NCBI RefSeq assembly: GCF_900110835.1
Contig: NZ_FOJG01000001.1
Coordinates: forward strand, 310,001-374,000
Source of the DNA: Chitinophaga arvensicola
Lineage (GTDB): Bacteria; Bacteroidota; Bacteroidia; Chitinophagales; Chitinophagaceae
DNA: 64,000 nucleotides
Direction: 5' to 3'
Positions 1 to 64,000 of this stretch are shown here, piece after piece. A model generated the notes under the pieces. The model saw only the letters and a program-made list of their open reading frames with translations. It was not told the origin of the DNA and made no database searches. How positions within the stretch are numbered: the stretch's first letter is position 1; each line of letters begins with the position of its first letter. A program made the translations under genes and the position numbers.

Positions 1-436
1 GGCTTCACAGGTATACCTGTTTATTTTCCTGTTTGCCGTAGCTGCGGGTACTTTCATCGGTGGTCCTGTGGGCGACCGGATCGGACGTAAATATGTGATC
101 TGGATTTCTATACTCGGTGTAGCGCCATTTTCTTTGTTGCTGCCTCATGCCACACTTTTCTGGACCGCCATACTCAGTGTATTCATTGGTGTTATTCTCT
201 CCTCCGCCTTTTCCGCTATCCTGGTGTATGCACAGGAACTGGTACCCGGTAAAGTGGGCATGATTGCAGGTTTGTTCTTTGGACTGGCCTTTGGTATGGC
301 CGGTGTGGGTTCTGCCCTGCTGGGCCGCCTGGCAGATGCCACCAGCATCAATTATGTATATGAAGTGTGTGCTTACCTGCCTTTAATAGGTATCCTCACC
401 GCCTTCCTTCCGAACCTGGAAAAGAAAAAGAAGTAG
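1..436 (+). CDS. MFS transporter, fosmidomycin-resistance (Fsr) type, 3' part
   Basis: The reading frame is open from base 2 and is cut by the window edge, so only the C-terminal ~144 residues are present. The segment carries the MFS cytoplasmic signature GDRIGRK and about four hydrophobic helices. It ends in a short lysine-rich cytoplasmic tail. The run YAQELVPGKVGM followed by GLFFGLAFG is characteristic of the Fsr (fosmidomycin resistance) branch of drug:H+ antiporters in the inner membrane. A perfect hairpin follows the stop. The substrate cannot be read from the sequence, and an efflux role is inferred from the family. Confidence 0.8.
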   Translation, partial: ASQVYLFIFLFAVAAGTFIGGPVGDRIGRKYVIWISILGVAPFSLLLPHATLFWTAILSVFIGVILSSAFSAILVYAQELVPGKVGMIAGLFFGLAFGMAGVGSALLGRLADATSINYVYEVCAYLPLIGILTAFLPNLEKKKK

Positions 437-444
437 CCGCTGTT

Positions 445-481
445 TTTTGTCTTACGCAGGATGAACCTGCGTAAGACAAAA
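445..481. terminator. Perfect 16-bp hairpin after the MFS gene
   Basis: Arms 445-460 and 466-481 are exact reverse complements around a 5-nt loop (ATGAA). The T run lies on the upstream side (443-448), so the classic U-tract form is on the - strand. On the + strand it is followed by AAAATTCG. It separates the MFS gene from the EamA gene and is probably a terminator or 3' stabiliser. Confidence 0.6.
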
Positions 482-518
482 TTCGCCTACATTCGCACTC
501 ACACTAAAACAATTGGTT

Positions 519-1391
519 ATGTGGAAAGGCATACTGCTTGTGCTGCTCGGCGCATGCAGCTTTGGGATATTATCAACGATCGTTAAATCAGGTTACCAGG
601 AAGGCTATACATTAGGCGAGTTATGCAGCGTACAGGCCGGTTTCGGCATGGTGGCGCTATGGATCATCCAGTTGATTTCCGGCAGAAAGATGGTGGGCTT
701 AACCAATAAGGAAGCCCGTACTTGTTTTATCCTGGGCAGTTCCACAGGCCTGGTGAGCATTACTTATTATCAGAGTGTACAATATATCCCGGCCAGTGTG
801 GCCATTATATTACTGATGCAGTTTACCTGGATGAGTATGCTGGCAGAATGGGTGATCTATAAAAAGCGTCCATCTCCGGTACAATGGCTGGCAGTATTCT
901 TTATTCTGGGCGGTACCCTGCTGGCCGGAGGTGTTTTCAACGCAGGTCATACGGAACTGAACTGGAAAGGAATAGGCTTTGGCCTGCTGGCAGCCATGTG
1001 TTATACCGTATTTATTGTAGTGAGCGGCCGTATCGGTGCTTCCCTGGGACCAGTGCTGAAAAGTGCCTGGATTGTTACCGGCGCCTTTGTACTCATTACC
1101 CTGATATTTCCTCCTCTGTACCTGTTTAATGGCCGTTTTACGGGCACCAGTCTCTGGATCTGGGGAATTCCGCTGGCCCTTTTCGGGACCGTGCTCCCTC
1201 CTTTTCTATTTTCAAAGGGGATGCCCCAAACAGGCGTATCGCTGGGCGCTATCCTGAGCGCCGCCGAACTTCCCGTGGCCATGCTGGCGGCGACCATTTT
1301 CCTGCACGAAGCCGTGTCCCCCCTGCAGATATTGGGTGTAGCGATCATATTAAGCGCTATTGCCATGGCGAATCTGAAACGACGGAAATGA
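519..1391 (+). CDS. EamA/DMT-superfamily transporter
   Basis: This is a 290-residue integral membrane protein of the drug/metabolite transporter superfamily with two EamA repeats of about five helices each. The first runs over residues ~1-140 and the second starts near FGLLAAMCYTVFIVVSG. The usual length of the family is 280-310. An upstream in-frame TTG at 513 also exists. I chose ATG 519 because it opens directly on the first helix (MWKGILLVLLGAC). The substrate is unknown. It stands alone between a hairpin and the promoter of the next gene. Confidence 0.85.
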   Translation: MWKGILLVLLGACSFGILSTIVKSGYQEGYTLGELCSVQAGFGMVALWIIQLISGRKMVGLTNKEARTCFILGSSTGLVSITYYQSVQYIPASVAIILLMQFTWMSMLAEWVIYKKRPSPVQWLAVFFILGGTLLAGGVFNAGHTELNWKGIGFGLLAAMCYTVFIVVSGRIGASLGPVLKSAWIVTGAFVLITLIFPPLYLFNGRFTGTSLWIWGIPLALFGTVLPPFLFSKGMPQTGVSLGAILSAAELPVAMLAATIFLHEAVSPLQILGVAIILSAIAMANLKRRK

Positions 1392-1416
1392 AAACCCATG
1401 AGGTGTTTTTTTTATT

Positions 1417-1424
1417 TATCTTTG
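1417..1424 (+). promoter_or_regulatory. -7 box of the TPR gene
   Basis: TATCTTTG matches the Bacteroidota -7 consensus TAnnTTTG exactly and lies 34 nt before the ATG at 1459. A clear -33 TTTG at the usual distance is not visible. Confidence 0.5.
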
Positions 1425-1458
1425 CACCCTCTATTAGTGATTTACGAACCGTTTTTTC

Positions 1459-2109
1459 ATGAAAGCATTTAATTTTTTTATTCTATATCGCCTCCCGATA
1501 GGTATCCTGTTGTTAGCAGGTGGTATTGCACTGGGCTTAACTGTAGGCTGGTGGGAAGCTACCATTGTGCTGGTGCTGGCACTGGTATGTTTGGTAACAC
1601 ACGTGATGTTTGGTCCCATGAGAATGGTACAGGAAGCCGTGGAAGCCGGTGATATTGAAAGGGCCAGTGCCCTGATGAACCAGGTGAAGTTCCCTAAACT
1701 GCTGTACAAACCAATCCGTTCTGTATACTATTTTATGCAGAGCAATATGGCCATGTACTCCAACGACCTCGATAAAGCTGAATCCACTATCCGCCAGAGT
1801 ATTAACTCCGGTAGCCCGATGAAGGAATACGAGGGGATGCAGTATTTCCAGCTGGGTACTATCGCCTATCAGAAAAATGACCTGAAAACGGCTGATCAGA
1901 ACCTCAAAATTGCGATGCGTAAAGGTTTACCGGACAAGGAAAACACGGCTGCCGCCCTGTTAACCCTTGCTTCCATTGCCATGAGCCGCCGCGACTTCAA
2001 ATCTGCCAAGGAATATTTCCGCCGGGCAAAGGCGCAAAAGCCTACTACTGCGCAGATTGTAAGCCAGATCAAAGAAATGGATAAATATATTTCCCGCATG
2101 CCGGGATAA
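1459..2109 (+). CDS. Membrane-anchored tetratricopeptide-repeat protein
   Basis: The protein has 216 residues. Residues ~5-52 form two closely spaced hydrophobic segments, making an N-terminal hairpin anchor. The rest is helical with TPR character: repeats near YFMQSNMAMYSNDLDKAE, YFQLGTIAYQKNDLKTAD and LLTLASIAMSRRDFKSAKEYFRRA. TPR domains mediate protein-protein contacts, so a scaffold role at the inner membrane is an inference. An exact -7 box lies upstream and a strong terminator downstream, so it is probably monocistronic. I do not recognise a specific function. Confidence 0.75.
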   Translation: MKAFNFFILYRLPIGILLLAGGIALGLTVGWWEATIVLVLALVCLVTHVMFGPMRMVQEAVEAGDIERASALMNQVKFPKLLYKPIRSVYYFMQSNMAMYSNDLDKAESTIRQSINSGSPMKEYEGMQYFQLGTIAYQKNDLKTADQNLKIAMRKGLPDKENTAAALLTLASIAMSRRDFKSAKEYFRRAKAQKPTTAQIVSQIKEMDKYISRMPG

Positions 2110-2133
2110 GCTATACCAGCTTAACTTTTTTAG

Positions 2134-2187
2134 AAATGCAGCGGAGATAAAGTAACCCAAACCTTTGTCTCCGCTGCATTTTTTTTG
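2134..2187 (+). terminator. Strong intrinsic terminator just before the btuB-like gene
   Basis: Arms 2134-2152 and 2163-2181 pair over about 19 bp with one G-U wobble and a 10-nt loop, followed by a T tract (2179-2186). It ends only 25 nt before the btuB-like ATG at 2212. That leaves almost no room for a downstream promoter, so it may be an attenuator in the btuB leader and not only the end of the TPR gene. Confidence 0.8.
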
Positions 2188-2211
2188 ACGGAACCACAAT
2201 CATATTCCAGG

Positions 2212-4170
2212 ATGCAACCGAAACTATACACTACACTTTTATTATCAGCGGCTTTGTATTCCACTGCCATTGCGCAGGATACCAGCCACATCAGCCAGCT
2301 CAACGAAATTACCGTGACCGCCACCAAAGGCCCCCAGAAAGCCAGCGAAACCGGTAAGGTAGTTACTATCCTGTCGCATGAATACCTGCAACAGAACAGC
2401 GGAAAGAGCATTGCCAGTATTCTCAACCAGCAAACCGGGCTTGTGATCAACGGCGCAGAAAACAACCGTGGCACTGTTCCCAATGTATACATGCGGGGCG
2501 CTTCCAGTGGCAACACCCTGATCCTGATAGACGGGCTTCCCGTCAACGACGCCTCCCAGATTAATAATACGTTTAACCTGAACTTTATAACGCCCGACCT
2601 GGTAGAACGAATTGAAATACTCCGTGGCAGCCAGTCGACCCTCTATGGCTCCAATGCCGTAGCTGGTGTAATCAATATCATTACCCGTAAAAACAGCGAC
2701 AAAAAATTCGGGATCGGCGCCAACGCCAGTTATGGCAGCTACCGCGACTTCCAGGGGAATGTGAATATACACGGCAATATCCAACGCTTCTCCTACCTGG
2801 TGAATTACCAGCGTGAAAAAGCCCGTGGCTTCTCGGATGCCTACGATTCCAGCCGTAATCAGACAAAAGATTTCGACAGGGATGGTTTCCGGCAGAACAC
2901 CATCTTCGCTAAACTGGGGCTCACCGCCGGTAAACGCTGGAACTTCGGGTACCTGTTCAACTGGAGCAATATCCACCAGGATCTCGACGAGGGCGGTTAT
3001 GTAGACGACCGGGATTATACCGGCAAATCAAAATACCTGCTCAACGCCTTCAGCAGTGAGTACAAGTTTAAAAAAGGCTCCTGGCATGTGTTGTATAGTT
3101 ACCAGCGCAACAAGCGGGATATTGTGAACGACTCCGGCTACCTGGGTGTGGGCGGAAACTACTATGCCCGCTACGATAGTTCTCTTTTCAGCTCCAACAC
3201 GCACCAGGTGGAGAGCTATGTAAACTGGGAAGCGAGCAACAACATCCGGCTGATCGGCGGTGCGGCCTTTACCACCTCGAATACAGATCAAAAAGACTAC
3301 CTGCAGGGCTTATCGGGTCCTGATATATATACCACTTTCCTCTCGCCTGACAGTGCACATACCAACCAGACCAGCGTGTACGCGTCTTTGCTGCTGCACA
3401 ACCTGGGAGGCTTCAATATGGAACTGGGTGGCCGGTTGAACTACCATAGCCTTTATGGTAACAACCAAACGTTTTCCTTCAACCCTTCCTACCTGATTAA
3501 TCCGAATCACAAGGTATTTGTGAATATTTCTTCCGCCTACATGGTACCGAGCCTGTCGCAGCTATATCCCGCCGGATACGGCAACCGGGACCTGAAGCCG
3601 GAGAGTACAATCAGTTATGAAGCCGGCTATCAGGCTACGTTGGCCCATGAACGGGTAGACGTCCGGGTAACCGGGTTTGCCCGAAATACCCATGACCTGA
3701 TCATTTTTTATAGTGATCCTGTTACCTACCTGGGCCAGTTCCGGAATGCCAATAAGCAACAGGCTTATGGCGTGGAAGTGGAAGGTTCCTGGAGGCTGAC
3801 CAACACCCTCCGGCTAACCGCCAACTATACCTATACCGATGGACAGCTGACAGTACCTCAAAATGGTAAAGATTCGTCCTACTACAATCTGTATAGAGTA
3901 CCTAAACACGCTGTGAATGCAACTTTAGGCTACCAGGCTACCCCGGCATTATTTGTATCTGTAACCGGCAAATATGTGGGTCAGCGGTTTGAGCAGGCGA
4001 AGCCCATGGGCGATTATTATACCCTGGATTTATACGGTGAATATAAATTTGGTAACTTGCTCAAAATTTTCGCCGGTTTCAGAAACATTACAGATTATCA
4101 ATATTTTGATATTTTGGGATATAATTCACGCCGGTTCAATTTCAACACCGGTGTTATATTTAATTTGTAA
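2212..4170 (+). CDS. btuB: TonB-dependent outer-membrane receptor, probable vitamin B12 receptor
   Basis: A 652-residue TonB-dependent receptor. Residues 1-20 are a signal peptide ending near TAIAQ. A TonB-box-like LNEITVTAT follows, then the plug domain (DGLPVND, STLYGSNAVAGVINIITRK) and a C-terminal 22-strand-type barrel. Length and architecture match BtuB (~600-650 residues), not SusC (~1000). It should import cobalamin across the outer membrane with TonB energy. The B12 assignment rests mainly on the following BtuG-like and cob genes. An in-frame TTG at 2185 lies inside a terminator T tract, so ATG 2212 was chosen. Siderophore specificity cannot be excluded from the sequence alone. Confidence 0.85.
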   Translation: MQPKLYTTLLLSAALYSTAIAQDTSHISQLNEITVTATKGPQKASETGKVVTILSHEYLQQNSGKSIASILNQQTGLVINGAENNRGTVPNVYMRGASSGNTLILIDGLPVNDASQINNTFNLNFITPDLVERIEILRGSQSTLYGSNAVAGVINIITRKNSDKKFGIGANASYGSYRDFQGNVNIHGNIQRFSYLVNYQREKARGFSDAYDSSRNQTKDFDRDGFRQNTIFAKLGLTAGKRWNFGYLFNWSNIHQDLDEGGYVDDRDYTGKSKYLLNAFSSEYKFKKGSWHVLYSYQRNKRDIVNDSGYLGVGGNYYARYDSSLFSSNTHQVESYVNWEASNNIRLIGGAAFTTSNTDQKDYLQGLSGPDIYTTFLSPDSAHTNQTSVYASLLLHNLGGFNMELGGRLNYHSLYGNNQTFSFNPSYLINPNHKVFVNISSAYMVPSLSQLYPAGYGNRDLKPESTISYEAGYQATLAHERVDVRVTGFARNTHDLIIFYSDPVTYLGQFRNANKQQAYGVEVEGSWRLTNTLRLTANYTYTDGQLTVPQNGKDSSYYNLYRVPKHAVNATLGYQATPALFVSVTGKYVGQRFEQAKPMGDYYTLDLYGEYKFGNLLKIFAGFRNITDYQYFDILGYNSRRFNFNTGVIFNL

Positions 4171-4187
4171 ACATTAAAACCAACATA

Positions 4188-4781
4188 ATGTCTTTAAAGA
4201 ATCTTGATCCGCGATTTGGTGTATTGCTGCTTTTCATTGTCGCAGCAGGTATAATACGCGTCGTGTTGGGAGCTGATGCGAATATGCAACCTATTGCTAT
4301 GTTCACGCCAGTGGGTGCAATGGCTTTATTCGGTGGCGCATCTTTTTCCCAGAAGTGGAAATCATATGCTTTCCCTTTATTAACCCTGTTTATCAGTGAT
4401 GTTATCCTGATGCAGGTATTCCACAGACAATATGCGGAAGGTTTATTATACAGAGGCTGGGTATGGAACTATGCCAGCTTTGTACTGATCGTGTTACTGG
4501 GTCAGCTTTTAATCAAGAAAGCGAGTGTGGCCAATATCCTGATGGGATCTGTAGGCGCGGCACTCCTTCATTTCCTGGTATCCAACTTCGGTGTGTGGAT
4601 CAGCGGTTCTACCAACATGCTCACCGGTTTACCTTACACGAAAGATGCAGCAGGTCTGATCAGTTGCTATGTACAGGCTATTCCTTACATGTGGTATGTC
4701 CTGGTAGGTAACGTCATCTATTGCAGCATTTTCTTTGGCAGCTTTGAACTGGTAAAACGCAGAATGCGTTTTGCTCAATAA
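4188..4781 (+). CDS. Small integral membrane protein, DUF6580/ECF S-component-like
   Basis: This 197-residue, very hydrophobic protein has about five or six membrane helices, beginning with RFGVLLLFIVAAGIIR and ending in a basic tail (KRRMRFAQ). A conserved-looking FTPVGAMALFGGASF motif follows helix 1. It starts 17 nt after the btuB-like gene and precedes the BtuG-like lipoprotein. The size and helix pattern resemble substrate-binding (S) components of ECF vitamin transporters and the DUF6580 family. A role in inner-membrane cobalamin or precursor uptake is inferred from position, since no BtuCD genes are in the window. Confidence 0.6.
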   Translation: MSLKNLDPRFGVLLLFIVAAGIIRVVLGADANMQPIAMFTPVGAMALFGGASFSQKWKSYAFPLLTLFISDVILMQVFHRQYAEGLLYRGWVWNYASFVLIVLLGQLLIKKASVANILMGSVGAALLHFLVSNFGVWISGSTNMLTGLPYTKDAAGLISCYVQAIPYMWYVLVGNVIYCSIFFGSFELVKRRMRFAQ

Positions 4782-4796
4782 TATTTTTATAGCTTT

Positions 4797-4849
4797 TAGA
4801 GATTTGGCGCTTGGGCAGATGCACACATTTGCCTGACGCTAAATCTCTA
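4797..4849. promoter_or_regulatory. Long imperfect hairpin in the btuG-like leader
   Basis: Arms 4797-4805 and 4841-4849 pair perfectly. The stem continues inward through GU pairs and one bulge to 4817/4830, about 20 bp in total. No U tract follows on the + strand (AAATTATTATAG). It lies between the small membrane protein and the lipoprotein gene. It could be an mRNA processing or stability element, or a weak terminator. Confidence 0.5.
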
Positions 4850-4971
4850 AATTATTATAGGGGATATCATTTCCCCTCTCCCGCATAGCACCTCTGTACA
4901 GCACCCTTGCAAACGGTTACTCACGGCAGTACCCATACGAAAACAAGACATACGAAAATAAATCACGACAC

Positions 4972-6300
4972 ATGCGCAGCATTTCACGCAAATTTCAACT
5001 TTCCTTTATTGTAGCAGTATTCGCTATTGCGGGATTAGCCTCCTGTTCTAAAGATAACCAGGCCGAAATCGTTGTACCACAGATTGTAAATCCGGGTTTA
5101 AAGAATGGTCAGGACACTATTTATATCGGCGACACCCGGGTATTAAGCCCCCAACTGGCAGAAGTTAAGAACCCTGAGTTTCTCTGGCTGGTAAATGGCG
5201 TAAAAGTAAGCACCGATTCTACCTATACCTTCACCGCCAAAGAAAGAGGTGATTACACCATTTCCTATAAAATTATTTCCGGCAATTCGCTGGCCACTTA
5301 TTACTACCGCATCAAGGTACTGGGTAAGTTTGAAAATGGTTTCTTCCTGGTAAATGAAGGCTGGTTCAACCATGAACCAGGCGATGTAAACTTCTACCGT
5401 AATGGAGAGGATTCCGTTTACCAGTATGTATTTAAGCGTACCAATCCCGGACAAACCCTGGGTAAAACCACCCAATTTGGCGCCATCTACAACAATAAAA
5501 TGTACCTGGTATCCAAAGAGGGCGCCTTTGTGGTAGCTGATGCCGGTACATTGAAAGAAACCGGACGTATCAATCAACTTCCCGCTACCGGCAATGCCTT
5601 TTGTGCGGTGAATACCAATACCGGCCTGGTATCTACTACTGATGGTGTGTACCCGGTAAATCTGCAGACATTGGCTTTGGGTAGCAAAATAGCAGGAGTA
5701 ACCGGTGAAGTAGGCGGCATGATTGCAGCAGAAGGGTATGTGCTGGTGATGTCCCAATCACAGGGTATCGTTGCATTGAACAAAACTGACTTCAGTGTAG
5801 CAAAAGTACTGGGACTGGCGGATGTAGGCTTTACCCGTACCACAGACGGTACCGTTTGGGCAGCACGCGATAACATGCTGTTTGCCATCAATGCCAACAC
5901 CCTGAAAATTGATACCGTGTCCATGCCTTTCGCAGTGTATGGCACCTGGGGCTATTGGAACGCAGGCAAACTGACCGCTTCTACCAGTGAAAATGCGGTG
6001 TTTATTGGTAAAACCAATAGCTGGGGCGAAGAAGGAAGAGAAGTATATAAATATGCGGTGGGTAATGCAGCTTCCCTGCAAACACCATTTGCTACTATTC
6101 CGGCCGGCCGCGAAATGTATGCTGCAGGCGTGAGATACAATCCTAATAACAATACCATCGTAGTAACAGATGTAAAATCCGGCTACGGTGATAACTATAA
6201 AGACAATGCCCTGTATATTTATGATGCAGGTAATGGCAGTCTGAAGAAAACAGTGAATTTCACCGGCTTCTTCTTCCCGGCCATGCCGTTGTTTAACTAA
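4972..6300 (+). CDS. btuG: BtuG-like surface lipoprotein (DUF5074 beta-propeller)
   Basis: A 442-residue lipoprotein. The signal peptide ends in a lipobox, GLASC (Cys ~25). An Ig/PKD-like segment runs over ~60-115, then a beta-propeller of YncE/DUF5074 type begins at FFLVNEGWFNH. BtuG proteins of Bacteroides are surface lipoproteins of this fold that bind cobalamin very tightly and pass it to BtuB. That is established for Bacteroides; here the function is inferred from fold and from location between the btuB-like and cobU genes. Residues 'CSKDN' after the Cys are compatible with surface export. It differs from canonical BtuG by the extra N-terminal Ig-like part. Confidence 0.75.
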   Translation: MRSISRKFQLSFIVAVFAIAGLASCSKDNQAEIVVPQIVNPGLKNGQDTIYIGDTRVLSPQLAEVKNPEFLWLVNGVKVSTDSTYTFTAKERGDYTISYKIISGNSLATYYYRIKVLGKFENGFFLVNEGWFNHEPGDVNFYRNGEDSVYQYVFKRTNPGQTLGKTTQFGAIYNNKMYLVSKEGAFVVADAGTLKETGRINQLPATGNAFCAVNTNTGLVSTTDGVYPVNLQTLALGSKIAGVTGEVGGMIAAEGYVLVMSQSQGIVALNKTDFSVAKVLGLADVGFTRTTDGTVWAARDNMLFAINANTLKIDTVSMPFAVYGTWGYWNAGKLTASTSENAVFIGKTNSWGEEGREVYKYAVGNAASLQTPFATIPAGREMYAAGVRYNPNNNTIVVTDVKSGYGDNYKDNALYIYDAGNGSLKKTVNFTGFFFPAMPLFN

Positions 6301-6306
6301 GTCAAC

Positions 6307-6384
6307 AGCTTTTGGCACTTAGCTTTCAGTCACTCGTACCGCGTTTATGCTAAGTGCTGAAAGCTAAGCGTTAAAAGCTTTTTT
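6307..6384 (+). terminator. Terminator/attenuator-like hairpin abutting cobU
   Basis: A 12-bp perfect stem (6318-6329 with 6357-6368) is extended across a 4-nt internal loop by 7 bp (6307-6313 with 6373-6379). It is followed by a T tract (6379-6384) that touches the cobU ATG at 6385. Part of the left arm (6316-6323) can instead pair 8 bp with 6349-6356, so two mutually exclusive folds exist. No B12-box sequence of the cobalamin riboswitch is visible. Confidence 0.65.
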
Positions 6385-6897
6385 ATGCTTCATTTAATTA
6401 CAGGTGGGGCCCGCTCGGGCAAAAGCAGGTATGCGCAGGAATGGGCGTTATCGCAAAGTGCACAACCCGTATATGTGGCCACCGCCAGAGTATGGGATAC
6501 CGATTTTGCGGAGCGCATACAACGCCACAAAAGTGAAAGAGGCCCGGTATGGGTGAACTATGAAACCGAACTACACGTAAGCCAGCTCCCGCTGGATAAC
6601 CGTACCGTTGTCATCGATTGTGTTACCTTGTGGCTGACGAATTTCTTTGAAGCACATCAATATCATACGAACAATACCCTGCAGGCAATTCAGGCAGAAA
6701 TAGACACCCTGCATCAGAAGGCGGGGACCTTTATATTGGTCACCAACGAAATAGGTATGGGTGTACACGCCGAAACAGAAGCAGGACGCAAGTTTACAGA
6801 TCTGCAGGGCTGGGTAAACCAATACATTGCACGTATAGCCGGTACCGTTACATTAATGGTATCTGGCATCCCGGTTGTAATAAAAAAGGACGCGTAA
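6385..6897 (+). CDS. cobU: Adenosylcobinamide kinase / adenosylcobinamide-phosphate guanylyltransferase
   Basis: A 170-residue CobU/CobP enzyme. It phosphorylates adenosylcobinamide and then transfers GMP to form AdoCbi-GDP, the activated corrinoid for lower-ligand attachment. The P-loop GGARSGKS is at residues 7-14. The guanylylated histidine lies in RIQRHKSERG (~residue 47), followed by VIDCVTLWL and VTNEIGMG. Length matches the family. It starts directly after a hairpin-T tract and is followed 13 nt later by cobT. Cytoplasmic; confident by motif. Confidence 0.95.
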   Translation: MLHLITGGARSGKSRYAQEWALSQSAQPVYVATARVWDTDFAERIQRHKSERGPVWVNYETELHVSQLPLDNRTVVIDCVTLWLTNFFEAHQYHTNNTLQAIQAEIDTLHQKAGTFILVTNEIGMGVHAETEAGRKFTDLQGWVNQYIARIAGTVTLMVSGIPVVIKKDA

Positions 6898-6910
6898 AAA
6901 CTATTCCCTC

Positions 6911-7957
6911 ATGACGAGCAATTTCACGATCACACCGCTGTCAACAGCACTGAGAACGGCCTTACAGGACAAGATAGACCAGAAAACCAAGCCACCAGGA
7001 TCATTGGGCCGGCTGGAAGCAGTAGCCCTTCAGGCAGGTTTGGTACAAAATACCCTTACACCAACAGTCAGCAAACCCGCTATCATTGTGTTTGCGGGTG
7101 ACCATGGCATTGCTGCCGACGGATTGGTAAATCCTTTCCCGCAGGCAGTAACCGCGCAGATGGTGTATAATTTTCTACAGGGTGGCGCAGCTATCAATGT
7201 ATTTTGCCGGCAGCATCAGCTACAGCTGACGGTAGTAGATGCCGGTGTGAACCATGATTTTGCGCCACATCCGTTGTTGAAAGACCGGAAGATGGGCATG
7301 GGAACGCAGAACTTCCTGCATATGCCGGCTATGTCGCTGGATCAGTGCAAACTGGCGATGCAGGCAGGCGCAGAGGAAGTAAAACTGCTGCATGAAAACG
7401 GCTGTAATGTGATCGGCTTCGGGGAAATGGGAATTGGCAATACTTCCGCAGCCGCGCTGCTGATGAGCCATTTTACCCGGCTTCCAGTGGCAGAATGTAC
7501 CGGCGCGGGCACGGGCAGTAATGCACAGCAACTGGTACAGAAACAAGCTATCCTGCAGCAGGTGGTAGCCAAACATGCATCACCGGCATCACCGGAGCAG
7601 GCACTGGCTACGTTTGGTGGTTTCGAGATCGCCATGATCTGCGGCGCTATACAACAGGCGGCTGCACTGCAGATGCTTATTGTGATTGATGGATTCATTG
7701 TGACGGCGGCCTTACTCGCTGCGGTAAACATGCAACCAGCGGTAAAGGATTACTGTGTATTTGCACATTGCTCCGAAGAAAAGGGACATAAAGCCATGCT
7801 GGAGCACCTCGGTGTAACACCATTATTACAGATAGATATGCGCCTCGGAGAAGGAACCGGCGCGGCATTGGCCATTCCGCTTATTCAGAGTGCGGTGGCA
7901 TTCCTGGAAGAAATGGCCAGCTTCAACAGTGCACAGGTATCAAATCGTACGATATGA
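6911..7957 (+). CDS. cobT: Nicotinate-nucleotide-dimethylbenzimidazole phosphoribosyltransferase
   Basis: A 348-residue CobT. It converts the lower-ligand base plus nicotinate mononucleotide into alpha-ribazole-5'-phosphate. Family motifs are the N-terminal KTKPPGSLGRLE, FAGDHGIAADG and the C-terminal LGEGTGAALA, whose Glu (~residue 317) is the catalytic base in Salmonella CobT. Its stop overlaps the cobS start (ATGA), indicating translational coupling. Together with cobU, cobS and cobC it forms a complete nucleotide-loop assembly branch, and corrin-ring synthesis genes are absent here. Confidence 0.95.
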   Translation: MTSNFTITPLSTALRTALQDKIDQKTKPPGSLGRLEAVALQAGLVQNTLTPTVSKPAIIVFAGDHGIAADGLVNPFPQAVTAQMVYNFLQGGAAINVFCRQHQLQLTVVDAGVNHDFAPHPLLKDRKMGMGTQNFLHMPAMSLDQCKLAMQAGAEEVKLLHENGCNVIGFGEMGIGNTSAAALLMSHFTRLPVAECTGAGTGSNAQQLVQKQAILQQVVAKHASPASPEQALATFGGFEIAMICGAIQQAAALQMLIVIDGFIVTAALLAAVNMQPAVKDYCVFAHCSEEKGHKAMLEHLGVTPLLQIDMRLGEGTGAALAIPLIQSAVAFLEEMASFNSAQVSNRTI

Positions 7958-8730
7958 GGAAACAGTGGCAGCTATTGCTCACCGCTATCATGTTTTATAC
8001 GCGTTTGCCCGTCCCCGTTAGTACGCCCTACTCTCCGGAGATGCTGAATAAAGCCACCCGTTTTCTTCCTTTAGTGGGATGGATAACAGGAGGTATCATG
8101 ATAGGCGTGCTGTATATACTCGGGGAAATTGCACCTCCGATGGTAACGATCCTGCTGGCCATCATTACCGGCGTATGGGTAACCGGCGCCTTCCATGAAG
8201 ATGGATTTGCGGATATGTGTGATGGCTTTGGTGGCGGATGGACCAAAGAAAAGATCCTGGATATCATGAAAGACAGCCGTATCGGCACTTACGGGATGCT
8301 GGGATTGTTGTTGATCATGACCCTGAAATTTCTGTCGCTCCGGGAACTGGCCTTATACAAAGTAATGCTGGCAATTATCAGCGCTCAGCCGCTGAGCCGT
8401 TTTGTAGCAGTAACGGTGGTGTATACACACAGCTATGTGCGTGAAAACGAGGACAGCAAAGCAAAGCCCATTGCCCAGGGTATTAGTTTACGTGACCTGG
8501 GAATTGCTGCGATCAGTGGTTGTATACCCTTTATTGCCGTGATGATTTTCCTGCACAACTACACGTTACTGCTCACCATCCCCGCGTTGCTGCTGGCCCG
8601 CTGGTATATGGTGCGACTGATGCAGAAATGGATAGGCGGCTATACCGGCGATTGCCTGGGTGCTGTGCAGCAGATTTCGGAAACGGTTATTTATTTATGC
8701 TTTTGTATTCTCACATGGAAATATATCTGA
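7954..8730 (+). CDS. cobS: Adenosylcobinamide-GDP ribazoletransferase (cobalamin synthase)
   Basis: This 258-residue polytopic inner-membrane enzyme joins AdoCbi-GDP to alpha-ribazole(-phosphate). The family signatures are FYTRLPVP at residues 12-19 and the acidic motif FHEDGFADMCDGFGGG (~79-94), whose carboxylates bind Mg2+. DSRIGTYG follows. Six or more hydrophobic helices are visible. It overlaps cobT by 4 nt upstream and cobC by 16 nt downstream, so the three genes are read as one coupled unit. Confidence 0.95.
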   Translation: MRKQWQLLLTAIMFYTRLPVPVSTPYSPEMLNKATRFLPLVGWITGGIMIGVLYILGEIAPPMVTILLAIITGVWVTGAFHEDGFADMCDGFGGGWTKEKILDIMKDSRIGTYGMLGLLLIMTLKFLSLRELALYKVMLAIISAQPLSRFVAVTVVYTHSYVRENEDSKAKPIAQGISLRDLGIAAISGCIPFIAVMIFLHNYTLLLTIPALLLARWYMVRLMQKWIGGYTGDCLGAVQQISETVIYLCFCILTWKYI

Positions 8731-9272
8731 TCCGGCATACTACACCGGCCATAGAAAGTGGTATTTGTTATGGCGCATCCGATGTGGATGTGGCCGAGGG
8801 TTTCGATACAGAGGTGGCCCGTTTAAAGCCCCTTCTCCCGACTCAACCTGTACAGGTGATCACCAGTCCCCTGCAACGCTGCGAAAAGCTGGCAGCCGCC
8901 TTATATGGCGCTGCATACACCACAGACGACCGGTTGAAGGAAATGAACTTCGGTAAATGGGAAATGCTGCCCTGGGATAGCATCAGTAAAAATGCCCTGA
9001 GCAAATGGGCGGATAACGTGGTGTTTGAGCATATTCCTGGTGGAGAAAGCTATGAAGAGCTCTATAACCGGAGCATTTCATTACTGGAAGAAGTAATCGC
9101 CAGCCAGAAGGATACCGTATTAGTGACTCATGGCGGAGTGATCCGCTGTATTTTGGCGCATGTGACCGATACTCCTCTCGTGGATGCGTTCGATATTTCG
9201 GTGAATTATGGTCATATCTCTCATTTACAGGAAGAAAACGGCGAAATAAAAGTGATATTTTCTAATCTGTAA
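8715..9272 (+). CDS. cobC: Alpha-ribazole phosphatase, histidine phosphatase family
   Basis: 185 residues. The phosphohistidine motif LIRHTTP (His ~8) and the second active-site histidine in THGGVIR mark the histidine phosphatase superfamily. Placement after cobS assigns it as CobC, which removes the 5'-phosphate from alpha-ribazole-P or cobalamin-P. The frame stays open upstream, but ATG 8715 was chosen because the protein then begins exactly at the conserved first strand (MEIYLIRH). This produces a 16-nt overlap with cobS. Confidence 0.9.
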   Translation: MEIYLIRHTTPAIESGICYGASDVDVAEGFDTEVARLKPLLPTQPVQVITSPLQRCEKLAAALYGAAYTTDDRLKEMNFGKWEMLPWDSISKNALSKWADNVVFEHIPGGESYEELYNRSISLLEEVIASQKDTVLVTHGGVIRCILAHVTDTPLVDAFDISVNYGHISHLQEENGEIKVIFSNL

Positions 9273-9353
9273 GTAATTGCCTTCAAAGTAGTTATGTTAA
9301 AATTTCTAAATATCTTGCTAAAAAACAAAAAAACTGGTAATTCGTGCTAACTT

Positions 9354-9361
9354 TATGTTTG
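9354..9361 (+). promoter_or_regulatory. -7 box of tatA
   Basis: TATGTTTG fits the Bacteroidota -7 consensus TAnnTTTG exactly and lies 40 nt before the tatA ATG. No TTTG at the usual -33 distance was found. Confidence 0.5.
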
Positions 9362-9401
9362 CATATACCGTATATAAAAGAACACAATAAAATCTGTTAT
9401 A

Positions 9402-9617
9402 ATGACAACATCTTTTCTGAATATCCCGCTTTTGTTTTTGCAGGAAATAGGTATCAAAGAATTGCTGCTGATAGCATTAGTAGTACTGTTATTGTTTGGT
9501 GGTAAGAAGATACCTGAGCTGATGCGTGGTTTGGGTAGCGGCATTCGTGAATTTAAAGATGCCAAAGATGAACCAACAAAGAAAGGAACAAGTGCTGATG
9601 CTGACGCAAAAAGCTAA
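9402..9617 (+). CDS. tatA: Sec-independent protein translocase subunit TatA/E
   Basis: A 71-residue TatA-family protein. It has an N-terminal hydrophobic helix ([13 protein letters not shown]), the conserved [14 protein letters not shown] hinge with amphipathic helix, and a charged tail. TatA forms the pore of the twin-arginine translocase for folded proteins in the inner membrane. It stands alone between its own -7 box and a bidirectional terminator. A likely client in this window is the GH125 enzyme at 62.0-63.5 kb, which carries an RRDFLK Tat signal. Confidence 0.93.
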
Positions 9618-9639
9618 CTAAATTCCTCGTATAAAAAAC

Positions 9640-9680
9640 AAAAGGCAAATCGCTCATATAGCATGAACGATTTGCCTTTT
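9640..9680. terminator. Bidirectional terminator between tatA and the DUF5690 gene
   Basis: Arms 9640-9652 and 9668-9680 pair almost perfectly around a 15-nt loop, with a T run after on the + strand and an A run before it. It fits both the + strand tatA and the convergent - strand DUF5690 gene. Confidence 0.85.
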
Positions 9681-9696
9681 TTATGCCCGGAATCTA

Positions 9697-11010
9697 TCAG
9701 GCAACCAGCTGTACTTCTCCAACACTTTTACTGTTCACTGATTCATATCTTTTTTTAAAATACACCGCAGATATCACCATCATCACTATACCGGTAGCGG
9801 ATACACTGAATACTGCATTCATAAAGAACTGGCTCCACGACAGCGTCATGCCGCTGAAATTCTTGAACAGCATCACCATCACACTGCCAAGATACCCGAA
9901 CGAATCTGCCAGGTAAATCACAAACCCAACATTGCTCACGTATTTAAATACAGCAATCAATCGTTCAAAGAAAATACAGTTGAACGGGATGTAACCCATA
10001 TATAGTCCAAGGCCGGTTAAAGTCATCCACCATACCGGATCCAGCCGGTGCTCTTTAAATAACCAGGTGCTGATCAGCGCCATCAGGAATCCCATGATCA
10101 CAATGAAATGGTTCAGCATGAAAGCGTGAAAATTATTCTTCACAAATACCAGTAATCCCATGATGACGATGATAGCCAGGGAGATGGGAATCTCTGTTTG
10201 CGTAAAGATGCCGGCCTGTGCGCCATACCCAAGATCTTTCCAGATATCTGCCGCAAAGTTGTCGCGCATATCCCTTAAAACAGTCAGCAATACGTAACTG
10301 GCAATGAGTAATATCAGTCCGGGTAAAAAGCTGTGCAGGAAAGCCTTTCTTTCCGATTTATTCATAGGTGCACGGCGGGTTCGCAACTGCTCATCTTTGG
10401 CAGTAGGTGGTGGAATCTGCTCCAGTAAACCAATGAAGATCAACATCGGTACAAGAAAAACCAGGCCGGTGACAAAGGGCATCCAGTACTCCGTTACGTG
10501 CCAGTTTACCACGGTCATCTTTCCTACAGACTTTACAAAACCCGAAGAAAAGATAAAGCTGATAGACAACACCGCGCCCATAAACTCCGTACTGCGACGG
10601 CCTTCAAGGTAGCTGAATACCAGCCCCCAGATCATACCGAGCGGAAATCCATTTACAAAAAGGAAGATAATATTATAAGGCGCCGGCACCAATGCAAAGC
10701 CAAACAATGCCACCCAGGAAATCAGGATCAGGAACATGATGCTCCGTGCACGCTTATTGCCTTTCATTTCTGAGATAAACCGAATACCATAGAACTTACT
10801 GGCAGCGTAACCGATCGTTTGGGTGATCACCAGCCAGATCTTATAGTCAATTCCAAGGAAAGTAACGCCTTCGAAAATGCCGGCCGTAAAGGGCTTACGG
10901 AAGGCATACATACACGAGTAAGTACCAAAAGCCACCAGGGCGGCATATAATGAAAAAACCAGGGGATTAGCCTGCTGCAACCGCTTCTGTATCCAGGGAA
11001 TATTCAACAT
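9697..11010 (-). CDS. DUF5690 family MFS-type transporter
   Basis: A 437-residue polytopic membrane protein of the DUF5690 family, with about 12 hydrophobic helices. The N-terminal CMYAFRKPFTAG and the loop following GYAASKFYGIRFISEM resemble the organophosphate:phosphate antiporter branch of the MFS (GlpT/UhpT). The substrate is unknown. An in-frame TTG lies 36 nt upstream, but ATG 11010 (MLNIPW) leaves the shared promoter block untranslated and was preferred. It lies downstream of the susCD operon in the same direction and shares its promoter/operator sequence, so it probably moves the imported product across the inner membrane. Confidence 0.85.
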   Translation of the reverse strand: MLNIPWIQKRLQQANPLVFSLYAALVAFGTYSCMYAFRKPFTAGIFEGVTFLGIDYKIWLVITQTIGYAASKFYGIRFISEMKGNKRARSIMFLILISWVALFGFALVPAPYNIIFLFVNGFPLGMIWGLVFSYLEGRRSTEFMGAVLSISFIFSSGFVKSVGKMTVVNWHVTEYWMPFVTGLVFLVPMLIFIGLLEQIPPPTAKDEQLRTRRAPMNKSERKAFLHSFLPGLILLIASYVLLTVLRDMRDNFAADIWKDLGYGAQAGIFTQTEIPISLAIIVIMGLLVFVKNNFHAFMLNHFIVIMGFLMALISTWLFKEHRLDPVWWMTLTGLGLYMGYIPFNCIFFERLIAVFKYVSNVGFVIYLADSFGYLGSVMVMLFKNFSGMTLSWSQFFMNAVFSVSATGIVMMVISAVYFKKRYESVNSKSVGEVQLVA

Positions 11011-11029
11011 CGTAACTAATGGTTTGGGA

Positions 11030-11090
11030 CAAAGGTGGGGATCCAATGTAAACGCAATGTTAACAAATGCTGAACTTAATGTTAAGTATT
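11030..11090 (-). promoter_or_regulatory. Promoter/operator block of the DUF5690 gene
   Basis: This 61-bp block aligns without gaps to 16040-16100 upstream of susC, with 49 identical positions by my count. Both contain two direct copies of AATGTTAA (here 11056-11063 and 11078-11085) spaced 22 bp start to start. Both contain a -7-like ACCTTTG on the - strand near 11030-11036. The proximal repeat falls where the -33 element should be. Confidence 0.65.
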
Positions 11091-11113
11091 ATTAAACAAG
11101 TATACATAAAGAA

Positions 11114-11159
11114 CCGGCCACCCCTGGCCTCTTCCGGAGAAGAGAACAGGCGTGGCCGG
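11114..11159 (-). terminator. Terminator after susD
   Basis: Arms 11114-11121 and 11152-11159 pair perfectly (CCGGCCAC/GTGGCCGG) with a further short inner stem. On the - strand the hairpin is followed by TTCTTTATG. It closes the susCD transcript. Confidence 0.65.
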
Positions 11160-11181
11160 CTGCCATTTTATTATTTGTTGC

Positions 11182-12768
11182 TTACTTCAGCAACCACATA
11201 TCTGCATTGATATCATCGGTAGTACCTCCAAACTGGCTCTTCAGGGAAGCAGTCCAGTTGATGGTATTGGAAGACCGGTCTGCATCCGGGTACTTGAAGC
11301 GTTTTGGAATAATACCGCTGTTACCGGTACCGGCACCTGTGCTAAAGGCAGGAATATTGGTTCTTCTCCAGTTGATATAAGCCTGCCAACCGGAATTCTC
11401 AAAGAAGGCCAAATACTTCTGCGTCAGGATCTGTGCCAGTCCCTGTGCATTGTTACCTTTATATTTTACGCTTATCTGCTGGTAATAGCTGTTTTCAAAA
11501 TCGAATGGTATTTCATAACGTTTACCACCATACGTTTTTATGATCGATCCGGCCGATTCTGCGGGAATACCATAAAAACCGAGAGACGCCTTGATGCCTT
11601 TTTTATACCAGGTTTCTGCGCTACCGTCGATCCAGCCACGATTAGCCGCTTCGGCCAGGTTGAAACACAGTTCAGGGAAACCTAGCAACAGACCGGGTTC
11701 AGCCGCGTAGCTGCTGTAATAACGGGTACGGCTGCGAACGGAATATACGGCCGTATCCACGTTTGACATTTTGGACGACATATTATCCAGGCTTTCCCCA
11801 GAGGCGGCACCTACATAAGCAGTAATATCTGCGGGTGTTTTATGCAGTTTATTTAACTGTTCAGTGGCCGGTTCTGCGGTTACATAAGCGCGCGGATCGT
11901 TCAGCGATACCAGGGTATTCAGGTATGTAGCCGACATATTATACCGGGTAGCATCAAAACCAAGGTTATCAGGGTTAGATGGATACTTATTGATATTGTT
12001 ATAAATAAATTGCAGATTCTGATCCATCGACTCTATCAGCGGATATTTAGAAGGATTGCTAACAATATCCTTAAACTGCTGTGCTACTTTCAGATCTGCA
12101 TCCGCAGTTTTGTTACTCAGTGTGATGAGCACACGTAAGCGGAAAGTATTTACTGCACGCTGCCATTTAGTGAGATCATTCCCAAAGTAAAAATCTCCTT
12201 TCAACAGCTGACCTTCGGCTGTATTACTTTTATCAGGATTGGCGATCTGCTGACCCAACTGTATGTTGGCATCTTCCAGCCATTGCAGGATCTGTACAAA
12301 TACCTGTTTCTGCTGATCATAAGCTGGCGTCAGGTTAGCCTTTCCCTGCAGCGCATCTTTCATCGGCAGATCCCCTACCAGGTTGGTCATGCGATAAAAA
12401 AACCATGCGCGGAAAAATTTGCCAAGTGCATTGTAAGGATTCAGTGCCTGTCCACCCAAACGGGTTGCTTCCTGCTCCATCTTCTGTACATTAGTCAGGC
12501 TGTAATAACTGGCCAGGTCCGCTCCGCCCCAATCGTAACGCTGATCGCCGTAGTAGTTATAGTTACAGCAATCGAACTGGTTCCACCGCATTACATTACT
12601 CCAGGGTTTATCTGCATTCATATCGGCCAGCACACCGCCTAAAACCAGGCTGGGAGGCGTTTGTGACGGCTTATTTTCGTTGACGGCATAATCATCATAC
12701 TTTTTATTGCAGCTGCTGAGTACAGCACCTGTTAAAGCTATGATGGTAAATATTTTGAATGATTTCAT
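11182..12768 (-). CDS. SusD/RagB-like nutrient-binding outer-membrane lipoprotein
   Basis: A 528-residue SusD homologue of the SusD-like-2 type. A lipoprotein signal MKSFKIFTIIALTGAVLSSC (Cys ~20) leads into a mostly helical TPR-like fold (PYNALGKFFRAWFFYRMTNLVGDLPM). SusD proteins sit on the cell surface as a lid over the SusC barrel and bind the ligand. ATG 12777 (MYCMKS) is also possible, but ATG 12768 gives a standard signal peptide. It starts 27 nt after the SusC stop and is surely co-transcribed. The absence of a nearby glycoside hydrolase suggests the substrate may not be a complex glycan. Confidence 0.9.
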   Translation of the reverse strand: MKSFKIFTIIALTGAVLSSCNKKYDDYAVNENKPSQTPPSLVLGGVLADMNADKPWSNVMRWNQFDCCNYNYYGDQRYDWGGADLASYYSLTNVQKMEQEATRLGGQALNPYNALGKFFRAWFFYRMTNLVGDLPMKDALQGKANLTPAYDQQKQVFVQILQWLEDANIQLGQQIANPDKSNTAEGQLLKGDFYFGNDLTKWQRAVNTFRLRVLITLSNKTADADLKVAQQFKDIVSNPSKYPLIESMDQNLQFIYNNINKYPSNPDNLGFDATRYNMSATYLNTLVSLNDPRAYVTAEPATEQLNKLHKTPADITAYVGAASGESLDNMSSKMSNVDTAVYSVRSRTRYYSSYAAEPGLLLGFPELCFNLAEAANRGWIDGSAETWYKKGIKASLGFYGIPAESAGSIIKTYGGKRYEIPFDFENSYYQQISVKYKGNNAQGLAQILTQKYLAFFENSGWQAYINWRRTNIPAFSTGAGTGNSGIIPKRFKYPDADRSSNTINWTASLKSQFGGTTDDINADMWLLK

Positions 12769-12795
12769 ACAATACATTGTTTAATAAGTAACAGA

Positions 12796-15700
12796 TCAGA
12801 AGGACAGGTTAATGTTGAAGCCATATCTTTTGGTAGTAGGCGTTTGCAGTGTTGATGAACCCTGGTCGGCACCCGGATACTGATCCAGATCCACATCTTT
12901 ATTCTTCGCAAAATAGAGCAGGTTCCTGCCTACAAAAGATATATTGGCAGATCTGATAAAAGTGCCTCTCAGCAAGGTTTGCGGCAGCGCATAACCAATA
13001 GTTACTTCGCGCAGTTTTGCAAACGTTTTGCTGATCAGGTTCGCCTCATTGGTTCTGTAATAAACACTGATATAATCCTGCAGGAATGTTTTAGTAGTAT
13101 TAGGTGCGTATTGCAGTTTGTCGTAGTTGGTTACATTACCATTATTGTCATACTGTATAGGCACGTTGTTGCTCACTACCACACCTTGTCCGAGATAAGA
13201 TTTCACCCCTTTGTAATCCTGGAAACGGGCTTCTCCCATGGCACCTTCGGTGGTCAGGATATTACGTCCGCCGCGGAAAGTCTGTTGCTGGATGTAATCG
13301 ATCATATTTCCACCTACGCGACCGTCAAACTGGAAGCTGAGACTGATCCCTTTGTAGCTGAAATTATTATTGATACCCCATACCCAGTCGGCACTGGCAT
13401 TACCGAGGAATTGTTGTGTAGGATTGATCACCGGGCGGCCATCGCTGCCATTGATGATCTGTCCGTCGGCAGATCTCACGAATTTAGTACCATAGATCTT
13501 ATCCACCCTGTCGCCCACGCCTACAAAGGCATTCAGCTTATCTTCGCCATCATATATTTTGGTATACTTCTCCTGGAAAGTAGACCAGTTGGCCGTTACA
13601 TTCCAGTTAAATCCATTTGGATTACGGATAGGTGAACCGTTGAGTGATACTTCGTAACCTGTTTTCTTTGTGTTTACACCATTGATACGGTTCAGTGCAT
13701 AACCGGTAGCACTCGGAATAATCACATCATAGATCTGCGGACCGTTCTGGCTCGTGAAGTAAGTTGCATCGATACCGATCCTGTTCTTTAAAAACCGGAT
13801 GTCTAACCCTGTTTCCACTACTTTACTGGCGAAAGGCTTCAGGTCAGGATTAGCGATAGTCTGAGAAATATAGGCGGCAGCCTGGTTCTGATAAACCGGC
13901 GTCACGTTATAGAAAGAAGTGTTATAAATAGGACCATCATAAGATGATTTATATTCCGATCCATACCCCAGGGGGTACGTAGCCAGCGGCGTAGCGCCAA
14001 TGGTAGCCTGTGTAAAGCCTCCTTTCACATTCGCGTAAGATGCTCTCAGCTTCAGGAAAGACACCACTTCGGGCAGTTGTACATAATCTGATACAACGGT
14101 ACTCAAAGCTACAGACGGATAGGAATATACGTTGTTTTGAATGGGCAGGTTGGATGCTTTATCGATACGGTCTGTCAGGGAGATCGTCGCATACTTTCCA
14201 AGGTCAATATCTACATAACCATATGCGCTCAATACCAGCATCGGTGCATAGTAGTTGGTAGCGAACAACGGATCACGCGAATTGCCAAAGCCATACCATC
14301 CTGGTGCATTCAGGTAACCGGTAGACACATAGCTGGAGTTATAGCGGAAGGAACGTGCATTTCCGCCCACAGATGCGTGGATACCAATTTTATTGGCGAA
14401 AGTGTTGGTATAAGACAGTAATACGTCGGTGTTGTTTTCAAACATAGAGCGCTTGTCTTCGCGATAGTCGCCCTTTCCTTCTTCACGGCCATAAGGGTGT
14501 GCGGAAAAAGGCACTTTTTCATTTCTCATCAGGTCGTAGCTGGTGATCTGTGTACGTGCCAGTAATTCCAGTTTATCATTGAACTTGTAGTTCAGTTTTG
14601 CATACCCGTTGATATCTGTCTTGTAGTGACCGCGTAACCATTCGTAAGTCATGAACCAGGGGTTATGATAACGTTGGTATTCGGCGTAAATGGATTGAAT
14701 ACCTTCTTTGCCTGGTTGCCAGTAATTGCGCATATCATCCATGCTCCAATCAGCACCAGCCCAGATCAGGGTATTGTAGATGATACTGTTCGGACCATAG
14801 GTAACATCCGGGAAATTGTTGGAGTACTGGCGGTTGTAGTTCATGTATGCATCCAGTCGCAGGCGGGAATTAAAATTATAGCCTGCGGAGATGTTGAAGT
14901 TGGTGATATTCAGCGATGTATTCGGTACAATTCCTTTCTGATAGGAATGCGACAGGGAGAAGCGCAGATCGGCTTTTTCCGTATGCGAGGATACCGCAAT
15001 ATTGTTAGTGCTGAGTAAACCGGTTTGCAGGAATCGCTGCAGGTTATTTTTACCGCGTGCGATCCACGGAGTGCCGGTGCGTTTGCCGGTGGCAGGGTCT
15101 ACGGGGCTATCGTACTGAGGGATGAGTTGTCCTTCGAATTTAGGGCCCCATACATCATAATCCCCATCGTTTGTTCCACCACCTTTACCATCTACAAAAG
15201 CATATTTACCATGATCGCCGGGACCATACTCATCCTGTACTTTAGGGATGGCATTAAATCCTTTTTCGAACATGGTGCTGGAGTTAAAATCAATGGACAG
15301 GCCGCGCTTATCTTTTGTTCCTTTTTTGGTAGTGATCATAATGGCGCCATTCAGGCCACGGGAGCCGTATAACGCGGAAGCAGTAACACCTTTCAGGACG
15401 GTATAGCTTTCGATATCATCCGGGGAGATATTCCAGGTATCTGAGTTAATAGGTACGCCATCTACCACATACAACCCGATATTATTACCACGGAGTAATA
15501 CGAGCGGGGCAGACAGTAGTTCCGCAGACGCGCCAACGGTAAGGCCGGCCACCTTACCTACCAGGCCGTTTACCGGATTGGGTTCTCTCGCCTTGATAAG
15601 GTCGGCGCCTTTTACTTCCTGTACGGAGTAGCCTACTTTTTTTACTTCTTTCCGTATACCCAGGGCCGTTACTACCACCTCATCGAGCGCTTTTTTATCA

Positions 15701-16008
15701 GGTTGCAGATTGATCACCAGATCTGTAGCGCCATTCAGGGCATATGTTGCCGGGAGAAAGCCAATAAAACTTACCTGGAGGATATCAGTGCCTGCGGCAG
15801 AAAGGGTGAAGCTTCCGGTGGCATCTGTGACGGCACCGCGATTAGCGCCTTTTACTTTGACAGTGGCGCCGATGACTGGCTGATGGTCGTCGGCGGCGAT
15901 AACTTTTCCTGTAATCGCCAGCTGGGCATGTACAGATATAGCTATCAGTAGCAGCAATAGGGTGGCGCATGACTGCCTTTTGAGCGCCCGAAGTAGATTT
16001 GATTGCAT
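12796..16008 (-). CDS. SusC/RagA-family TonB-linked outer-membrane transporter
   Basis: 1070 residues. It has a signal peptide (~1-28) and a carboxypeptidase-regulatory-like domain (ITGKVIAADDHQPVIGATV, residues ~31-115). The SusC signature LDEVVVTALG is followed by the plug with YVVDGVPI and ASALYGSRGLNGAIMITTKKG, then a large barrel ending in NINLSF with a terminal aromatic residue. It imports a ligand captured by the adjacent SusD with TonB energy. The leader holds a promoter/operator block shared with the DUF5690 transporter. An XRE-cupin regulator lies just upstream in the same direction. Confidence 0.93.
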   Translation of the reverse strand: MQSNLLRALKRQSCATLLLLLIAISVHAQLAITGKVIAADDHQPVIGATVKVKGANRGAVTDATGSFTLSAAGTDILQVSFIGFLPATYALNGATDLVINLQPDKKALDEVVVTALGIRKEVKKVGYSVQEVKGADLIKAREPNPVNGLVGKVAGLTVGASAELLSAPLVLLRGNNIGLYVVDGVPINSDTWNISPDDIESYTVLKGVTASALYGSRGLNGAIMITTKKGTKDKRGLSIDFNSSTMFEKGFNAIPKVQDEYGPGDHGKYAFVDGKGGGTNDGDYDVWGPKFEGQLIPQYDSPVDPATGKRTGTPWIARGKNNLQRFLQTGLLSTNNIAVSSHTEKADLRFSLSHSYQKGIVPNTSLNITNFNISAGYNFNSRLRLDAYMNYNRQYSNNFPDVTYGPNSIIYNTLIWAGADWSMDDMRNYWQPGKEGIQSIYAEYQRYHNPWFMTYEWLRGHYKTDINGYAKLNYKFNDKLELLARTQITSYDLMRNEKVPFSAHPYGREEGKGDYREDKRSMFENNTDVLLSYTNTFANKIGIHASVGGNARSFRYNSSYVSTGYLNAPGWYGFGNSRDPLFATNYYAPMLVLSAYGYVDIDLGKYATISLTDRIDKASNLPIQNNVYSYPSVALSTVVSDYVQLPEVVSFLKLRASYANVKGGFTQATIGATPLATYPLGYGSEYKSSYDGPIYNTSFYNVTPVYQNQAAAYISQTIANPDLKPFASKVVETGLDIRFLKNRIGIDATYFTSQNGPQIYDVIIPSATGYALNRINGVNTKKTGYEVSLNGSPIRNPNGFNWNVTANWSTFQEKYTKIYDGEDKLNAFVGVGDRVDKIYGTKFVRSADGQIINGSDGRPVINPTQQFLGNASADWVWGINNNFSYKGISLSFQFDGRVGGNMIDYIQQQTFRGGRNILTTEGAMGEARFQDYKGVKSYLGQGVVVSNNVPIQYDNNGNVTNYDKLQYAPNTTKTFLQDYISVYYRTNEANLISKTFAKLREVTIGYALPQTLLRGTFIRSANISFVGRNLLYFAKNKDVDLDQYPGADQGSSTLQTPTTKRYGFNINLSF

Positions 16009-16039
16009 GTAAATGTAGGTTTGGGTAATTATTTACATG

Positions 16040-16100
16040 CAAAGGTTGAGTTCCTATGTGACCGGAATGTTAACCTATACTAAATTTAATGTTAAGTATT
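16040..16100 (-). promoter_or_regulatory. Promoter/operator block of susC
   Basis: The block is homologous to 11030-11090. It has direct repeats AATGTTAA at 16066-16073 and 16088-16095 (22-bp period) and AACCTTTG on the - strand at 16040-16047 as a near-consensus -7 box. The XRE-cupin gene ends 11 nt upstream, making its product the obvious candidate to bind here (inference). Confidence 0.65.
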
Positions 16101-16110
16101 TGTATATACC

Positions 16111-16695
16111 CTATTTATCGTTGTCCATGAAGAAATAGACGACGAGGATTTGCGCATTGTCGGCGCCGATGTTACTGGGTTTGTGTCCGAGGCGGCCGTC
16201 GAAGAAGAGGGAATCGCCTTCTTCGAGAATATATTTTTCGCCGTCGATGAGGTATTCTACGGTGCCTTTGATGATATATTTATATTCGTAAGCGTCTGTT
16301 TTCACGGTCTGGGAGCGGTGGGCTCCTTTCTTCAGTTCCAATAGTACGATATCTACGGGAAGGTTCTTTACATTCCTGGTAAGTACTCTTTTATATATAA
16401 AGCCTTTGGTGGGTTCTTTTTCAAACTCCTGGTAGGAGGCTTTTTGTTTAATGATCACCTTGGCGCTCTGGGTTTGCTGATCAATTTCATTAAAGAACTC
16501 GTTCATATCCAGCTGCAGGGCTTTGATGATATTGATCAATACCAGCAGGGAAGGTACGGTTCTGTTGTTTTCTATCTGGGATATCAGCCCTTTACTCACC
16601 TGCGCCCTGTCTGCCAGTTCCTGGATGGTAATCCCTTTTCCCTTTCTTTTTTCCTTGATCTTGTTGCTGATTTGTATGATGATATCCTCTGTCAT
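16111..16695 (-). CDS. XRE-family regulator with C-terminal cupin domain
   Basis: 194 residues. The N-terminal helix-turn-helix (residues ~10-65: TIQELADRAQVSKGLISQIENNRTVPSL) is of Cro/CI-XRE type. The C-terminal half (~115-190: YKYIIKGTVEYLIDGEKYILEEGDSLFFDG) is a cupin_2 barrel likely to bind a small effector. The frame is open further upstream, but ATG 16695 begins exactly at the expected N terminus. A TAnnTTTG match (TATATTTG, 16713-16720 on the - strand) lies just upstream. It is the likely regulator of the following susCD genes and of the co-controlled DUF5690 transporter. Confidence 0.9.
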   Translation of the reverse strand: MTEDIIIQISNKIKEKRKGKGITIQELADRAQVSKGLISQIENNRTVPSLLVLINIIKALQLDMNEFFNEIDQQTQSAKVIIKQKASYQEFEKEPTKGFIYKRVLTRNVKNLPVDIVLLELKKGAHRSQTVKTDAYEYKYIIKGTVEYLIDGEKYILEEGDSLFFDGRLGHKPSNIGADNAQILVVYFFMDNDK

Positions 16696-16758
16696 ATAAG
16701 TAGTACTTGTAACAAATATAGGTAGCAATCTCCCTATATTTACACAAAAAAAGCATTC

Positions 16759-17325
16759 ATGTTCAGTTTCGACCAAATTCTGGCAGTTACCTTCACTTTG
16801 TTTGCGGTCATTGATATTGTGGGTTCTATACCGGTATTGGTTTCACTGAAAGAAAAGCTGGGGCATATAGATGCCGGCAAAGCCACCCTGGCATCGGGTT
16901 TCCTGATGATCCTGTTCCTGCTGGTGGGTGAGCCCTTTCTGAAACTCTTGAGTGTAGATGTCCATTCCTTTGCAGTAGCGGGTTCCATTGTTATTTTTGT
17001 GATCGGGCTGGAAATGATCCTGGGATTGGAGTTTTTCAAGACAGACCAGGACGCCAAGGCAGGTAGTATCGTACCTATCGCCTTTCCCCTGATAGCCGGT
17101 TCGGGTACACTGACCACGATTATGTCGCTCAAGGCCAACTTTGGGGAGTATAACATCCTGGCGGGCATCTGTTTGAACCTGGCCATCATATACACGGTAT
17201 TACGCTGCTTAAATTTCATAGAACGTGTACTGGGTAAGGCCGGACTGATGGTATTGCGTAAATTTTTCGGGGTGATCCTGCTGGCTATTGCGGTAAAAAT
17301 CTTTAAAAGTAATATCAATCTGTAA
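16759..17325 (+). CDS. marC: MarC family integral membrane protein
   Basis: 188 residues with six predicted helices. The family motifs are DIVGSIPVLVSL near the N terminus and FPLIAGSGTLTTIM in the second repeat, where an NPxGxxP/GPG-type pair is usual. MarC proteins are inner-membrane proteins of poorly defined function (formerly annotated as multidrug-resistance or amino-acid exporters). It is divergent from the XRE-cupin gene across 63 bp, so the two could share regulation. Confidence 0.88.
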   Translation: MFSFDQILAVTFTLFAVIDIVGSIPVLVSLKEKLGHIDAGKATLASGFLMILFLLVGEPFLKLLSVDVHSFAVAGSIVIFVIGLEMILGLEFFKTDQDAKAGSIVPIAFPLIAGSGTLTTIMSLKANFGEYNILAGICLNLAIIYTVLRCLNFIERVLGKAGLMVLRKFFGVILLAIAVKIFKSNINL

Positions 17326-17330
17326 TGTGA

Positions 17331-17362
17331 TTTGGGATTGTACATTAGAAAATGTAGATTTG
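17331..17362 (+). promoter_or_regulatory. tRNA-Arg promoter
   Basis: TTTG (17331-17334), a 20-nt spacer and TAGATTTG (17355-17362) form a textbook Bacteroidota -33/-7 promoter, ending 12 nt before the tRNA. Confidence 0.8.
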
Positions 17363-17374
17363 CGCCAGTTTTAT

Positions 17375-17449
17375 GGCCTCGTAGTACAATGGATAGTATA
17401 AGAGTTTCCGAAGCTCCAGATTCAAGTTCGATTCTTGACGAGGCTACCA
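17375..17449 (+). tRNA. tRNA-Arg (anticodon CCG)
   Basis: The sequence folds as a full cloverleaf. The acceptor GGCCTCG pairs with CGAGGCT (a G-U first pair). The D stem is GTAC/GTAT. The anticodon loop TTCCGAA places CCG in the anticodon positions. The T arm is TCAAG-TTCGATT-CTTGA, followed by discriminator A and an encoded CCA (17447-17449). The first anticodon-stem pair is A-C mismatched. Confidence 0.93.
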
Positions 17450-17453
17450 CCTG

Positions 17454-17489
17454 ATATCCGCAGATAGATTATCTGCGGATATTTTTTTT
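17454..17489 (+). terminator. Terminator after tRNA-Arg
   Basis: A 13-bp perfect stem (17454-17466 with 17470-17482) with a 3-nt loop is followed by eight T residues. Confidence 0.92.
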
Positions 17490-17568
17490 GTATCTTATCA
17501 ATTGAAACCATCTTTGTACTTATGGCTCCGCTTCAACTATAAAAAGAAAAATCTCTTTTTGTTTATAT

Positions 17569-17603
17569 GTTTCCAGAGGCATGTTAGCCATACCTCTGGA
17601 AAC
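17569..17603. repeat. Hairpin in a gene-free stretch
   Basis: GTTTCCAGAGG pairs with CCTCTGGAAAC (11 bp), extended by ATG/CAT across a C-A mismatch, loop TTAGC. No T tract follows. It is the only structure I see between the tRNA terminator and the acyltransferase (17490-17755). Confidence 0.5.
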
Positions 17604-17755
17604 AGCTGCATCTGCCAGCATTACAAACCAGATAACGTACAGCCGGGCAATGCATGTGTATACTCCTTACTCCTCCTCAGTGGAACAAGCAACACTTAAA
17701 AAGTGTAATACCCCATTGAAATACTTCCCATTACAATCGTTTTGCAAATAATATT

Positions 17756-18427
17756 TCAGGGCTCCCAGGTAACATCACTTTTCAAGACCCCTACAGGGTT
17801 TCCACCAAAAATATTATACTCTCCCTCCAGTGACCTGGCTATTAATGAATTTGCAGCTATAATTGAGTTGTCCGGGATACTTGCGCCCTTCAATATCACG
17901 GTTCGGCAACCGATCCATACTTTATTTCCGATTTTTACTTCTGCGGCTTTATTGATTACAACACCATTTTTATCTTTTATTTGATGCAAGTCTGAGTCCA
18001 TGATAAGGATATCCCATGACAAAAGACTATCATCTCCTATCTCCACTTTTTTAGTAACCACTAGCGCACTTTCAGCAGTTAATATAAAGTTCCTGCCAAG
18101 AATAAGTTCCGCATCTTTTCCTACTACTACCTTAGACCCATGTCCTATATTTGCAGACCCTTTAAAGAAAATAGTACCTGATAGTTTGAGGATGGTTCTT
18201 GATAATTTTTTATCAAAAATACCCACATCTCCAAAACCAATTTTAACAATCCCTGTTTTTAAAGGCCCCGTAATGATTACTTTGCCAATGTTTTTGGATA
18301 TCACTACCCTATTGGATAACAGAACTGGAAATTTAATAGCGTCTTTGAACGGAAAATGTTTAAAATTGAAGTAAACAGTCTTATAGTTAATCGCTCTTAG
18401 AATTTTCTTTAACGTCGCTAGTGTCAT
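17756..18427 (-). CDS. Hexapeptide-repeat acyltransferase (left-handed beta-helix)
   Basis: A 223-residue member of the LbetaH acyltransferase family. Isoleucine-patch hexapeptides run through residues ~90-200 (e.g. AELILGRNFILTAES, VKIGNKVWIGCRTVILKG), ending in the typical NSIIAANSLIARS...GNPVGVLK cap. Such enzymes O- or N-acetylate sugars in polysaccharide synthesis. It lies about 5 kb outside the main polysaccharide locus, after the ABC-F gene in the same direction with a 63-nt gap. It may be an unlinked capsule or LPS modification enzyme; the acceptor is unknown. Confidence 0.8.
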   Translation of the reverse strand: MTLATLKKILRAINYKTVYFNFKHFPFKDAIKFPVLLSNRVVISKNIGKVIITGPLKTGIVKIGFGDVGIFDKKLSRTILKLSGTIFFKGSANIGHGSKVVVGKDAELILGRNFILTAESALVVTKKVEIGDDSLLSWDILIMDSDLHQIKDKNGVVINKAAEVKIGNKVWIGCRTVILKGASIPDNSIIAANSLIARSLEGEYNIFGGNPVGVLKSDVTWEP

Positions 18428-18490
18428 CTGGATATAGATTATAGTTATCAGGGATGTTTATAGACATTCTTTTATGTCATCGGACATGGA

Positions 18491-20392
18491 TCAACTCAAT
18501 TCACTTAGTTCCAGCCACCGCATCCCCTTTTCATCCAGCAACTCAATTATTTCACCAATCCGGTGTGTCATTGGCTCCATCTTATCAAAAGCCAGTTCTC
18601 CACTTGACAAAGAGGCTTCAATATTTTTCTTTTCTGTTTCCAGTTTCTCTATCTCTTTCTCCAATAACTCGAGCTCGCGTTTCTCTTTAAAAGACATTTT
18701 CTTGCCTTTATTTTCAGCTGCGGGCACTGCTACTGTCACAACAGGTTCTGGCGCAATTTCCTTTTTGGGAGTAGCGCTTTTCTTTTTATCTTCTTCTTTT
18801 TGCCATTCCCTATACTGGGTATAATTACCTGGGTAGTCACGAATTTCGCCATCGCCTTCAAAAACAAACAGGTGTTCTACCAGTTTGTCCATGAAATAGC
18901 GGTCATGGCTTACAATGATAACGCAGCCCTGGAAGTCCTGTAAAAAGCTTTCCAGTATACTAAGTGTTGGCAGATCCAGGTCGTTGGTAGGTTCATCCAG
19001 TACGAGGAAGTTGGGATTACGGAACAGGATAGACAGCAGGTGTAATCTTCTTTTTTCACCACCGCTCAATTTTGAAATATAGGTATATTGCTTTTCAGCG
19101 GGAAAGAGAAACAATTCCAGGAATTGTGCAGCACTTACTTTAGTGCCATCTGCCAGCGGAAAATTCTCTGCGATATTTTTCACAAACTCAATCACCCGCA
19201 TATCTTCTTTTACCACCAGGCCCGTTTGGGAATAGTTACCAAAAACGATGGTTTCACCGACATTGATCTTTCCGGAATCAGGTTGTTCGGAGCCTAATAA
19301 CATATTGAGAAATGTGGATTTACCAACTCCATTTTTTCCTACAATTCCAACACGTTCTCCTTTTTTGAAGGTATAATCCATTCCTTTCAGGATTTTCAGG
19401 TCGCCGAAAGATTTATATACTTTTTTTAATTCGAGAATCTTTCCACCCAGGCGGGTCATTTTCACGTTCAGCTCCAGTTGTTGCTCAGCTACACGGGTAC
19501 TGGCTTTCTCCTTTACTTCATAGAAGGCGTCTTGCCTGGATTTAGATTTGGTAGTACGGGCTTTGGGCTGCTTACGCATCCATTCCAGTTCTTTCCTGTA
19601 AAGGTTACGGGCTTTATCTACACTGGATTTTTCACTCTCTTCCCTGGCTGCTTTCTTCTCCAGGTAATTTTCGTAGTCGCCTTTATAAATAAACAGCTGT
19701 TCCTGGTCCAGCTCCATTACTTCATTACAAACGCTGTCGAGGAAGTATCGATCGTGGGTAACCAGTAAAAGTGTTACTCTTTCCTGGTCCAGGTAATTTT
19801 CCAGCCATTCGATCATGGATACGTCGAGATGGTTGGTGGGCTCATCCATGATCAGCAACACATGTTTATGTTCAAAGCCGATTTCGATCAGTACTTTGGC
19901 CAGTGCCACTCTTTTCTGTTGGCCCCCGGATAAAGAACCAACCGGCTGATCCAGATTATGTATATTAAGTTTTCCTAATATTTGTTTCACTTTAGTATCG
20001 AAATGCCATGCATTTAGTTCGTCCATTTTGGCGATGGCGTCTGTCAACTTATCCAAATCAGGCTCATGTCCTTCTTCGGTTAGTAATTCATACTCCTTGA
20101 TCGCGTTCAGAACAGGGTTATTGTGATTAAAGATGTTTTCAATCACGGTTTTTGACAGGTCAAAGTCCGCCTGCTGCTCCAGCATCACTACCGTTACATC
20201 TTTATGAATCCAGACTTTACCGCTGTCAGGCACATCTTTTCCGCACAAAATGCGGAGCAGGGTGGATTTACCTGTTCCGTTAAGCGCTACCAGCGCTATT
20301 TTATCCCCTTCTTCGATGTGAAAAGAAATATCTCTGAATAATGGTTTGGTCCCAAAAGATTTGGTAAGCCCTTCTACTGTAACGTAATGCAT
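18491..20392 (-). CDS. ABC-F family ATPase (Uup/YfmR-like)
   Basis: 633 residues with two ABC ATPase domains in one chain and no membrane part. The first P-loop, ALNGTGKST, is near residue 38, with signature LSGGQQKRVALAK. The second has KNGVGKSTFL and LSGGEKRRLHLLS. An interdomain linker rich in basic residues and a C-terminal coiled coil (KRELELLEKEIEKLETEKKNIEA) match the Uup subgroup. ABC-F proteins act on the ribosome (elongation rescue or antibiotic protection), and Uup also associates with DNA. Role here by family only. Confidence 0.9.
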   Translation of the reverse strand: MHYVTVEGLTKSFGTKPLFRDISFHIEEGDKIALVALNGTGKSTLLRILCGKDVPDSGKVWIHKDVTVVMLEQQADFDLSKTVIENIFNHNNPVLNAIKEYELLTEEGHEPDLDKLTDAIAKMDELNAWHFDTKVKQILGKLNIHNLDQPVGSLSGGQQKRVALAKVLIEIGFEHKHVLLIMDEPTNHLDVSMIEWLENYLDQERVTLLLVTHDRYFLDSVCNEVMELDQEQLFIYKGDYENYLEKKAAREESEKSSVDKARNLYRKELEWMRKQPKARTTKSKSRQDAFYEVKEKASTRVAEQQLELNVKMTRLGGKILELKKVYKSFGDLKILKGMDYTFKKGERVGIVGKNGVGKSTFLNMLLGSEQPDSGKINVGETIVFGNYSQTGLVVKEDMRVIEFVKNIAENFPLADGTKVSAAQFLELFLFPAEKQYTYISKLSGGEKRRLHLLSILFRNPNFLVLDEPTNDLDLPTLSILESFLQDFQGCVIIVSHDRYFMDKLVEHLFVFEGDGEIRDYPGNYTQYREWQKEEDKKKSATPKKEIAPEPVVTVAVPAAENKGKKMSFKEKRELELLEKEIEKLETEKKNIEASLSSGELAFDKMEPMTHRIGEIIELLDEKGMRWLELSELS

Positions 20393-20546
20393 GCTGCGAA
20401 GTTATAAATTATCGGCAACACTGGGATTATGATAATTTTCGTATCCGGGAGAGACTACTGGTTCCCTTTGCATGATACCTCCCCAGGGAAATAGCTATTT
20501 CAGCCCTTTGCCCTATTATTCTTCGTTCTTATCATCTTTAAATAAA

Positions 20547-20575
20547 AAGCCCTTACGCTGAAAGCGTAAGGGCTT
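20547..20575 (-). terminator. Terminator after the Wzi/RemB-like gene
   Basis: A 13-bp perfect stem (20547-20559 with 20563-20575, loop GAA) is followed on the - strand by TTTTTATTT. It closes the large polysaccharide transcript or the last gene alone. Confidence 0.9.
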
Positions 20576-20597
20576 GCATATGTTTAAGCATTACTGA

Positions 20598-22184
20598 TTA
20601 AAAATCGTAATAGAACTGACGGAAGGTGCTGCGTAAACCAATACTGAATATCAGGTCGGTGGTTTTGGTAATATCGTTGCTTACCCTTCTGGCTGCCAAT
20701 GAGGTTTCCAGCCGGAGATTGTACTTGGGATTAAGCACATAGGCAATAGTTCCCTGTGCATATAATAAATTAGTTTTAACTCCCTGGCCAATCCAGTTGC
20801 CGTAATTGCTGACGTGTGTGGTATATGGCTTAGAAATGTCATGCCCGTAATTGGTTGCGGCGTCAGGATCATCACCATACTGGGAATACATCAGTTCTCC
20901 CCGGCCATACCAGCGTTTGATGCGGTAAGTAGCTATACCGAGCACTTCCCAGAAATTCGCTCCCAGCGGATGGGCTAATGACTGGTTATAATGTTCATAA
21001 TTAATGAGTGTGCTCTTGTAAGAATATGTATAAGGGCGAACGACATTCAACTCACCCTGCAAGTCAAGTTTATTCACCTTAAACAGGTCAAAAGACCTGA
21101 AACCTAGTTGGGCAGATTGCTTGTTTGCCCACCAGCCTTTTCCTCCGAACACTTCTTTCAGCTTAAATTCATCCAACACCAGCTGTCCGTATATAGTGGT
21201 TTTGGGAAATAGTTTAAACTTAGCATTTAAACCGACCAGCGCGTTATCTGATGAGCCTTCGGAAAACTCAGCCGAACGAAGGAAGATAATCGGGTTCATA
21301 TAACTCCAGTCAAATCCACGTTTCCTCCCTGAAGAGTCCGCATCCGGCCATATCACGGCATCAAAGAAGCCAATGGTGAGCCGTTTGCTTACATTCCAGT
21401 CAAGGAAGTGAAATACGCCCCATTTCTTATAGTATCCCAGATCATCATATGCTGTTGCGAAGCTTTGACTGTGTTTATCCATAAACTGCGCCCACATAGC
21501 TGTGTATTGCACATTCCCCAACGTTCCTGTAAGCTTCAGATAAGGGTAACTGAACTGGATATCAGACAGTATCAGGGAACGATATCCGTCTCCTATGAAG
21601 TTTTGTCCGTATCCTGCTGTTACATTAAGATACTTGTTAGGGGTATAGCTTAACAATGCGCTGGCATAATTATAATCAAACGCTTTCCCATCGCTGTAAT
21701 CCTTGATTCCTCCCTGGCCGGGTACAATCTGATTTTTACGAATATATTGATCAAGATAATAAGGAAACTTTCCCTGGTTTTCGAAAAAGTAAGATTCAAA
21801 GTAAAATTTAGTGCCAATATTCGCCTGAATGCTGGCTCCTCTTGTATTTAACCAATTCGTTCTGCTTCCGTCACGTGATTTGCCTATCTGGAAATCCGGC
21901 AGGAAGTCAATAAAAACATTATAATCCTTATTTCTGTATTCCAACAGGTGTTCGTTAAACAATTTCCGGTGGAACAAGCTACGTTTAGTCGTATCCGGAT
22001 TAGTGTACATGGCGCTCGTGTCTTCATGTAAAATGGGCTTAAACGCCGTGTGATGATTGCTGCTATCAAGGTAAAGGTCCCGGATATCCAAAGGGTTATA
22101 AGGTACAATTACGGGCAACTTTTCCTGCGCATTAGCTGCACCAAATAGTAACAAAGCTGTTACCATCCAAATGAGGTGTTTCAT
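20598..22184 (-). CDS. Outer-membrane beta-barrel, Wzi/RemB-like
   Basis: 528 residues with a signal peptide (MKHLIWMVTALLLFGAANAQ). Many alternating aromatic strands follow and the C terminus is aromatic (FRQFYYDF). This is the pattern of the Bacteroidota Wzi-like capsule assembly barrels, one of which is annotated as gliding protein RemB. Wzi anchors or organises capsule at the cell surface. The gene follows fcl at the end of the polysaccharide locus but has its own exact -7 box, so it can be expressed separately. Confidence 0.7.
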   Translation of the reverse strand: MKHLIWMVTALLLFGAANAQEKLPVIVPYNPLDIRDLYLDSSNHHTAFKPILHEDTSAMYTNPDTTKRSLFHRKLFNEHLLEYRNKDYNVFIDFLPDFQIGKSRDGSRTNWLNTRGASIQANIGTKFYFESYFFENQGKFPYYLDQYIRKNQIVPGQGGIKDYSDGKAFDYNYASALLSYTPNKYLNVTAGYGQNFIGDGYRSLILSDIQFSYPYLKLTGTLGNVQYTAMWAQFMDKHSQSFATAYDDLGYYKKWGVFHFLDWNVSKRLTIGFFDAVIWPDADSSGRKRGFDWSYMNPIIFLRSAEFSEGSSDNALVGLNAKFKLFPKTTIYGQLVLDEFKLKEVFGGKGWWANKQSAQLGFRSFDLFKVNKLDLQGELNVVRPYTYSYKSTLINYEHYNQSLAHPLGANFWEVLGIATYRIKRWYGRGELMYSQYGDDPDAATNYGHDISKPYTTHVSNYGNWIGQGVKTNLLYAQGTIAYVLNPKYNLRLETSLAARRVSNDITKTTDLIFSIGLRSTFRQFYYDF

Positions 22185-22290
22185 TAACTCTTTTTTGTTT
22201 GCTTAAAAATGTACACGGAATCAGGCTTCACAAACATCCTGACAAACCTTTGTGGTATACTGATAGGAACAACCACGGCTTATCAAGACG

Positions 22291-22298
22291 CAAAGATA
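22291..22298 (-). promoter_or_regulatory. -7 box of the Wzi/RemB-like gene
   Basis: TATCTTTG on the - strand is an exact TAnnTTTG box, ~105 nt before the ATG at 22184. No convincing -33 element. Confidence 0.5.
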
Positions 22299-22377
22299 AT
22301 GTTTTCAATACATTAAGGTGACAGATGGGGATTAGTACAAAAATAGAAAAACCGGGGGTTTCTGCATCACAGCAGCA

Positions 22378-23313
22378 TCATTTTCCCCAATTTTCCTTTT
22401 TTACTTCTTCATAAACTTTAGTAATACCTTCTTCAAGACTGAGACTCGCTTTCCAACCTAAACTATGCAATTTACTTACATCCATTAATTTTCTGGGGGT
22501 ACCATCAGGCTTGCTTGTATCGAATATGAGGTTGCCTTCGAAACCTACAATTCTCTTTATTAACTGCGCAAGATCCCCTATACTTATATCTTCTCCAACA
22601 CCAATATTTACGAGTCCTTTTTCATTATAGTTTTGCATGAGATAAAAACAGGCATCCGCCATATCGTCGGCATGCAGAAATTCCCGTTTAGGGGTTCCCG
22701 TTCCCCAGATAATAACATCCGCTTGGTTTTTGACTTTAGCCTCATACATTTTACGAAGCATTGCTGGTAATACATGAGAAGTAGCCAGGTCATAATTATC
22801 ATTGGGGCCATACAGATTGGTTGGCATCACGGAAATAAAATTACTTCCATATTGTGCCCGGTATGCATCGCACATCTCAATACCTGCAATTTTGGCTATA
22901 GCATAAGGTTCATTGGTGGGTTCGAGCGGGCCGGTGAGCAAGTATTCCTCTTTCAGTGGCTGTGGCGCCAATTTGGGATAAATACAGGATGAACCAAGAA
23001 ACATCAGCTTTTTAGTATCATTCAGATGTGCATGATGAATGACATTGTTCTGAATCATCAGATTTTCGTAGATAAACTGTCCGCGATAAGTATTGTTAGC
23101 CATTATCCCACCGACTTTGGCGGCAGCAAGAAATACGTAATCGGGCTTTGTTTCAGCAAAAAAAGAGGCTACTGACAATTGATCACGCAGATCCAACTCG
23201 TTAGAGGTACGGGTAATAATATTATTAAAGCCATCCTTCTGCAAACGTCTCACTATAGCCGAGCCAACCATTCCTCTATGACCTGCAACATATATTTTGT
23301 CCTGCGTGTTCAT
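22378..23313 (-). CDS. fcl: GDP-L-fucose synthase
   Basis: A 311-residue short-chain dehydrogenase (Fcl/WcaG). It carries out the epimerisation and NADPH reduction of GDP-4-keto-6-deoxy-mannose to GDP-L-fucose. The Rossmann motif [10 protein letters not shown] is at residues ~9-18, and the catalytic Ser/Tyr/Lys set is in LGSSCIYPK and YAIAKIAG. An upstream in-frame TTG was rejected for ATG 23313, which lies 1 nt after the gmd stop. It works directly after Gmd in the same operon. Confidence 0.93.
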
Positions 23314-23314
23314 G

Positions 23315-24427
23315 CTATTCAAATTGATTCAATACTTTGTAACCGGCGTCTTTCAGTAATTTCTCCCGCTGAAAAAGTTCAAGGTCAGCGGCTACCATTT
23401 CCTTTACCAGTGCAGGCAGATCGTATTTTGGCTTCCAGCCAAGCTGTGTATTCGCCTTTGTGGGATCTCCAATCAACAACTCAACTTCTGTTGGTCTGAA
23501 ATACCGGGGATCTATTGCAACGATCTCCTGACCAGGTTGCAGGGCTCCGTCTTTTCCCGTACAACTTTTCACATATCCCGTTTCTTCTATTCCTTCGCCT
23601 TTAAACGCTATCTCTACCCCAACCTCAGCAAATGCCATTGTGATAAAATCCCTTACAGTAGTGGTAATACCAGTAGCAATTACATAGTCTTCCGGCTTAT
23701 CCTGCTGTAATATCAGCCACATTGCCTCTACATAATCCTTTGCATGGCCCCAATCACGTTTTGCATCGAGGTTACCCATAAAGAGCTTATCCTGCATACC
23801 TAACGACAACTTCGCTACTGCACGGGTAATTTTCCTGGTCACAAAAGTCTCGCCACGGAGCGGGCTCTCATGATTAAATAAAATACCATTGCAGGCAAAC
23901 ATATTGTAGGCTTCCCTATAATTTACAGTAATCCAGTATGCATACATCTTGGCCACAGCATAAGGAGACCGTGGATAAAATGGAGTTCTTTCTGATTGTG
24001 GCACCTCCTGCACAAGTCCATATAATTCGGAGGTGGAAGCCTGGTATATCTTTGTTTTCTGGGCTAATCCTAATAATCTCACTGCTTCAAGAATCCGCAA
24101 AGTACCTACACCATCAACATCTGCGGTATATTCAGGCGCCTCGAAGCTCACCTGCACATGGCTCATGGCACCCAGGTTATATATTTCGTCTGGCTGTACC
24201 TCCTGGATAATGCGAATTAAATTCGTACTATCTGTCAGATCACCATAATGCAATTTGAAATGCACATTCTTTTCATGGGGATCCTGATACAAATGATCAA
24301 TGCGATCAGTATTGAACAAGGAAGATCGGCGCTTTATACCATGCACCTCATAGTTTTTCCTTAATAAAAGATCGGCCAGGTATGCTCCATCCTGACCGGT
24401 AATACCCGTAATTAAGGCCTTTTTCAT
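23315..24427 (-). CDS. gmd: GDP-mannose 4,6-dehydratase
   Basis: 370 residues, the standard Gmd length. [16 protein letters not shown] (residues ~7-22) is the NADP-binding motif, and [30 protein letters not shown] holds the catalytic Thr/Ser, Glu and YxxxK. It converts GDP-D-mannose to GDP-4-keto-6-deoxy-D-mannose, the substrate for the next gene. The pair supplies GDP-L-fucose to the polymer made by this locus. Confidence 0.95.
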
Positions 24428-24507
24428 CTACTTCTTTTTATAATCTTTGCCAAAAATAAATAATAATCTCAGTCATGCCTAAAAATGTACCTGGGTAATG
24501 AGGTTAT

Positions 24508-25170
24508 TTAAAATTTTCGCCTGGGAAGATCTTTGAAAAAAGTGTCCATTAACCTTGAGGAAGGAAATACGATGACCCAGGCTGTCAGGAATATAATTTG
24601 AAAGTCGACCAACAAACTCCTTCTGGCATTATACCAGATTTCAAGTTCCCCTTTATAGGGAGCTATCACAGTATCATAATATTCCTGCGGCGGTATTGTA
24701 CAGGTAGATAACAGTTTCTCCTCATCCCGGAACACGATAGATCCAATCCCAGTAATCCCAGGCTTTGAGTCATACACTTTATAGCGTATATCTTCCGGAT
24801 AAGCATTAAATGTTTTGTCGACCAACGGCCGTGGCCCTACTATGCTCATATCACCTTTTAGAACATTAATAATCTGAGGCAACTCATTCAACTTGGTCAT
24901 GCGCAGGAAACCACCCATCGGTGTAACTCTCGAATCATTTCTGAGTGTTATCATGCCTGTTCCCATATTAGGACTGTTTTTCAACATCGTTGCAAACTTC
25001 CATATATCGAAGTATTCATTCTTGTACCCAATCCTTCTCTGAAAATAAAAAATCTCTCCTTCGCCGGTCAGCTTCAGTAAAATAACCAGGGGTATTAAAA
25101 CAGGCAACAATATTGTTAATACTACCAGAGACAGTATGATGTCGAATAGTCTTTTTATGAACTTGTACAT
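24508..25170 (-). CDS. Initiating sugar-phosphate transferase (WcaJ/PglC type)
   Basis: 220 residues. A single N-terminal hydrophobic hairpin (ILSLVVLTILLPVLIPLVILL, given in part) is followed by the bacterial sugar transferase domain: FQRRIGYKNEYFDIWKF, LRMTKLNELPQIINVLKGDMSIVGPRP, KPGITG. This short form lacks the extra helices of WbaP/WcaJ, like PglC. It transfers the first sugar-1-phosphate to undecaprenyl phosphate at the inner membrane and so starts the repeat unit. The neighbouring 4,6-dehydratase and epimerase may make its substrate. Confidence 0.9.
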   Translation of the reverse strand: MYKFIKRLFDIILSLVVLTILLPVLIPLVILLKLTGEGEIFYFQRRIGYKNEYFDIWKFATMLKNSPNMGTGMITLRNDSRVTPMGGFLRMTKLNELPQIINVLKGDMSIVGPRPLVDKTFNAYPEDIRYKVYDSKPGITGIGSIVFRDEEKLLSTCTIPPQEYYDTVIAPYKGELEIWYNARRSLLVDFQIIFLTAWVIVFPSSRLMDTFFKDLPRRKF

Positions 25171-25173
25171 ATG

Positions 25174-26397
25174 TTACATTCTTTGATCTAACCCTTTGCC
25201 TTTTTCGATGTGGTCAAAATTTGGAAGATACTCTTTCAATATCAACACAATCTCACTTTTATCAACCAGGTTCTGACTTTCAAACTTATCTGTCAGATTT
25301 TTAATTATCGATTGAATATCCTTTGTCTTCAACTGAGGTGCCTTCTTAATTACCCCCAGATTTGAAAACAATTGCAGATCAAGTTCTTCGCTATCCGTAT
25401 AAAACTCTTCGTATGGCTTTTCTCCGGATGTATCAGAATCGAAAAAATAAACCGGGTAGCTGGTAGAATCTTTCGACAAATGTTTTGCTTTCTCAATAGC
25501 TTCGCCCTCGCTTGAACAGATATCCGGTTCATAGCCAAGTGCCTTGATGAATGCCAGTGCTATATCAGAGAAAGATACCAGGTCTTTCTCCATATCCAGC
25601 TTAGGGAAGAAAATATCTCCGGATTCACCTAAAATGGAGGCGATGAGACAAATCTGGCCTGATTCCTCTGGCGATACAAAGAAACGCTTAATACCAAGTG
25701 GGCAGGAAAGGGGCTGTTTCCGGGAAATACGTTCAAGAAATCCAAACAACAAACTCCCATTCGAAAATGCAACATTAGCAAACCTGGCAGTTTTAATCGG
25801 GATTGCATCAGCGTAGGATAAAATAACATCCTCCATCAATTTCTTACTGGCCCCCATGATATTAACCGGGTTCGCTGCTTTGTCTGTTGAAACGCAGAAA
25901 AAATGCTGTGGTGGTTTCTTTTTCAGCAACTCCAGTAATTGATTGGCCTTAAAGACATTATTATCGATCATAGCTTCAATCGAAAAACTGTCTTTCTCAC
26001 TCCTTACATGCTTATGTGCTGCAAAGTTTGCTACTACATCAAATGGCCCTTCATGATTAAATATCTTTTCAAATACCCTGTCACCAAAATTTACAGGGTA
26101 TGTTTTTATAATCTCCGGAACAATTACATCATCAGAGCTCCGGATATTCCTGATTAATTCAGTTAAACCGTTTTCATTGATATCAATAACAATCAGCTTC
26201 TCAATTCTGAATTTGAGCAAAGCCATTATATAGGATGTTCCTATAGTGCCTGCTCCGCCGATCACGAGGCAACTTTTACCTGTAAGTGCGTCGTCCAGCT
26301 GTTGATGAAAAGTCTCCAGATCCTTCTTAAGAAGACTCTCCCGCCTTTCAGTTATTGATTGAGAAATAAACTCTTTTAAATCAAAAATTGGGTTCAT
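25174..26397 (-). CDS. CapD/FlaA1-type nucleotide-sugar 4,6-dehydratase-like protein
   Basis: 407 residues of the Polysacc_synt_2 family. The Rossmann motif GGAGTIGTSY is near residue 47. VSTDKAANPVNIMGASKK carries Asp-Lys and Met in place of the usual catalytic Tyr, as in WbpM-type dehydratases acting on UDP-GlcNAc. The C-terminal ~100 residues are an extension unlike PseB. It lies 3 nt before the sugar-phosphate transferase gene. Likely product is a UDP-4-keto-6-deoxy-hexosamine for the first sugar of the unit (inference). It is distinct from the PseB at 46.5 kb. Confidence 0.8.
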   Translation of the reverse strand: MNPIFDLKEFISQSITERRESLLKKDLETFHQQLDDALTGKSCLVIGGAGTIGTSYIMALLKFRIEKLIVIDINENGLTELIRNIRSSDDVIVPEIIKTYPVNFGDRVFEKIFNHEGPFDVVANFAAHKHVRSEKDSFSIEAMIDNNVFKANQLLELLKKKPPQHFFCVSTDKAANPVNIMGASKKLMEDVILSYADAIPIKTARFANVAFSNGSLLFGFLERISRKQPLSCPLGIKRFFVSPEESGQICLIASILGESGDIFFPKLDMEKDLVSFSDIALAFIKALGYEPDICSSEGEAIEKAKHLSKDSTSYPVYFFDSDTSGEKPYEEFYTDSEELDLQLFSNLGVIKKAPQLKTKDIQSIIKNLTDKFESQNLVDKSEIVLILKEYLPNFDHIEKGKGLDQRM

Positions 26398-26428
26398 ATA
26401 GTATCAATAATTTAAATGCGCTTACCTG

Positions 26429-27325
26429 CTAATTTATTTTAAATCCTTCCAATACTTTGGTAGGATTCCAATTTATCTTTTCTCTTGCCTGTTTATCATC
26501 GAAAGTCAGGTTCAGTTTTATTTTGTTTAACTTTCTTGAATTAACAGGAAAACGGCTACCCAGTATATCTCCCGCCAGCGCAAGCAAAGAAGCCATCCAT
26601 GCAGGAATATTCAACACCTTATTTACGCCGGCCTGTATTGCTATCAGCTGGCTTAATTCCTTAAATGAAGGATGATAACCATCCGTTAAATTATAGACAC
26701 CACCAATACCTGCAGCCACTGGTATAATCTTTCCAATATCCTCAGCCAGTACTATGCTCTTACGCGCTTTCCCGCCTGCAATATTGGCGTATCGTTTATT
26801 TTTTATACCGGCAACCATAGCTCCCAGGTTTCCCGGAGGATTAGGACCGGCAATCAGAGGCAATCTGAAAATGGTACAAATCACTTTATGTTTTTCGCAC
26901 CAATCCTTCACTGCACTTTCTGCAAGGATTTTGCTCTTTCCATACGGATCGTTCGCTTCCAATCCCTCATCTTCACCAATAAGATCACCGCTTTCTTTCC
27001 CATACACAGCAACCGTACTTATTAATATAAATGACTTTGGAGGAAAGCTTTCAAGTGCCTGTAAAAGATGAAGCGTTCCCTGATGGTTTACATTAAAAAA
27101 ATCAAGGGCTTCACTTTCATTCTCAGGAACAATGTGCGCCTTACCTGCTGCATGTATAACGATATCAAACCGCTCATTCAATACAGGTATTTCTTTGGAT
27201 AGATCATATCTGTAACGGGAATCACTATTCCTTCCCAATGTGCTGATATTATCACCGGACAGTGTACGTCCGATAATTTTTCCCAGAAAACCGCCCGCAC
27301 CCGTTAGTAATATATTTTTACTCAT
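26429..27325 (-). CDS. NAD-dependent epimerase/reductase (WbpV/FnlB-like)
   Basis: A 298-residue extended SDR. It has TGAGGFLGKIIG (residues ~8-19), VIHAAGKAH, the active site STVAVYGKES and YGKSK. Short members like this in capsule loci reduce the 4-keto group made by a CapD-type dehydratase (for example to UDP-QuiNAc or UDP-FucNAc). The gene sits immediately before the 4,6-dehydratase gene in the operon, fitting that two-step route. Exact sugar not determinable. Confidence 0.75.
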   Translation of the reverse strand: MSKNILLTGAGGFLGKIIGRTLSGDNISTLGRNSDSRYRYDLSKEIPVLNERFDIVIHAAGKAHIVPENESEALDFFNVNHQGTLHLLQALESFPPKSFILISTVAVYGKESGDLIGEDEGLEANDPYGKSKILAESAVKDWCEKHKVICTIFRLPLIAGPNPPGNLGAMVAGIKNKRYANIAGGKARKSIVLAEDIGKIIPVAAGIGGVYNLTDGYHPSFKELSQLIAIQAGVNKVLNIPAWMASLLALAGDILGSRFPVNSRKLNKIKLNLTFDDKQAREKINWNPTKVLEGFKIN

Positions 27326-27431
27326 TTGCTTCTAATTCGCAGATTAAGCTATTCGAATTCCATCTGCTTATTACCTAAAAGTTCATCCAAAATGGAAATT
27401 TGCACAAATACTTCGAGATAATCAAACTTTT

Positions 27432-28427
27432 TTAGTTCTCAAATATCTCACTGATCCAGCATCCTATTGAATATTTCCTATAAATCGCCTCGTCTATCGA
27501 CTGATAAGGCGTATCAAAAAAAGCGATGTCAACAACCGGCTTTTTCCTGTCGATGATCATAATATTAGCAGGGGAAAAAAAATCATATTCCCGAATACGT
27601 TCATTGGTAGTAATAATTTTCTTCTTCGCTCCAATTGCTTCAATAGTGCGCATTGTCAAACCTGTCTGATTAGGGTGATGTATATCAATAACGCACTTGC
27701 TTTCGTCAAATACTTTAAAGATGTCTTTTTTAGGCATGGGAGCAAAGGAGATATCTGATTTCTTAACGCCTTTAAAATTTTTATCTGTTAGCCTTCTGAA
27801 ATAGAAATACAGGATACTTTGACAATAAAAGAAGAGATACTTTCTCAAAGGCTTTTGCAGCTTACGTTCAATTTCCTCTACCAGGTTGTTGACAGTGTGA
27901 TACCTGTCTGAATGAACTGTACCAATAAAAGAAACATCAAATTTTGCGTCAGATTTACTTTCCTTCGCGTATTCATCCAGGTAGAACAGGGGCCGGAATT
28001 TTAGCCCCTCTATAAAAGAAGTATCATGATCATCGAAAGAGTAGCTGACGTCAAAATAACGAAGGTTGGAAACGGCGTTTGTATTATTGGCTACAGAATC
28101 ATAAGAATAATAAATAAAGCGTGTCCGGGTATTAATATCTCTGAATTGTTGTAAAAAATAAGCTGGGGTAGCCTCTCCTTTTATCAGGAAGAAAAAATCA
28201 TATTCTTTATCTTTTATTTCATTAAAAATATGATCATAATGCTTTTTAATAGAAGACCGGACAAACTTCTTACTTACACGTAACAGTGCCTTTGACAGCA
28301 CCTCATTGGAAGGGCGTTCATCATAAAAATCCACCTTAGCGCCAAATGACTCCAGCTTATTCTTAATATCTTTCTCATAATTAAAGAAAGCCGGAGAAAT
28401 AAAAAGTATTTTCTTACCCTCTAACAT
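27432..28427 (-). CDS. Glycosyltransferase, CgeB-like
   Basis: 331 residues. It starts GKKILFISPAFFNYEKDI and contains DIHHPNQTGLTMRTIEAIGAKKKIITTN, the donor-site pattern of CgeB-like family 1 transferases (GT-B fold). It is a divergent paralogue of the gene at 32370-33362: the same N-terminal KKILFI.P and xPxQTGLxMRxIE motifs occur in both. Cytoplasmic or peripheral to the inner membrane. Donor and acceptor unknown. Confidence 0.65.
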   Translation of the reverse strand: MLEGKKILFISPAFFNYEKDIKNKLESFGAKVDFYDERPSNEVLSKALLRVSKKFVRSSIKKHYDHIFNEIKDKEYDFFFLIKGEATPAYFLQQFRDINTRTRFIYYSYDSVANNTNAVSNLRYFDVSYSFDDHDTSFIEGLKFRPLFYLDEYAKESKSDAKFDVSFIGTVHSDRYHTVNNLVEEIERKLQKPLRKYLFFYCQSILYFYFRRLTDKNFKGVKKSDISFAPMPKKDIFKVFDESKCVIDIHHPNQTGLTMRTIEAIGAKKKIITTNERIREYDFFSPANIMIIDRKKPVVDIAFFDTPYQSIDEAIYRKYSIGCWISEIFEN

Positions 28428-28429
28428 AT

Positions 28430-29569
28430 CTATTTATATAAGCCTCGTGACTTCATCTCTTCAATTGATTTGGAATATTTATCTTCCATAATCTCTTGCT
28501 GCATTACCCATTCCGCGAATTTTTTGACACCGGCATCAAAGTTAAACGCAGGAGAAAAATCAAGGAGCTTCTTAATCTTTGTAAGATCTGCGAAATTATG
28601 CCTGATATCACCAAGACGATAGTTTCCAGAAACCTTTACCGGCACTTCAATACCATAGTATTTAATCAGCGTTTTGGCCACTGTTAACACATCCGTAGCT
28701 TCACCAAACCCAACGTTAAAAACTTCGCCGTTTGCACTATCTTTCTCAATACCCAGGATAGTTGCACTCACCACATCATCGATAAAAACAAAGTCACGGC
28801 TCTCCAGTCCATCCTCAAAAATATTTATGTCATTGCCATTCCTGATTCTTGTAGAAAAAATAGACAAGATACCTGTATATGGGTTAGATAAGGACTGGCC
28901 AGGACCATAAACATTCTGGTACCTGAAGGCAACCGGGGCGATACCAATAGTCGGACAAACCGTCATAATCATTTGTTCCTGGTTCTGTTTGGTAATCCCA
29001 TATACAGACGACGGATGTATTTTAGACGTCTCATCAGTAGGAAGCAGTGTAAGTGGGGCATCGCAGCCAGGATACTTCACCTCAAAGTCTCCCTTAAGCA
29101 TATAATCATCAGTACGATGTCCCGGGTAAACCACTCCAAGTTCTTTACTCATATATTTACCTTCTCCATAAATGGAACGGGAAGAAGCTACTACCACCTT
29201 ACTGATTGTATGCGGATGATTTGCCAGTAAATCGAGCATGATAGCAGTACCATTAATATTAACATCCACATACTTCTGGATCTCATACATGGACTGACCT
29301 GTACCGGTTTCAGCTGCATAATGCACGATAATGTGCTGGCCTGCAATTGCTTTTTTCCAGTCTTCCCTGGAAGTAACGGTACCATGAATAAAGGTTACTT
29401 TATCTTTTATCTGCTTGAATAAAGGAGAAGTAGATTCCGGGGTCTCACCATGTATCTGGGGTGATAAACTATCAAGGACGGTGATCTGATATCCTTTATC
29501 AATAAGTTTTAGCGCCAGATTGCTTCCAATAAAACCAGCTCCTCCCGTAATTAATACTTTTTTACTCAT
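28430..29569 (-). CDS. NAD-dependent epimerase/dehydratase
   Basis: A 379-residue extended SDR. It begins KKVLITGGAGFIGSNLAL and has SSRSIYGEGKYM and YGITKQNQ as active-site parts. The ~60-residue insertion between them (VVYPGHRTDDYMLKGDFEVK region) and the total length recall dTDP-6-deoxy-L-talose/L-rhamnose 4-epimerases. The start ATG 29569 overlaps the previous stop as ATGA, favouring it over ATG 29581. Likely converts a nucleotide sugar for this polymer; substrate uncertain. Confidence 0.75.
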   Translation of the reverse strand: MSKKVLITGGAGFIGSNLALKLIDKGYQITVLDSLSPQIHGETPESTSPLFKQIKDKVTFIHGTVTSREDWKKAIAGQHIIVHYAAETGTGQSMYEIQKYVDVNINGTAIMLDLLANHPHTISKVVVASSRSIYGEGKYMSKELGVVYPGHRTDDYMLKGDFEVKYPGCDAPLTLLPTDETSKIHPSSVYGITKQNQEQMIMTVCPTIGIAPVAFRYQNVYGPGQSLSNPYTGILSIFSTRIRNGNDINIFEDGLESRDFVFIDDVVSATILGIEKDSANGEVFNVGFGEATDVLTVAKTLIKYYGIEVPVKVSGNYRLGDIRHNFADLTKIKKLLDFSPAFNFDAGVKKFAEWVMQQEIMEDKYSKSIEEMKSRGLYK

Positions 29570-30165
29570 ATTTTTTGCCATTGTTGAGATTCGAAATTAA
29601 ACTTCTTTATCACTTTTGCGGGGCTACCTACCGCAATGGTATAGGCTGGAATGTCTTTGGTCACTACCGACATAGTGCCAATTATAGCTCCCTTTCCGAT
29701 TGTAACCCCGGGTAATACGCTTACAAATTCTCCTATCCACACATTATCTTCAATAACCACCGGCTTGTGCCCCAACGGCCTGTCTTTTGGGATACTTTCC
29801 GGGGAATCATGTATGCCGGCTCCACTGTAATTACCATGGTTCAGATCGGAAATAAATATTTTACTTGCCAGCAACACGTTATTCCCAATTGTGACCCCTA
29901 CACTTCCTACAATGTGTACAGCGTCATTTATCTGCACATTGTCTCCAATAGTAATACAGGCTGACTGAGAGGCTGATAACGGATGTGCTTCAAGCCTGCA
30001 ATACCTGCCGGTAGTAAGGCCTTTACCAATTTTGATATAACGTTTGTTACGGATCTCAAAAGGAAAACGGATCAGCCTTGCCGGTCGATAAAATGCTCTG
30101 GTTCTTATAATTGACATCAACAGTCTATAAGAACCTAGTATACCATATTTTGTAAAAAGAGTCAA
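29566..30165 (-). CDS. Hexapeptide acetyltransferase (WcaF/Maa-like)
   Basis: A 199-residue LbetaH acyltransferase. Repeats cover ~60-180, and the catalytic-His region is DLNHGNYSG. GAIIGTMSVVTKDIPAYTIAVGSPAKVIK is the C-terminal coil and cap. The start is unusual: TTG 30165 is used here because the preceding KYGILGSYRLL and ARLIRFPFEIRNKRYIKIG look like the conserved N terminus of this subgroup. ATG 30117 would cut into it. Probably O-acetylates a residue of the polymer. Confidence 0.8.
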   Translation of the reverse strand: MTLFTKYGILGSYRLLMSIIRTRAFYRPARLIRFPFEIRNKRYIKIGKGLTTGRYCRLEAHPLSASQSACITIGDNVQINDAVHIVGSVGVTIGNNVLLASKIFISDLNHGNYSGAGIHDSPESIPKDRPLGHKPVVIEDNVWIGEFVSVLPGVTIGKGAIIGTMSVVTKDIPAYTIAVGSPAKVIKKFNFESQQWQKI

Positions 30166-30175
30166 ATGAAATCAA

Positions 30176-31183
30176 TTATTTTAAAATCAAGCTTGCCGTT
30201 CTTAATGTAAAACCGTTGACGATCTTATACTTTATCAATCTGTATAAAATCTTCTCCTGTTTTTTTAAAAAATGTTCTTCCTTTAGTCCACTGCCGGTTA
30301 TTTCTCTGAAATAAGGATCGTCAAGTACCTCTTTAATAATCCCCATCGACAGCTCCCTATCCTTCATATTTTTATACGAAGAATATAGGACCGACAATGA
30401 CATTTTTACGTAAAGAAGATTATACCAGGATTCGTATTGCCGGAACTTTCCTTCTTCTTTCAGATAGGTTCCAAGCTTACGCATCACATCAATTTTATCC
30501 AAAATTTTTCGAGAAATACTTTTCATGATGGATCCTGGCCTTTGCCTGTAGCCATAAAGCAATTCGTTTACTTTTATTACTTTTCCTGCCTTATAAAAGG
30601 CCCGGAAAATAAAATCAAGATCCTCAAACCAATACCCTTTCAGGAAAGTAAGGCCATTGGAAAGAAGAAAACTACGCTTATACAGCTTATTCCAAATGGC
30701 ATAAGATATCTCCACTTTGAAGAGCGGAATCAGTCTCTTTTCCTCGCTCACCAGCGGCTCATCAAATGCCGCCATATCATGCCGGTATCTTTTTTGCTCA
30801 CTGCCATCTTCAAATTCATAATAATCGGCTACTGCTATGTCTGCCCCTGACTCCACGGCTGCGTGAAGCATTTTATTAATAACGCCGGGCATAACAAGAT
30901 CATCGCTGTCAAAAAACATAATGTATTCACCCCTTGCCTCTGCAAGGCCGAAATTCCTCGCATCACTCATTCCCCCCTGTTCTTTATTTACAACTTTTAT
31001 TTTATCCGGATAACGCTGCTGGAAAGCTGTTGCTATTTCAAAGGACCGATCAGTTGATCCGTCATTTACAACAATTATTTCGGAATCTTCAATACTGGCA
31101 TCGATAACGCTGCTAAGACAGGCATCCAGGTACTTCTCCACATTATAAAAGGCAACTACAATACTAAGTCTTGGATTGTTCAT
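30176..31183 (-). CDS. Family 2 glycosyltransferase
   Basis: 335 residues, GT-A fold. It starts SIVVAFYNVEKYLDACLSSV, with VVNDGSTD (nucleotide binding) and the DXD-like FFDSDDLVMP near residue 95. EDLDFIFRAFYKAG is the acceptor-side ED motif. It adds one sugar to the lipid-linked repeat unit on the cytoplasmic face. Its 5' end overlaps the wzy-like gene by 20 nt, so the two are translationally coupled. Confidence 0.92.
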   Translation of the reverse strand: MNNPRLSIVVAFYNVEKYLDACLSSVIDASIEDSEIIVVNDGSTDRSFEIATAFQQRYPDKIKVVNKEQGGMSDARNFGLAEARGEYIMFFDSDDLVMPGVINKMLHAAVESGADIAVADYYEFEDGSEQKRYRHDMAAFDEPLVSEEKRLIPLFKVEISYAIWNKLYKRSFLLSNGLTFLKGYWFEDLDFIFRAFYKAGKVIKVNELLYGYRQRPGSIMKSISRKILDKIDVMRKLGTYLKEEGKFRQYESWYNLLYVKMSLSVLYSSYKNMKDRELSMGIIKEVLDDPYFREITGSGLKEEHFLKKQEKILYRLIKYKIVNGFTLRTASLILK

Positions 31184-32369
31184 TCTTTTTTAACTTGTAT
31201 TTCTCGAAAATAGCAAAAATTAGAGGCCAAATCAAATTTGTGCCTGCAGCATGCCACATATTACTGAATATATTCATCAAAACAATAGTCACCATCATAG
31301 TCCATGCGGTAACGTAATACTTTGACTTGCGTCCAACTAAAAAAGGATAAAACAGCATTATAAGGACTGAATGTCCAAATATAAGCCATGCTCCCAACCA
31401 CCCCAGCAAGCTATAAGACTGAAAGTAAACGGAAGGTGCATTCAGCGCCTCGATAACAAGATAGTTAGGACTGGAGTCTCCAGGATCATCCAACTTAAAA
31501 ATGCTGACAAGCCGCTTTGATATAAATTCCGGGAAAGGCTCTGTTAGTGCGAAAAAGGGAATATTATCATATTTAACGGGCACATCATCCTTCGCAGAAA
31601 CAATATTTTGAAAATTGCCGATAGGAGTCGCTATATATAAATATCCCCAATAGTACTCAGCAGGAACATTGTTATTGATAAATTCTTCAGATGCTCCACC
31701 AATCCTTAATATATATGTTTTGTCTTCCTGGCTTACCGAATATCGCATGTTCCCGATCACGCCAAAAAGAAATATCAACAATAGAAATCCGGTAGGTATA
31801 GCAATAAGAGTGGTAATTTTCAGTCTTTTTAGCTTCATTAAGTAAACAAAAAAACTGGAGCCGAGTGTAAGAACGATGGAGCCCCTATTCAATACCAACA
31901 GCATCGGTAATACCGATAAAATATACATCCACAATAGTCCTCGACGGGGTCCGGTGGTAGATGTATACTGATGGAATATGTAAGTGGAATAAAAAATATT
32001 AAAGGTGGCCAGCAATACGTGGAATGTGGGTATGCCTGTAAAGTCTTTATAGCTATATCCCCCCCTTATTGCTAATAAGAGTGGCACGCCACCTGAATAA
32101 GCGAACTCCAGAAAATAACCGAAATAAAGAGCTCCAACACCAACCTTCAGATACTTGCTCACTGGAATTGCCTGGAAAACATTCATCCTGGTTTTTTCCA
32201 GGATAAACGCAAGAAAAAAAGAGATGATAAATGTGGCGAACAAAAAGAGCTTAATCGTCAGCGAAACAGGAGGATATTGTTTCGACCATCCAAGACTATA
32301 GACAAGAAAAACCAGCAGGAAACTGATAATGTAAACGAAAAAAGGATTAGTCAGCCACTTAGTTTTCAT
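31164..32369 (-). CDS. wzy: O-antigen polymerase-like membrane protein (Wzy)
   Basis: 401 residues with 10-12 hydrophobic helices and a large periplasmic loop (about residues 220-310) rich in charged residues, the usual Wzy outline. Primary sequence is not conserved in this family, so the call rests on topology, length and location among wzx and glycosyltransferases. It would polymerise repeat units in the periplasm after Wzx flipping. Confidence 0.75.
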   Translation of the reverse strand: MKTKWLTNPFFVYIISFLLVFLVYSLGWSKQYPPVSLTIKLFLFATFIISFFLAFILEKTRMNVFQAIPVSKYLKVGVGALYFGYFLEFAYSGGVPLLLAIRGGYSYKDFTGIPTFHVLLATFNIFYSTYIFHQYTSTTGPRRGLLWMYILSVLPMLLVLNRGSIVLTLGSSFFVYLMKLKRLKITTLIAIPTGFLLLIFLFGVIGNMRYSVSQEDKTYILRIGGASEEFINNNVPAEYYWGYLYIATPIGNFQNIVSAKDDVPVKYDNIPFFALTEPFPEFISKRLVSIFKLDDPGDSSPNYLVIEALNAPSVYFQSYSLLGWLGAWLIFGHSVLIMLFYPFLVGRKSKYYVTAWTMMVTIVLMNIFSNMWHAAGTNLIWPLIFAIFEKYKLKKNEQSKT

Positions 32370-33362
32370 TTATACGCAGTTTTTTTCCTGATTTGCAAAT
32401 ATCAAATTTAACCATTCCTTAATAGAAAGAACTCCTGGCTTAGCTGATTCAACAGCATTCTCCACAAATTCCCGATTAACGGAAGGTGCTTTATCATCAA
32501 AAAAATCTACATAACCCGGAGTATAAAAAGAGTCGTTTTCCAATCTTCTATTGTTGGTAAGTACTTTGGTTCCACAGGCGAACGACTCAATGATCCGCAT
32601 AGCAAGCCCCGTCTGCCCGGGATTACTCACATCAACCATAACCCTGGAAGCATTGAGTATTTGCAGGTACTCCTGTCTGCTCATTCTTTCCTTAGAAACA
32701 ATTGTTCTGTCAAGTTTCCTACCTTTTAATTGCTCCTTAAGATAAGAGGTGGAAGGAATGAATAGAAAGGCTTTCAGTCGATAATTATTCAGCTCGCAGT
32801 ACTTTTTAAATTCCACAACAGCAGCATATCTCTCCGGGAAAAACCATCCCATAAAGAAAAAGTCATATTCCTTAACAGATGACCTGTTAATAAAATGAGT
32901 GATGTCGTCTGTATAAAAAAGTGGCAGATAATCAACAGACTTATTCACCTCGCAGTCCTCAAAATCAAATGATAATACCCTGTCGAAGGCTGGAATCAGA
33001 TGAACAAACGGGTTAGTTCTGTTTGAATCCCACTGGTACATAATTGTAATAGCGCCGGGATGATTTTTCCTGAAACCTTCCATAAATTCTTGTGGCAGCA
33101 TATATCCCCTGATCACAAAGAGATAATCAATCTCTTCGTTCTCTACAGACTTCAATATTTTGTGATAGTGCTTAGCCTGAAAAGCCGCCAGTCTGCTATG
33201 AGCAAAGTTATTGATAAGCTTAAAGGAAAGCCCGTATTCTCTTTCCGGGAAAAAAAGTACAGTAGCTCCCATCTCCTGCAGTTTTTCAGTAATTGCCGCA
33301 TGGTAATTATGAAAAATAGGGCATATAAATAATATTTTCTTATTTAATAAGGGCAGTGACAT
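32370..33362 (-). CDS. Glycosyltransferase, CgeB-like (paralogue)
   Basis: 330 residues. The N terminus LLNKKILFICPIFHNYHAAI and DVSNPGQTGLAMRIIESFACGTKVLTNN match the family 1 GT-B pattern and the paralogue at 27432-28427. The frame opens at a TTG (33374); ATG 33362 was chosen. It abuts the wzy stop/start with no gap. Adds a sugar of unknown identity; the pair of paralogues may use related donors. Confidence 0.65.
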   Translation of the reverse strand: MSLPLLNKKILFICPIFHNYHAAITEKLQEMGATVLFFPEREYGLSFKLINNFAHSRLAAFQAKHYHKILKSVENEEIDYLFVIRGYMLPQEFMEGFRKNHPGAITIMYQWDSNRTNPFVHLIPAFDRVLSFDFEDCEVNKSVDYLPLFYTDDITHFINRSSVKEYDFFFMGWFFPERYAAVVEFKKYCELNNYRLKAFLFIPSTSYLKEQLKGRKLDRTIVSKERMSRQEYLQILNASRVMVDVSNPGQTGLAMRIIESFACGTKVLTNNRRLENDSFYTPGYVDFFDDKAPSVNREFVENAVESAKPGVLSIKEWLNLIFANQEKNCV

Positions 33363-33382
33363 AGTGATTTTCAAATTTAAGG

Positions 33383-34459
33383 CTACAATTTTTTAACTTT
33401 CTCCCAGTAAAAATCCATATTTCTTCCCTCAAGCGGCTTACTATATTCACTGCTGATATAATCAAATATGGAGGTGGACCGATGCCCCATTACTGCTGCA
33501 TAGTATAACAAACTGGAGTATACACCACAAAGGTTTACATTTTTGGCACTGGCTAATTCCAATTCCATAATAATATCACCTGGTATGATAGTAATTTCAA
33601 TACCATTCTTACTAAACAGCATTTCCTGCATTTTTTGCATCTGCAGACTCTCTCCTCTATGGAATTTCACAAAAATTTTCTTTATTCCCCTTTCTTTCAG
33701 ATAGCAGATCAGTCCGTCTTCAATCCCTTTGCAATACATCTGACTGCTATATCCGTAGAAATCCACCCCATTATCCCCTATCCAGATCACACTGTTGTCC
33801 AGTAATCCACCATAAGTAACAGCACCTCCACTATCCGGGAATGAAATAATTTGTTTCCGCGCAGGATTTGCCAGGGGAAATGCTGATTCGGTAAACGCAA
33901 AAAAGTGGACGTCTTTCACGCCGGTATAACACGAATAGGAAAAAGGCAGCGCCTGTAACCTGGCATTATAGCCTCTCAGCAACAGACCTGTTTCATAAAC
34001 CATTTTTCTCCAATCACGGGGGTGTTGCAAACTCGATCTCCACGCATCTTTCCCGTTTGGAACTGTTATGCTGGAAATAGTTTCTTCTTCAAAGTAATGC
34101 ACAAGCCCTTCTTCAAAGAAATGGAATCCCACACAGTCTTCATTTGAAACCAATATTTTCTCCCATTGCCTTAAAACGGCCACGTATGCTTGAAAGGGGT
34201 GTCCTTTTGTAAAATTATATATGACCTTATCCAATAAAGCAGGTTTATTGAAATGCTTTATTAACTTAAGCGTTCTGGTAAAACGATTCTTTCCACTATA
34301 AAAATAATTCAGATCAACAACGGTAAATTCATCATTATTGGGACCATTAAACCCATCACAGATAAAGAGCACATCTTCCTTAGTAAGAGAGAGATGCCTT
34401 GCTATTGCAACAGCTGAAAGATAAGTTATTGGTGAATGTATATAAAAAATATGCCTCAT
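33383..34459 (-). CDS. Sialyltransferase-like glycosyltransferase (GT52/polyST-like)
   Basis: 358 residues. The N terminus HIFYIHSPITYLSAVAIARH and the C-terminal IKKIFVKFHRGES...IIPGDIIMELELA...GVYSSLLYYAAVMG follow the layout of bacterial CMP-sialic acid transferases (GT52 and the polysialyltransferase family), including a phosphate-binding basic-His motif and a late Ser-Ser. The locus makes a CMP-nonulosonate, so transfer of pseudaminic acid is a natural role. Identity is too low by eye for certainty. Confidence 0.55.
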   Translation of the reverse strand: MRHIFYIHSPITYLSAVAIARHLSLTKEDVLFICDGFNGPNNDEFTVVDLNYFYSGKNRFTRTLKLIKHFNKPALLDKVIYNFTKGHPFQAYVAVLRQWEKILVSNEDCVGFHFFEEGLVHYFEEETISSITVPNGKDAWRSSLQHPRDWRKMVYETGLLLRGYNARLQALPFSYSCYTGVKDVHFFAFTESAFPLANPARKQIISFPDSGGAVTYGGLLDNSVIWIGDNGVDFYGYSSQMYCKGIEDGLICYLKERGIKKIFVKFHRGESLQMQKMQEMLFSKNGIEITIIPGDIIMELELASAKNVNLCGVYSSLLYYAAVMGHRSTSIFDYISSEYSKPLEGRNMDFYWEKVKKL

Positions 34460-34472
34460 TAAAAGATACTCC

Positions 34473-35894
34473 TTAGAACGTTTTTCTGAATTTTCTTATT
34501 CCTGTCAACAAAATCAATATCCCCGAAAATCCAAATATAATAAGCATTTTTATTATAATGGAGCTTAATCCTGGTTTAAAATGATAATAGTAAACAGAAA
34601 GCGCCACCACGCAGATCCATAAGAGAATTGCCAAAAGTTCCTTAAAACTCAGAAAACGGAAATTACTTTTGTAAACAGATAACCCCAGGATAATCCCAAA
34701 GGCTAGCATAAAGGCTATAGCTGCCCCCATAACACCGATATGGGGTACTAACAGAAAGTTTAAGGGAATACTGACAACACAGCCTATTATTATATTAAGC
34801 GAATTTGTTTTTGTATGGCCGCTGGCAGTTATCAGCGTGGAATACAGCATATTTATCCCTGCCATTATACCCCCCAGCAGCAAAATGGGCAAATAGATAT
34901 AAGCGTGGTGGAAGCTGGGCGCAGACATAAAAAACAAGAACTCCTGCGAATACAATGCGATTCCCATTGCCGTCACGAGTAAAACAACAAGCATCATTTT
35001 CCTGATACGTATAAATTCTTGCTTGAAACCGCTCTCTGAATATTTTTTAAATATCAGAGGCTCTAAAGCCTGATAAAACCCGGTAGACACAATATTAATC
35101 AGCAAACCTAAAGTAGCCGCAGTTCCATATATCCCTAAATCACTTAAAGAAAGGTATCGTGCAATAATTACCCTGTCCAGTAAATTGATAAGCAAATAGG
35201 CCAGCGTTCCGGGTACCAGTGGCAGAGAAAAAAGCAACGCAGACTTTATCTGCTGATAATTAAAGATAAAGTCTGCGTTATTTAGCGTATAATAAACATA
35301 ATAAAAGAAAAACACGATAGCCGCAATCAGGATACTGTACAAAACACCGAGGGCCAACATCTTGTAAACAATAACCAGTAATACAGTAATCAATAACTGC
35401 AATACATTTTTCGATATACTCATCCCGGCAAACATAAGCGGTTGCTTTTTCACCCTGAAAGAAGCCAAAGGGAGTATAGAAAACACGTTAAAGAAATTAG
35501 CCAGAACCCCTAAAAAAATGTAGGGAAAGAAAGCAATCTTAGCATTAAAGTTCTGATCAAATATATAACCCGCAATTATAAAAAATGCCAGTATCGCCAG
35601 GTTAAACAAGGAAATAAATATAGTCAGGTTTCCTAAGAGTTGCTTCTGATCCTTTACTGTTTCACATTTGAAATAGTGAATAATATAAAAAGTATTCAGG
35701 TTCAAAATATTAAACACAATAAGAAACATCGAAATAGAATTGATATAATTTACAATTCCATAATCTTCTGTGCTTAAATAACTAGTCAGTATCGGAAAAG
35801 ATATAAATGCTAATATTTTAGGTATGATATCACCAATCGCATAAATAACTGTACTCTTTAGATAGCCCTCGCTTGCTTTATTTTCCTTATTCAC
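34473..35894 (-). CDS. wzx: Polysaccharide flippase (Wzx/MATE-like)
   Basis: 473 residues with about 12-14 helices. The start STVIYAIGDIIPKILAFISFPILTSYLS and the motif LPLVPGTLAYLLINLLDRVIIARYLS are typical of Wzx/polysaccharide transporters of the MOP superfamily. It moves the undecaprenyl-linked unit across the inner membrane. The start codon appears to be GTG (35894); no better ATG lies near. Its stop and the next gene are close, consistent with one operon. Confidence 0.88.
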   Translation of the reverse strand: MNKENKASEGYLKSTVIYAIGDIIPKILAFISFPILTSYLSTEDYGIVNYINSISMFLIVFNILNLNTFYIIHYFKCETVKDQKQLLGNLTIFISLFNLAILAFFIIAGYIFDQNFNAKIAFFPYIFLGVLANFFNVFSILPLASFRVKKQPLMFAGMSISKNVLQLLITVLLVIVYKMLALGVLYSILIAAIVFFFYYVYYTLNNADFIFNYQQIKSALLFSLPLVPGTLAYLLINLLDRVIIARYLSLSDLGIYGTAATLGLLINIVSTGFYQALEPLIFKKYSESGFKQEFIRIRKMMLVVLLVTAMGIALYSQEFLFFMSAPSFHHAYIYLPILLLGGIMAGINMLYSTLITASGHTKTNSLNIIIGCVVSIPLNFLLVPHIGVMGAAIAFMLAFGIILGLSVYKSNFRFLSFKELLAILLWICVVALSVYYYHFKPGLSSIIIKMLIIFGFSGILILLTGIRKFRKTF

Positions 35895-35907
35895 AAATTT
35901 TAATTGA

Positions 35908-36999
35908 TTACTTATTTAGCGTTAACCTTGTTTTAGCCAGATAAACTTTTGTAGAAACATTATCTGTTGAGTAGTAGCTTATCCATAAATTGTTCTTATT
36001 GAGATAGAGTCCGGGATAAGAGGTATCTCCCCACGTAGGCAGGGTTAATACACGGGTTGTTTTATTCTCTTTAATTCTATAAACAAACAACGATGTTCTC
36101 ATACTGCCATAGCTGTAGTCACCTGGTGAAGTATAGTCACGGCCACAAATCAGCAATGTATTATCATCGTAGAAAATAAAGTTGGGGCCGCCCAAACCAA
36201 ACATCGGCAACTCCGTCCATTTAAAATCTGAAAGGTTATTGGCATCTGCAACACCAAGCAGGGTTGGACCATTACGTCTGATCAGAACATAGCACTTCCC
36301 TTTATAAAACCTGATAGTAGACTCTGAGGCTGCCATGGAGATGGTACTTAAATCATGTACATCTTCCACTGTCTTCAGATCTTTACTTTTTATGAGTTTA
36401 AATACATGTGGATTTTGATTATAGGCAATTGCATAAAATGCATTGTTATACTTAGTGAATCGCCATGGCCAGAAAACCTGATTTTCCGGAAAGTTCATAA
36501 ATGTAGGCTGGCTGCTTTCAAAAAGAGGTTTGGTTGCTTCTACAATTAACCCACGCTGTGTCTTTAGAGATTTGTCGGTGTTGTACTGTACTCCCTGCGT
36601 GTAAAACACCAAATGGTTGTTATTGGTAATGTTGAACTTAGGATCCCTGAGATCAAGACCAGGTTCGGAGAAATCCACTTCCTGCGTCCAGTCCTTTCCG
36701 TTCGGACTTTTGAGTACAATAACGTGCCCATCTTTCCCATACACATGCGCATCTGAGACCCTGAAAGTCAAGTAATAATTATTCTCAAATTTTATCAAAT
36801 CCGTAAACGCGCAATGTTTCTGCTTATCATAAATCAATTGTATGGTATCCACGTCGCACGCTGCAGTGTCTGTTGCAATTAAAGCTGGCTTAACAACTGA
36901 GTCTTTTGAACATGAAACAGACATAGAAAAAAGTGACAAAACCAATGCTGCAAACATAAATCTAGTTTTATGTGATTGAAAAACTTGATTACTTTCCAT
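35908..36999 (-). CDS. Sialidase-like (BNR/beta-propeller) lipoprotein
   Basis: 363 residues with a lipoprotein signal ending SMSVSC (Cys ~30). The mature part looks like a five- or six-bladed propeller: FTDLIKFENNYYLTFRVSDAH, an Asp-box-like LKSPNGKDW, DLRDPKF, and repeated blade motifs. It resembles exo-sialidase-fold or GH43-like surface proteins. The catalytic Arg triad, Tyr and Glu could not be confirmed. Within a nonulosonate locus it might trim, bind or edit the polymer. It has its own candidate promoter. Confidence 0.6.
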   Translation of the reverse strand: MESNQVFQSHKTRFMFAALVLSLFSMSVSCSKDSVVKPALIATDTAACDVDTIQLIYDKQKHCAFTDLIKFENNYYLTFRVSDAHVYGKDGHVIVLKSPNGKDWTQEVDFSEPGLDLRDPKFNITNNNHLVFYTQGVQYNTDKSLKTQRGLIVEATKPLFESSQPTFMNFPENQVFWPWRFTKYNNAFYAIAYNQNPHVFKLIKSKDLKTVEDVHDLSTISMAASESTIRFYKGKCYVLIRRNGPTLLGVADANNLSDFKWTELPMFGLGGPNFIFYDDNTLLICGRDYTSPGDYSYGSMRTSLFVYRIKENKTTRVLTLPTWGDTSYPGLYLNKNNLWISYYSTDNVSTKVYLAKTRLTLNK

Positions 37000-37248
37000 A
37001 GTGTGCGGGAGATAAATAGCTTGTATACAAATTTGTAAAGGAGATATATTTATATAGTCAAATTATTCTTTGATCCGAATCTTTACAACTTATTTAAAAT
37101 TTATTTAACAAATCAACTAAGTAGTTAATTATTATTATGCTAAGACAATCCAGAATTGGTTAAGTTTAATTAAGTAGCACACTTATCAAAGGTACAGCAT
37201 AAGGTTGTTTTATGCAGTCAGCTTACAATTTAGCTGACTGCAGATTTC
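37000..37248. other. Intergenic region splitting the polysaccharide locus
   Basis: This is an AT-rich stretch with no gene. It contains an exact -7 box TACCTTTG on the - strand (37187-37194) for the lipoprotein-to-fcl half. It also contains an 11-bp perfect hairpin with 8-nt loop (37213-37223 with 37232-37242) just after the PseI stop but without a T tract. It divides the locus into two likely transcription units. Confidence 0.55.
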
Positions 37249-38301
37249 CTAGTAACTATTATCCCAGGTAAAAGGTTCACCTCTTTTTAAATTTCTGTTG
37301 CTTTTACTGCCGATCAGCTGTTCGTAAAATTTGGGGTGTAATCCGTCTCCCGGTCTTATTATTCTGATATTTTCTTTAGTAAATATTTCGCCGGCAGCGA
37401 TATCCTTCACTACATACACAGAGCGTTTAAAATTCAGACTTTTTCTTTCTGCATTCTGAATACCATACTGTATATTTCCAATAGCCAGAAACGCTCTCTC
37501 GGCCTCTATTACCAGGGATTTAAACTCATCAGGCTCCAAAGAGAATGCACTATCCACGCCACCTTCGGCTCTGCTAAGACAAAAATGCTTTTCTATTACC
37601 CTTGCTCCGAGCGCTACAGACGCCACAGCAGCACCCACTCCCATCGTATGATCTGAAAGGCCGACGTGACAGTTGAAGAGCTGTTTCATGTGGGGAATAG
37701 TCGCCAGATTAGTATTTTCAGGAGATGATGGGTATGAGCTGGTACATTTAAGCAGTACAAGATCCTTACAACCATTATCCCTTAAAACAGATACTCCTTC
37801 ATCCAAACCTGCCAGTGTAGAAACTCCACTGGACATGATCACTGGCTTATTGGACTTTGCTATCTTTCTGAGCAGGGGATGATCGTTATTTTCAAATGAA
37901 GCTACCTTATGACAAGGAACACCCAGCTCATCCAGCATATCTACCGCATGTTCATCAAAGGGTGTAGAAAAACAAATAATACCAAGTTCTTTCGCATAAT
38001 CGAAAATGGGCTTATGCCATTCATAGGGGGTCATGGCTTCCTGATATAATTCATATAGGTTTCTTCCTTTCCACAGAGAGTTCTCATCTTTAATCTCAAA
38101 CAAACCTCCTCTATGATCAATAGTCATTGTATCTGGTGTGTATGTTTGTAGCTTAATAGCATGAGCGCCTGCTTCCTTGGCCGCCTTTACTATCGCGAAT
38201 GCCCTGTCTATTGAGCGATTATGATTACCACTCATCTCGGCTATCACAAATGGAGGATGATTATCTCCTATGATTCTATTGGCAATTTGAATATCTTCCA
38301 T
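37249..38301 (-). CDS. pseI: Pseudaminic acid synthase
   Basis: 350 residues of the NeuB/PseI family. It condenses 2,4-diacetamido-2,4,6-trideoxy-L-altrose with phosphoenolpyruvate to give pseudaminic acid. FVIAEMSGNHN (residues ~18-28), KLQTYTPDTMT, LKCTSSYP and SDHTMG...EKHF are the TIM-barrel active-site motifs. The PseI-specific wording (SLWKGRNLYELYQEA, CHKVASFENND) separates it from NeuB and LegI. The C-terminal SAF antifreeze-like domain is present (~290-350). Confidence 0.93.
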   Translation of the reverse strand: MEDIQIANRIIGDNHPPFVIAEMSGNHNRSIDRAFAIVKAAKEAGAHAIKLQTYTPDTMTIDHRGGLFEIKDENSLWKGRNLYELYQEAMTPYEWHKPIFDYAKELGIICFSTPFDEHAVDMLDELGVPCHKVASFENNDHPLLRKIAKSNKPVIMSSGVSTLAGLDEGVSVLRDNGCKDLVLLKCTSSYPSSPENTNLATIPHMKQLFNCHVGLSDHTMGVGAAVASVALGARVIEKHFCLSRAEGGVDSAFSLEPDEFKSLVIEAERAFLAIGNIQYGIQNAERKSLNFKRSVYVVKDIAAGEIFTKENIRIIRPGDGLHPKFYEQLIGSKSNRNLKRGEPFTWDNSY

Positions 38302-38327
38302 ATAGTTATTATTACTGGTAGTAATGA

Positions 38328-39038
38328 TTAAGCAATACTGCGTATTATTGCAAAGGCTTCAGCGTATTCACATCCCACTGCAACACCCCAACGCTGCGCT
38401 AAAATTTTCAATGCCAAAGGTGAGCGCGGATGAGGATATGCTCTCTTTTCAAATTCATAAGCCTCCATGCCCTTCACCTTAGCTTGTAAATCCTCTTCGC
38501 TTATTTGCAAAAACATGTTTGGTATAAAATGCCTTGGATCTGTAGAAGCGCGCCATTCTGTTCCGGAAGGCGTTTCAAAAGTTATAATCGTTCTCACCGG
38601 TTCATTTTCCATCGGTCTGCACGCCGTAATTACAGCTTCAAATGTTCGCTGATGATCAACATTCAGATCTCCTCCATGATGAGTGAAAATTACCTGAGCT
38701 GCTGTATTTTTCTTTTCCTGTTCCACAACTTTAACAATATCAAGAAGTGCAACAGTATCAAAGCGATTATCGGGAAAATCATAGGTTTTTACACTATGGA
38801 AACCTATGGCCTCTTTTGCCTTCAGGATATTTGCCTGATGAATTTCGAGTTCTTTTTTCCATAGTTCGCGATCTCTCAGATCAGATCTGGAAGTAATTCC
38901 TTCTCCCAATATTATCACATTAACAATACATCCAAACTCTTTTATCAACCGGTGCATGGAACCACCCACGCCCAGTAATTCATCATCCGGATGAGCAACT
39001 ACCAATAATATTTTCTTATTTCTTAATGATTCTAACAT
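38328..39038 (-). CDS. PIG-L/LmbE-family deacetylase
   Basis: 236 residues. The zinc-site motif is AHPDDELLG (residues ~16-24) with a distal HHGGDLNVDHQ. The family removes N-acetyl groups from sugars (GlcNAc-PI, bacillithiol and mycothiol precursors). It overlaps the upstream formyltransferase gene by 23 nt, so the two enzymes are made together. A deacetylate-then-formylate step on the nonulosonate or its precursor is the simplest reading (inference). Confidence 0.88.
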   Translation of the reverse strand: MLESLRNKKILLVVAHPDDELLGVGGSMHRLIKEFGCIVNVIILGEGITSRSDLRDRELWKKELEIHQANILKAKEAIGFHSVKTYDFPDNRFDTVALLDIVKVVEQEKKNTAAQVIFTHHGGDLNVDHQRTFEAVITACRPMENEPVRTIITFETPSGTEWRASTDPRHFIPNMFLQISEEDLQAKVKGMEAYEFEKRAYPHPRSPLALKILAQRWGVAVGCEYAEAFAIIRSIA

Positions 39039-39678
39039 CTGCTATAATTGATTCACTTTTTAACGAGGCTCTGGTAAACTCAAATCTGAAATATTCGTTC
39101 TCAATAAAAGCGTGAGGATAGCCTTCCGCATCAAGCATTCTGATAAAGTCATATGCATTTTCCAGCGTATTTACCTCCTTCAGATTACTCTCGGCGGGCG
39201 TTCTTCTCTTGAAAAGCAGCGGCTCCCCTTGTTGTTTCTTTAGAGCAGGGCGGGTTTCCAGTATCTCCTTCATCATTTCATATATCACTTTCCCGGCGCG
39301 CATAAATATCTCTTCAGCCGTTCCTGCCAGCGACAACTCTTTCTTTAGGTAAATATCTCCTGTATCAATGCCCTTCTCTACTTTGAGGGCAGAAATCATC
39401 GTCTTTGTTTTCCCTCTTACAATAAGGTTCTGAAGAGGGCTGCCACCTCTGCCATAAGGCAGATCCGTCATATGAAATACGACACAATTAAAATGGTCAT
39501 AAATATCAGATGGGATAATAGAAGACCAATGTGGAAAAAAAATAAACTCAGGGGAAAGGGTTTCTAAATTCTTAAACACCAGTTCTTCTTTCGAACTTAT
39601 TATTATGGCATCCAACTCCATTTTGCTCTTTTCTTCAAGCCATTTATGGACAGGATTTGAATTCGCGACAATAATCAT
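39016..39678 (-). CDS. Formyltransferase-like protein of the nonulosonate cluster
   Basis: 220 residues resembling the catalytic half of methionyl-tRNA formyltransferase and sugar N-formyltransferases: VVFHMTDLPYGRGGSPLQN, then GIDTGDIYLKKEL. The catalytic His and Asp are present, but the Asn two residues before the His (NxH in Fmt and ArnA) is Val here. The N-terminal folate-binding strands are shortened. It is coupled to the PIG-L gene. It probably acylates a sugar amine from formyl-tetrahydrofolate; the missing Asn leaves this open. Confidence 0.75.
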   Translation of the reverse strand: MIIVANSNPVHKWLEEKSKMELDAIIISSKEELVFKNLETLSPEFIFFPHWSSIIPSDIYDHFNCVVFHMTDLPYGRGGSPLQNLIVRGKTKTMISALKVEKGIDTGDIYLKKELSLAGTAEEIFMRAGKVIYEMMKEILETRPALKKQQGEPLLFKRRTPAESNLKEVNTLENAYDFIRMLDAEGYPHAFIENEYFRFEFTRASLKSESIIADVRIIKK

Positions 39679-39688
39679 TTATTTTATT

Positions 39689-41146
39689 TTAATCGCTTAT
39701 TACCTGTTTATAGGTCTTAAACAAGTTTCCGTTAGAGTGATCGTTTTCTTCCAATTCAAATCCCAGTTTCTCAAATATTCTGCAAGAAGGAATATTCATC
39801 TCATTCACCAATGCTATTAACGTAAGTTTATCCGCTTTGTCAGCAGATAACTTTTGAATCGCAACGCGCAACATCTTTTTCCCAATACCTTTTCCCCGAT
39901 AGTTTGTCGAAACAGAATAATCAATTACAGCTTCCCCTGTTAGTTTGTCAATATCAAATCTGACTTGACCAACCGGTTTATGGTTTTGTTCTATTACATA
40001 CAGATATGCTGTATCACTTTTTAATTTCTCATGAAACCACCCATAATGATTTTCAAAAATTATTGGTTGGGTGTTGATCGCAAACTCTCTGACTAACGGA
40101 TCATTTACCCAATCAAAATAAAGCTGTACATCATCCGCATCTGCTTTCCTTATAGCTAAATCCATTGCAGATAAATTTTCAAGAATATCTCTTATCCTTC
40201 TGTCGGATTGGCCATCAAAATATTCTTGCTGTAGCATACGACTTTTCGACTGCAGCTTTTTATCTGCAACCGGAAAATCTTCCAATGAAAAAGCCAAATT
40301 TGTCTGTAGAAAGAACCTGTTAATATCTTTCTGATTATCAGCTGTCATGTGAAGATATAATTCGCCTCCCACTGTGAGGTATTCATACGATACAGAACTG
40401 GGTGGGCAAATACCAAACCTGCACATCTTCATAAGCTTCACCATGTCCGTTGCCGACAAGTTCTTATATATACTGACATCCAACCGCGTTTCTTTCAGGA
40501 AAGCTGACAGTGAGAGTTCATGTTTATAAGCGGATCCTATGACCAAATGACATTTCTGACGCACCATTTTTTCTTCCAGCAACGCTAATACCTTGATAAT
40601 ATCATTATTTATATCCGCTCCACCGAGGGAGATAAAGATATCGTCCTTTCTACCCTCTTCTCCGATATTTGCTGAACTCAGAAATTCCTTCCTTAGTAAG
40701 GCATATTTTGTTCCCAGAAAAAATTCTGTGTATGGCTCAGCAGAATAATCGTGATAAGTCAGGCCTTCGGCATGATTAATCACGGCATCTGCTACAAAAT
40801 GGTATGCATGTATATCATCTATACATACTAATTTATGTATGGCGGTTTTTATGGTCTTTTGATAAGCTGTATCAAAATGATACCCATCCAATATAACTAT
40901 TTCATTCCCCGTTAACGACTTTTTCCAGGTTTCAGCTTCCTCTATATAATCTATACTATCTGGTAATTCATGAATGAACGAACAAGTCTGAAGAATTTCC
41001 TGCCTTAATGAAGGCAAAGGATTACGGATAAAAAAATGGCACTCGAATTCTTCTTTTAACATATGTGCCATAGCACAACTGCGAATTACATGTCCCAAAC
41101 CAATTTTATCATTCCCATCTGCCCTGAAAAAGACCTTACGCTTCAT
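39689..41146 (-). CDS. pseG: Fused PseG hydrolase - PseH acetyltransferase
   Basis: A 485-residue fusion. Residues ~1-325 are PseG (UDP-2,4-diacetamido-trideoxy-altropyranose hydrolase, GT-B fold): FFRADGNDKIGLGHVIRS with the catalytic His, then ISLGGADINND and PPSSVSYEY. Residues ~329-485 are a GNAT domain (DLAIRKADADDVQLYFDWVN...YRGKGIGKKML) fitting PseH, the 4-N-acetyltransferase. The two act consecutively, PseH before PseG, so the fusion joins steps 3 and 4 of the pathway. Confidence 0.92.
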   Translation of the reverse strand: MKRKVFFRADGNDKIGLGHVIRSCAMAHMLKEEFECHFFIRNPLPSLRQEILQTCSFIHELPDSIDYIEEAETWKKSLTGNEIVILDGYHFDTAYQKTIKTAIHKLVCIDDIHAYHFVADAVINHAEGLTYHDYSAEPYTEFFLGTKYALLRKEFLSSANIGEEGRKDDIFISLGGADINNDIIKVLALLEEKMVRQKCHLVIGSAYKHELSLSAFLKETRLDVSIYKNLSATDMVKLMKMCRFGICPPSSVSYEYLTVGGELYLHMTADNQKDINRFFLQTNLAFSLEDFPVADKKLQSKSRMLQQEYFDGQSDRRIRDILENLSAMDLAIRKADADDVQLYFDWVNDPLVREFAINTQPIIFENHYGWFHEKLKSDTAYLYVIEQNHKPVGQVRFDIDKLTGEAVIDYSVSTNYRGKGIGKKMLRVAIQKLSADKADKLTLIALVNEMNIPSCRIFEKLGFELEENDHSNGNLFKTYKQVISD

Positions 41147-41288
41147 TAAGGGTGTTATTTATTTAATTTTATCCTGAATAATTATATTTCAAACTCCAAA
41201 ATACATTAATTTTCAACCAATTAATGCCCATTTCTCTCAAAATTAGTCCAAATTTCGTATTTGCAAATATATTTAGAATAAAATAAAA

Positions 41289-42608
41289 TTAAATATACTT
41301 CCGAAACACCGGTGCCACAGGTGAACCTGTCAAAAATCGTTCATATCCTGCAGTTAGGGCTTCTGTATAAATTTTTACCGCATCCCTGAAGCTGGCGACA
41401 AAATAATCAACGTCTTCAATTGTATGGCTGAAACAAGGCACAAAGATTCCTTGAAACAATACCCCCCGGGCGATCATTTCCTGCAAAAATAAGGACCTCA
41501 TTCCCAGGCAGGGCTGACCAGTTGAATTCCTGAAGATAAAAACCGGCATCCAGTTACAATCTGCAATCTGAATATATTCACCCAGATTGTATTCAGCTAT
41601 CACACTTTTGATCTGCCGGATAAGGTAATCTCCCAGCCGGTGATTATGTCCTATAACGTCCTTCTCCTGAAATTCTTTGATAGTGGCAAGTCCGGCTGCA
41701 ATAGCATGTGTTTCGCCACCATGTGTGGTCGAGATCAGAAACAGCTTCTTTTCGCCCTTTTGTTTAATTCCCCCTATCTCCATTATCTCTTTCTTACCTG
41801 TCAGGGCACAAAAAGAAAAGCCGTTGGCAATTCCTTTTCCCCAGGTAGCCATGTCAGGCTCAATGCCATACTTCTTAATAGACCCGGGAAAATCAGTCTT
41901 AAATCCCGTAATCATTTCATCTACAATATATAAGGCGCCGTTTTTATGTGCCAGGGCAATAGCATCCTTCAGATAATTTTCCGGGATACCGAAATTTTTC
42001 TCCGGCTCTGAGATAACACAGGCTATCTGTCCGGGATATTTATCAAACAAGGCAGTAAGTGACTCCAGATTGTCTGACGCATAACTTACAGATAATGCAC
42101 TCATTTCACCAGGCACACCAAAATCGCAGGCGCTTTTACCAATAAACCAATCATCATAAGAATAAAAAGGGTGGTCTGAGGGAAATGCTACTAATTTTCT
42201 GCCTGTAAAAGCCCTGGCTAGCTTTACTGCAGCAGTAGTAACTGTAGAGCCATTTTTGGAGAATTTTATCATCTGATGACACGGAACCAGAGACAGGAAT
42301 TTTTCCGCCATTTCCATTTCAATATAGGACGGTCGTTGAAAATTAACACCTTTATCCAGTTCTTCCCTTACCCTTTCCAAAACAGGTTCATAAGCGTGCC
42401 CAAGGCTCACAGAAGTTAACCCCATGGAACAATCCAGAAACTTATTGTCATCAATGTCCCAAACATAGGCGCCTTTTCCATGATCAATCGCAGCTGGAGC
42501 CAGATCAGGAAACTGATCGTCTCCTTTGGTATATGTATGCGCGCCACCAGGAATTAACTGGTGTATCCGCGATCTGTAAAAATTTGAATTCTTGAATTGC
42601 AGACTCAT
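41289..42608 (-). CDS. Class III aminotransferase (GSA-aminomutase-like)
   Basis: A 439-residue PLP enzyme of the glutamate-1-semialdehyde aminomutase/omega-aminotransferase group. IVDEMITGFKTD and MATWGKGIANG (Schiff-base Lys) are intact, and STTHGGETHAIAAG binds the phosphate. Haem synthesis is unlikely given the location inside the pse cluster. A role in making or modifying an amino sugar, together with the adjacent SpsF-like and aldo/keto reductase genes, is inferred. About 140 bp of AT-rich DNA separates it from pseG-H. Confidence 0.85.
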   Translation of the reverse strand: MSLQFKNSNFYRSRIHQLIPGGAHTYTKGDDQFPDLAPAAIDHGKGAYVWDIDDNKFLDCSMGLTSVSLGHAYEPVLERVREELDKGVNFQRPSYIEMEMAEKFLSLVPCHQMIKFSKNGSTVTTAAVKLARAFTGRKLVAFPSDHPFYSYDDWFIGKSACDFGVPGEMSALSVSYASDNLESLTALFDKYPGQIACVISEPEKNFGIPENYLKDAIALAHKNGALYIVDEMITGFKTDFPGSIKKYGIEPDMATWGKGIANGFSFCALTGKKEIMEIGGIKQKGEKKLFLISTTHGGETHAIAAGLATIKEFQEKDVIGHNHRLGDYLIRQIKSVIAEYNLGEYIQIADCNWMPVFIFRNSTGQPCLGMRSLFLQEMIARGVLFQGIFVPCFSHTIEDVDYFVASFRDAVKIYTEALTAGYERFLTGSPVAPVFRKYI

Positions 42609-42611
42609 GTA

Positions 42612-43373
42612 TTATATGTTATCGTTGTGTAGTGATTTGAGATACCCTTCATTGGGCGTAATGTGTTCATTAATTTGTCTTAAGGTGGGCTCCTGGGAAA
42701 CAAATCGGGCATAAGTTTTCCAGGACGCGCGTGTACCAAATGACGCGATTAGTCTGGTAATCAATTCAAAATCAGCAGGTTCGTCTACTGTTAATCTCAG
42801 GCTACCGTAGCCGAGATCACTTTGTACGTTATCTGAGCGAAACAGTTGGCCTCCTTTAAAAGTAGAGTTGCGCCAGATATAAGGTGTTACATGCTCTTTG
42901 TCGGACGACAGGACCGCTTCAAGCCAGGCTTTTTCCAGTGCTTTAAAGGTAAACACCTCCACATCCATTCCATCCGGGTAAGTAGCAAGTAACGTATTGG
43001 ACGCATAGTCGAGCTTATTGACAGTGGCAAAATGAATCACATCATCCACTATTTCCGGATCAATAAGCGGGCAATCTGACGTAACACGCACCACGTAATC
43101 TGGCTTAATATCTTTTACCGACTGATAAAAGCGATCCAGCACGTTATTGGTGTCGCCACAATAAGTATCAGCATTAAGATTATGAGCTATACGGCAAATT
43201 TCCTCAACGCCTGATTCGTGAGTGGTGGCAACAATCAGCTTATTAATTAGTTTGGAGCGTAATACTCTTTCCAGGTGTATTTGCAATAAAGAAACATCTC
43301 CTATAGTCTTTAACACCTTTCCGGGAAGCCTCGTAGAACCAATACGCGCTTGGGTTACAGCAATTATTTTCAT
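42612..43373 (-). CDS. SpsF-like cytidylyltransferase
   Basis: 253 residues. It begins IIAVTQARIGSTRLPGKVLKTIG, the CTP-binding signature of the NeuA/KdsB/SpsF group, with VRVTSDCPLIDPEIVD further on. It is more like SpsF (Bacillus spore-coat polysaccharide) than the true CMP-Pse synthetase, which is a separate gene at 44.3-45.0 kb. Its 5' end overlaps the aldo/keto reductase by ATGA. A second activated sugar or an auxiliary step is suggested. Confidence 0.8.
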   Translation of the reverse strand: MKIIAVTQARIGSTRLPGKVLKTIGDVSLLQIHLERVLRSKLINKLIVATTHESGVEEICRIAHNLNADTYCGDTNNVLDRFYQSVKDIKPDYVVRVTSDCPLIDPEIVDDVIHFATVNKLDYASNTLLATYPDGMDVEVFTFKALEKAWLEAVLSSDKEHVTPYIWRNSTFKGGQLFRSDNVQSDLGYGSLRLTVDEPADFELITRLIASFGTRASWKTYARFVSQEPTLRQINEHITPNEGYLKSLHNDNI

Positions 43374-44242
43374 TTCCAGTTCACAGGATTTAATAACCAG
43401 GTTTCCTTTACTTTAATTTTATTAACTTCATTAAATACCATGCTGTCCATAGGACTGTTGAGCGCATCAATATTATTCGAAAGGTGTTCGAGAGAATCAA
43501 CACCAATCAACACTTTATCAACTAACGGGTTATTGTAAATGTATTGTAAAGCCAGGCTTGCCAGGTTTATAGAAGCCTCATCGGCCAGGCTCCTGATTTG
43601 GTGTAAGTATGGCTTTAACTGGTAAAGATTGCCTGGAATGGCTTCGGCAGACATGAAAAACAACCCCTGTAAATAAACTGATCTTACATGGATCTCTTTA
43701 CCGGCAAATTTTGCCTTTTGTAACAACTCCCCCTTTTGAAATGAATTGTCCAGCAGATTCATGGGTAATTGTATGATATCGCAACGATCATCCTTAATTA
43801 TCTCCAATAACTCTTCATTGGTATAAATAGATACACCAACTTTTTGTAACAATCCTTTATACTTCAGGGTGGTAAGCTCATCCAGAAGTTCTGGCGAACT
43901 TTTGTACATCGAAAAATTATGAAACAGATACCCTTCCAAAGATGAAACTTGAAGTATATCAAGGCTATCCTTCAAATGCTCTGAAACAAATTCTTGCTTT
44001 TTATAATTGTGGGAAATTTTCGATATTACTTTAAACCGGCGATCTTCTGTGTACTGACTATGGAAATCACCTATTAACCTGGGCGCGACACCATAGTCTT
44101 CAGCGGTATCCAAACAGGTTATCCCCATTTTGTTGGCATAGGCCAAAATTTCAAAAACTTCCGTTACTGGAGGTTGGCCTAGTTGGTTATTAATTCCATA
44201 GTTGAGACCGAATTGAACTGTCCCTAAAATTAACTTTTTCAT
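43370..44242 (-). CDS. Aldo/keto reductase
   Basis: 290 residues of the AKR family. It has LILGTVQFGLNYGINN, the catalytic Asp-Tyr in CLDTAEDYG, Lys in ISKISH, and YLFHNF where the usual catalytic His lies. A NAD(P)H-dependent carbonyl reduction is expected. It is translationally coupled to the SpsF-like gene and sits between it and pseF. Such reductases recur in nonulosonate clusters, but the substrate is not known to me. Confidence 0.85.
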   Translation of the reverse strand: MKKLILGTVQFGLNYGINNQLGQPPVTEVFEILAYANKMGITCLDTAEDYGVAPRLIGDFHSQYTEDRRFKVISKISHNYKKQEFVSEHLKDSLDILQVSSLEGYLFHNFSMYKSSPELLDELTTLKYKGLLQKVGVSIYTNEELLEIIKDDRCDIIQLPMNLLDNSFQKGELLQKAKFAGKEIHVRSVYLQGLFFMSAEAIPGNLYQLKPYLHQIRSLADEASINLASLALQYIYNNPLVDKVLIGVDSLEHLSNNIDALNSPMDSMVFNEVNKIKVKETWLLNPVNWK

Positions 44243-44335
44243 TGGGTTAATACGTTTTCAATTACCGTAAGTCATACTTATTACGGTGAAATGAAGTATT
44301 ACCCCCTATTTATAAAATTAATTTAACATTTCAAC

Positions 44336-45034
44336 CTATCTTGTCTGAAACATCCGGAACTTAACCTCTGCCAATTGCCAGTCTTCTTCGCTATCGATGT
44401 CCTGGTATTCAAGTGCGCCTAATTCCAGGGTGCCGGTTTCCGGTGTAAAAAACGTATTAAACTTATTAAACTTCTGAATATCAGCCCAGTAAAACTGTCC
44501 ACAATCATGATAAGCATCTGGTATGTCCTGGCTGCGTGAGTTCAAATATTCGGGCCAGATCATAGAAACATAATTTGTCTGATCATCTATTTTCAATGCA
44601 CGCATGATGGGATAAGAAAAACGGGCAACAGGGAAAACGGAAGCATAGCGTTGCGCTATCAGAAGCTCATGTGCTTCCTTTATTCGCTGACTGGTAACAA
44701 AAGGTGCAGTAGCAAAAATGCAACATACATTATCAAATACTTCTCCTCTGACCGACTGATACTGCTGTAATACTTCAGCCACCACATCTGTAATAGTAGC
44801 AAAATCATTGGCCGTTTCGGCTGTCCTGAGAAAGGGCACTTTAGCTCCGGCTGCAATGGCTATGCTGGCAATTTCTTCATCATCAGTGGAGACCATAACT
44901 TCATCAAATAACCCAGACTGTATGGCCGTTTCTATTGAGTATTGAATAATGGGCTTCCCAAAAAAATATCTAATATTTTTCTTATATATACGCTTGCTCC
45001 CTCCTCTTGCTGGAATTATGGCTATATTTTTCAT
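44336..45034 (-). CDS. pseF: Pseudaminic acid cytidylyltransferase
   Basis: 232 residues. AIIPARGGSKRIYKKNIRYFFGKPIIQYSI is, in part, the NeuA/PseF CTP-binding loop; MVSTDDEEIA and ATAPFVTSQRI follow. It activates pseudaminic acid as CMP-Pse, the donor for the transferases. The length (~230) fits PseF. A 206-bp gap with a strong hairpin separates it from pseC upstream. Confidence 0.9.
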   Translation of the reverse strand: MKNIAIIPARGGSKRIYKKNIRYFFGKPIIQYSIETAIQSGLFDEVMVSTDDEEIASIAIAAGAKVPFLRTAETANDFATITDVVAEVLQQYQSVRGEVFDNVCCIFATAPFVTSQRIKEAHELLIAQRYASVFPVARFSYPIMRALKIDDQTNYVSMIWPEYLNSRSQDIPDAYHDCGQFYWADIQKFNKFNTFFTPETGTLELGALEYQDIDSEEDWQLAEVKFRMFQTR

Positions 45035-45106
45035 AACTTTTCAATGATTTTTCAGGATATCGTGCTGCTCGCTTTTTGCTCTCGAATAGGGTTTTATCAA
45101 TAAATT

Positions 45107-45165
45107 ATTAAAGCTATTTTTCAGGAAAACTCAACTTGAACAGTTTCCTTAAAAATAGCTTTAAT
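45107..45165 (-). terminator. Large hairpin between pseC and pseF
   Basis: A 15-bp perfect outer stem (45107-45121 with 45151-45165) and a 6-bp inner stem are separated by one mismatch, with a loop of about 14 nt. On the - strand it is followed by AATTTATTG, not a solid T tract. It lies inside the operon, so it may cause partial termination or mark an mRNA-processing boundary. Confidence 0.55.
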
Positions 45166-45240
45166 TATCAAACGTAGCTAATAATATACAATTTTTTCAA
45201 AGCAGATTAACACTGTTTAACGTTAACTACCTTTCCATAT

Positions 45241-46449
45241 TTAAAGATTGAGAAATTCATTGATCTGATCAATGACAAATTGCTGTTGCGCATGATCCAG
45301 TGTTGGATACATCGGCAAACTTAAGCATTCACTGTAATATGCCTCTGCCATTGGAAAGTCTCCCTGCTTCCAGCCGAATTGCTGATAATATGGCATCAGG
45401 TGTGTTGGAAAGTAGTGAACTTGTGCAAATATGTTTTTGGTCCGCAAATAATTGTACAGCCCAAGCCTGTCTGCAACTTTAATTATGTACAGATGATACG
45501 CATGTTCAAAGTCGCCTGCTTCCAGTTGTAAGCCTTGTACCTTTATTTTGCTGTTATCTATAAATGCTTCGTCGTAAGTTTTTGCTATTTCCAGTCTACG
45601 CTTTAGACCGGCATCCGCTCTCTTCAGCTGGCTTAAACCAAGAGCTGCCTGGAAATCTGTAAGCCGGTAATTATAGCCCAGTGATTGCATTTCCATATAC
45701 CAACCCGGAAAGGTACCTTCTTCCAATCCTGTTACTCCTGCAGCAACAGAGAGTGGATTGATGAACTCAGTTGGAGTTTTAGTAATGCCATGAGTTCTCA
45801 ACGCCAATAACTTTTTATATAACTCTTCGTTATTTGTCGTTATCATTCCTCCTTCTCCCGCAGCAATGTGTTTAACCGGGTGAAATGAGTAGATTGCGAG
45901 ATCCGAGTATACACCGTTTCCACAATTCTGTTTAACTCCTTTCGTATCAGTAAACCAGGCACCGGGGGCATGACATGCATCCTCTATAATCCATAGATTA
46001 TATTCATCGGCCAGTTTCCTGAAAGCCTCCATGTTTGCGGGGTAGCCTGCGAAATCAACAGGCACAATGCCTTTATAGGTACCTTTGGGGGAGGTTTCAA
46101 GTAATACCCTTACCTTATCGATATCGAGGAGAAAGGTATCTGGATCAATATCTGCAAAAACAACATCACCGCCGCAGTATTTGATACAGTTAGCGGAGGC
46201 AGCAAAAGTAATTGGTGTGGTTATTACCTTATCTCCCGGCTGCACATCCACTGCCATAGCGGCCAGATGTAAAGCGGCGGTACCATTGGATACTGCTACA
46301 GCATATTTTGCACCTATGTATGATGCAAAAGCGTCTTCGAATTCCTTGATATTTGGTCCTTGTGTAAGATAGTCAGATTTTAAAACGGATACTACAGCGT
46401 CTATATCTTCTTGCGTGATATCCTGCCTGCCATACGGTATTACATTCAT
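45241..46449 (-). CDS. pseC: UDP-4-amino-4,6-dideoxy-N-acetyl-beta-L-altrosamine transaminase
   Basis: A 402-residue PLP aminotransferase of the DegT/DnrJ/EryC1 family. Markers are GRQDITQEDIDAVVSVLKSDYLTQGP (in part), VSNGTAALHLAA, EDACHAPGA and the PLP lysine in SFHPVKHIAAGEGG. It aminates the 4-keto sugar from PseB, the second step to pseudaminic acid. It starts 9 nt after the pseB stop. Confidence 0.93.
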   Translation of the reverse strand: MNVIPYGRQDITQEDIDAVVSVLKSDYLTQGPNIKEFEDAFASYIGAKYAVAVSNGTAALHLAAMAVDVQPGDKVITTPITFAASANCIKYCGGDVVFADIDPDTFLLDIDKVRVLLETSPKGTYKGIVPVDFAGYPANMEAFRKLADEYNLWIIEDACHAPGAWFTDTKGVKQNCGNGVYSDLAIYSFHPVKHIAAGEGGMITTNNEELYKKLLALRTHGITKTPTEFINPLSVAAGVTGLEEGTFPGWYMEMQSLGYNYRLTDFQAALGLSQLKRADAGLKRRLEIAKTYDEAFIDNSKIKVQGLQLEAGDFEHAYHLYIIKVADRLGLYNYLRTKNIFAQVHYFPTHLMPYYQQFGWKQGDFPMAEAYYSECLSLPMYPTLDHAQQQFVIDQINEFLNL

Positions 46450-46458
46450 TTTCTGCTA

Positions 46459-47475
46459 TTAAAAAGTAAAAGTTGGATCAACATGATCTTTAATTAACTG
46501 ACGGATTTCGTCAACGGAAACCCACTGGTCATTTTCACCGGAATTATACCTGAATCCCTGGGGTACGGGTTTGGCATTCAATTGTTCCACAAAATCCTTT
46601 AATTTGAAATTGAGATTCTGGGGCAGAATTGCATAGTAAGGTCCAAGATCATAAGTAGAGAATGAATCTGAAGAAGTTATCATTTCTTCATGAATTTTCT
46701 CTCCCGGGCGAATTCCGACAACTCTGTGCTCACAATCCGGTCCTATCGCTGTTGCTACGTCTGTAATTTTATAAGAGGCTATCTTCGGAACAAAAATTTC
46801 TCCTCCCCATGCAGAATCCAGTGCATGTAACACCATTTCCACACCTTCAGAAAGTGTGATATTGAAACGTGTCATTGTTGCATCGGTAATCGGCAATATG
46901 CCTTCCTTTCTTTTGTTCAAAAAGAAAGGAATAACAGACCCGTTTGAGCCCATTACGTTTCCATATCTTACTACAGAAAAATTGATTGGGTTTGTACCTT
47001 TGATATTGTTGGCAGCTACAAATAATTTATCTGAAGCCAGTTTGGTAGCACCATACAAGTTTATAGGTGCGGCAGCTTTATCTGTTGACAACGCAACTAC
47101 CTTTTGTACACCGGTTTCCAGGCAAGCGTTGATTACATTTTCAGCACCTATAATATTAGTTTTTATACATTCACTCGGATTGTATTCCGCAATGGGCACA
47201 TGTTTCATTGCTGCAGCGTGAATAACATAATCTATCCCTTTTAAAGCTCTGCGTAACCTGTCATAATCACGTACATCGCCGATAAAAAATCTGATCTGCG
47301 GATATTTAGACTCCGGGTACTCCATCGCCATCTGGAACTGCTTCTGTTCATCTCTTGAATAAATGACAAGGCGCTTAATCTGCGGCCAACGCTCCAAAAT
47401 AATTTTAGTAAATGCTTTACCAAAGGAGCCCGTTCCCCCGGTGATAAATATGCTTTTGTTATTCAGATCTAACAT
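46459..47475 (-). CDS. pseB: UDP-N-acetylglucosamine 4,6-dehydratase (inverting)
   Basis: 338 residues. FITGGTGSFGKAF (residues ~10-22) is the NADP motif. LSTDKAAAPINLYGATK contains the catalytic Asp, Lys and Tyr of PseB. It dehydrates and C5-epimerises UDP-GlcNAc to the L-arabino 4-keto sugar, the committed step. The length equals that of Helicobacter/Campylobacter PseB. It differs from the Met-type CapD-like enzyme at 25.2 kb. Confidence 0.94.
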   Translation of the reverse strand: MLDLNNKSIFITGGTGSFGKAFTKIILERWPQIKRLVIYSRDEQKQFQMAMEYPESKYPQIRFFIGDVRDYDRLRRALKGIDYVIHAAAMKHVPIAEYNPSECIKTNIIGAENVINACLETGVQKVVALSTDKAAAPINLYGATKLASDKLFVAANNIKGTNPINFSVVRYGNVMGSNGSVIPFFLNKRKEGILPITDATMTRFNITLSEGVEMVLHALDSAWGGEIFVPKIASYKITDVATAIGPDCEHRVVGIRPGEKIHEEMITSSDSFSTYDLGPYYAILPQNLNFKLKDFVEQLNAKPVPQGFRYNSGENDQWVSVDEIRQLIKDHVDPTFTF

Positions 47476-47524
47476 AATGTATGAAACCCTTTACTATTAA
47501 AAAATGTAGTACTTATTTACAATC

Positions 47525-48601
47525 TTAGCTTAGAATGAACTTATATAATTTACCTGTGAGTAATGCCCCTATGGCCAGAAAACCTCCTATAATCCCTCCT
47601 AAAATCAATCCTTTTAGTTTGCCAAGCTTATCCTGGGGAAGGGGTAAAATAGGTTTATCCACAATTTGTATTACGGGTGTTTCCTGCGCCATAGTAATTT
47701 TGCTCAATTCAAGGTTTTTAACTACTTCCGTATACATGGTCTGAAGAATCAACTTATCCCTTGAAGCCAGTTCTGTGGCAACATTTGCTTGTTGCCTGGC
47801 CGCATTGAAATTTAAATCCTGCACTACAGCTGCCGCTCTCGTTTTACGATTTAACAGTAACTCTATAGAGTCTGCCTGCAGTTGTAAACGATCTACGTTA
47901 CCCTTTATCCGCTTGGTTTTTGTATCAATATAAAAGGAAACAGCTTCGTTCACCAAACGCTCTACAAATACTTTAGAGAACACTTCATCTTTGGATAAAC
48001 ATTTTACCAGGATAAAATTGAGCTTTTTATCTGGTCGCTCTATTTTCAGATTATTATCGGTTATCTTACGAAAAACAACATCCAGAATACTATCTTGTTG
48101 TAACGTAAATTTTGACCGGTCTAAATTCAATGGAAAATGTATATTCTGTAATTCTGCTTTCTTTTTCCAACCATCCCTCAACTTGTTAAACTCTATGTAC
48201 CATTCCACCTGTGTCATTCTCTTACCTTCAATATTAATTTCAGATAACAGTGATTTTTGAATAATTAACCTGGACTTTAAAAACTCCATGATGTTATCTC
48301 CCTGAAAAATGCCACTTGAATTACCACTTCCAAAGTCAAAACCAAGTTGGCTGGCAAGACCTAAATAAGAGCCAAGCGATCCGGAGTTACTTTCCTCAAG
48401 GACAAAAGTTAATTCCGCTTTGTATTTTGTCTTTATAATAAATGCCAATCCCAAACCAATACCTGCTCCTAAAAAACCCAATAGAAAAATCACCTTCCAC
48501 TTACTCAGGAGATATTTAGTAAATCCTACCGAATTCTTTAGGATTATCTTCAATGAAATATCGTCATTGACATCTTTTAGGCTATTAATATTTTCTTCCA
48601 T
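47525..48601 (-). CDS. wzz: Wzz-like chain-length/export co-polymerase
   Basis: 358 residues with N-terminal (WKVIFLLGFLGAGIGLGLAFII) and C-terminal (LKGLILGGIIGGFLAIGALL) membrane helices flanking a periplasmic coiled-coil domain, the Wzz/PCP architecture. A P-rich segment (PILPLPQDKLG) precedes helix 2. No tyrosine-kinase domain follows. It should control polymer length and connect to the OPX protein encoded just upstream. Confidence 0.85.
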   Translation of the reverse strand: MEENINSLKDVNDDISLKIILKNSVGFTKYLLSKWKVIFLLGFLGAGIGLGLAFIIKTKYKAELTFVLEESNSGSLGSYLGLASQLGFDFGSGNSSGIFQGDNIMEFLKSRLIIQKSLLSEINIEGKRMTQVEWYIEFNKLRDGWKKKAELQNIHFPLNLDRSKFTLQQDSILDVVFRKITDNNLKIERPDKKLNFILVKCLSKDEVFSKVFVERLVNEAVSFYIDTKTKRIKGNVDRLQLQADSIELLLNRKTRAAAVVQDLNFNAARQQANVATELASRDKLILQTMYTEVVKNLELSKITMAQETPVIQIVDKPILPLPQDKLGKLKGLILGGIIGGFLAIGALLTGKLYKFILS

Positions 48602-48641
48602 GCAAGAAGCCTTTGTGCGCTTTAGGTTATATAATACTTAT

Positions 48642-51110
48642 TTAACAGTATTCAATATGGTAACAATAATTAATGCTACAGATGCCAAACCACTGGCCAG
48701 GCCAATAGCTTCCCCCTCCTGTCAGTCCCCTATGTTCCTTTTTCGTAGGTACATAAATTTCCGATCCTGGTCTTACTTTAGGGTAAGAATTAAAAAAGAA
48801 AACCTTCCTTGTATTTTTTACTTCTCCGTTGGCATAAATAATATAGCTTCTCCTCTTCAGTGCCTGCGAGGTGAAACCACCTGCTCCAGTTATGTAATCC
48901 CGGAACCTGTATTTTTTGTCAAACCTGACTTTTTTAGGGAAATATACTTCGCCATACAACTGTACAGTCTGTAATAGCTTTGGAACTTTGATCACATCAC
49001 CTTCTTCCAGTAATAAGTCATACTTGGATCCAGGTGCTTTCATAATCTGATCCAGCTTAATGCCAAGCAACTGCTCATACCTACCTACCGCAGTCTTCAC
49101 CTTATTAATGTCCGTACTATCCTGTAACTTATTGTAAAAAACTTCGAGCTTATTTGCCATTAAGGCGCTATCCGCCTCATTAACATACGTTTTTCTTATT
49201 AATACAGCACCTTCAGGATATGCTTCCGGCCGTAAACCACCTGTACGCTTTACAAGGTCTGAAATTCTTTCAGATCTGTTAACGATTGTATAATCACCCG
49301 GGTATACTACCTCTCCTGTGATCTGAACATTTGCCTGCGTTGAATAACTCGGCGCGCGTCGAACCAGTACCTCATCAAATGGTTGAAGTGTAAATGACTT
49401 TATCTGTGGATTACTACTGAGATCGGCATTAATATCAAATTGTTCTATGATCGATTTTGTGCTGTCTTTCGGGTCATATGTATTATTCCTTATCCTGCGG
49501 GAAACTTCCACCCTGTTTACGGAAGCTGCATATTTTAACCCACCTGCCAGGAGTATAAGATCTTCCAGGTGCATACTGTCTGCATATGGAAAATAACCTG
49601 GAGTGTTAACCTGACCGCCTATTCTAACTTCGTAAGCTTCCTTTAGTTCCAGTTTTGAATAGATGATAACGCTGTCTTCTTTCAACAAGGGCACCGTAGT
49701 TTTTCCAGTTAAAACGTCCTGCACATTAAAATTAATCAGTATAGGAGTAAAGTCTTCTTTATACCTGCGGATTAATCCCCTTGCCAAAGCTGCCTGCTCT
49801 TTTACACCATCTGCCCTTTTAATAAGGTCGGCTATGGTCATACCACTTTCCAACGCATAGTTCCCGGGATGGAAAACAGCCCCTGTGATAGCCACCCTGT
49901 TACTGAATCTGTTCAGAATTGAATCGATAAAAAACTGGTCGCCAGACTTCATTTTGAATGAAGCAACCTGGTCATATGGAATATTTACCAATTCCCGCTC
50001 CTTATTGTTAATTCTGTACGCGCGTATATTATTTTTGAACGAGTTATCTGTATATCCACCTGCATAGTCTATAATTTGCTGCAATGTTTCATTATCCTTC
50101 GCCTCAAATATGGCAGGTCGTTTCACTTCACCAGATAACTCTACCCTGGTTTTATAAGGGTTAACTTTTACGATGTCCTGATCCTGAAGTATTATATTAT
50201 TGGAAAGATCTCCATTAGCGAGAAAGTCATATAAATCGAAAGTTGCTACAGACTGACCATTACGAATTACCTGGATACTACGGAATGATCCATTTTCATT
50301 TGGACCTCCGGAAACATAAAGCGCATTGGCTACTGAGGCTAGTGAAGGGATTGTGTATGATCCCGGTTTTTCAATTTCTCCTATCATCAGTACGCGGATA
50401 CTACGTATTGTTCCAAGAGTTAACTGCACTGAGGTATTCCCGTTTTTTATCCCACCATAAATACTGGATAATTGTTTCGTAACACGAATCCGGGCTTCTT
50501 CTATCGTAAGCCCGCTTACATAAACAGGACCAAGGTTGGGAATACGGATAAATCCATCAGGCGTTACTTTAAGGCGATGCTGCACTTCTGAATAGCCATA
50601 CACATCTATAAGTACTTCATCATCTGCTGCTAGCCTGTAGTTTGGCGGGGTTGGCATTCTGAGATTAGGCTCAAAAGTAAGGTTCCTATTGGAAAAAAGC
50701 TCTGACCCGAAAACTCTGTTAGCTCTTTTCCTGATGTCGCCTGATACTTTTTCATCAGTGTTCAAGGATTCCAGCGGTGTGTCTATCTTTCGGGTGCCTA
50801 GTTGGTCCTCTTCCTTACTATCCTGTCGCTGTTTACGGCTTAATTCTTTGTCAAGCCCAAGAAGTTGAATCCGCTCTTTTAATTTTATTACCTCCGTATC
50901 CGGCACTCCTTTCTGCTGCGCGTAAGTATCGATGTCATCCATAGACATGTTATTCTTTTTCATCTCAGATACAAAGCGCCTTATCTGATCATCTGTAAGA
51001 TTCTCTACTTTAACCTGGGACGCCTGATCTTTTGAAAAAGACGGTACTTGTGCCATCACACACAAACCTATAAACAGGAACAGTTGGACCAGCAGTAATT
51101 TTCTTAACAT
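48642..51110 (-). CDS. OPX/Wza-like polysaccharide export protein with SLBB repeats (3' frameshift)
   Basis: 822 residues as read. It has a signal peptide (MLRKLLLVQLFLFIGLCVMAQ), a poly_export domain (YRLAADDEVLIDVYGY) and several SLBB domains (e.g. GEIEKPGSYTIPSLASVANAL). It exports polymer across the outer membrane. The last ~20 residues are out of character. If one G is dropped from the GGGGG run at 48712-48716 (- strand), the protein ends EAIGLASGLASVALIIVTIL..., the hydrophobic C-terminal helix normal for this family, with a stop at 48638. So either a sequencing error or a real frameshift is present. Confidence 0.88.
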   Translation of the reverse strand: MLRKLLLVQLFLFIGLCVMAQVPSFSKDQASQVKVENLTDDQIRRFVSEMKKNNMSMDDIDTYAQQKGVPDTEVIKLKERIQLLGLDKELSRKQRQDSKEEDQLGTRKIDTPLESLNTDEKVSGDIRKRANRVFGSELFSNRNLTFEPNLRMPTPPNYRLAADDEVLIDVYGYSEVQHRLKVTPDGFIRIPNLGPVYVSGLTIEEARIRVTKQLSSIYGGIKNGNTSVQLTLGTIRSIRVLMIGEIEKPGSYTIPSLASVANALYVSGGPNENGSFRSIQVIRNGQSVATFDLYDFLANGDLSNNIILQDQDIVKVNPYKTRVELSGEVKRPAIFEAKDNETLQQIIDYAGGYTDNSFKNNIRAYRINNKERELVNIPYDQVASFKMKSGDQFFIDSILNRFSNRVAITGAVFHPGNYALESGMTIADLIKRADGVKEQAALARGLIRRYKEDFTPILINFNVQDVLTGKTTVPLLKEDSVIIYSKLELKEAYEVRIGGQVNTPGYFPYADSMHLEDLILLAGGLKYAASVNRVEVSRRIRNNTYDPKDSTKSIIEQFDINADLSSNPQIKSFTLQPFDEVLVRRAPSYSTQANVQITGEVVYPGDYTIVNRSERISDLVKRTGGLRPEAYPEGAVLIRKTYVNEADSALMANKLEVFYNKLQDSTDINKVKTAVGRYEQLLGIKLDQIMKAPGSKYDLLLEEGDVIKVPKLLQTVQLYGEVYFPKKVRFDKKYRFRDYITGAGGFTSQALKRRSYIIYANGEVKNTRKVFFFNSYPKVRPGSEIYVPTKKEHRGLTGGGSYWPGQWFGICSINYCYHIEYC

Positions 51111-51647
51111 GTATAATAGGATCTAAAACTTTCTCGAATACCTTTTGGAAAACAATTCTAAGGGCAAAATCTGACAGACTTTGCCAAATAAGGTGCAAAT
51201 CTATTAAAAATAACATATAAATGTTAGTTTCACCCGAAATCCTAACACTTTTAACCTGAAATCCTTACGAGCTATCTGATGAAGGTTTAAACATGCTTTT
51301 TTGTGAATGGTTTGTCTAATGCAAATTTGTTTCCAGTTATCCGATTCTTTCTAACTTTAAGTTGCTTATAATAAATAAATATTATTAATGCAAATAGAGA
51401 AATCCATTTCCCCCTCTTTTACGTTAATTTATTAAGAGAGTCGCCTGTATTTACCTGTTCAGAAAATTCTATTTCACTACTTAAACTACCACCTGTTTTA
51501 CCGATCTAAGTATTGGAAGAAGATAAATTGATTGAAAATCAATTCAATAACTAAAAAAATTCATGTATTAACCGCCCCCTGGCATCCTTAGGAAACATCT
51601 TTTACCCCTTTTTTTGTTTAAATTAGTTAAGGCAAAACTTAAACATT
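51111..51647. other. 537-bp divergent intergenic region upstream of the polysaccharide locus
   Basis: No gene seen. It separates the OPX gene (- strand) from the sigma factor (+ strand) and is very AT-rich. It holds an exact -7 box TAGATTTG on the - strand (51196-51203), 85 nt from the OPX start but without an evident -33 element. It also holds a small palindrome ATTGATT-GAA-AATCAAT (51527-51543) upstream of the sigma gene. A regulatory region of both units is likely. Confidence 0.5.
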
Positions 51648-52148
51648 ATGTCGTCTGTTGAATTTAACACCTTGCTTATTGGAAACGCTGATTTCCTGAA
51701 ACCCTTCGCTTTTACCCTCACCAAAGATGCCGAGCAGGCAAAAGATCTTTACCAGGAAACCCTTTTCAGAGCCCTGTCCAACCAGGAAAAATACCTGGAA
51801 GGCACTAACATCCGCGCCTGGCTGTTCACCATCATGCGAAACATCTTTATCAATCACTACCGGAAAAAGCTGAAACATCGCACTGTCGCAGAACCCAGCG
51901 CAAGCGAGTTTTTTATAAACCATCAGCAGAATATAGTCAGCAATAAAGCGGCCTCTAACTTACAGATGAAAGATATTCACGTGGCAGTATATCACCTGCC
52001 CAATATCTTCAAAAAGCCGTTTATGCTCTACTATGAGGGGTACAAATATTTTGAGATTGCAAACATGTTGAAAGAACCGTTAGGAACCATCAAAAGCAGA
52101 ATACACTTCGCCCGGAAAATCCTTAAATCACAAGTCCCCAGGCAATAA
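51648..52148 (+). CDS. ECF-type RNA polymerase sigma factor
   Basis: 166 residues. Region 2 (residues ~10-80: AEQAKDLYQETLFRALSN, IRAWLFTIMRNIFINHYRK) and region 4 (~105-160: HLPNIFKKPFMLYYEGYKYFEIANMLKEPLGTIKSRIHFARKIL) are intact. No anti-sigma gene, FecR or receptor follows, so it is an orphan ECF factor. It is divergent from the polysaccharide locus across the 537-bp region. Whether it controls that locus is an open guess. Confidence 0.9.
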   Translation: MSSVEFNTLLIGNADFLKPFAFTLTKDAEQAKDLYQETLFRALSNQEKYLEGTNIRAWLFTIMRNIFINHYRKKLKHRTVAEPSASEFFINHQQNIVSNKAASNLQMKDIHVAVYHLPNIFKKPFMLYYEGYKYFEIANMLKEPLGTIKSRIHFARKILKSQVPRQ

Positions 52149-52182
52149 TCCCGCTATCAGTTACTTGTGAATGTCCGCCCGC

Positions 52183-52209
52183 CCTGCCCGAAACCAGCTT
52201 TCAGGCAGG
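52183..52209. terminator. Hairpin between convergent genes
   Basis: An 11-bp stem with one mismatch (52183-52193 with 52199-52209, loop CCAGC) lies between the sigma-factor stop and the stop of the convergent desaturase-family gene. No T tract on either side. Confidence 0.4.
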
Positions 52210-52219
52210 AACAGTATTG

Positions 52220-53515
52220 CTATGAACGGTAGTAACCATACACCAGGCGCAGGTAATGCTCCTTCAGGTGAGACTGGAAGTAAAATGCGGTGATCATAAT
52301 CAAGGCAGCCGCGCATGGCAAGGCCGGATGGGGCCAGCAATAGTAACCCGCCACACACAGCACCAGGTATCGTGCATATTCCAGGTAAAATACCCAGTTC
52401 TTCTGCTCCATAATGGCTCCGCAGTTAATCAGCGTCAGCAGGATCAGCAAAGTGACACATACTTGTATGAACACAGGCACATAATGCTCCAGCAACAGGA
52501 AAGAAAATAACACCATCAACGTAGCTACAATCTGCCATAACACATAGTTAAACAACTTAGGCGTTTCCGTTGCATGGGGATTACGCAGCAGGAATTTATC
52601 TTCAAGAATCTTACGCGCTTCCGGATCTACATTGTCGGGCTTTCCGAAAACAACACGCAGCTTATTCCGCCAACCTTTAGCCTGCCGGGCAGAATACAAC
52701 ATCTCCAGAATAAAATGAAAATGCTGCCACAGAAAACTGTTACTCTCCAAAGGCTTGGTCAAACCGTATACCGGCTCTTCTTCCTCCTTAACAAAAGTGC
52801 CAAACAACTTATCCCATATAATAAAAACATCTCCGTAATTCTTATCGAGATATTGCGGATTGCTGGCGTGGTGTACGCGGTGATGCGAAGGAGTGACCAA
52901 TATATATTCCAGTATTCCCAGTTTACCAATGGTGCGCGTGTGAATAAAAAATGGATACAACCCATGTACCAGCAGCATACTGGTAATCATGGCCGGCGGA
53001 AAACCTATCACCGGCAAGATGGCCCAGAAACCTGTACGGATAAACGCCTGGAACACTGTAATACGGGCCGAAACCGTGTAATTAAACTCCTCACTCTGAT
53101 GATGCACCACATGCGCACACCAGAACACCGTCACTTCATGCGCCAGGCGATGATACCAATACCAGATAAAATCTGTACAGATCAATAATGCCACCCATAG
53201 CAATACACTCGATTTAATATCAAAAATGGCGAAATGCCGGTACAAATAGTCGTATACGAAGTAAAAAATACCCACTGTAAACATATCCAGTAAGCGCTCA
53301 GCGATACCCACACTCAGGTTGGTAATAGAATCATTAAACTTGAAATAAGTCTTCCCGTTTTTTCGTGCCACCAGGTATTCTAACCCGATAAAAGTCAGGA
53401 AAAAAGGAACTGCCAATGCCAGGTAGTTTAAATGCACTTGATATAATTTTAAATCCGGAAATCCAAATAGTAGACATAGGCTAATACACGGTGCCAGCCC
53501 ATGTATAGGTATCAT
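52220..53515 (-). CDS. Sterol desaturase / fatty acid hydroxylase family membrane protein
   Basis: 431 residues with several N- and C-terminal helices. The di-iron histidine boxes are WYHRLAHE, HVVHHQSEEFN and HHRVHHASN, in the order HxxxH...HxxHH...HxxHH of the ERG3/alkylglycerol monooxygenase family. It hydroxylates or desaturates a lipid in the membrane using O2. The extra C-terminal helices resemble the alkylglycerol monooxygenase group. Start ATG 53515 was preferred over an upstream TTG. Monocistronic. Confidence 0.88.
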   Translation of the reverse strand: MIPIHGLAPCISLCLLFGFPDLKLYQVHLNYLALAVPFFLTFIGLEYLVARKNGKTYFKFNDSITNLSVGIAERLLDMFTVGIFYFVYDYLYRHFAIFDIKSSVLLWVALLICTDFIWYWYHRLAHEVTVFWCAHVVHHQSEEFNYTVSARITVFQAFIRTGFWAILPVIGFPPAMITSMLLVHGLYPFFIHTRTIGKLGILEYILVTPSHHRVHHASNPQYLDKNYGDVFIIWDKLFGTFVKEEEEPVYGLTKPLESNSFLWQHFHFILEMLYSARQAKGWRNKLRVVFGKPDNVDPEARKILEDKFLLRNPHATETPKLFNYVLWQIVATLMVLFSFLLLEHYVPVFIQVCVTLLILLTLINCGAIMEQKNWVFYLEYARYLVLCVAGYYCWPHPALPCAAALIMITAFYFQSHLKEHYLRLVYGYYRS

Positions 53516-53600
53516 TAACAAAAACTTGGTGGTGGTAAATTACCACAATGATAAGTAATAAAATTTAATTATCCTACTATTTTGATAGACTAATAAAAAC

Positions 53601-53624
53601 GAAAGGCGAAAAAGAGCTTTCGCC
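53601..53624 (-). terminator. Terminator after rtcB
   Basis: GGCGAAA pairs with TTTCGCC (53605-53611 with 53618-53624). On the - strand it is followed by TTTCGTTTTTATT. It lies between the rtcB stop and the next gene. Confidence 0.65.
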
Positions 53625-53660
53625 CGTTTTCCGCCTTCGCCACATTGCATATGTTTTTAT

Positions 53661-55073
53661 TTAGTCTTCCGGTGGCCCTCCATCCGCCATTCTTACTACT
53701 TTAGGCAGGAACTGACCGATTACTTCTACCAGGTTTGTCTGGGCAGCCATTACCGTATCAATATTCTTGTAAGCGCCGGGCGCTTCATCCAGTCCGCCAC
53801 CTATCAGGGTTACACCGTGTTCCTCCAGCTGCTGCTTCAATGTTTGTGTAGTGATAGCAGCTTTTGCCTGTGTACGGGACATCAGTCGGCCGGCTCCATG
53901 TGAAGCCGATTGCAAACTATCCGTTTCCCCTTTTCCACGCACAATAAATCCAGGCGCGGTCATAGATCCGGGAATCACCCCTAACACACCTTTACCGGCA
54001 GGTGTAGCACCTTTCCGGTGTACAATCACTTCTTTACCCTGGTGTATTTCTTTCCACGCAAAATTATGGTGGTTCTCCACTCTCGCCAGTAATGCAGCGC
54101 CACTTGCTTCAATCAGGCGTTTGTGGATCAGGTGATGACAGGCAGACGCATAGTCACCAGCCAGGTTCATTGCCAGCCAGTACTCCTGCCCTGCTTCACT
54201 ATTCAGATCCAGATAGGCCAGGTGTTTTGCGTGATCCGGCAATACGCACAATTCCTTTGCCAGCTGGGTATAATGCCCGGCTATCTGAGCGCCGAGTCCA
54301 CGGGAACCAGAATGCGATAACAAGGCCACATAGCTTCCTGCGGGCAGCTGCCATTCATTACCGGGGTCGGTAATCGTTGCAATCCCCCATTCCACAAAAT
54401 GGTTACCGGAACCGGAAGTACCTAATTGTCCGGCGGCTTTATCAAACAGATTTTTTACAAACCTGATGTCTTTAAACTCACTTCTTTCCAGTACCGGATC
54501 TGCTTCTCTTTTCTTCCACTCCGCACCGGCGCCGAATTTGGTAAACTTCATCAGTTGTTGTGTATAGGAAGTTTCATTGATCAGCAAAGATTGTACAGGC
54601 AAATCCAGGATGCTCAAACACATACGGCAACCGATATCCACACCAACCCCGTAAGGGATCACGGCGTTATCAGCGGCTAATACGCCACCTATCGGCAATC
54701 CATATCCCTGGTGTGCATCCGGCATCAAAGCACCTGATACGGCCACGGGTAAACGAACAGCGTTATTCAACTGCCGCACTGCACCCGGATCGATATAGGA
54801 TTCACCATAAATTGCGTAAGGCACCGGCGTTTCACGCAACGCAATAACGTCCGGTACAGCAGGTTGCAACAACCCTGCAGCGATTTCACCCAATATAGCG
54901 TTATCAGCATATGCGGCAGGATCTGCCAGCACTTTGGTTAACAATTCAATTACTTCTTCTTCTGTATAATGACTATAATGCTGTTCTACAACATTCATCG
55001 CTATACGAAAAACAGGACTTTGGGGGTAACCAATTTTCAATAAGGTTTTACCATTGATTTTTAAATTTGACAT
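53661..55073 (-). CDS. rtcB: RNA-splicing ligase RtcB
   Basis: A 470-residue RtcB. It joins 2',3'-cyclic phosphate or 3'-phosphate RNA ends to 5'-OH ends using GTP and Mn2+, repairing tRNAs and rRNA cut by ribotoxins. Metal-site and catalytic motifs are all present: MPDAHQGYG, GVDIGCRM (Cys), GSGNHFVEWG, LSHSGSRGLG, and ASHGAGRLMSR, whose His is the guanylylated residue. It is the last gene of a three-gene operon with an AAA ATPase and an unknown protein. That operon is preceded by tandem attenuator-like leaders. No RtcA or archease gene is adjacent. Confidence 0.95.
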   Translation of the reverse strand: MSNLKINGKTLLKIGYPQSPVFRIAMNVVEQHYSHYTEEEVIELLTKVLADPAAYADNAILGEIAAGLLQPAVPDVIALRETPVPYAIYGESYIDPGAVRQLNNAVRLPVAVSGALMPDAHQGYGLPIGGVLAADNAVIPYGVGVDIGCRMCLSILDLPVQSLLINETSYTQQLMKFTKFGAGAEWKKREADPVLERSEFKDIRFVKNLFDKAAGQLGTSGSGNHFVEWGIATITDPGNEWQLPAGSYVALLSHSGSRGLGAQIAGHYTQLAKELCVLPDHAKHLAYLDLNSEAGQEYWLAMNLAGDYASACHHLIHKRLIEASGAALLARVENHHNFAWKEIHQGKEVIVHRKGATPAGKGVLGVIPGSMTAPGFIVRGKGETDSLQSASHGAGRLMSRTQAKAAITTQTLKQQLEEHGVTLIGGGLDEAPGAYKNIDTVMAAQTNLVEVIGQFLPKVVRMADGGPPED

Positions 55074-55086
55074 ACAGGGTTAATTT

Positions 55087-55824
55087 TTATTCATACCATT
55101 CTTCCTGCAATATCTGCAGGAGGGTATATTTTTTTATCTGATCTTTCTTTTTATCGGCCAACTCCCATCTTCTGCGGCCGGCAGATTTACTCCTGGTAAG
55201 CCACGAGATCCGGTGCTGCAACTGATTCCGGTCCAGGTAATTTTGCAACTGATCAATAGCTGAGGATACTTCCGGCAATACGATCCGTTTCCTGGTAATC
55301 ATATTGGGTCTTATCTGCAACACAAATCTCCAGGGTTCCTTTACTACAAATTCCTTTATGGGCTGTATGGAGTTCTTAACATACCGGATTCTCTCCACAA
55401 AGCAATTGATCTCTTTGTCTGTGAGTTTGAGCTTCTTCAAATGATCTGCCGATGGTTGTAACAGGTGCTGTTCCCTCAATACATATTTCTTCCTTCCATG
55501 GGATCGCTTTTTTACTTTAAAGTCTTTTCGGTGGCTGTAATCGTATGTATTGATCTTGTTGAGCAACTCCTGGAAAAAAGCGCCATGTTTGCCCCTTGCT
55601 ACATCGTCGCGTAACACAAAATAGCGCTTGTAACCTATCATCACCGGGGGATCCATCACTACATATCCTCTTTTGTACCAGGCATCCCATAGTTCGTTTC
55701 TCTCTCTATCCAGCTGCAACAATTGCTTGTCGTATTGCTTGCGTGCATCGCGCTTTCTCCGCCTGGCTGTTCTCATTCCTGAGGCGGCGATATAATTTTC
55801 AATGTCGGATATCTGATTGTCCAT
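55087..55824 (-). CDS. Uncharacterised basic protein of the RtcB operon
   Basis: 245 residues, strongly basic, with no signal or membrane helix. It starts with a charged helix (RTARRRKRDARKQYDKQLLQ). A central part contains KRYFVLRDDVARGKHGAFFQELLNKIN and a KKRSHGRKKYVLREQ segment, and it ends in KKKDQIKKYTLLQILQEEWYE. I recognise no domain. The charge and the place between an AAA ATPase and RtcB suggest RNA binding. Gaps of 13 nt to rtcB and about 120 nt to the ATPase gene fit one transcript. Confidence 0.7.
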   Translation of the reverse strand: MDNQISDIENYIAASGMRTARRRKRDARKQYDKQLLQLDRERNELWDAWYKRGYVVMDPPVMIGYKRYFVLRDDVARGKHGAFFQELLNKINTYDYSHRKDFKVKKRSHGRKKYVLREQHLLQPSADHLKKLKLTDKEINCFVERIRYVKNSIQPIKEFVVKEPWRFVLQIRPNMITRKRIVLPEVSSAIDQLQNYLDRNQLQHRISWLTRSKSAGRRRWELADKKKDQIKKYTLLQILQEEWYE

Positions 55825-55947
55825 AACCAGTTATTATTCATTCGCTTAATGGCTTCCACGGGTGGGTGGAAACTGTTTACTGTACGGTTGTATATGGACA
55901 ATTGATTTTTTTTCATGTTGTTAATTTTTAGGGCTAATAAATAATGT

Positions 55948-57012
55948 TTACGCAATTTCTTCCATCACTTCTCTCCTGAATCCGATCACATGCTGCTTCG
56001 TTTCAAAAGATGGTTCATGTTGATTGGCGATTTCTGCTATCGTCATTGCTTTATTGATCACCGTATCAAAACCCATGTGTTTTGATAGTTGCTGCGCTTT
56101 GGCTACAGCCAGGCGTTTGAACTCATACTTCGCTATCAGTCTTCCTTTACGTAACAATGCACTATCAATGGCAGACAGGTCGCTGTTGAAGGAGCATACC
56201 AGTTGAATATTCAGGCAATCTGCCAGCAAACCATCCGACAAATTCAAGAGGTTGGATACAGAAGAGTTACCTGAAAACTTACGATCCATGATCACGTTTT
56301 CTGCATCTTCGATAATTACCACGCAATTGGGATTATCTATCAGCAACTCCATGAATTCCGGATTCATAATGTTATTGGCCAGATCCGGCGATACAAACAG
56401 TACACGCTTTTTGATCCGGCCGATCAGGTAACGCAGATAAGTAGTTTTGCCGGTACCCGGAAGTCCATGCAGCAACACAATACCTTTGTCTTTATCCTTC
56501 TTCAGCCTTTGCTGTATTACTTTGTCTATCTCTTTAAAATCATCTTCATAAAACATTCCGATATCCAGCTTGGTACGCTTTATTTCCAGGCTCTTCAGTT
56601 CCAGCCCTTTGCGTCCACTGGTGATCAGGTTAATTTCATGTGGTTCTCTGCGCTGCTTTTCCTTATAACGTGTAACCATGTCCGTTACCTCCGTTACAAA
56701 ATCAGGAATAGAACCATTGTGCAGGATTTCGCACCAGGATTGCCAGAATGCGACTACACAATTATTGTTCAGCACCATCAATGTCTGATTATGTTTATAC
56801 TTCTTTTTCTTGTTGTCATAATCTGTATATCGATGTGTGTGCACAATGACATCTGCGTACTTTTTAGAAAAAGCAGCGGCGGCTTTATCGCCGTCTACTT
56901 CATAAATATTATTGATATCGGGAATGGCATTAAAATTAATGGTATACACCCCCTTCGGATCAAAATGCTCACCATCTGTGATATCTATGTTGTTATGAAC
57001 GATATGCTTCAT
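55948..57012 (-). CDS. AAA-family ATPase of the RtcB operon (BCS1-like)
   Basis: 354 residues. The N-terminal ~165 residues are of unknown fold. The AAA core has Walker A GLPGTGKT at 183-190, Walker B VVIIEDAE at ~231-238, a sensor-1-like CSFN, and DSALLRKGR with the arginine finger of BCS1/FtsH-like AAA proteins. It probably remodels a protein or RNP coupled to RtcB (inference from operon). Its 5' leader carries two tandem leader-peptide/terminator units and three further hairpins. Confidence 0.88.
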   Translation of the reverse strand: MKHIVHNNIDITDGEHFDPKGVYTINFNAIPDINNIYEVDGDKAAAAFSKKYADVIVHTHRYTDYDNKKKKYKHNQTLMVLNNNCVVAFWQSWCEILHNGSIPDFVTEVTDMVTRYKEKQRREPHEINLITSGRKGLELKSLEIKRTKLDIGMFYEDDFKEIDKVIQQRLKKDKDKGIVLLHGLPGTGKTTYLRYLIGRIKKRVLFVSPDLANNIMNPEFMELLIDNPNCVVIIEDAENVIMDRKFSGNSSVSNLLNLSDGLLADCLNIQLVCSFNSDLSAIDSALLRKGRLIAKYEFKRLAVAKAQQLSKHMGFDTVINKAMTIAEIANQHEPSFETKQHVIGFRREVMEEIA

Positions 57013-57260
57013 GTTTCTGAATCTCTTTTATGTGATTGCCCAATCGTGATAAAGATTTACCAGGGCCAGGCCGGCCCTGGGTAAATCATATTTATCAAGG
57101 GGTAAATTACAGGTTATCCTTCTGATAACCTGATGGTTGGGGTTAAAATGCAAACAGAGACGAAAAAAATATCTTAAAAAGGAGATGAAAGCGGAGCAGG
57201 ATTACTCCGCCTGCCTGTTTTTTATGTACCTCCTCAAATCATCTTTTTGTTCTACCGCAC
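57013..57260 (-). other. Distal leader of the AAA-RtcB operon
   Basis: No gene. Three hairpins are visible: a ~14-bp GC-rich stem with one bulged base at 57054-57087, an 8-bp stem at 57111-57131, and a 6-bp stem at 57191-57210. No exact TAnnTTTG promoter box lies on the - strand here. This agrees with transcription reaching the operon from the promoter upstream of the attenuators. Confidence 0.5.
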
Positions 57261-57294
57261 AAAAAAACCCGGTCTGTTAAAAACGGACCGGGTT
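57261..57294 (-). terminator. Terminator of leader unit A2
   Basis: AACCCGGTC pairs with GACCGGGTT (57266-57274 with 57286-57294), extended by a wobble and three pairs. On the - strand it is followed by TTTTTTT. Its 5' arm (positions 57288-57281 on the - strand) can alternatively pair 8 bp with 57341-57334 inside the upstream small ORF. Confidence 0.9.
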
Positions 57295-57314
57295 CTATAA
57301 CGTTAACGCATATA

Positions 57315-57422
57315 CTACGTTAAGACATACCTCGTCCGTTTAGCATTAATTGAATTAATGCTATCACTAAACCATTTACTGTGGCGGGTTTCAACCCTTT
57401 CTGTCATTGCCGGTAAATTCAT
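57315..57422 (-). CDS. Leader peptide A2 (35 aa), attenuator upstream of the RtcB operon
   Basis: A 35-codon ORF, ATG 57422 to TAG 57315 (a second ATG at 57407 would give 30 residues). The peptide begins MNLPAMTERV and ends KRTRYVLT. It is rich in Arg, Asn, Lys and Ser and has His, Trp and Tyr. The antiterminator segment AAACGGAC (57334-57341) is read as its Lys-Arg-Thr codons, ending 16 nt before the stop. Its terminator follows after about 20 nt. The peptide probably has no function beyond being translated. Confidence 0.6.
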   Translation of the reverse strand: MNLPAMTERVETRHSKWFSDSINSINAKRTRYVLT

Positions 57423-57441
57423 TCTCACAAAAATCGATAAC

Positions 57442-57471
57442 AAAAAAGCCCGGATCCAAGGACCCGGGCTT
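57442..57471 (-). terminator. Terminator of leader unit A1
   Basis: AAGCCCGG pairs with CCGGGCTT with additional pairs after one mismatch (57446-57457 with 57461-57471). On the - strand it is followed by TTTTTT. The 5' arm GCCCGG (57464-57469) can instead pair with CCGGGC at 57517-57522 in the upstream ORF. Confidence 0.9.
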
Positions 57472-57497
57472 CTGTTATATTTACAAATATTTTAAAT

Positions 57498-57587
57498 CTA
57501 CCTGTAATCATAAAACGCCCGGAACCCGCCACTGCCTTGCTCTGAGCAAGGTGCTGTGCTGTCCATATTTAGATAAATGCGTTTCAT
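57498..57587 (-). CDS. Leader peptide A1 (29 aa), first attenuator upstream of the RtcB operon
   Basis: A 29-codon ORF from ATG 57587 to TAG 57498. It begins MKRIYLNMDS and ends FRAFYDYR. It starts ~37 nt after the -7 box of a near-perfect promoter and ends 27 nt before an intrinsic terminator. The antiterminator segment CCGGGC (57517-57522) lies in its Phe-Arg-Ala codons, 16 nt before the stop. A hairpin CCTTGC/GCAAGG lies in its middle. A role as a regulatory leader peptide is inferred from this layout. Confidence 0.65.
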   Translation of the reverse strand: MKRIYLNMDSTAPCSEQGSGGFRAFYDYR

Positions 57588-57623
57588 GTTTATAAGTTTT
57601 CTTTATTATCAATTTTAACGATG

Positions 57624-57656
57624 CAAAGATAACAGGATATATTTTGAATATGCAAA
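57624..57656 (-). promoter_or_regulatory. Promoter of the attenuator leader / RtcB operon
   Basis: TTTG (57653-57656), a 21-nt spacer and TATCTTTG (57624-57631) on the - strand form a textbook Bacteroidota promoter. The same 21-nt spacing recurs at the homologous leader near 58.94 kb. Confidence 0.85.
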
Positions 57657-57801
57657 TTTTTAACAAAATATTTTCAATTATTTTCTTTATGCTTTCTTGA
57701 ACGTCATTTTTTATTACTTGCCGTTGTCGGCTGTATCTATTGCTGGCAAAGGGTTTCAAGATATCACTCCAACAACGGAACTATTCTTGTCTAAGGGCAA
57801 T

Positions 57802-57832
57802 AAAAAAGCCGGAAGTGTTAAGACTTCCGGCT
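57802..57832 (-). terminator. Terminator after the DinB-like gene
   Basis: A 10-bp perfect stem (57807-57816 with 57823-57832, loop GTTAAG) is followed on the - strand by TTTTTT. It ends the upstream transcript before the promoter of the RtcB leader. Confidence 0.92.
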
Positions 57833-57880
57833 GTAGTAATCATCAGGATTAACAAAAACAGATGGTGGTGGTCGACCAAG

Positions 57881-58450
57881 TTATATTAACACCGCACTTT
57901 CTTCGTACTCCTTACGAAGCCGTTGCATCTGACGGATATGCCGTTCGATGTGTTTGGTGAGGAAATAGATGTATTGGTATATATCCAGCTTACCTAATTG
58001 ATTAACAGACATGTTGGTAAATACCAGCACTCCTTCTCCGTTTTTCAGTAAAGACAGGTTATACATACACTGTGCATACTGTTGTTTCAGGAGGGCTTTC
58101 ACTTCCTGCATATTTTTAAGTCCGGTAGGCTCCATGTGCTCGGGTCTTACCCAGCCAAAGGACTTACTGCCTATGACATCTATCTGTTCTAACTTATTGG
58201 CATAATCCGCAGGGAGTACCACAGTATGGCCAGTTTTCTTACGTTCCAGCGCACGGCGGGTACTTTTGTTAATGATCAGGAGGAGAAAATAATTGGTGAG
58301 CGTAATATGCTCCAATACTTCCCGTATACTCCATTGATCGCGGTCTGGTTTGAAGTCCAGTAATGCCGGTTCTTTTTCAAACCACTGATCCAACTCCCTG
58401 AAATTGGTGAGTAAGGCCTCTCTTACTACTTGAATAACGTTTCTCATCAT
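57881..58450 (-). CDS. DinB-fold family protein
   Basis: A 189-residue four-helix DinB/YfiT-like protein. WSIREVLEHITLTNYFLL carries the first metal-site His (~residue 48) and KHIERHIRQMQRL the C-terminal His pair. The family includes metal-dependent, often thiol-linked enzymes of mostly unknown substrate. It starts with ATG ATG (58450/58447). The gene is preceded by its own tandem leader-peptide/terminator pair (58.56-58.96 kb), homologous to that before the RtcB operon. Confidence 0.8.
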   Translation of the reverse strand: MMRNVIQVVREALLTNFRELDQWFEKEPALLDFKPDRDQWSIREVLEHITLTNYFLLLIINKSTRRALERKKTGHTVVLPADYANKLEQIDVIGSKSFGWVRPEHMEPTGLKNMQEVKALLKQQYAQCMYNLSLLKNGEGVLVFTNMSVNQLGKLDIYQYIYFLTKHIERHIRQMQRLRKEYEESAVLI

Positions 58451-58556
58451 CTAACGTTTTTGGGATTATGCACTTTACTTTTTGCTAATCAAACGGGTTA
58501 GCGCATAACATCATTGAATAAATATTTTGTTTGCCATTTTTATGCCGGATTTGGCC

Positions 58557-58588
58557 ACAAAAAAACCCGGCCGTATTTACGGACCGGG
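58557..58588 (-). terminator. Terminator of leader unit B2
   Basis: CCCGG pairs with CCGGG (58566-58570 with 58584-58588) and the stem continues after one bulged A. On the - strand it is followed by TTTTTTT. Its 5' arm GTCCGTA (58578-58584) can pair instead with TACGGAC at 58631-58637. Confidence 0.88.
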
Positions 58589-58616
58589 AGAAATAATGTA
58601 GAGGGGTTATCTCACA

Positions 58617-58694
58617 TTACCGCATACCTTGTCCGTATGGCTTTTTTAAGGCAAAGCCATCCCATTTACACCGCGAGGTGTATTTTTTTTGCAT
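58617..58694 (-). CDS. Leader peptide B2 (25 aa), attenuator upstream of dinB
   Basis: A 25-codon ORF from ATG 58694 to TAA 58617, beginning MQKKYTSRCK and ending KPYGQGMR. It holds six Lys, two Tyr and two Arg codons. The antiterminator TACGGAC (58631-58637) lies in its Tyr-Gly-Gln codons, 11 nt before the stop. RNA features shared with unit A2 in the same order: GTAAATGG, a hairpin, ACGGACrAGGTATG, a hairpin, and a CCCGGTCCGT terminator arm. Confidence 0.6.
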   Translation of the reverse strand: MQKKYTSRCKWDGFALKKPYGQGMR

Positions 58695-58746
58695 TACAGT
58701 TATCGCTTGAAATTCTTTCAATGTCGTCATTTCACTACTGCTTCAA

Positions 58747-58784
58747 AAGCAAAAAGTCCCACACTTTACTTAGTGCGGGACTTT
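58747..58784 (-). terminator. Terminator of leader unit B1
   Basis: A 14-bp stem with one mismatch (58752-58765 with 58771-58784) is followed on the - strand by TTTTTG. The 5' arm segment CCCGCA (58774-58779) can pair instead with TGCGGG at 58835-58840. Confidence 0.9.
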
Positions 58785-58814
58785 TGTTTATATCGTTTGA
58801 TAACTTTACTATCG

Positions 58815-58874
58815 TTAACAATCGGTGCAACACGCCCGCATTCTGGCCTTGACCTGCTTTTGTTGGCAGGCCAT
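58815..58874 (-). CDS. Leader peptide B1 (19 aa), first attenuator upstream of dinB
   Basis: A 19-codon ORF from ATG 58874 to TAA 58815, starting MACQQKQVKA and ending ACCTDC. The antiterminator TGCGGG (58835-58840) lies inside it, 17 nt before the stop. Its ATG is embedded in a CCTGC/GCAGG hairpin, at the same place as the CCTTGC/GCAAGG hairpin of unit A1. It is the least certain of the four small ORFs, because an earlier non-ATG start in another frame cannot be excluded. Confidence 0.45.
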   Translation of the reverse strand: MACQQKQVKARMRACCTDC

Positions 58875-58927
58875 CGCTGAAATCTCGTATGTTGATATAA
58901 GTTGCACAGTTTATTTTATTCTTGAAG

Positions 58928-58960
58928 CAAAGGTAATTTTTATTTTTTTTATTACACAAA
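58928..58960 (-). promoter_or_regulatory. Promoter of the dinB attenuator leader
   Basis: TTTG (58957-58960), a 21-nt spacer and TACCTTTG (58928-58935) on the - strand. It has the same box spacing as the promoter at 57624-57656. Confidence 0.85.
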
Positions 58961-59024
58961 AAAACACCCTACTTTTTTCGTAGACTTAACAATTAGTTTA
59001 AACTGCAACTAAATATCCTGGTTT

Positions 59025-60107
59025 TTAAAACAGACTTAACTGGGCATTGGGCCGCCGGAACGCATCGGTATTGAATTCGAAACGCTCCAGGTTCAAGCCA
59101 TTCTTTTTCGTGTGAATCTTAAACTGCTGCTTGATAAGGTCCGCGATGTTACCATCTCCCCTCATCCGGCGCCCCCATTCACTATCATTGACTTTTCCCC
59201 CATGCATACTTTCCACGTGGTGCCACACTTTATCCGCCCGGTCGGGGAAGTTTTTATACAGCCAGTCGTTGAAAATGATCTTTACGGCATCGTTGAGCCT
59301 TACCACCGTATACCCCGCATACTTTGCCCCATTGGCCGCTGCAGCCTCCAGCAGGCGGGGGATTTCGTGGTCGTTCAGTCCCGGAATAATCGGGGCTGTC
59401 ATAACTCCAACGGGTATACCGAGTTCGCTCAGTTCCTTTACCACCTTTAGCCGTTGCGCAGCGGTGGCTGTGCGGGGCTCCATTTTCTGCCGCAGGTCTT
59501 CCTGCAGGGTGGTCACCGACAGGTACACACAAACCAGGTTCTCCTGCGCCAGCTGCTGTAACAGGTAACGGTCCCTGAGTACCAGTGAGTTCTTGGTGAT
59601 GATGCCCACCGGCTGTTTGTATTCCAACGCCACTTCCAGCAACTGTCGGGTGAGCCACATCTTACGCTCTACCGGCTGATAGCAGTCCGTATTCCCGGAA
59701 AGGGAAATCGGCTTGGGTACCCAGTTCTTGTTGTCCAGGAACTTACGGAGCAATTCCGGGGCATTATGCTTTACAATAATCTTTCTTTCAAAATCAAGAC
59801 CGGCACTAAGCCCCCAGTATTGATGCGAGTTACGGGCGTAGCAATAAATACAGCCATGCTCACAGCCCTGGTAAGGGTTCATGGAAAACCACATCCCTAC
59901 ATCCGGGCTATCCACCTTGTTCACGAGCGTTTTAGCATGTTCTTCAAACACCTGGGTCGGTACATCCGCCTGCCACCATTCATCAATACCTTCGGCATGT
60001 TCCTGCGCGTACTCGTCGGTCAGGTACTTGTTTTTAGGATTGATCTGTGCTCCACGCCCTTTGTAGTACGGGTCTTCCGGTTGGCCTTCCTGGAATGGCA
60101 AAGTCAT
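59025..60107 (-). CDS. Radical SAM protein, PA0069/Rv2578c family (SplB-like)
   Basis: 360 residues. The [4Fe-4S] cluster motif CEHGCIYCYARN (CxxxCxxC, residues ~84-91) is followed by a TIM-barrel with ISLSGNTDCYQPVE and VGVMTAPIIPGLND. The family is related to spore photoproduct lyase but its substrate is unknown. The ATG lies 3 nt from a perfect 15-bp AT palindrome that fills the gap to the MutS-like gene, suggesting a bound regulator or a hairpin leader. Confidence 0.88.
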   Translation of the reverse strand: MTLPFQEGQPEDPYYKGRGAQINPKNKYLTDEYAQEHAEGIDEWWQADVPTQVFEEHAKTLVNKVDSPDVGMWFSMNPYQGCEHGCIYCYARNSHQYWGLSAGLDFERKIIVKHNAPELLRKFLDNKNWVPKPISLSGNTDCYQPVERKMWLTRQLLEVALEYKQPVGIITKNSLVLRDRYLLQQLAQENLVCVYLSVTTLQEDLRQKMEPRTATAAQRLKVVKELSELGIPVGVMTAPIIPGLNDHEIPRLLEAAAANGAKYAGYTVVRLNDAVKIIFNDWLYKNFPDRADKVWHHVESMHGGKVNDSEWGRRMRGDGNIADLIKQQFKIHTKKNGLNLERFEFNTDAFRRPNAQLSLF

Positions 60108-60110
60108 AGA

Positions 60111-60144
60111 CTAAATATTTTAGTAAAAATACTAAAATATTTAG
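60111..60144. repeat. Perfect AT-rich palindrome before the radical SAM gene
   Basis: CTAAATATTTTAGTA (60111-60125) and its exact complement (60130-60144) flank AAAA. It occupies nearly the whole 40-bp space between the MutS-like stop (60148) and the radical SAM ATG (60107). It may act as an operator or as an mRNA hairpin, and no T tract follows. Confidence 0.7.
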
Positions 60145-60147
60145 GAT

Positions 60148-61929
60148 TTAAATAATTTCCATTTGTTTCATGAGGAAGGTGGCATTTTTATTCCGGGCAA
60201 TACCTTCCCGGATGCTGTAATCAAAGAACAGGTGATTATCCTGGATCGTGCTTTCAAAGCAGTAATTGCGGATCTTTCCGGGATGTGCTTCTTCCAGCTG
60301 ACCAAGTTCCAGGTCGTGTGTAGCGATCATACCCAGACAGTTATATTGCAGGAAATGCTCTATCAGGCTGCGGGAGCCCGAGAGCTTATCTTCTGAGTTG
60401 GTACCTTTCAGAATTTCATCTAACAAAATAAATACCCGGGTACCGGTTTTCAATTCCCGGATAATATGCTGTAAACGGAGTAGCTCCGCCTGAAAGTAAG
60501 AAGTATGGCTGGCAATGGAATCCTTAATGCGCATGGATGTCATGATGCGCATAGGACTAAATATAAACCTGCTTGCGCATACCGGCGCTCCACACGTTGC
60601 CAGCAGCAGGTTGGCGCCTACACTACGCAGGAAGGTACTCTTACCCGACATATTGGACCCTGTGATGATCAGGAAACTGTCGTTACGGCCGGCGGAGCCA
60701 TCATTCCTCACGCATTCCGCCGCCGGGATTAACGGATGCCCCAATGCAGTGGCTTCAAGGATCTTGCCTTCCCCCTGCGGTTCCGGCCATGAAAACTCCG
60801 GATGATTAAAGGCGAAAGTAGCCAGGCTATTCCAGACTTCCAGCTGGGAAACCACCTCAAACCATCCATTGATACGTTGTTTATGCTCCTTCTTCCAGCG
60901 CTCCAGGCGCAGGATACAATGCAGATCATACAATATCACCGAGTTCAATGCCACACCTACCAGCACATTCAGCCGCTGGTCAAATGCACCGCTGATCTTT
61001 GATAAGTGCTTTAATGCCACATCTGCTTCTTTGGCAATATCCTGTTGCTCCTGCAACAGCTTAGACTTTTTGAAGGCGCCACTTTTTATCAGATGTAAAA
61101 GAACGGAGAACTTATCCAGTATGCGTTCCTTATGCGAAATCAATCCATATTGTGCCATGATCTCTTTCTGACTCACACCCAGTAACACCCAGTTCAGCAT
61201 AATCATAATAATCAGCGGATAATAGTGCCCGGTGAGCACATTCAGCACAATGGCACCTACCACCAGCAACGGGCTGAGATACACTATTATGTTTATAAAC
61301 CGGCGATGCAGAAAATGAAAGGGCATATCCAGCCAGGCTGTGATTTCCCGGCGATCGCTTTCTTCCTCCTTTGCCAGTGTGGCATTGGCGGTCAATAGCT
61401 GCCGGAACTCCAGCTCCGGGGTAAGTACCTGTAACGCCTCCTGTGTAGCCAGAATCTCCGTTATCTGTTCCATTGGATTGCGCAACGCCCCTGCCAGCTT
61501 ATGTCTGCCGGATAAGGTACCCGTGCGGTTAATATGTTGAAATATAGAAGAGGGGCCGAAAACATCCAGATCGCTGCTGTAGTTGTGCCGGTCATCCACA
61601 AATTCATTACCATCCCAAAAAGCCGCCTGCCCGGTGGTAACCAGTAACAATTCTTTCTCATTCAACTCCAGCATGGCTTTAAAGAGCTGTAATTTCTGTA
61701 ACGCTTTTGAATACGCCATCAGTAAAGCGCCAAATGCCACGATACCTGCTACTATCAACGCCAGCCAGGGCAATTGCCAGCCGCTTCTGATGAAAAACAC
61801 AATACCGGTAACGATGGCAAAGAAACTGATCAACCGGGCCCACGACAGGCTGGATGTTAACCGTTTCTCCTTCCTTATTGCTTCCTGGAATTGTCCGATG
61901 CGTTGCTGGTAAGTATTTGCTGGCGTCAT
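60148..61929 (-). CDS. MutS-like ATPase with N-terminal membrane helices
   Basis: 593 residues. The C-terminal half is a MutS domain V ATPase: GSNMSGKST (residues 424-432), LLDEILKGTNSEDK (~502-515, Walker B), and ATHDLELGQ. The middle is the MutS core/lever (domain III). It lacks the mismatch-binding domain I. Two pairs of hydrophobic helices (~33-72 and ~212-255) make it a membrane-anchored MutS relative, common in Bacteroidota. So it is not the mismatch repair MutS, and its function is unknown to me. Confidence 0.88.
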   Translation of the reverse strand: MTPANTYQQRIGQFQEAIRKEKRLTSSLSWARLISFFAIVTGIVFFIRSGWQLPWLALIVAGIVAFGALLMAYSKALQKLQLFKAMLELNEKELLLVTTGQAAFWDGNEFVDDRHNYSSDLDVFGPSSIFQHINRTGTLSGRHKLAGALRNPMEQITEILATQEALQVLTPELEFRQLLTANATLAKEEESDRREITAWLDMPFHFLHRRFINIIVYLSPLLVVGAIVLNVLTGHYYPLIIMIMLNWVLLGVSQKEIMAQYGLISHKERILDKFSVLLHLIKSGAFKKSKLLQEQQDIAKEADVALKHLSKISGAFDQRLNVLVGVALNSVILYDLHCILRLERWKKEHKQRINGWFEVVSQLEVWNSLATFAFNHPEFSWPEPQGEGKILEATALGHPLIPAAECVRNDGSAGRNDSFLIITGSNMSGKSTFLRSVGANLLLATCGAPVCASRFIFSPMRIMTSMRIKDSIASHTSYFQAELLRLQHIIRELKTGTRVFILLDEILKGTNSEDKLSGSRSLIEHFLQYNCLGMIATHDLELGQLEEAHPGKIRNYCFESTIQDNHLFFDYSIREGIARNKNATFLMKQMEII

Positions 61930-61959
61930 TTATCTGGTGATGTTTATAGCTAAAAAAAT

Positions 61960-62015
61960 CAGGGATTTCATGATGTATGTTCACAATATATTGAACATAA
62001 ATCACAAAATCCCTG
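61960..62015 (-). terminator. Terminator after the GH125 gene
   Basis: A long stem (CAGGGATTT/AAATCCCTG, with a second block TGAACATA/TATGTTCA) is followed on the - strand by ATTTTTTTAG. It lies between the GH125 stop and the MutS-like start. Confidence 0.85.
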
Positions 62016-62035
62016 GTAGTAAAATTTCGGATTGC

Positions 62036-63466
62036 TTACGCGTATTGTCTTTTCAGCAGATCAGGGTACTCCTGACTTACCTTCAGGATCAGTTCACCGA
62101 ACAAGGTATTCACCCATGCAAACCATGGACGGGTGTATTTAGACGGATCATCTTTATGATAGGACTCATGAATAAAGCCGGTCTCCCCATCTGTATTGCG
62201 CAATGTTTTAATACAGGAAGCAATTTCCTCTTTATCATGACTGGTCAATGCCCGCATGATGATGCTCATCGGCCAGATATAATCGTTGCCGGTATGCGGA
62301 CTACCTACGCCATCACCGTATTTGCCCCTGTAAAACCAGGGTTGGAAATTACTCCATACAAAATGGCGGGAAGCCTGGTACAATGGATCATCGATACCGG
62401 TGTATCCCAGGTAAGGGATAGACAACAGGCTTGGTACATTGGTGTCGTCGAGGAACAGGCGATTGCCGAAACCATCCACTTCAAAACCATACATCATGCC
62501 CAGCTTTGGATGCTCCACAATAGCGTAGGCTTTGATGGCGCGATCTACCTCATCTGCCAGCGCCATACACTCATGGGCAAAGGCGGTGTCTTTATAAATA
62601 GTTTCACTGATTTCCGCCAGCTGGCGCAGGGATACTACGGCAAACATATTGGAAGGAATCAGGAAAGGAAATACCGTAGCATCGTCGGAAGGACGGAAAA
62701 TAGAAACGATCAGTCCAACCGGGGAGATAGGATTACCCCAACCGCCATTCGCTACCGTGTCTGACTGGATCGGCGAGTTACGTTGAAATTTATATGGGCC
62801 ATGACCATCTTTACGCTGCTGCTCTTTAAATGTTTTCACAATCAACTGGGCCGCCTGTTTGTAACGGGCATCAAACGGGGTGTTGTCGCCGCTGATCTTC
62901 CAGTAATTGTAAGACAAACGTACCGGGTAGCAAAGGGAATCGATTTCCCATTTGCGCTCGTGCAACTCCGGTTTCATGGTAGTCAGATCTTTATCCCATT
63001 CGCTGCCGGTAGGCCCTTCGTTGAAGGCGTTGGCATATGGATCGATGAGGATACAGCTGGTCTGTCGATTGATCACCCCAACCACCATTTCTTTCAGCTT
63101 CGCATCATCCTTTACCAGGGGCAGATACGGCCAAACCTGCGCAGAGGAATCACGCAACCACATGGCGTTGATATCTCCGGTGATAACAAACGTATCGGGT
63201 CTGCCATCTACTTTCTTAAAATTAACGGTTGTATCAAGTGTATTAGGGAAGCAGTTTTCAAACAGCCAACCCAGTTTGGTGTCGGCGATCTGAGATTTCA
63301 CTTTCACAATTGTCTTTTCCACTGCATCGCTGGTGAACTTCCGCTTTGCCAGGGGCGGTCTCTGGGAGGTATACCCATTCCAGCCGAATACTGTTTTGGG
63401 CAGTCCAAGCCCAACAACGCCTGCTACCAGGGCGCTGTTCTTAAGAAAATCTCTCCTTGCAACCAT
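62036..63466 (-). CDS. GH125 exo-alpha-1,6-mannosidase, Tat-exported
   Basis: 476 residues. The N terminus VARRDFLKNSALVAGVVGLGLP is a twin-arginine signal, so the protein is exported folded by Tat (tatA is at 9.4 kb). The rest is a GH125 (alpha/alpha)6 barrel: GDINAMWLRDSSAQVWPYLP, DPYANAFNEGPTGSEW, ERKWEIDSLCYPVRLSYNYWK (in part), VDGFGNRLFLDDTNVPSLLSIPYLG (in part), SPHTGNDYIWPM. GH125 enzymes are metal-independent inverting exo-mannosidases acting on alpha-1,6-mannosides such as N-glycan or mannan cores. It is not within a SusCD locus. Confidence 0.92.
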   Translation of the reverse strand: MVARRDFLKNSALVAGVVGLGLPKTVFGWNGYTSQRPPLAKRKFTSDAVEKTIVKVKSQIADTKLGWLFENCFPNTLDTTVNFKKVDGRPDTFVITGDINAMWLRDSSAQVWPYLPLVKDDAKLKEMVVGVINRQTSCILIDPYANAFNEGPTGSEWDKDLTTMKPELHERKWEIDSLCYPVRLSYNYWKISGDNTPFDARYKQAAQLIVKTFKEQQRKDGHGPYKFQRNSPIQSDTVANGGWGNPISPVGLIVSIFRPSDDATVFPFLIPSNMFAVVSLRQLAEISETIYKDTAFAHECMALADEVDRAIKAYAIVEHPKLGMMYGFEVDGFGNRLFLDDTNVPSLLSIPYLGYTGIDDPLYQASRHFVWSNFQPWFYRGKYGDGVGSPHTGNDYIWPMSIIMRALTSHDKEEIASCIKTLRNTDGETGFIHESYHKDDPSKYTRPWFAWVNTLFGELILKVSQEYPDLLKRQYA

Positions 63467-63490
63467 AACGTTTTTTGAATTTAGGAAACC

Positions 63491-63522
63491 CTAAAATAGA
63501 AAAGTTTTGTGGATTTGCTCAA
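63491..63522 (-). promoter_or_regulatory. Candidate promoter of the GH125 gene
   Basis: On the - strand: TTG (63520-63522), 21 nt, then TATTTTAG (63491-63498), one mismatch from TAnnTTTG, 24 nt before the ATG. The 21-nt spacing equals that of the two strong promoters at 57.6 and 58.9 kb. Confidence 0.4.
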
Positions 63523-63563
63523 TCGATTTATCAAACATCCTCCTTTTCCCTTGCAGAGTAGCC

Positions 63564-63633
63564 AAAAAGGCGGGTGCCGATAGCCTGTCACCAAAGGCTT
63601 AATCACCTTTATCCCCAGTCCACGGCACCCGCC
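63564..63633 (-). terminator. Branched terminator after the mutase gene
   Basis: GGCGGGTGCCG (63569-63579) pairs perfectly with 63623-63633. The 43-nt loop contains a second small stem. On the - strand the structure is followed by TTTTT. Confidence 0.8.
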
Positions 63634-63651
63634 CTGAATGATATTTTAAGA

Positions 63652-64000
63652 CTACATATTTCTCCTATACTGTCCGCCTACTTCATACAGCGCATGTGTG
63701 ATCTGGCCCAGTGAGCAATGCTTCACTGTGTCCATCAGTTCTGCGAAGAGGTTCCCGTTACTCACCGCTACCTGCTGCAGTTGTTTCAGTGCTGTAGCGC
63801 TTTTATGTTGATGCCGTTGCTGGAAAGCCTCCAGGGTGTGGATCTGGAACTCTTTTTCTTCGGTAGTAGAGCGGATCACCTCTGCCGGGATAATGGTGGG
63901 TGAACCATTCTTATTCAGGAAAGTATTAACGCCTACTATCGGGAATTCACCGGTATGTTTCAGCGATTCATAATACAGGCTTTCTTCCTGGATTTTGTTA
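63652..64000 (-). CDS. Adenosylcobalamin-dependent acyl-CoA mutase (IcmF-like), 3' part
   Basis: Cut by the window edge; the last ~116 residues are present. The frame reads [44 protein letters not shown] and ends [18 protein letters not shown] (pieces shown separately). This is the C-terminal substrate-domain end of IcmF-type fused isobutyryl-CoA mutases of the methylmalonyl-CoA mutase family. Such enzymes need coenzyme B12, the product of the cob genes at the other end of this window. The length of the whole protein cannot be seen. Confidence 0.8.

Follow-up and report, generated by a model that had tools for sequence, protein, structure and literature searches.

Tandem leader ORFs and terminators ahead of a Chitinophaga DinB-family gene: probable ribosome-mediated attenuators shared with RNA-repair and backup-tRNA genes

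Why should the gene for a small DinB-family protein in Chitinophaga arvensicola be preceded by two short open reading frames (ORFs) and two intrinsic terminators? We addressed this question in a window of 64,000 nucleotides, the whole stretch of DNA analysed here. The downstream gene is called dinB throughout; its sole Pfam match is DinB_2 (PF12867), and an identity as DNA polymerase IV is ruled out. A short leader ORF ahead of an intrinsic terminator is found twice in the dinB leader, as units B1 and B2, with the following features (evidence in brackets).

58928-58935, minus strand: -7 promoter box TACCTTTG of the dinB leader (sequence)
58815-58907, minus strand: leader ORF B1, 30 codons from GTG, reading MQLISTYEISAMACQQKQVKARMRACCTDC and stop (ORF reading, leader comparison)
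58815-58874, minus strand: 19-codon ATG ORF, nested in ORF B1 (sequence)
58835-58840, minus strand: B1 antiterminator arm TGCGGG, 17 nt upstream of the stop (arm/partner search)
58774-58779, minus strand: B1 partner CCCGCA, within the 5' arm of the terminator (arm/partner search)
58752-58785, minus strand: terminator B1, 14-bp stem and U tract (terminator search, folding)
58617-58730, minus strand: leader ORF B2, 37 codons, reading MTTLKEFQAITVMQKKYTSRCKWDGFALKKPYGQGMR and stop, enclosing a 25-codon ORF (ORF reading, leader comparison)
58631-58637, minus strand: B2 antiterminator arm TACGGAC (folding, covariation)
58594-58619, minus strand: hairpin TAATGT/ACATTA within the antiterminator, whose 5' arm bears the ORF B2 stop codon (folding, covariation)
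58578-58584, minus strand: B2 partner GTCCGTA in the terminator (arm/partner search, covariation)
58566-58588, minus strand: terminator B2 (terminator search)
57881-58450, minus strand: DinB_2 family protein, 189 aa, the downstream gene (PF12867, E 3.8e-10)

The sequence-only reading of this DNA had proposed the order promoter, 19-codon ORF, terminator, 25-codon ORF, terminator. All of these elements are present, but neither ORF start is the conserved one. By eye, dinB leaders such as L026, L027, L029 and L030 lack the ATG that opens the 19-codon ORF and retain the in-frame start 11 codons upstream, a GTG (ATG in L031). The ATG of the 25-codon ORF does exist, yet it sits in frame inside the 37-codon ORF, whose own ATG is the usual start across leaders (by eye). 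The TACCTTTG box at 58935-58928, which we take to be of the Bacteroidota TAnnTTTG promoter type, is present as TA(C/T)CTTTG in most of the dinB leaders printed, again by eye.

A leader of identical plan (units A1 and A2) precedes the operon for an AAA ATPase, a 245-aa protein and RtcB, also within the window.

57498-57587, minus strand: leader ORF A1, 29 codons (ORF reading)
57522-57517, minus strand: A1 arm CCGGGC, which pairs with GCCCGG at 57469-57464 of terminator A1
57447-57470, minus strand: terminator A1 (terminator search)
57315-57422, minus strand: leader ORF A2, 35 codons, reading MNLPAMTERVETRHSKWFSDSINSINAKRTRYVLT and stop (ORF reading)
57334-57341, minus strand: A2 antiterminator arm AAACGGAC (arm/partner search, covariation)
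57268-57292, minus strand: terminator A2, with the partner GTCCGTTT at 57288-57281 (terminator and partner search)
55948-57012, minus strand: AAA ATPase, behind A1-A2 (Pfam, genus comparison)
55087-55824, minus strand: 245-aa protein without a Pfam match (Pfam search)
53661-55073, minus strand: RtcB RNA ligase (PF01139, E 5.4e-84)

We note that the minus strand at 57245-57150, 3' of A2, carries a GC-rich hairpin between a TTGAGGAGGTACA-like and a TTTTTTTCGTCTCTGTTTGC-like stretch, an arrangement common in ATPase leaders (by eye) that is perhaps an additional regulatory element or a second promoter. Homologues of the 245-aa protein (55087-55824) with 38-46% identity are found in tRNA-array islands of other genera.

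Comparison of the two leaders bears out what had been noticed of A2 and B2 from the letters of this one genome. The 8.3 Mb genome has two copies of the motif GTAAATGG followed by ACGGACrAGGTATG, and 0 of a reversed control pattern. The base before ACGGAC is A paired with T in A2 (AAACGGAC/GTCCGTTT) and T paired with A in B2 (TACGGAC/GTCCGTA), the compensatory change that had been claimed. The proposed distance of 11-17 nt from the arm end to the stop codon likewise holds in all four units (B1 17, B2 11, A1 16, A2 16). A2 and B2 read their common 14-mer in different frames (ending RTRYVLT and stop in A2, GQGMR and stop in B2), and it is therefore conserved as RNA and not as peptide. The exact pattern matches only 5 of 79 genus genomes and is thus too strict; covariance models were used instead.

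Both leaders are conserved across Chitinophaga. A dinB orthologue is present in 79/79 genus genomes; in one of them (G055:C1:587163-587727) the match is split in two, one piece having an internal TGA, perhaps through a frameshift. An ATPase match is found in 63/79, a few being only weak AAA-domain matches. Two terminators are seen in 70/70 dinB leaders read (70 of the 79 genomes) and in 30/30 ATPase leaders read (30 of the 63 genomes with a match). In one dinB leader (L006), ORF B2 carries two compensating frameshifts, by which the middle of the peptide is altered while both hairpins and the final frame stay intact (by eye). DinB relatives at 45 named loci comprise 42 from Chitinophaga and one each from Flexibacter sp. 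ATCC 35208, an uncultured Flavihumibacter and Chryseosolibacter; the closest is that of C. ginsengisegetis (98%), and the only distant one is that of Chryseosolibacter (40% identity). In the latter organism, which lies outside the family, a leader ORF ending CCCGGGATATGGTGTGA and a matching terminator precede the DinB homologue (L379:1310-1465, by eye). This leader is apparently a single unit (by eye) and was left out of the counts.

The four unit stretches (A1, A2, B1 and B2) fold 3.4 to 4.6 standard deviations better than shuffles, and the comparative evidence against chance is stronger. Covariation was assessed in an alignment of 44 A2 and B2 sequences picked from 64 extracted, 13 divergent B2 leaders having been excluded by name beforehand (for 7 of these the best arm partner is in another register, and for 6 it lies away from where it is expected). 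In the helix between arm and terminator, 94.9% of cells are paired and five of eight pairs show double changes (n = 44); in the inner hairpin (helix 2), 79.5% of cells are paired, with double changes in four of seven pairs (n = 44). Over the whole antiterminator there are 47 double-change cells versus 10.8 in shuffles, and slid versions of the structure pair at most 45% of cells (both n = 44). The terminator stem itself is almost invariant in the alignment. The leaders hence carry an antiterminator that is mutually exclusive with the terminator and is backed by compensatory changes.

Across the four unit types, the antiterminator has median energies of -17 to -22 kcal/mol and the terminator state of -25 to -30 kcal/mol, the latter having the greater median stability in every type. 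Consequently, the antiterminator must form first, and the switch depends on co-transcriptional order. The sets for energies and open frames omit units whose best arm partner lies outside 36-62 nt, keeping 28/30 A1, 24/30 A2, 59/70 B1 and 63/70 B2. The distance from arm end to stop is mostly 15-17 nt across units and 7-12 nt in B2, so that a ribosome at a defined position in the ORF could reach the arm. A search of the whole window with Rfam at the gathering score gave no cis-regulatory RNA family, the sole match being a tRNA.

How far does this cassette extend? A covariance model built from A2 and B2 orthologues (R1; genus threshold E up to 0.02) matches 78/79 genus genomes: exactly two matches in 48, one in 17 and three or more in 13, with none in G032. 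In the window's genome the R1 matches are A2 and B2, and placement in other genomes was compared by eye. The matches are thus neither confined to this genome nor without a consistent gene context, either of which would have told against the earlier proposal. Of 14 further genus places from R1, eight precede 1 to 8 tRNA genes accompanied by genes for YkuK (RNaseH-like), slipin or both. Two more (L192, L193), from genomes that lack an ATPase match, precede an rtcB gene directly behind dinB, and the remaining four (L184, L186, L190, L191) were rejected as chance matches to the ends of ordinary genes. On 244 family genomes, R1 gave many weak matches. Five of its matches (L122, L124, L125, L134, L137) were set aside as phe/ilv-like attenuators; they have terminators and leader peptides rich in Phe or in Ile/Val/Leu, and by eye the genes behind them resemble prephenate dehydratase, ilvE and ilvD.

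A second model, R3, was built from 15 array leaders only, taken from loci other than the window's. Its best matches in the window are A2 (E 5.7e-9), B2 (3.4e-6) and A1 (2.7e-4), the next being at 0.037. At E up to 0.005, 144/294 family genomes have an R3 match, of which selected places were examined. Of the top 30 family loci, 28 have tRNA genes within 1.5 kb and 18 have an island gene (RtcB, YkuK, slipin, AAA or DinB), all downstream in the same direction; the island-gene count comes from blastp with six-frame pieces, and tblastn gives 17. One or the other, tRNA gene or island gene, is present in 30/30. Training sequences came from 7 of these 30 loci (G239, G163, G284, G313, G180, G226, G075), and the other 23 gave none. 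In 20 larger regions, which we chose outside the training set from matches down to E 4e-7 and 10 of which overlap the top 30, an island gene is present in 19 and tRNA genes in 15. The control of 27 loci outside the family shows a tRNA gene in three (L263, L268, L271) and an island gene in one (L263); a tmRNA lies near another control locus (L272). On 395 class genomes, R3 scores no better than E 1e-6 outside the family, with matches frequently on both strands, and we take these to be background. The only genuine match outside the family seems to be L263, with tandem ORFs, five tRNAs and RtcB.

In L231 and in L237, DinB, AAA, RtcB and ten tRNA genes form a single cluster. DinB directly follows the leader in L141, L147, L148 and L150, and AAA comes after it in L141 and L148. 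We find a real, conserved cassette, a cis element common to rtcB, tRNA genes and associated genes that form a coherent set. The sequence-only reading had supposed one cassette for at least two operons, and at least three types are now found: dinB, AAA-ATPase/rtcB, and tRNA genes with YkuK and/or slipin. Its further suggestion of a wider translation-stress regulon stands as to extent, and the cargo (RtcB ligase, spare tRNAs) fits it; the response to stress is the part that we infer. The association also places the DinB-family protein and the 245-aa protein without a Pfam match in an RNA-repair gene set.

The window's own genome provides the third type. There, R3 has a third match at C3:1086103-1086187, ahead of six tRNA genes and slipin.

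C3:1085588-1086187: third tandem leader and its array (L225), with tRNAs Gln, Ile(TAT), Gln, His, Tyr and Phe, then slipin

Five of the array tRNAs show 57-67% identity to same-anticodon tRNAs elsewhere in the genome. For Ile(TAT) there is no further copy among the 67 tRNA matches of this genome, a list that may be incomplete, since it holds no Ile(GAT) either. Judged by these identities, the array tRNAs are not recent copies of the genome's other tRNAs. The YkuK gene of the same genome (L194, C3:1787825-1788241) has no tRNA genes in its locus and no R1 or R3 match, in contrast to the situation in many relatives.

What reads the cassette, a ribosome or something else? An open frame of at least 25 codons that ends shortly after the arm is found in 28/28 A1, 24/24 A2, 51/59 B1 and 56/63 B2 units, with stop ranges set after inspection of the data; other frames are open in 23/35, 2/4, 31/59 and 36/92 of the same four sets. 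The substitution test gave no consistent contrast between the leader frame (pN/pS 0.72, 0.82, 0.65 and 0.95 in the four unit types) and other frames (0.72 to 1.18). The peptide sequence is barely conserved, and with values of 0.65-0.95 the substitution pattern does not prove leader translation. Such weak coding evidence, together with the strong RNA-level conservation of the unit 1 and unit 2 cores and the covarying hairpins, would suit a riboswitch-like RNA that binds a ligand or protein and in which the ORFs are incidental. We regard this as unlikely, since the conserved features end at or around the stop codon at a recurrent distance, the long frame ends there in the proportions just given, the two frameshifts in L006 compensate so as to retain the final frame (by eye), and there is no Rfam match at the gathering score. 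Leaders of the ErmC or TnaC type work as arrest peptides, and here too a nascent leader peptide might stall the ribosome at its C-terminus upon a specific drug or metabolite. In fact, the C-terminal residues are alike within a unit type (RACCTDC and stop in B1, FRAFYxYR and stop in A1, GxGM(x) and stop in B2). The ends are, however, unlike between paralogous units and operons (RACCTDC, RAFYDYR, RTRYVLT, GQGMR, KRPWYIHT), the common A2/B2 motif is read in two frames at the pN/pS noted above, and a stall over the ORF end would hide the arm instead of exposing it, all of which makes an arrest peptide just as improbable as an incidental ORF. We read these patterns as suggesting selection on the ribosome's stopping place, not on the peptide.

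If the ribosome's position matters, a classical attenuator specific for one amino acid should also be weighed, and cysteine is the candidate: Cys is 5.75 times commoner in leader peptides than in window proteins, part of this excess being what random codons would give, and B1 ends in RACCTDC. This reading is very doubtful, because three of the B1 Cys codons lie 3' of the arm, where a stall keeps the arm covered. In addition, the other leader pairs use 16-20 residue types with no run of codons for one amino acid before the arm (by eye), and pheA- and ilv-like attenuators of the same family differ in having Phe/Tyr or Ile/Leu/Val runs. Finally, the leader could hold two plain terminators that insulate dinB without switching, with which the greater median stability of the terminator state agrees. 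Since the antiterminator helix covaries and the same tandem plan precedes a functionally coherent gene set, we give this explanation hardly any credence.

In sum, we consider that the dinB leader probably consists of tandem ribosome-mediated transcription attenuators and is one use of an RNA-repair and backup-tRNA regulon cassette induced by stalling; the cassette itself most likely acts as a ribosome-mediated attenuator. In each unit, RNA polymerase would transcribe an ORF of 30-40 codons whose last codons carry the arm (of GCGGG or ACGGAC type). By default, an undelayed ribosome reaching the stop codon would mask the arm's end and unfold the small stop-codon hairpin; with the antiterminator blocked, the terminator would form and the gene would be off. 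Were the ribosome to stall or lag upstream of the arm, the arm could pair with the terminator's 5' half, allowing read-through. The two units in series would both have to be passed, as a double lock, which implies a lower leak and the need for a general rather than a local stall. The comparisons show the anatomy, conservation, covariation and cargo of the cassette. That the leader ORFs are translated and that stalling turns the genes on is what we infer, the sign of regulation from the geometry, the cargo and two comparable regulons (Salmonella rtc and Anabaena TrcR). The inducer is likely a loss of functional tRNAs or some other damage that stalls ribosomes, in keeping with the genes controlled (RtcB ligase, divergent tRNA genes, slipin, YkuK, AAA ATPase and DinB).

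The paired leader peptides raise a further possibility concerning what the attenuators sense. Coverage, the union of residue types in both leader peptides, was set against that of shuffles matched in nucleotide composition for 23/24 array clusters (F_L143 was out, being in the wrong frame), 7 rtcB leaders and 17/26 dinB leaders (the nine omitted have no unit-1 ORF of 27-36 codons in the expected place). All counts are inflated by relatedness of the sequences, and the following numbers overstate certainty accordingly: array leaders (n = 23) have a mean of 19.52 types versus 18.84, with all 20 in 14 versus 6.5 expected; AAA-rtcB leaders (n = 7) have 19.43 versus 18.52, with all 20 in 4 versus 1.2 expected; and dinB leaders (n = 17) have 18.29 versus 18.68, with all 20 in 0 versus 3.9 expected. 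An earlier composition-matched run (53/58 clusters, with some ORF picks wrong and A_L078/A_L079 near-duplicates) agrees. Coverage measured against window proteins was set aside as partly a composition effect. It is conceivable, and we put it forward tentatively as rather less than an even prospect, that the cassette is a universal sensor of tRNA integrity whose paired leader ORFs are kept so as to use all 20 amino acids; coverage favours this idea in the array and rtcB leaders but not in the dinB leaders. Loss of any one tRNA, for example when a competitor or phage deploys an anticodon nuclease, would then stall a ribosome before the arm and release RtcB and divergent, possibly nuclease-proof backup tRNAs. 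If true, such a switch reads the whole decoding set and not one amino acid or drug.

How does the proposed attenuator compare with known systems? Amino-acid leader attenuators of the trp, his, phe and ilv type consist of a leader ORF, an antiterminator arm and a terminator. The parts of the cassette are alike, whereas its codons are diverse with no evident regulatory run, and its cargo is RNA repair and not biosynthesis.

The published systems below are compared through parts of each source. The armZ leader peptide PA5471.1 of Pseudomonas aeruginosa, in mexXY control, responds to ribosome-targeting antibiotics by read-through, for which attenuation is proposed (PMC12057347). It shares with the cassette a leader ORF and predicted downstream terminators, and differs in phylum, in cargo (an efflux anti-repressor) and in that the consulted part of the source describes one leader peptide (PMC12057347). 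In E. coli, the topAI-yjhQ uORF detects ribosome-targeting antibiotics of several classes and is similar as a general translation-stress sensor, a likeness by description only and with different genes (PMC12121999). In Flavobacterium, leader-peptide attenuation is mentioned for amino-acid operons (PMC9723704), and sORF leaders are mentioned in Bacteroides (PMC7366714). The open PMC matches listed, mostly covered by title and start of abstract, and with subscription journals and bioRxiv outside the scope, included none on a Bacteroidota attenuator for rtcB, dinB or tRNA arrays.

Two regulons resemble the cassette in cargo. In the RtcR-controlled RNA-repair operon of Salmonella, an activator protein binds tRNA halves and turns rtc on (PMC7790460), so that RtcB cargo, and probably a signal from damaged tRNA, is common to both (PMC7790460). 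Unlike that activator protein, the cassette is proposed to be a cis RNA that reads ribosome progress. In Anabaena, TrcR represses a 26-tRNA operon, rtcB, slipin and an AAA ATPase, and translation-targeting antibiotics relieve this repression (PMC10272220). TrcR differs from the cassette in being a DNA-binding repressor, and the string 'attenuat' is absent from that paper's text (PMC10272220). What is new in the cassette is that it is tandem, has no evident regulatory codon run and is wired to RNA repair and spare tRNAs. If the proposed mechanism is true, it represents a cis-acting, protein-free coupling of ribosome stalling to the expression of an RNA ligase and spare tRNAs, and the puzzle of why inducible tRNA arrays exist becomes a directly testable model.
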